Shown here one piece after another: positions 1 through 26,692 of a stretch of DNA of 26,692 bases (the first letter of the stretch is position 1; each line of letters opens with the position of its first letter). The notes beneath the pieces were generated by a model. It was given only the letters and a program-made list of their open reading frames with translations, was not told the DNA's origin and made no database searches. Origin of the DNA: Saccoglossus kowalevskii (Eukaryota > Hemichordata > Enteropneusta > Harrimaniidae); assembly GCF_000003605.2 (NCBI RefSeq), contig NW_003119426.1:427859-454550 (forward strand). Reading direction: 5' to 3'. Position numbers and translations under genes: made by a program.

Positions 1-231
1 TTAGACAAACATGTGTACGGCGTATATTGCACTACCAAAATCCCATATATCTAAGCTTTCATCTATAATGAGTTGTTTTAGTAGCATGTCTGAACCATAT
101 ATCATGTTTTCAAACCGTTTACACCTTAATAAATATTAGTAGGTGTTAATCTTCGGTATTTATTTAATATAAGTAGAAATTATGCATTCTCAAACCATAT
201 CAGACTAGTAATACATTCGTAATCACTATAG
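1..231 (+). other. Intron upstream of the first visible PDHA exon
   Basis: AT-rich sequence with no recognisable E1 alpha coding segment. It ends in CACTATAG, which serves as the acceptor for the exon starting at 232 (reading IPIATGMAF). Confidence 0.7.
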
Positions 232-1808
232 ATTCCTATCGCTACTGGTATGGCATTTGCAATGAAATATCGGAACAAGGGTAACATTAGTGTTGGTATC
301 TATGGTGATGGCTCAGCGAATCAAAGCCAGATTTTCGAGGCATTCAACATAGCCTCGCTGTGGAACCTACCAGTGATGTATATATGCGAGAACAACAACT
401 ATGCTATTAGTACGCCTGTCAAACGTGCGTCAGCTTCAACGACGTTCTACACCCGGGGAGATTTTGTTCCTGGAATTCGCGTAAGCATATGTCAAACCAC
501 CATAGCGTGTTTTAGAAATGTTATGGGACACCTTATTCTGCTCTTTATCAAACTCAGCATGTGATGTAATGTTCTTTCGATATAATACTGTCACCGATTC
601 GATCCAATACACATATCTAATTTCAATGAATATTACAATTGATAAATGCAAATGTTATTTGTTACATCATTTAACTGTTATTTAGTAGACGTACAGTGCA
701 ATAATAATATGACAGATTAACTAATACGTGCATTATAGGCTGATGGTATGGATGTGTTAGCCGTAAGAGAAGCAACTAAGTATTGTGCAGATTATATCAG
801 GGATAACCAGGTAAGTAACCTACCCGGAGTCCAACCAATGTATAGTATATGTGCCATAGATCTACAGCAAGTGACAACTCTCGCATATGTTAGGTTAGTA
901 ATTTCTATTCATCAATTGAACGTAGATTTACTCACTGTAATAACAAACGATGGGTCGTCTTTGACTTTATATTTTGGGTTTGCTCGCAGCATTGTTAAAT
1001 AAAGTCCAATACACATATCCGAATACTACAGCCAATATTTATCAGTCATAATAATGTTTGTTCTATATGTTGCATGGTGTAAGTATGATACTAGAATACA
1101 TGAATATTATCCTAACATACAACGACTATTTTCAGGGGCCAATTATACTTGTGCTTATGACATATCGTTATGTTGGTCACTCTGTTAACTTTCCGAGCAC
1201 AGCATTGTACAGGACAAAGGAAGAAGAGGATAGAGTAAAAGCAACAAGTGATGCTATACATAATCTAAGAGACAAATTATTGACATCTAAACTGGCAACC
1301 CTGCAGGAGTTATCGGTAACAGTGCACGTCTTAATATATATATATATATTACAAGAGCAATAATAATTAAACCCGTCGTGACAGAAAAATAAATGCTTTC
1401 AATTCCTGAATACTTTAATACACAGCAATTTACAATACGATAAATCAAAATTCGAATACTTTTACAGTACAAATCGACTAATTCGAATATAATTCAACCT
1501 GATAAAAATATTTAACAATTGAATAATACCAAAATCACCAATATAGTAGCAATACAATTGCAGTACAAAATTCTAATTATTAAGTTGTAATCCTTGTTTT
1601 CTGATAGCAATGATAATATTATTGTTGATTAATTTATTTGCAGAAAATTGATGCCGATGTCAAAGAAGAATTATTCGAAGCAACAGAGTTAGCCAAAAAA
1701 GACCCATTACCTGACATCAGTGAAACATACACTGATGTCTACTGTGATTCTTCTGGAAGTCCTATTAAAGGGTGCGATCCCTGGACTGCCTACATATATC
1801 CTGACTAA
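232..1808 (+). CDS. PDHA1: Pyruvate dehydrogenase E1 alpha subunit, mitochondrial-type; 3' part of gene (last four coding exons)
   Basis: Coding exons are 232-480, 739-810, 1136-1315 and 1644-1808 (TAA 1806-1808). All internal borders are GT-AG and phase 0. They join into 221 residues. E1 alpha binds thiamine diphosphate and, with E1 beta, decarboxylates pyruvate in the mitochondrial matrix. Visible signs are the ThDP/Mg motif opening with GDG at 304-312 and closing with ENNNY, then RGDFVPGIR, ADGMDVLAVREA, and the loop TYRYVGHS followed by YRTKEEE, all in the family order. The N-terminal half (transit peptide, first part of the ThDP fold) lies upstream of the window; bases 1-231 look intronic. 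Differences from vertebrate E1 alpha include NQSQ for NQGQ, YVGHS for YHGHS, and an altered phosphorylation loop with one extra residue. The C-terminus, ending YIYPD, is also unlike the vertebrate one. It is probably a divergent copy of the PDHA family. The family is clear; orthology versus a paralogue is not. Confidence 0.93.
1334..1349. repeat. (AT)n microsatellite in the last PDHA intron
   Basis: An alternating AT run about 20 bases after the splice donor at 1316. The rest of this intron (1316-1643) is AT-rich and shows no other feature. Confidence 0.85.
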
Positions 1809-2018
1809 TGTGTGTATAATGTACATTTTATAGTCGTCATTTTAAGTGGCGGCAAAGCGTCACACACGTTGTTACTTTTCCAGTTTTTTTTTTGATCAAT
1901 TGTAGCATCACACAGTGTTGGATAAATATTTCATGATCGACTCCTCTGAGTAAATTTGTGTGTTTCCCTTATGTTCCACTTGCTCTGAAGTTGCATTGTG
2001 ACTTTTCGTTCACTTTGC

Positions 2019-2024
2019 AATAAA
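2019..2024 (+). promoter_or_regulatory. Poly(A) signal AATAAA of the PDHA gene
   Basis: A canonical AATAAA hexamer 211 bases after the stop codon. It is followed by a T/GT-rich stretch (TGGTTCATTGTCTGTTGTATGT) that suits a downstream cleavage element. A second AATAAA lies at 2202-2207 and could be an alternative site. Confidence 0.6.
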
Positions 2025-2209
2025 TTCTTTGAAACTAGACAATGATTGGTTCATTGTCTGTTGTATGTGTAACAGTGAGTCGTAAATTCCTCGGTTACAA
2101 ACCTCGGGCAACCACGTAGAACAATTACTGTCTCAGTTTGTAGATGATGTCTCATTAAATGAGAATAATCGGGTATGAAGCTGGACACTTTCTGTTTTAA
2201 CAATAAAAA

Positions 2210-4500
2210 TCACAAAGATTTTATTCCATGTAAATTCGTAGAGAAGTCAACGTGGTCATTCCCTACGCTACACCATGTTAAGGTTATTATACGCCAGATT
2301 AGGTCGTTTATCGTATCATGGTATTGAGAAACATTCTTTACCAATTTACCTTACTGTCCAGTTGAAGATCTTGCTGAAGTCAAATATATTTTAAAAATTA
2401 ACATAACTGCCATATTATGAGTTGGCAATACTATATTTCGTATCTCATAAAGGGGAGTCAAGGGCAACAGTGGACACACACAATTATTTGTACACAACAC
2501 AATAATTGGCACCTTACTTGGGTATAAACTAAAGGCTGAATCTACTGACATGGTCTGCGATCCAGTGTAGTGAAACCATCAACGAGGGTTTTGTTAGCAT
2601 GTATAATTTATTACATTGTTCAACCCAGTGATTATATGTCGAAGTAAACAACAACATTTTGCATTTCATAAAAATGAATCAAGGTCTTCATAGTGGCTAT
2701 ACGTGATAGCTGAACTTAACATCTTAATACAAGTCTGTCTTACTATGGCCTAATGAGAATGCATCTGCTCTTTGAGAATTTGATAGTCCAGCCTACAAGT
2801 AACCACCCGAGTAAACAACAGTACATCAGGTCGACCCACCTCAGGAGTGAAGTGCAAATACATGCAGTTGTACATTTACACAAATATACATGTCCACAGA
2901 TATGACCAGGGGTTTATCAAAGGCAGTCCCAGTAAGCGTCTTGGGAGTTACTTCACAAACCATCTCTGCTTTCCAGGTAGATGAATAACAAACCAGTCTC
3001 CTCCTTACTATGTCGTGTTTCATCTCCCTACTTGTCGAACCATGTGAGAAGAATAATACCAACCCGAAATCGCACAATACGTTGGAACTACAATCTGGAC
3101 AGATGATTGCTCAACCAAATCTTCATGCTTTAAAGCCTCACTACACAACAACATGATGACATCCATATATCTGTAGAAGGTAGGCATGTCGCAACCATAT
3201 CGTGATTACTATTACCAATACTTTTAATATTAACTATCCATAACAGTATTCCTATCCAATCAGATACTGCTAAATTATTACCCACGCAGGTAGATCTGTA
3301 CAGGGGTTTGGCGTGTGTTAAATTTTATTTCTCTTACAGTTCTTAACATCATGTTTACTCGCATTATATTTTTTGGCAGTTTGCAGATTGGTGAATGAGA
3401 AGTGACTAGACATATATTTGCAGACTACACTGCCTAATACTATCTTCTGTGAAGAGCTGGGAAATTGCCCCAGTATTCTTCCATATTGCGACCTCAGCAG
3501 TTTACCTTCAACATTTTGATAGTTGGACATGAGCATTGCCAGGATTTAACCTAAGATCCACAATGTTGTTCATGTCATTAAAATCATAATATTGTTTTTC
3601 GACTATTTATCGCATATCTTCTCTCTGCAGTTATGGTGTCTGTTTTAGTTGCTCGAGTCGGACGTGCATCCCCAGGTGTTTCATCAGAGACCTGACATGT
3701 GTCTAATGCTTGTTGTCTTCATTCAGGTGGTGTACTGCTGTACACATAGTTATATACCGTGCTGATCTTGGGGTTGTCAATTGTAACCCTTTCTACTCAG
3801 CACGACTAATTGTAGGTAAAGTCGCTAAGCCTGCCGGGATATCATCATCTATTTCTGAACAACAGCTCTGAATGTTTGAACTATTTCCACTCATGTGGGT
3901 AAGTTTTCTTTCAAGGATTGCTACTACAGCTTGACTGCTGATCACTATTAATTCTTGAGGCTTTGGAGGAACCTAATCCAAACAGTGGGGACGTCCCTCC
4001 TCAACTGTAGAGTATCCTGCCTGTGGTTGTCCCCCAAAAGCATCTCACTGCAATATTAGATCCAACAATTATAATCTGCCAACCTTGTCATCCACCAGTG
4101 ACCAGCAACTTCCAGTTTGGCACTAGTGGTGAAGTACACCAACAGTTTAATTTGTTTTCTGTGAATACCTGGAAGTAGTGACTTGTCCATCACCACCCAT
4201 TTTAGGGGTAAAAACTCCAATTTTGCACAGGATAAAGTTCAGCCCTCAAGTTATATTATCCTAGTGGTCATTGGCATCCAACTGCTGGTGGCAAATTGAA
4301 AAACGTAGTAACCAAGTACAAAATTGTTGGTTGCCAATAATTGTTGTTTTACAAATGCATAATAACTTACACAGAAACAAAAATTTAACATTTAACATCT
4401 TGATTTAACATCTTGATTAGTACTCCATGACAGTCTAGACTCAGGTCCTGCAACAGACTGAACAGACACTGACTCTCCAGGATTTTCATCATCAGATGCA
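2210..4500. other. Intergenic stretch, probably decayed transposon debris
   Basis: No convincing gene on either strand. Open frames on the - strand (2351-2551, 2841-3077, 3318-3536) are short and broken. One, at about 2960-3060 on the - strand, vaguely resembles the stretch before the integrase zinc finger of Gypsy elements (a VVP...HGSTS...RRRLVCY pattern) but lacks the cysteines and histidines needed to claim it. It lies downstream, on the - strand, of the reverse transcriptase/RNase H remnant, where an integrase would be expected. No LTR was identified. Confidence 0.4.
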
Positions 4501-4619
4501 TCGCCCCTATAACATTATCGTCCAATACTAATGAACAGAATGAATTTCGCTTTCAATTCCATCATTCTGCTGCAAATTTTGTGGTTGATATCACAGACTT
4601 GTAAAATATGCAGCAATTG

Positions 4620-5575
4620 TTGGACATTGTTCAGAAAAGGAAATATTAAAATATGGCAGCTGATAAAATGTGCACAGACTAAGTTTTGAACGGTAGATAG
4701 AAAAGCGCCAGAAAGAGTTGACAAGCAGTACAGTCTGTTTTACATTACAGAATGTTTTGATGCCAGGCAGTCTGCGACTGGTGTAAGATATCACTCTCTT
4801 CACATTTCTATCTTGTATCTGAAACAACAGTGCCTGAGCCACAACAGAATACTATCCGTGTGAAACTCAAATAGTAGTAAATAATCTCGATACCCAGGTA
4901 CTGGTGGATTCGTGAGCCGTTTAACTAAAGTTTCAAATGCCACCTGATGGGTTTCGCTATTTTAGAATGGACTTCCACAAAAGGATTTTAATATCCAATC
5001 ACCCCTGCGAATACTTTGGTCTCTTTAGCATTGCATGCTACAGGCCAAGTCCTAATTATTTATGTCTTGGTGAAAGTGGTCTTAACCCTATATTGTGACA
5101 CAACATGTCCCCCCAAAAAACTTTACTATGGGAAAACTCACACTTTGGGGTCTTGACTTTCAAATCGTGTTTCTTTAAATGCTTTAGAACCTCATCTAGC
5201 CTCTGACAGTGTTGCTTGATTGACATTCAATCATAATATCATCTAGATGAAGTGTAGTTTACAAAGTTCCCTAAACATTTCTCTAATGTTTGCTAGAAGA
5301 TACTGTTGCAGTTGTAGTGTCTTACCAGAGTCAGAAACACAGTTTTTTCAACAACGTCATTTTTGTGCATCAACAGTAGCCAATATGAGGACTGTAGGTC
5401 AACAGTGGAGAACCAAACTTTTCCCTTTAAAAACTCCTTGCTCTTCAATCCTCAGGAGGGCGTATTCATCTTGGATGGTCTTTCGATTCAATCATGTTTT
5501 CTATTAAACAATGTCAATCATCACAGCTTGCTGGAGGCAAATGATGAAGCCTCTCTTGTATGGGTATGTCATTCG
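4620..5575 (-). pseudogene. Decayed Ty3/Gypsy-type retrotransposon pol remnant (reverse transcriptase and RNase H)
   Basis: Read on the - strand, this keeps Gypsy pol landmarks in the right order but in shifting frames with stops. They are STVDLQSSYW (5380-5409), the reverse transcriptase catalytic motif as HLDD (5238-5249, usually YLDD), LKVKTPKCEF (about 5131-5163), then a connection segment with FETLVKRLT. The RNase H start FEFHTDS follows (4851-4871, carrying the first catalytic Asp), then VISYTSRRL (4768-4794). The element is plainly inactive: frames change several times, in-frame stops interrupt, and motifs have drifted. Gag, protease, a clear integrase and LTRs were not found. Assignment to Ty3/Gypsy rather than another LTR clade rests on the motif wording and order. 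Confidence 0.8.
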
Positions 5576-5829
5576 TAAGTCTAATAGGATGCTCTACCAG
5601 ACTGCATTTACTCAGTCCCCATCACCTTTTGAAAACACATCACAGGACATTACATAATAATAGTTTTAATAGTTTATTTGCACAAAGTTTTCATTGCATG
5701 AACGGTACTCTAGGGCTGTAACTATAGCTATACTGTGCTGACAATATCAAACAAATATCATGTATGTTTAAAGGGTGGTAGTCGTCGTGCCACGCATGTG
5801 CAAGATATATGGGTCTCATATAAACAAAG

Positions 5830-5943
5830 ATGGCGACTTTGACTGTTGAGCAGATCAACAAGTACACACTGAGACGTTACCAAGCTGTAATTAGGTATTT
5901 TTTAGGTGACTGGAAGGTATCAAAGGAGAATCACAAGCGGTAA
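5830..5943 (+). CDS. Possible small ORF or orphan first exon (37 codons), unidentified
   Basis: The ATG at 5830 sits in a good initiation context (AAAGATGG). It opens a 37-residue frame starting MATLTVEQINKYTLRRYQ and stopping at TAA 5941-5943. A possible donor, AAG|GTATCA, lies at 5917/5918. No family is recognised. No further exon was found downstream, so it may be a chance frame, an orphan first exon or a transposon relic. Confidence 0.2.
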   Translation: MATLTVEQINKYTLRRYQAVIRYFLGDWKVSKENHKR

Positions 5944-6390
5944 TTAGTGCACGTCGCACCCAGGTCAAACCTCATACTTGCGCATTGGATTGTGGGATTG
6001 TGGGAAATCAATATTTATCAACACAAATGTCGCACATAGCTATGTTCTACATTGTATGACAGTTTGCGCAAATAACAAAATCAAACCTAGTTAAAGTTCT
6101 TTACGGCAGCGGTGACTCCCTCACAGTAGTCTTGTGGTGTTGTCTCCCGCGTATACGATGGCTTCATAAACGTGACAAAACCAGTTCCCATTACAAATTT
6201 CCTGCAGTCCGTTTGACTTAGAACACTCTGATCCCACTAACAACTGTTGATCAGCAGAGTCTCTAACCCACTCTCATCGGCGATATACTAGTAGTCCCCA
6301 TCTGTGCACGCCAAACAGTTCAGTCCGCCCTGTAACAAGTTGGCTCAGAGCGGTGTGGTCTCACTTCGGCCATTGTTGTTGTCCTTCCTC

Positions 6391-6498
6391 TGACGTCATC
6401 AACTCCACCAGCTTATCACATGATGCTCACGTGTCAAACTGCTTCACTCAAGATGTATCTAGTTGTTTCCCGCACAATACAGTTACTACTCGGTAAGT
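6391..6498 (+). promoter_or_regulatory. CRE-like palindrome followed by a possible first exon with donor
   Basis: A perfect TGACGTCA lies at 6391-6398. It is followed by CACGTG at 6429-6434 and an ATG at 6453 in a frame reading MYLVVSRTIQLLL, then a strong donor GTAAGT at 6493. This looks like a promoter plus a short first exon, but no acceptor exon could be matched. Confidence 0.2.
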
Positions 6499-8142
6499 CG
6501 CGCCTCAGTAAGTCGCCACTTCGGCTCAATTTATTTTTGATTTTAGAAAAATACGAGCATATAATATTTGGAATACTTATTTCAACGTTCACGTTTATAA
6601 ACGTATGCGTTTATTTCAAGGTGAAGTTTAAGGTGATTATTAGTGTAGTTCAGTTTGGTGGTCTAGAGTGTACGATGTTGAGTGATCAGTCGGCTCAGGA
6701 AGGGGCGTCCATCACATGTTGGGTAGTTGCTGCAGTTACATGGTCATTACATGGTCGCCCGCAACGTATACTACGACCAAGAGAGCTGCATAAACTGCAG
6801 CAAATAGGGTAGTAACTTTTTGAACACTTCAGGTTTAATAGATTGACGCTTTTTTCAATGCTGTAATTTAAAGGAAAACGATGTAACAAGAAAACGACAG
6901 TCTGGTTCTTTTCAACTACATACTTGGGATGATGAAATTGTTGCATACAATATAATGTCATATAATAATTCTTTTAATCGCTTGATATTCCGTTGAAAAC
7001 AGTTCAACATACTAAGATCAAGTCTGAAATGAAATACATGTAATAGGTCGGAAAACTACTTTTGCGATTATTTTATTTTTATGAATAACTCAAAAAGAAA
7101 ATGTACATTTTTTGTCTGAGTGCATACTTTGAGGCAACCTCGTAATAACCTTATCAATATACATCTTTTCCTATACATCATGCCCATATCAAACAAGTTT
7201 AGAACAGAATCAGCGAACTTCTTTGTGTGGAGTCCGGTCAAACCCTGGTGGCATCCATGTTTTTTTTTATTATTATTAGAGACGCTTACGTGCGTATTCA
7301 TTCCATATTTAGAATTCACTTTCCTAATATGGTAGGATGAAAATGCCCTGTAAAATACTGCAAAATTACGGCACGCTGTAACTTATGGCGTTACGGTGAC
7401 AGATGTATAATAATATATTATAACAAGGCGTGGAAGTTGTAAATTTGATTACGTAGTCATATGATTACATTTACGGAAATGCAATTATGCAATACCAATT
7501 ACCTATGTTAAGTTGCATTGCTTTGGAGGGACACTGAATGGCATACTGTAGACGGTACCCGTTTCTTCCACGACAACTGGGTTGATGAAACCTATTATAT
7601 CATCAGCAGTTTTAATGCTTTCCACTTCAGAGTTTTACTGCCGGGAATTCGTCACAATATAAGTCTGCTCTTTCAATTGACTCAACAAACGTATATTACA
7701 AGTATAGTTAGCCTCTGTATATACTAAGTAGTCAACTTCTTTGTCCTACTTTAAGGCATGTTTTTCTTGGAATGAAAATTGTATCACAATCGGTGATTGA
7801 GACCTAAACACTTCTCCCAATGTTGATACGAGGACAAAACCACGGTACCATGCATGGTAGTTTGTGAATAGTGGTTGATGAGAATTTGGATCTGGCAATA
7901 GTTATGCAATATGAAAGAAGACGTATATGTTTTGCTGTATAGTCTATACTTTACTCTAGACTAACCCAGCGCTTAAAAAAATGCATACTGTCCATATACC
8001 ATACTCTCGGCATTCAGAGCTTGTAATATGGCGTTCAATCGGAGGAGCGCAAAACTGTCTGTCATAAATAATTGTATATATTCATGAGTATCATAGGTAT
8101 CTTAGCTTTCGGAATACAGTGATTGGGTTCATGTAATGATTC

Positions 8143-8296
8143 CGGCTGATCTGCACTGGCTCGGAAGATGAATTCTGATTGGCTAAAAAAACAAAAAAAA
8201 ACTTGTGGCGTTGAATGCACGTTCATTGTCAGTATTGTTATGCCAATTCAAACTAGCTAATCATTTACAACCTTCCGAGCCAGTGCAGATTAGCCC
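8143..8296. mobile_element. MITE of about 154 bp with terminal inverted repeats and target-site duplication
   Basis: The left end GGCTGATCTGCACTGGCTC (from 8144) and the right end, ending AGATTAGCCC at 8296, are inverted copies of each other over about 25 bases with one or two mismatches. Weaker pairing continues inward to about 45 bases. Identical AATGATTC(C) copies flank it at 8135-8143 and 8297-8305, a duplication of 8 or 9 bases depending on where the end is placed. There is no coding capacity. An 8-base duplication would suit hAT and 9 bases would suit Mutator-like elements. Confidence 0.85.
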
Positions 8297-8602
8297 AATG
8301 ATTCCCCAGCCTCTCCGAACAAAACAAAAAAATACTTAACTCACTTGGCCGAAACTTCAAGTTGAAAGTAACCAGTCCCGGCACGTCCGAGATACACGTG
8401 TGGGCAGCGCACTCACGTTTTCGGACTTCTGGGAGACTGAACTGTCGGACGAATTCTACTTTCAGATTGTAGGTACCTAATTCGATAACCGATAGTTGTG
8501 CGTACTGAAATGTACCAAACGATGGAAAGCATTCATTATCATTGTGCCGTGCAAAAAAGACAGATAAAAATAGTGAAATGAGTTGTGATATGCACATACA
8601 TT

Positions 8603-8760
8603 ATGCGCTACGAAGTTACTTGGGACGAGATGATTATGTGGTATGAAAATGGCTTGGTCGTAGTGAGTTGGTACGAAGTTACCACGTGGTACAAAGTGAC
8701 TATGGACGAAATGCACGTTTACGACGAAATCACCGTGTGGTACGAAGTGGCGGCTTGGAC
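8603..8760. repeat. Degenerate tandem repeat built on TACGAAGT, spaced by 15 or 18 bases
   Basis: Variants of ACGAA occur at 8610, 8625, 8643, 8673, 8691, 8706, 8724 and 8742; each step is 15 or 18 bases except 8643-8673, which spans a degraded unit (30). Because the spacing is in threes, both strands stay open. The + frame from ATG 8603 to TGA 8810-8812 reads blocks such as YEVTTW, YKVTM, DEMHVY and YEVAAW. The - frame reads HFVPHGDF-like blocks. It is most likely a degenerate satellite; translation is unproven. Confidence 0.7.
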
Positions 8761-9099
8761 GTGTTGCATACACTTCCACGGCGTGCTGACATTTTTATCT
8801 AGCGAGTGGTGAAATAACGTTTGAGATGAACTCAACTCATTCCAATAAATTGATACCTGATGATGATGATTCACGCTGCTGAAAGTAAACACATTACTGT
8901 GTATTTCGCAGGTTTGTTTTCACATACACGCAGGTTATTGAGTAATGTGTCACTTAATATAATATACAAAATATTGGATACTTAAAATATAAGTGTTATT
9001 ATTTTGTGGGGGAGCGAGTGTGTGAGATGTATGCTAGGTGTAGTTGTGCATAGTGGGTGTCTGTTCAATGTGATAAAATAAAAAAATGGTCATTCGGGC

Positions 9100-9192
9100 A
9101 ATAACACGATTTGTTTGTTGTCTGCCCTCGGGCTGGTGGTCATGACCACAATATTGGCAGGCCCTGAGCAGGCATCAAATCGTGTGTTATTA
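9100..9192. repeat. 93-bp imperfect palindrome (foldback)
   Basis: AATAACACGATTTG at the left pairs with CAAATCGTGTGTTATT at the right (2-base insertion). The interior CTGCCCTCGGGC pairs loosely with GGCCCTGAGCAGG. Inside the stem lies a perfect 14-base palindrome, GTGGTCATGACCAC, offset toward the left arm. It probably derives from a foldback element or MITE. Another perfect palindrome, GATGTCATGACATC, lies at 9259-9272. Confidence 0.7.
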
Positions 9193-9309
9193 TTTAAATA
9201 TTCACCTCTACCTGCGTATTTCTTACCTCAGACGTCAGTTTGTGTGTTACTGGCCTCTGATGTCATGACATCCGGGGCACTTACATTGACGGGGGGGGGC
9301 GATGAAATA

Positions 9310-9800
9310 TATGTATATCTGTATAACACATAACACTTCCGAATGCGTTTCTCCACTGGAGGGTAATTTTTAACTCGGAAAGTTCGCTTTTTTATCTAAG
9401 TGCCTTGTTGTTCTCCTTCGAATACAAAAATTGTCCATGGTCACGGTAACAACTCGAGGGTGATAATTTTTATATCAACTTCAGGCGAGGCCAATAAATG
9501 CACATTGTATATTCAAATTAAAGCGAAGAGTTGTGAATCGCGGCAATGTACCGCCGTTTATTTACGAAATTATAATCATCTGCACCCATGACAAACTTGC
9601 TACGATTGTATTGGTTGTCTGAGAATCAACTAAGCTCAACTCGAAGTAAAGTGGTCCAAAACCCTACTGACAGACTCTATATAAGCATTGTATTTGTGTA
9701 TAATAACCTAAAGTAATGGTTTGGACAAAGCGGTTGTTTAAAACTCAAATTTCAAATAGTTCAGTGGCCATCCCCGCTTTGCCGTCAAATTGCAAGTGCC
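9310..9800. other. Intergenic stretch between the foldback region and the IK promoter
   Basis: No gene is recognisable. A TATATAAG lies at 9678-9685, but it is about 280 bases from the IK start codon, with the better promoter motifs closer. A run of nine G (about 9290-9298) precedes the stretch. Confidence 0.4.
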
Positions 9801-9823
9801 AACAAATATAGCGCCCCCAGTGA

Positions 9824-9880
9824 TGACGTCCTGTCAACTCAGATCAGAGCATGCGCAAACAATACATACGCCATTTTGTT
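9824..9880 (+). promoter_or_regulatory. Putative TATA-less promoter of the IK gene
   Basis: Within 140 bases upstream of the IK start codon lie a CRE-like TGACGTC (9824-9830), an NRF1-like GCATGCGCAA (9849-9858) and a YY1-like CGCCATTTT (9869-9877). This combination is typical of TATA-less housekeeping promoters in animals. The transcription start probably falls between about 9850 and 9930, but this is inferred from motifs only. Confidence 0.45.
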
Positions 9881-9963
9881 CGTGTATGCTGTGTTTACAA
9901 ATTCTGTGCCTTGACGAAATATCTAATTGTCTTTGCATCTAGACTGATTTTACCTCTACAAAC

Positions 9964-12900
9964 ATGCCGGAGAGTAAGTATACGTTTATTTAGTTATGTA
10001 CCGAGTGCAATTTACGGGTGAAATAATGCTATATAAAAGATAATTACTGTTTAGTGTCACGGAAAGTAGAAATTGCCGAGCCCTCTCTGTCGTTTCGCAT
10101 TTTCAAGTGCAGAGTTGTGTAATTTTCAACGATAGAGTCGTTAGTGTGGACCTTCGCGGACTACCACTATGTGACAGACACACCAACCTTACTGCCACTG
10201 GAAAATCGTTTTTTTTTCGATGTGACAAGGATATTCGGTGGTCTTTCTACAATCAAAATTTGTTCTCGTCACATTCACAGTGGAGGGTTCAATGTGGAGT
10301 TAGCCCCTGCGNNNNNNNNNNNNNNNNNNNNNNNNNNNNNNNNNNNNNNNNNNNNNNNNNNNNNNNNNNNNNNNNNNNNNNNNNNNNNNNNNNNNNNNNN
10401 NNNNNNNNNNNNNNNNNNNNNNNNNNNNNNNNNNNNNNNNNNNNNNNNNNNNNNNNNNNNNNNNNNNNNNNNNNNNNNNNNNNNNNNNNNNNNNNNNNNN
10501 NNNNNNNNNNNNNNNNNNNNNNNNNNACTGGTTTCCGATTTATTTAGTATTAGTTGTAACGCTGACAATGTAATTATTGATATTTTCACAGAAGGAGATG
10601 AACCATTTTCCAACCCCCTGCCTCCACCAAATAGGAGGATATCCTATGAGGAGATGGATGCATCCGGGTAAGTATTGATTATCAAAGTCTATTTATTATT
10701 TATCTGAATTGTATCTAGGTATAGTGAAAATAAGTTTATTTTTTTGAATTGTGAACAGGGATCAAAATTGAAAGTATCCGAATACAAACCATTCTTGTTC
10801 ACGGCTACATGTACACTGTACTATTTTCAAAATTTTGAAGCTCAGCTGAACTAACTTGTTTTTACTTTTTTCCTGAAATATATTTACAATGAAATATTGC
10901 ATTTGTATTTTTGTTGTTGACACGACGTGTTTGTTTTGTACATGGCTACAAGTACCAATACACCTAATAACATTCTAATATGGTAGCCCAGTCAGTCGAA
11001 TACATGTATGAATATTATTTAATTTTGAGCCTAAAGTGAATCATCGTACATCAATTAAGTTTACCGAGTGTCTTTCGACCTCCAGGCTTCATATTTTCAT
11101 GTATTGATGTCTGGTTATCACTAATATTAACCATCTTTTGTTTGTTCAGCCATGTATAATAAAGCCTAGTGGTAGTAAAAAAATAAAATTACCAACATTT
11201 TTTTCCCCTTCACATTCTGTATATACATTTTGCATACGGAGAAATGTATTATATTACCATCTTCGTGAAATTCCCTATAGTGTCTACATGCTGATTAGTC
11301 CATCAATTATTGTTTTAAATAAAATGTATGCAGACTTTTGAAGTGTTTCCTGACATATACATTTGTATATTCATGTGTTTGAATAGCAAAATTTCAAGAT
11401 AAAATATTGTGCACAAATGTACATGAATAGATACCTTTATAGGTACCTTTATAGTTCAATGTATAACAGTCATACACATTTTCTTTTCAGAAGATTTGTG
11501 TCCTCACCAACGATAATTAATATAGAATTGAAGCTATACACACATGTATTTGTAGTGTTGATATGTATGATTCATATGTCTATCATACATATGAATGACA
11601 TAGCCATGTTATACAACATTCAATCTATTTTCTGTTAATTGTAGATCACAGACGTTGACAAATGAAGACTTTCGTAAACTTCTGATGACTCCGAGGTCAG
11701 CACCGAAAGAGGCTCCTCCAACAGCTATGGCAAGAAACAAACAGCCGTATGTATATCAATATATCGTACTAACCATGGCACACCTGCAGCATAATTAAAA
11801 ACAGTCATTTGTTTAATTCACTTGATTTGACTTCTTTATTATTGCAGGGTTCTCCCCAGAAAAAATGCATAGCGTCGCGGCTAATTTGCATAATAATTTG
11901 CATATCATTTACATATCCTTCCTTCATTGATTAACAGAACTTATTTACAATTATGAATATTAGTGAGCTCAGTCATAGTGCAATTATTTTTTTTAATGGA
12001 ATCAACACATTATGTTTCACAATTTAGAAGAGTTTGAAACATTCTCGAAATACAAATGCTGCAGCCTAAAAACAAACACAAATAAATTATTGTTGCAATT
12101 TAATTGTATTGTAAAACGTTGAGTGAAACGCATTCAAAACGTTAAGCCAGATTTATGTTCACGAATCTCATAATTTTATTCACTCCAAAAAGATTCTCCT
12201 TCAAAAAATCGATCATGTAATTAATTGGCGTATTGTTGTAATTTATTATTCATATCATCAACTTCTAAAACGTTTACAATTACAGTAATGAGCGAACAAA
12301 TAAAGCTTAAAAAACGATCATCAAAGTTACGACGTGACATAACTTACTTGGTCATGTTATACACCAGTTATAGCAATAATTCCTCAAAAAATGTTACTTC
12401 TTTTTTTTTAGCTCCGCTGTCGACTTTTTTTATAGCATCATTATCACAGTTATTGGCCTAGACTGAGGCTGACATAAGAAACTATGAGGCTAATAAGACC
12501 CTTGGTGGACAATAACTGATCGGCTGAAGTGAAAGCCAATATCTTTTTAGCTCCGCTGTCGACTTTGTCGAGCGGAGCTTATCATATGAGTGATTGTCCG
12601 TCGTCCGTGTCAATGTTTTACTTTTTCGACTTCTTCTTGAAAACTACAAGCCTGAATGCTTTGATACTTGGTGTATATGTACCTTGGGTAGACCTCTCTT
12701 AGGTTTGTTCATTTCATGTTGATATCTTCAATTCTCTAATTTTGGTGAATATTTTTGTCATTTTTGGTAAAAAGTGATATTTTCGACTTCTTGTTAAAAA
12801 CCGCAAGTCCAATTGATTTGATATTACATATATAGGTACTACATGTGGACCTCTCTCAGATTTGTTCATTTTGTGATGATATTTTCAATTCTCTAATTTT

Positions 12901-13875
12901 GGTAAATATTTTTGTAATTTTTGTTAAAAAAAAACTGACCCGCCATGATGTTTGTGAAACATTAGCATGTGTCCTTTGACCCAATGGGTCAAGAATGCCA
13001 TTAACCAATAAAAATACCGTTTGGTAATGTCGGTAGAATCCAAAGTTTTCCGGTAGTGATCAAAAACATTACATTGCGGAAGTAAAGCGATGTCGTAGCA
13101 CGATGTGTTGGCATCGTTTTCAATTGAAAACTGCATGATGGCTTTCGGAAGAGGTGATTTGCAATTTTTAAAAGGTAAAATAGGTCTTGAAAGAACAGTT
13201 TTTACATGATTCGCAATGATAACAGTTCAAATGTTTTTTACCAAATCACGCAATAAACACGTTGTTTTTTTCGTGAGTAGCGTGAACTAATCGTGAACTC
13301 CGCTTTGAACATGTTATATCAAGGTGGAATTGATTTTGAAAGAATTTTAGCCTTCAATCTAAAGACTGACTATCGCAGAAAGTATTTACTTACAAACAGA
13401 GGTGCTAATTTCACAAATTAGGTCTATTGTTTACAAATTATAATCCACGACAGGCAGGATGCGTGTTGGTCGGTACGTAATTATGATAACAATCAGACAA
13501 TAGTCCTGGTCGGAAGTGTTTCTGTGGTAGTCACTAATTTTGAGTGACCAAACAAAGCTTTTGCACATGTGATATTGGCATGTCAAATATGAAATTAAGC
13601 ACCGAGGTGGGAACACATAGCGCCGAGGTCCCAAGTAAAGCGCCGAGATTCACAAGTATAGCGCCGCGGACCTCGGCGCTAAAAAGCCCTGGGGAGAACC
13701 CTGTTATTGTGATGTTTGTATACCGGTACATGAGAAGTCTGCCTAAGTTGACAAGAGTTTTGATCACTCATTAATGTTCATGATGTAATTAACATGTATG
13801 TTGTATCTATCACAGAATGCCTGTTGAGTATGAAGAAAGTGATGATAAAGGGGCTTTGAGAAGAAAGAAAAAAAG
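9964..13875 (+). CDS. IK: IK exons 1-4: N-terminal tail of RED (residues 1 to about 82)
   Basis: Exon 1 codes for only MPE plus one base, and GTAAGT follows at 9974. Exon 2 gives GDEPFSNPLPPPNRR. Exon 3 carries LTNEDFRKLLMTPRSAP, the conserved N-terminal motif. Exon 4 gives MPVEYEESDDKGALRRKKK, acidic then basic, matching the human order. Junction phases are 1, 2, 2 and 2. Intron 1 contains the assembly gap and intron 3 contains the large transposon. Confidence 0.92.
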
Positions 13876-16800
13876 GTGAGTACGCCTCATTTTGTTTTTT
13901 GGTGTTGTTATGTATAAGTGTGTAGTTTTATATTTAAATTTGCTTATTTTTTTTTCAAATTATTATAGCTACTATGCGAAAATCAAGAAGGAGGAACTTG
14001 AGAGGCAAGCTGAACTTGCTAAGAAATACAGAGATAGGGTAAGTTGATAAATACATGCCATGCCTGTTATTTACACCTAGTCTCAATAAGAGCTTCAATG
14101 GCTGCTGTGTGGCCTCACAGGTGTTCGTACTTTTGTTTTTGATGTGTATATATCAGGAATTTAAATTTAAATAGAGGAACATGGTCTCCAAATATTCTGA
14201 AAAAAGCTGGTTGTCGTCTTTCACTTAAACCTGTATAGTGTTTGGGTCAGCAGTCATGTTAAAATCTGGCTCAAAATAATTTAAAATTTTGTTTTCAGCG
14301 AAATTGTAGATACTTTGTTAATACTATCTTGGGTTGAAGTGATCGTGGAATTTCTGTATTTGTGTTTCATAGTTGTTCCAATGGACAACCAGTTTCTATA
14401 TTTGGGTTCCCCACGACAAAGTTAATTGTTGTAGGCAACGTGATAACTGCTAATTTCAACGGCAACCCCATTGTGAGGTACGCGATGGTAGAGATGAAAA
14501 CCTTTATTCAATATTCACAGTCTGTTGGTTGTCATTTTATTAAATCTCCAATTGAGGTCAAGGATAATGTGACTAGCTTTATTATTACACTTGATAGGCC
14601 AGAGAAAGGCGTGATGGTGTGAACAAGGATTACGAAGAAACGGAAATGATTAGTACAACTGCAAACTACAAAGCAGTTGCCCCAGATGTACAATCGTGAG
14701 TACTTTGAACTCTTGCTGCACCACTTGATAATATGCATTGAGACTCATGTACATGTACAGTGTGTCATCTAACAGAACTGATTTTGTATGGATTTTGAGT
14801 CAAAATGGAATCCCCAGAATAATTTAAAGTTACCTTGTTTGACTGCTTGGAAGAGAGATCTATAAGAAAAAAAAATTAGTATGACTGTTGGTGATTCCAG
14901 ATAGTGCAACAAAAATGTTGGTGGCCTCTGATTATGTTTTCACACATATTTTGTTTAAAAAATACATGTATGAATTCTCATTTACCAAATTTCAAATTCC
15001 CAACTGTAGTTAGATATTTTTTCAGGTCACTTTTTCAATGTAGGATTCCCTATTGAGTTAATGACATGTCTGGCAATGAGCATAACTAATTCCCTCACCA
15101 AAATTCTCTACACCAGTGATGCAACATATTGACTTAGAGGGCGCACTCTTAACGTGTCATGTAGTCTATACATCTTGCACTTTCTTTATGATGGTTTAAT
15201 TCTGCTATTGGGTGAAGTGATGATATGAGAAAAATTATTCCTGCCAGCCCCCCCCCCCCCCCCCATGGTTGTGGACACAGACTCCTGTATTTTTCTGTGA
15301 CATTGATCATGAAAGCCGTTCACTGAATTTCAGAGTGACTATCATACCATACAAACAAAAGCCGCTGATGGTTACTAGTTACTGGGGTACCTCCAACATT
15401 GATTGTGTATTTTTTTCTCAACATGGTTGGAATGTAGATCAGATAAAATTAGTTTTGTAGATAGATTTATGTCTAATAGAATTTTGGTGGTCATCATTAT
15501 CTGACATACTTGATCATGTTGCTTGATATTGTAGAAGCATTCATTTTCTCTATTTCTATATTTGAACTTATTTTACGAATCACATGTGGATTTAAATTAG
15601 AAGATGAAATGAAAACAGAGTGAATAATTATGCTTACAGTAGCACATTGATTCATTAATTAAACCAATGTTTAAAATTTCATTGTCATTGACCACATAAA
15701 AATGTTACGATTTGGGTGACTACAGGACACATCAATACTAGTTTGACTCAACTAAACTTTTGCAACTAAATGCTAGAATTGCCAATCATGGGAAATCAAT
15801 TAGTGGTATTGTACCATGCATGCGATAGACAGTGTAAGAAACAGTTGGAAGTACAATGTAGGAGTTAATCATGTGGCTGGTGTGGCCTTGGCTGTTTAAC
15901 TTGCTTTTTGGAACATCATATGTATTATTATCTTCTTAGTGGTGACACAGCTGCTATCAGACGTCGTCAGGTGATTGAAGAATCCAAATACCTTGGTGGT
16001 GATATGGAACATACTCATTTGGTGAAAGGGTTGGATTATGCATTGCTGCAGAAGGTAAGAATTCGATTTAATTGAGCACAATAGATTTCAGTAATAATCT
16101 TGGTGATGATATTATGCATATTTTTTTCTGTGCTATTGAAACCAAAGTCTTTCTGTGTGTATGTTCGCCACACGAACTTTTTAGATCGCCTTTCATTTTC
16201 TACAGACTATTTAACCCTTACACCCCCAGTTCCCTCTTTTCATCACAAATTCAAAAATGCTCCTGTTTATAGTCTGTACTTTCCTTCATAAGATTGGGAC
16301 AACAATAGTAAAAAATTTTGAGTAAAAACATAAAATGACTCAATATTGTCTAATGGCTCAGAAAATTAGGGTTCATTTCCAGAAATATTTAAGGATATTA
16401 AAAAAAAAGTGCAGAACAATTTGGGCAAGAAATTCTGGTGGTGAAAAGGTTAAATATGTCATTGATATGCAAATTAAATGCAAATTAGATCTCACAGCAT
16501 ATTAGTAGACTAGTGTAGATTATATTATTAATAGTGTAGAGATCACTGTATGGCATTAGTACTATGTATTTTATTATGTGTTTAGGTAAGAGCTGAGATC
16601 ACTACTAAAGAGAAAGAAGAGGATGAACTGGAGCATGTGTTTAAGCAGAAGAAAGATGTGTAAGTACACTATGTATCATTGTCTGTCCATTCGCCCGTCT
16701 GTTGTATCTGGCTAAGGATGTTTTAGAACATTATCTAATGCAGGCACGAATGCTGATTTATATACAGTCAGGTTGAATTTCAGGTGTATAATGTTATTTA

Positions 16801-19800
16801 TGATATTCTAATATTTAAATATTGTTTATTTAGGGAGAAAGAGGAGGATGAGAAAATACAGTTTAGGACTAAACTTGGTGAGTTTACCAAAGATGTGACT
16901 GTTATTTTCAGCGTGGCTGGAACCTCACATACCAACATATCACTGAGACATTTAACATGCAGTTAAACCTGTGTATAGTAATCACCAATTGTAGACGGAT
17001 GGTCCTTATCTGGAGGGTTGATTATTTTTATGGATTGCCAACTCATACTATTTCACATATTTGTCCAGAAAATAATGAACTGTCGAAACAAAAACACATT
17101 TATTTGAGTTGAAAAGCATTTATAATATGCTTGATTAGAGGAAATTAAAAATTGTTTTAAAAAAATTAAAATGCTACATATTGTTTTGGTCGCTGAACTA
17201 AAACATATCTGCATAACTATGGCTTAAACTTGAAATGGCGGTCACATAAAATACATGTAAATGGTCGTTATACACAGGTTGGCTTATATGCAGGTGGTCC
17301 CTAACACAGGTTTGAATGTATTTGTAAATGTTACTTTTATCTCGTACTATTTAACAAGTTGTCTCTTTCTTAAAAAGCTGTACGTGTTAATGGCATCTCC
17401 ATTATAACAACCTTGCAAAATGTCTATTGTAATTATCAAACCACCAGCTTTAATAGTAAAACATGTTACAATCTCATATGGCAAAATGATGGACTGTGTG
17501 TTTTGTATATTTTTCTCAGTAATCAAAGTCTTTACATTTACAGGAAAAAGCGTCTTTCGCACATTATTTCGTTCGAGGCAGCATGAACGTAATGAATTAT
17601 TTTGGCCTGGACGTATGGCATATGTTGTTGACCTTGAGGATGAGTACCTAGAAAGTGACATCCCAACAACATTAATCAGAAGCAAAGCTGATCTACCAAA
17701 TCTAGAGGTAAGATAATAGCATGGTTTTTTTCCTCCTGCAAATTTATACTGTAAATGCATTTCAATATTTGGTCTATTGCTCTACACAAAAGTCCAAATT
17801 GCATTTATCTTATGCTAGATAATTGAAATATGTCTTATAGACTATTGATACAATGCTGTCATTAATATGTGATTTTAATGTGAGCAAACATGGTAATTAT
17901 TCACTGCATTTAAATGTTGGTATTTTGGCTGATAAGAGAATTTGCTAAATTGAATTCCTGAGAACATGTGAAATTAAAGCACAACGTATTATTTCACTGA
18001 AAATAAGAACTAGTAAATATGATCAAAATATTAAATTAAATACCAGTGTTTTATCTCATTTTTCAGTTGTCTTAATAAAGTAGAGTTATAGATAGGGTCA
18101 CGGTGGCGTTTGACACTATGGGTAGTTGTATTTCCTGGGATTAAAAAAATTGCTATTCGAACAACTAAATATATTCATTATAGACAAGTGTGCTTAAATG
18201 CCCTGTGGGGGTGTTTTTTTCCACTGATTGCTATATACATTTGTACATATAAGAAGTAGTAGATTACAAAAAGTTTTTCAGCTCCCCATTAATAAGTTAT
18301 CGAAACTGACTTTACTCTCTTTGTTGCTCATAGAATTTGCACATTTTCTTTCTGATCTCTTTCACAAAGATATACATATACATATTGTTTGTCTTCAACA
18401 TGCAAGTTTATCACAAAACAATATGAAATTATGCAGAACTACTAATGTGTACGTGAATTTGTAATGATAATTTTTCTTGTAGTCGCATACTACATTGACA
18501 ACCAACGATATCGTTATCAACAAGCTGACGCAGATTCTATCATACTTGAGACAAGGTGCTAGAACTAGTAAAAAACTAAAGAAGAGAGACAAAGCAGGTA
18601 TGTGATGCATATATTCTACTGTATGTGGGACAGTCATCACTGAAATATGTGGGCTTGTGGTGGAAATATTACAGGAAATATCGAGTTTAAGTTTACATGT
18701 AATTGCTTGAAGGTTTAGATAAAACAATTTGTTGATGCAATGCATTGTTTTAAAGTTATTGCAAATTTGCTTGCTAATTCCCCAAGCTTACTTTTTGAAA
18801 AAAGTACAATAACTTAATATCCATAAAATTGTCTTACACTATACTAAATCATATAATGAAGAATATATCTACAAAACAAATTCTCTAAAATAATATTTCC
18901 TAGAAGTTGAGTAAGTGGTCAAAAATATATATATATATATAGCCGAAAATGTAATAAGCTTGCCCAAACATTTAGGAATTCAACTATTGAGCATAAGTTT
19001 GACTACTACATCCTTATTTGGTCAATGAACAAAACTATTATTGTGTATCTTGTTTTTATCAACAAGGTAGCAGTTACTTTGTACCAGTATATTGAAGGAT
19101 TATTAGAATATCAGAAACCATATTTCATGAGTGGAGTGGACATGTATTTCATAGTATAATAATTAAGAAGTGTATTTATTTTGTAGGCAAAGATAAAGAA
19201 GAGAGGCGTGAAAAGCTGACTGGTGGTGAGGAGAAGTAAGTGCTAAATAAATGTAATAAAAAAAATTGTTGTTAATATTTTAATCACCAGTATTTCACAT
19301 CATAGTTGAACTAGAAAATTTTTATTTGTAACATGGTTGGGTTATCTGTTCAAAATGGGCGAATTATAACGTAATAAACTTAGACATTTTGTTCTATTTA
19401 TTAATTTTAACCAAACTCAATTATATGTCAACTTTTCTTTCTGAATTTACAGCGATGCTAAAAATAACTCAGCGATGAGGCTGATAAAATTGACGTAAAA
19501 TAGTCACCTGGAATTCATGCTTTGTGATATGTGACCTCAAAACTTTTTATTGTATGCAATCTCTAACTATAGTTATGTTGTAGCTTGTTAACTTTTGAAA
19601 GGAATACTTCATACAAGGTAGTTTTACTTTTCAGTATATTCGGTGACATCGGTGACTACATGCCCACAGTGAAGCCTGGTTCCTCAAGGGAGAAAGGTCG
19701 AGATAGGGACAGAGATTATAAAAAGACAAAAAGTTATTTTGAAAAGCCCAAAGATGAAGAGGTATGTTGAGTTTCCAGCAAATATTTAATTACATACACT

Positions 19801-22800
19801 GTATATATCTAGCTGATGTTAACATTAACCTGTTAACATTAGCATTTTACAAACATGCAAGGGTTAAAAATCCACATCACTGATGAATACATAAAAATTA
19901 TGACTTTTATCACGTATGCGTTTATTTGGAATTGTCAAAGCAGGATGAATATATTTTAGAATATTTATGCGCTGTGTAACATAGGTGGAACACATCATGG
20001 TCAGCGAGAGGACTACCGAATAACATGCATATTATTTGTGTGTTTTTTAGCATGAAGATGACAGACATGGTAAATCTACGAAAGATTTTGTGAAAGATAT
20101 TCATGACAGATTTGGGAAGGTAAGAGAGAGTTATTTATGACGTCAATACTTATATGAAAGTGTAGAAAAAGGATAAGGTTCTTATTGTAGAAGAATAGGC
20201 ATTTCATTCTGCAGATTTTAAACATATTTACCATTATCATTCGCAATAATGATATTTATAATAACTATTTCATTACATCACGTATATCAGCTCGATACAT
20301 GTCCTGTTTACTGCCACGTATTGCATTTAGCAGTGCATCCCATAAAATAACATTTGTTTGTTGTCTAAATGTTAACTGTGTATACGTCACAGAAAAACTG
20401 AATACCATATTGTCCATTAATCGTACAAATAATATTATTTTTCTTCCAATAGTCTAAAGAAACTGATGCCCGTTTAGCTGCTGGATGGGCTCCTGCGGAT
20501 CTCAAATATCCTTTCAGTTTTTTGTGCATTTACATATATGTAATGCTGTATATATCAGGAGAAATATTCACTGGGTTTATTAGCAGATTCCATGTTTCTA
20601 AGATATTCAGTATTTATTACATTCAATGAATTGTGAAGGAACCATGCACTTTACTATTATTACATTTAACAATAGAAAACAATTGAATATGTGCATGTAA
20701 AAAGCCTTTCGAATCGACCCTCTTTAATGAGCATGAGCATATAAGCATATTATGTGTGTTTATCTTTTATCAGTCCATAGTGTATATACTAGTATGTCCT
20801 ATCACTTGGGACAAAGTAAGAAAAGCTGCTTTGTTGGTTCCTTAACTTTTTGGTACATTAGAACAAGAAGCTGGGAAAGGCAATCAAAAACCATCAAGTA
20901 AGGAGGATAAAGATCGAGGGTAGGTTCTCATTAACTTGTGTACTGGACAGTGTTCACCTTGTCTGTGTTGTAGTTTAACAAGTCTGATTACCTAAATCAG
21001 CAGTTGTCATACCAATTTGTGTTGGTTAGTATGCAACGCATGTAAAATTTATTGTTAACTTAAAATACAACTTTATGATGTCATATTTTATGTGACCAGA
21101 ATTGTTGTGGAACATAATTATGTTTTGGTTACGAGTTGTCCAAACATTCTTTCATGCTCATCAAGCGATATATGACAAAACCAAAATCCACTTTTAGGCA
21201 TGGTTCTGGGTACAGGCGAGATGAATCACGTGGTAAGCAGGGCAAGAGACGAGATAAAGATATGTTTGTGCCAGATAGTTATGCTGAATGTTACCCAGGG
21301 TAAGACAATACTCTTTTAAAGCTGCATTACCAGATATATTTTGTTTGTCAAATCTGATTATGTATGTGCCATATACCAAATGCAACAATTACAGTATTCA
21401 CAAGATATCTGGGTCACAAAGTGTTTGCAAACAGCCGTACATCACCAAGCATTTATGTAGACTCGGCTATGATACAATTTTCAGCAGCTGAGGGCATCAA
21501 CAAGTCCACTGAATTGTACACGAAACTGGCGGCTGTTTAATGTGGCCTATCATTAATCCAAGTTTGTCGAGAAGAAAGAAAGTTGAGGGATTTGTTTAAA
21601 CATTTGTTTTGTTATGAGATTTCATAGCATTTATTGCCACTTTGTCCAAGCGAACATGGAACATTTCAGACTTCCTAGGCTAGTTGTGTTCAGCGTCTTG
21701 CAAAGCAGGATACACCATGCATGTCAGTATTTTAGGTATTCCAAATAAAAAAAAAAATCGGTTAGGTCTTAACATGCATAACTCACATACACTGCTGTAA
21801 CTGTTGCTTTCAAGTCATGGCTTCAAGCATCAAAATTGTCAAACTAAATGCCAGTGAAAATAAATGGTTTAACAGTATTTAGTTGTTTGAATGCCAATTT
21901 TACTTGTCCATACACATATGTACTATAAAACTACCCCCATAGTGTTTAACCCTGCCTTCTGTAATTTGGCAACTTTGATATGTCATACGAATTGTGATGA
22001 TACCACAGGGACTACACATGATGAACACTAGCAAGGATGATGTCATTCACAATATGACTTGTTTCAGTTTAACTTAACAATGACTTGATATTGTGTTTGT
22101 ATTGACAGAGCTATTGAAACAGAAGATGCTACATATGACAGTGATGATGAACCAGACTACAGTAAAATGGATTTAGTAAGTCATTGTTTTATTCATGGAA
22201 ATAGTTTATCTGCTACCAATAAAGAATCTTGAATACCAGTACGACTACGAGCACATTTTATATGTGTCCATGCATTGTTGTAAAATACCTTGACATTCAT
22301 GTCACTCAAATATAGCTGATGCTATTATTAAAGATGCAATATGGATGAAAACATGTATTTAGTATTATTGTGTTTCAACACTTTTATACTGTAGACTAAA
22401 TCAGACTTATTATTTAAAATACAATGTAAACTAAAAACATCTTATTTTCAGAACACCTAACACTATTCATTAGATGAGAAATCAAAACCACTAATACGCA
22501 CAAGCAGTATTGTACATACCAAAATAACCACTGTAAATGCGTATCAAGGAATTTCATAGTTACATCAAAGGAATACTGTCATGTGCTACATAAACAGCGT
22601 TTTCAGTTCATGAAAAATCATAGTCTAGTGTACCTGTCAGTATATACTAGTCTATTCCGTATTACGTCCTCCAGACATAATAAAGGTCATGCATATTTAG
22701 GTTATAATTGTTTGTTTGTAAGTTGAAAGTAAAACAACTCTACTTTTAATATGGGCTTTCAGTAAGGTGCATTTTGTATGTGTTGACCCTAGAAGTTATG

Positions 22801-25800
22801 TGATCATCACCAAATTCTATTGACACTGAGAATGGTTTTACTTGATTCACAGGGTAATAAGAAGGGTCCTGTTGGACGATGGGATTTTGATACACAAGAA
22901 GAGTACAGTGATTACATGAATAATAAGGAGGCACTGCCAAAGTAAGTAACTATGGCAACCATACAGAATAATCTAGAATTTATAGTAAAATTAAGGACGT
23001 TTGGGCTGCATTGAAGACTATATGCCATGTTTATCATACTTTCATTGTTGTGGGTTTATGCCACCAGGATACTAAAAATGAAAACAATAACATTTTTGAA
23101 ATACAATAATCCATACAATACAATAATGTCAAAGAAATTAATTAAACTGGCATTTTTGCACTGGTTTCTCTGGTGAAATTATTTTGTTATATCTCAAAAT
23201 TTGGCACGGTGACATGGTATAAAAAGTCATGATATTATTATGGACACGAGTCCTAATATTATCTAGCATTTTTAACAAATTGAAATACAATTTAAAGAGT
23301 TTCTAGGGAGATAATAGTGTACCCATTCTCTCCCATAATGCACTGCATACATGGGCAGTAACGTACTCAGTAGTGAACACTTTGAATTTGACCCAAGCAG
23401 CCTTGAATATCTCTTGATCGAAACAACAGTTGAATAATGAAGACCAGGTGATGTTCAGAAAATAAAATAATTTGAATAAAATTTGCATTCCCATTTATCT
23501 CTATTATTTATTACATATTATATATTATACATGTATACTCATATTCAGAGCTGCTTTCCAGTTTGGAGTTAAGATGTCAGAGGGCCGTAAAACTAGAAGA
23601 GCAGGGTTTGGTGAGAAGAATGAAAAAGCAGAATTGAACAGGGAGTGGCAAAAGATCAGCAATGTGAGTTTCATCTATATTTTAATTACACTTGCTTTTC
23701 ATTGGTTCAGTAAAGTTATTCACACACAAATCAAAGATCATAAGTCAAAATCCAATTGATAATCCATACCAGTTTTCATGCGATTGATAAATTAACTTGT
23801 GAACAAAAATGTGTGAAGCAGCAGTTTGACAACACATCTGTAAATTGGAAATAAGTAAGAACATGTTTGATTGTTTGGAATAAATTGAATGAAATTGTCC
23901 CAAGTAGAGAAAAATGTAAAACACTAAACATGCAATCATGTTCCATTGTTTTGAAGCCAGACTTATAATTTGTTGAATACACAATACACATAATTATCAT
24001 AACAATAAACACGATAGACTAACACACTTTATTGTTATGCAAATTAATTAATGACATGTGGTTTTCATATACTGATAAATTGTTGAAATGAAGTCTACTT
24101 TTTATTTTGTGCTAAAATCATTTAGCATACATATACAAAATATATTTGTGTACACATTGTGCATTTTTTTTCTGATATAAAATCAGTATATTTGATCTTA
24201 GCATAATTTTTAATCGAAGGTATAAATTCACTGTACCACACAATTTTGTATGCGTCATTGAGACATCATTCTGATCCATAGCATGGCCGCAGTTCATCTC
24301 AAAGCTCCAACAAGCAGCATGTTGTTCTTATCAGCTGCTAGTGAATATTAAGACAGATTTCAATACTTAATATGTGCATCTTTGATTAAATATACTTGTC
24401 CATCATTTTATATAATTTGGCAAAAGTCAAAAACACTGCAAAATGTATTAAAACAGTGTGATGACATTGCATATGATAGACTAGCAATAGTATCCAATGT
24501 GGGATTGTGAAAAGGTGAATATGATCTTTAAATTTATCATTATTCTCTTTTCTAGATTATTGCAAAACGAAAAGCCAGTGAATTAAAGTAAGTTTCACTT
24601 ATTCCATTTAGTTAACATTATTTTATTCCATTGTACAACAGGTAAACAATAACAATCAAGGTGGGGGGTCTGTTTTTGTAGATGTGATGTCATCTAAGTC
24701 ATTGATAACCCACAAAAAGAACATCATCTTGTATCCTACAGGTGTACATCACATATATATGATTCTTTTGTTTTTTGTATTAAACATTTATTACAGTACT
24801 GTAAAATGACTAATTTTCACTGGGTTTAAATTTCACTGATTTACCATTTCAGGCATATTCAGTGGGTTTAAATTCACGGTTTCGTCATTTAGATAATGTG
24901 TTCTATGCTAAATTTTACATATTCACTGTGTTTTAATTTAGCGCATTTTTCCAGTCAGCGAAATAAGCTATAATTAAAACCCAGTGAATAATTACCCCTT
25001 TTACAGTAATTGTTTGTGTGTTTTTTAACGACAAATCTGATGATGTCCTTCTTAATGTAATTCATTTACAATGACTCTCCATATCATTAGGCCTTAGAGA
25101 GTAATTGATGTATAGTAAGTGCAATAATATATATGGTCACTAATAGAATGTTTATAGGTGCCAATCTGAATGTTTGGTCTGATGTAATTCTTTGTGCCAA
25201 ATTAATACTAAAAAATCCATTTAATTTGTTTGGGCTCAGTTACATAAAAAAAACATCTTGTTGGTGACTTAGGTGAAAGTTGATGGATAATAATATTATT
25301 GATACTCTGTGACTTTTACTCAATATACTGTATAAATTTTAGTTTCAGTATGGTTTGTTTTTATAAACAACTGTCAAATAAGCATAAAATAGCAATTTAA
25401 CAGTGGTTTCCATAGAATTCAATGAATTTTTCATTAAAAGCCCACTAAAATAATTGCAATTTGTTTATTCATTTGTTTAATCATGAACAAATACTTTGTA
25501 CATCTGAGAGACTGTAAATAATTTGTTTGGACTAAATGATAACTGACCAAAATTTTTAGATATTTCATACAAAACAATGGTAAAATGTCTCAAAACGTGC
25601 TATTTTCACTCTAATTTGTACTTAGATTTTCACCAAAGTTAATCCAGTAACCTCATATTTTTATTTATTTTTTTACACATCTCACATATATGACATACTT
25701 TTACTATTGAGTAATATTCTATTTTTAAGAGGACTGCTTCAATTTATATTCAGCAGTTAATTTACATGGAAGGTACTTCATAAATTTCAGATTCTGAATG

Positions 25801-25871
25801 CAATTTTTAATGATTATTCTTCGTAATTCTTGTATTTTAGGGGTGAACATGTTAAAGTACCAAGATACTAG
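9964..25871 (+). CDS. IK: Protein RED (IK), spliceosomal B-complex factor; complete 22-exon gene
   Basis: The exons are 9964-9973, 10592-10667, 11645-11746, 13816-13875, 13969-14038, 14598-14695, 15940-16054, 16586-16659, 16834-16877, 17544-17707, 18483-18597, 19187-19235, 19635-19761, 20051-20119, 20453-20505, 20857-20919, 21198-21299, 22109-22175, 22853-22941, 23549-23663, 24556-24587 and 25841-25871. They total 1725 bases and give 574 residues (human RED is 557), with frame kept at every junction. RED pairs with SMU1 in the precatalytic (B) spliceosome; a mitotic checkpoint role is also reported for the vertebrate protein. Diagnostic stretches include LTNEDFRKLLMTPR (33-46), KKSYYAKIKKEEL, GGDMEHTHLVKGLDYALL, GRMAYVVDLEDEY, DIPTTLIRSKADLP, DSYAECYP and GRWDFDTQEEYSDYMNNKEA. 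The start is the MPE...EPFSNPL N-terminus shared with the human protein. All introns are GT-AG except intron 15, which looks like a U12 AT-AC intron. Confidence 0.95.
10312..10526. other. IK: Assembly gap (215 N) in IK intron 1
   Basis: An unbroken run of N between GCCCCTGCG and ACTGGTTTCC. It falls inside intron 1, so no coding sequence of IK need be missing. Its true length and content are unknown. Confidence 0.98.
12408..12436 (+). repeat. Partial second copy of the AGCTCCGCTGTCGAC head
   Basis: The words TTTAGCTCCGCTGTCGACTT occur here as well as at the start of the nested element at 12547. Here they are followed by a T tract instead of the second hairpin arm. It is a truncated or abortive copy 139 bases upstream. 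Confidence 0.6.
12545..12940 (+). mobile_element. Hairpin-headed element with two 157-bp tandem units, nested in the intron-3 transposon
   Basis: It opens with a hairpin (AGCTCCGCT 12549-12557 pairing with AGCGGAGCT 12571-12579) and a pyrimidine-rich TGTCCGTCGTCCGTGTC. Two tandem copies of a unit of about 157 bases follow: TTCGACTTCTT at 12625 and again at 12782, both continuing through GACCTCTCT, TTTGTTCATTT and TTCAATTCTCTAATTTTGGT. The build resembles the pearl/HINE (Helentron-associated) elements of marine invertebrates. That label is inference from architecture, not from sequence matching. Confidence 0.6.
13599..13680. repeat. Subterminal 20-21-bp tandem repeats near the transposon right end
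   Basis: Units starting GCACCGAGG (13599), GCGCCGAGG (13620), GCGCCGAGA (13640) and GCGCCGCGG (13661) are spaced 20-21 bases apart. The last forms a near-palindrome, GCGCCGCGGACCTCGGCGC. A related but degraded AGCGTCGCGGCT sits near the left end (11871-11882). Such repeats are usual transposase-binding sites in hAT-like elements. Confidence 0.7.
13969..18597 (+). CDS. IK: IK exons 5-11: conserved RED N-terminal domain (residues about 83-309)
   Basis: This is the most conserved half of the protein and corresponds to the RED_N domain. It runs from SYYAKIKKEELERQAEL (charged helix) through DYEETEMISTTANYKAV, ESKYLGGDMEHTHLVKG and an acidic K/E helix (exons 8-9) to ERNELFWPGRMAYVVD, SDIPTTLIRSKAD and TTNDIVINKLTQILSYLRQG. 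Exon junctions fall in phases 0, 2, 0, 2, 1, 0 and 1. Introns are 0.2-1.2 kb and contain nothing else I can name beyond simple repeats. Confidence 0.93.
15248..15264. repeat. C17 homopolymer in IK intron 6
   Basis: A run of 17 C between CTGCCAG and ATGGTT. Its length is likely to be unreliable in sequencing. Intron 6 (14696-15939) otherwise shows nothing recognisable. Confidence 0.85.
18925..18940. repeat. (AT)n microsatellite in IK intron 11
   Basis: A pure AT dinucleotide run. The rest of intron 11 (18598-19186) shows no other feature. Confidence 0.8.
19187..21299 (+). CDS. IK: IK exons 12-17: charged middle region with a short RD tract (residues about 310-463)
   Basis: NIFGDIGDYMP (exon 13) matches the human segment that precedes the long RE/RD dipeptide repeat which gives RED its name. 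Here that repeat is reduced to SREKGRDRDRDYKKTK before SYFEKPKDEE. Exons 14-15 give a divergent linker ending AAGWAPADLK. Exons 16-17 give a basic, lineage-variable stretch (SSKEDKDRG, RRDESRGKQGKRRDK) leading into the conserved PDSYAECYPG. Exons 15 and 16 are joined across the AT-AC intron. Confidence 0.9.
20506..20856 (+). other. IK: U12-type AT-AC intron (IK intron 15)
   Basis: The intron begins ATATCCTTTC at 20506, matching the U12 donor consensus. It contains TTCCTTAAC at 20838-20846, matching the U12 branch-site consensus, and ends GGTAC at 20856. The probable branch A (20845) is 11 bases from the 3' end, in the usual 10-15 range, and there is no polypyrimidine-AG acceptor of the normal kind. 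Joining CTCAA to ATTAGAACAA restores the frame as D-L-K-L-E-Q-E-A-G (phase 2). The intron is 351 bases. Confidence 0.9.
22109..25871 (+). CDS. IK: IK exons 18-22: RED C-terminal domain and stop (residues about 464-574)
   Basis: This corresponds to the RED_C domain: DSDDEPDYSKMD, then GNKKGPVGRWDFDTQEEY, MNNKEALPKAAFQFGVKM, SEGRKTRRAGFGEKNEKAEL and NREWQKISNIIAKRK. The protein ends EHVKVPRY, close to the human ending KRPKY. The last exon codes only ten residues before TAG at 25869-25871. The short exons 21 and 22 were fixed by frame and by the conserved ends. Confidence 0.92.
24799..25006. mobile_element. 208-bp MITE flanked by TA in IK intron 21
   Basis: The left end TA-CTGTAAAATGACTAATTT and the right end ATTACCCCTTTTACAG-TA are inverted copies, and the pairing runs on through TTCACTGGGTTT against AAACCCAGTGAA. 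Flanking TA dinucleotides (24797-24798 and 25007-25008) suggest a Tc1/mariner-like target site. The interior repeats TTCACTGGGTTTAAAT-like words three times. No coding capacity. Confidence 0.75.
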
Positions 25872-26174
25872 GAGTGAAGATTTCAATTTTACAGTTCCTT
25901 GGAGTTCATAGGCCTTCTGGTTGTGTCATACTGCCTTCTGATAGCTTCCACTGGTAGCTGAAATTAATGGGATAAATTACATCAGCAAGAGATGTTTTAA
26001 TGATATTTTTTGAAATTGATGATCAGTTTTGTGGTAAAATGGATTTGATGGGAGATCGAATTTTTATGTGATCACCACAAAGGTATGGTTTATGAATATG
26101 CTGATTGATACATTGGAGTTTCACTCCATGTGTTTATATGGAAGCACATGGTTGTAATTGTGAAATTAAGATCT

Positions 26175-26180
26175 AATAAA
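26175..26180 (+). promoter_or_regulatory. IK: Poly(A) signal AATAAA of IK
   Basis: A canonical hexamer 304 bases after the stop codon. The 3' untranslated region therefore runs from 25872 to about 26200. Confidence 0.75.
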
Positions 26181-26224
26181 CAGTTATAAATATGAAGATT
26201 ACTATGCATATGATCATTATTTTT

Positions 26225-26274
26225 GACTCCCATGTGTGAAGCACAAAAAGGGAGTCTTTGCAGTTAGTGTGTCT

Positions 26275-26320
<46 letters not shown>

Positions 26321-26692
26321 CCGACTGTTCCACTGCTATCTCAAGAACCATACATCGGTTTTTGATGAAACTTGGTGCATAGATGCTCTGGGCCAATGCG
26401 CAGATTTGATTAGGTTTTGGTAAAAATCCATGCTCGTTAATTACCTAATTTGCATGATAATTAGTTATTTTTTAGTGGTTCCATGACTGTTCCACTGATG
26501 TCTAAACAACCACTCATTGGATTTTGATGAAACTTGGTACATAGATGCTCTGAACTAATGCTAGGTTTTGATTAGTTTTTGGTAATAATCCGTGGATACT
26601 AATTACCTAATTTGCATAATGATTAGTCAATTTTCGGTTTTTCCACTGATATCTCAAGTACTAATCATCACATTTCAATGAAACTTGGTACA
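26225..26692 (+). mobile_element. Hairpin-headed GT-rich element with ~150-162-bp tandem units, cut by the window end
   Basis: GACTCCC (26225-26231) pairs with GGGAGTC (26250-26256) as a hairpin. A (GT)n microsatellite follows at about 26277-26310. Tandem units then repeat TTCCACTG at 26328, 26490 and 26641 (periods 162 and 151), each with TGATGAAACTTGGT-like and ATTACCTAATTTGCAT words. The architecture matches the nested element of intron 3 although the sequence differs. It starts about 45 bases after the IK poly(A) signal. Confidence 0.65.

Follow-up and report, generated by a model that had tools for sequence, protein, structure and literature searches.

A predicted U12-type AT-AC intron in the RED/IK gene of Saccoglossus kowalevskii

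Introns of the U12 type with AT-AC termini have long been known, and their consensus letters read RTATCCTTT at the donor and TTCCTTAAC at the branch site. AT-AC introns make up ~26% of human minor introns (PMC10639083). For the U12 class as a whole, PMC3584512 gives 11-13 nt as the optimum distance from branch site to 3' end, and PMC7367187 describes a phase bias away from phase 0. AT-AC introns of the U2 type are also described: those of the sodium-channel genes all have G at position +5 (PMC2831892). Here we analysed a stretch of 26,692 bases from S. kowalevskii (the window; G+C 34.9%), in which a reading from the sequence alone had placed a U12-type AT-AC intron, and we searched the surrounding genome (572 Mb, 4830 contigs).

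The exons of the host gene were placed by hand and, when joined, form a single open frame of 570 aa with a stop at its end, while the remaining 19 introns of the model are all GT-AG. The relevant features are as follows.

10592..25871, + strand: RED/IK coding region in the window, 21 exons and 20 introns, start codon not located
20453..20505, + strand: RED/IK exon upstream of the intron, from the open frame; number 15 on the assumption that an unseen exon lies ahead of the model
20857..20919, + strand: RED/IK exon downstream of the intron, from the gene model; exon 16 by the same count

The predicted product carries RED_N (residues 76-303, 326.1 bits) and RED_C (residues 454-562, 173.3 bits) in Pfam, and a search of the PDB, with a query whose first five letters were filler, returned Protein Red at 594.5 bits, in a chain that we take to be human. 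On account of both domains and this match the host gene is, as judged from its conceptual translation, RED/IK, and the exons flanking the intron belong to it, as had been proposed. RED/IK is required for the activation of spliceosomal B complexes on short introns (PMC6692369). A run of N at 10312-10526, either an assembly gap or a withheld stretch, lies just 5' of the first RED/IK exon seen, and the start codon may sit within it or further upstream. Positions 19453-19494, in the interval from the exon end at 19235 to the next exon start at 19635, form a possible optional exon of 42 nt, a length divisible by three (acceptor 8.9, donor 2.7). Elsewhere in the window an open frame at 232-564 presumably resembles pyruvate dehydrogenase E1 alpha, and Rfam found no RNA families in the window.

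The intron itself is made up of the following elements.

20506..20856, + strand: U12-type AT-AC intron of RED/IK predicted from motifs and frame, 351 bp, phase 2
20506..20514, + strand: 5' splice site ATATCCTTT, once in the window counting both strands, predicted 7-bp duplex with U6atac
20838..20846, + strand: putative branch site TTCCTTAAC with the A of 20845 or 20844 as branch point, once in the window
20855..20856, + strand: 3' terminal AC, from the frame test with the donor at 20506

The borders and AT-AC ends lie exactly where the sequence-only reading had put them, the 3' end reading ...GGTAC with the final base of the AC at 20856. Its claim that donor and branch site fit the minor-spliceosome consensus also holds: ATATCCTTT shows zero mismatches to RTATCCTTT, the branch site shows none to its own consensus, and each is present in one copy in the 26,692 bases, both strands included. 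Counted from the A at 20845 the intron ends after 11 nt, the distance given earlier, and counted from 20844 after 12 nt; either value falls inside the 11-13 nt optimum of PMC3584512. AT-AC termini alone are no proof of U12 dependence (PMC2831892), and the intron might on that ground be a U2-type AT-AC intron (AT-AC type II). The probability of this is close to nil, because the base at +5 is C here and G in the sodium-channel introns of the same source; the exactness of both U12 motifs speaks against it as well.

In order to gauge chance occurrence of the motifs, 100 windows were simulated with a second-order Markov model, and donor and branch motifs in the right order and spacing were counted as pairs. 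The real window holds one exact pair on the + strand and none on the - strand, while exact pairs were seen in 0 of the 100 simulations. When one mismatch per motif was allowed, the counts in the real window were again one (+ strand) and zero (- strand), with at least one pair in 51/100 simulations. Near matches alone are therefore not significant, and the weight rests on the exact motifs and on their location at exon ends demanded by the frame. Part of the intron (20557-20667) resembles a dispersed repeat, found at 75-79% identity in at least five other places of the genome.

With the donor fixed at 20506, intron ends from 20845 to 20868 were tried, and the sole in-frame AC or AG is the AC at 20856. 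These AT-AC borders give an open frame in which the joined exons read CTCAA/ATTAGAACAAG (CTCAA/ATTAG), the junction falling in phase 2 within codon 405 of the 570-aa frame, which is consistent with the U12 bias away from phase 0 (PMC7367187). Protein similarity cannot choose between junctions, because the alignment to Protein Red omits query residues 394-434 and the junction with them.

GT-AG alternatives at the same place were scored with U2 donor and acceptor position matrices built from the other 19 introns of RED/IK. These 19 introns have donors of 5.9-12.6 and acceptors of 5.2-11.5, values that are flattered since the matrices were scored on their own source introns. On the same matrices the values are -8.8 for the AT donor at 20506 and 1.4 for the AC acceptor, the latter partly from the missing AG. 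As for a polypyrimidine tract, the branch site is followed by a short run of T. The unspliced frame hits a stop at ~20627, so that an in-frame donor must precede it, and the best GT before the stop scores -0.7 against the range of the real donors, in agreement with the earlier remark that exon 15 ends without a good GT donor. We found 22 GT-AG pairs that are in frame and open, all scoring far below the 19 real introns (12 of the 22 listed). It had been claimed that the frame is restored only by the AT-AC borders or by a weak nested pair; the weakness of the alternatives stands, while the restriction gives way to 22 open, in-frame GT-AG pairs. Nor is the pair nearest the AT-AC borders nested: at 20517-20861 (donor TCA/GTTTTT -5.6, acceptor 4.1) it is shifted, beginning 11 nt inside the AT-AC intron and finishing 5 nt beyond it, in frame (+6 nt), and its use would replace LE with YPFK. 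By summed score the top pair among the 12 of 22 listed is 20610-20861 (donor -0.9, acceptor 4.1).

A GT-AG intron removed by the major spliceosome, with borders shifted to 20517-20861 or 20610-20861 and ATATCCTTT present by chance, would keep the frame without a stop in both cases. However, its donors of -5.6 and -0.9 and its acceptor of 4.1 compare poorly with the real sites, and it offers no explanation for the exact U12 donor and branch site; we consider it extremely unlikely. Alternatively, AT-AC and GT-AG introns could share one place as a twintron, with both in use. Shifted U2/U12 pairs are known (PMC3564746), and the shifted pair in RED/IK keeps the frame, but its GT donor is far weaker than all 19 real donors, which leaves a twintron very unlikely. 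By score no usable U2-type pair is present at the intron, the two best in-frame GT-AG pairs among the 12 of 22 listed having donors of -0.9 and -5.6 where the real ones reach at least 5.9. Inside the intron, at 20774-20815, an acceptor TTTATCAG (7.9) and a donor AAA/GTAAGA (8.9), both fairly strong on the U2 matrices, flank 42 stop-free nt; this donor is one of three scoring at least 8.5 in 12,785 bases within RED/IK introns, and no in-frame use of the segment was seen when read by hand.

Parts of the minor spliceosome were sought in the same genome. Two U6atac loci score 136.2 and 111.8 bits against a cut-off of 33, and one U4atac locus scores 67.0 bits against a cut-off of 53. PDCD7, which we take to be the U11/U12-59K protein, was found as three colinear pieces on one contig, covering profile positions 122-306 and each above the cut-off; one of them is interrupted by a TAA stop within its match, possibly where the alignment runs on into an intron. 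Between the U6atac of the host and the intron donor, 7 contiguous bp are predicted at -8.2 kcal/mol, the best value among the gene's 20 donors (next -4.2). The pairing fits without being unique, because RED/IK yields 124 ten-mers, out of 15,300 overlapping ones, whose duplex is equally strong or stronger. The two U6atac loci (L007:1501-1625 and L008:1501-1631) lie on different contigs with upstream sequences that look alike by eye, and the second breaks some of the pairs of the model.

No U12 was returned by an Rfam family search of the genome or by BLAST with the human sequence, and no U11 by the family search, empty answers that do not amount to absence. The two family searches scored just 44 of 18,940 and 40 of 36,006 candidates and gave no signal for either family in any of 14 control genomes. 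Two pattern searches, one of 34 bases allowing 3 mismatches and one of 17 bases allowing 1, also gave no U12, which does not show its absence; at the three loci picked up by the 17-base pattern, Rfam reported no U12 at E up to 1. A single match to zf-U11-48K (PF05253) was considered as U11-48K and rejected: it lies in a CHHC zinc-finger exon at L016:1456-1656 (- strand) that fits gametocyte-specific factor 1 (GTSF1) better, at 49.4 versus 16.2 bits, and because of this far closer resemblance it was not counted as a minor-spliceosome part. As a control, a second minor intron was looked for. The human PHB2 query brought up just prohibitin pieces at 47-54% identity, probably from a paralogue, and across the four loci from this query and the three PDCD7 loci (seven of 20 loci) no second minor intron was seen, with 0 matches to the branch pattern and 1 to the donor pattern.

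Altogether, donor, branch site, spacing and termini, along with U6atac, U4atac and PDCD7 in the genome, support the U12-type reading put forward earlier. Judged by its motifs and frame, the segment is almost certainly a real U12-type AT-AC intron, in phase 2 within RED/IK, that the minor spliceosome would remove. We infer, by analogy with studied animals, how splicing would proceed in this one. The U11/U12 di-snRNP would recognise the donor ATATCCTTT together with the branch site TTCCTTAAC, and U6atac would then take the place of U11 at the donor. The branch-site A at 20845 or 20844 would attack the 5' splice site before 20506, and the exons would be joined as CTCAA/ATTAG to encode ...GWAPADL-K-LEQEAGKG..., a stretch of the linker that joins RED_N to RED_C.

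Among the matches listed, no literature linked IK, RED or SMU1 to a minor intron; 'U12' and 'minor' are both absent from the main texts of PMC8015194 and PMC6692369, which deal with IK or RED, and RED/IK is absent from rows ~7-19 of the 19-row fly table of PMC2831892. It is plausible that standard gene predictors would miss this intron. The analysis offers likely correct borders for an intron that annotation limited to GT-AG would misplace, and it contributes an AT-AC example from the gene of a splicing factor; should orthologues share the intron, it would help to date the gain or loss of a minor intron in RED/IK. Since RED/IK is itself a spliceosome-activation factor, slow minor splicing of an old or conserved intron could, hypothetically, couple RED supply to minor-spliceosome activity and thereby cross-link both spliceosomes, an idea that we rate as unlikely.

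Compared with described systems, the intron shares its AT-AC termini with the U2-type introns of the sodium-channel genes, although theirs have G at +5 (PMC2831892) and this one has C. Its likeness to the twintrons of prospero and ZRSR2 (PMC3564746) is a shifted in-frame GT-AG pair overlapping the AT-AC intron, but the scores of these GT-AG sites are too low for a credible second intron. With the animal U12-type AT-AC introns of PHB2, KCMF1 and syntaxin 6 (PMC2831892) it has the AT-AC termini in common; its motifs match the consensus, its spacing lies within the optimum of PMC3584512 and its neighbours are GT-AG introns. The sole difference is the host gene. The intron in RED/IK is an ordinary, well-formed member of its class and presents no new phenomenon.
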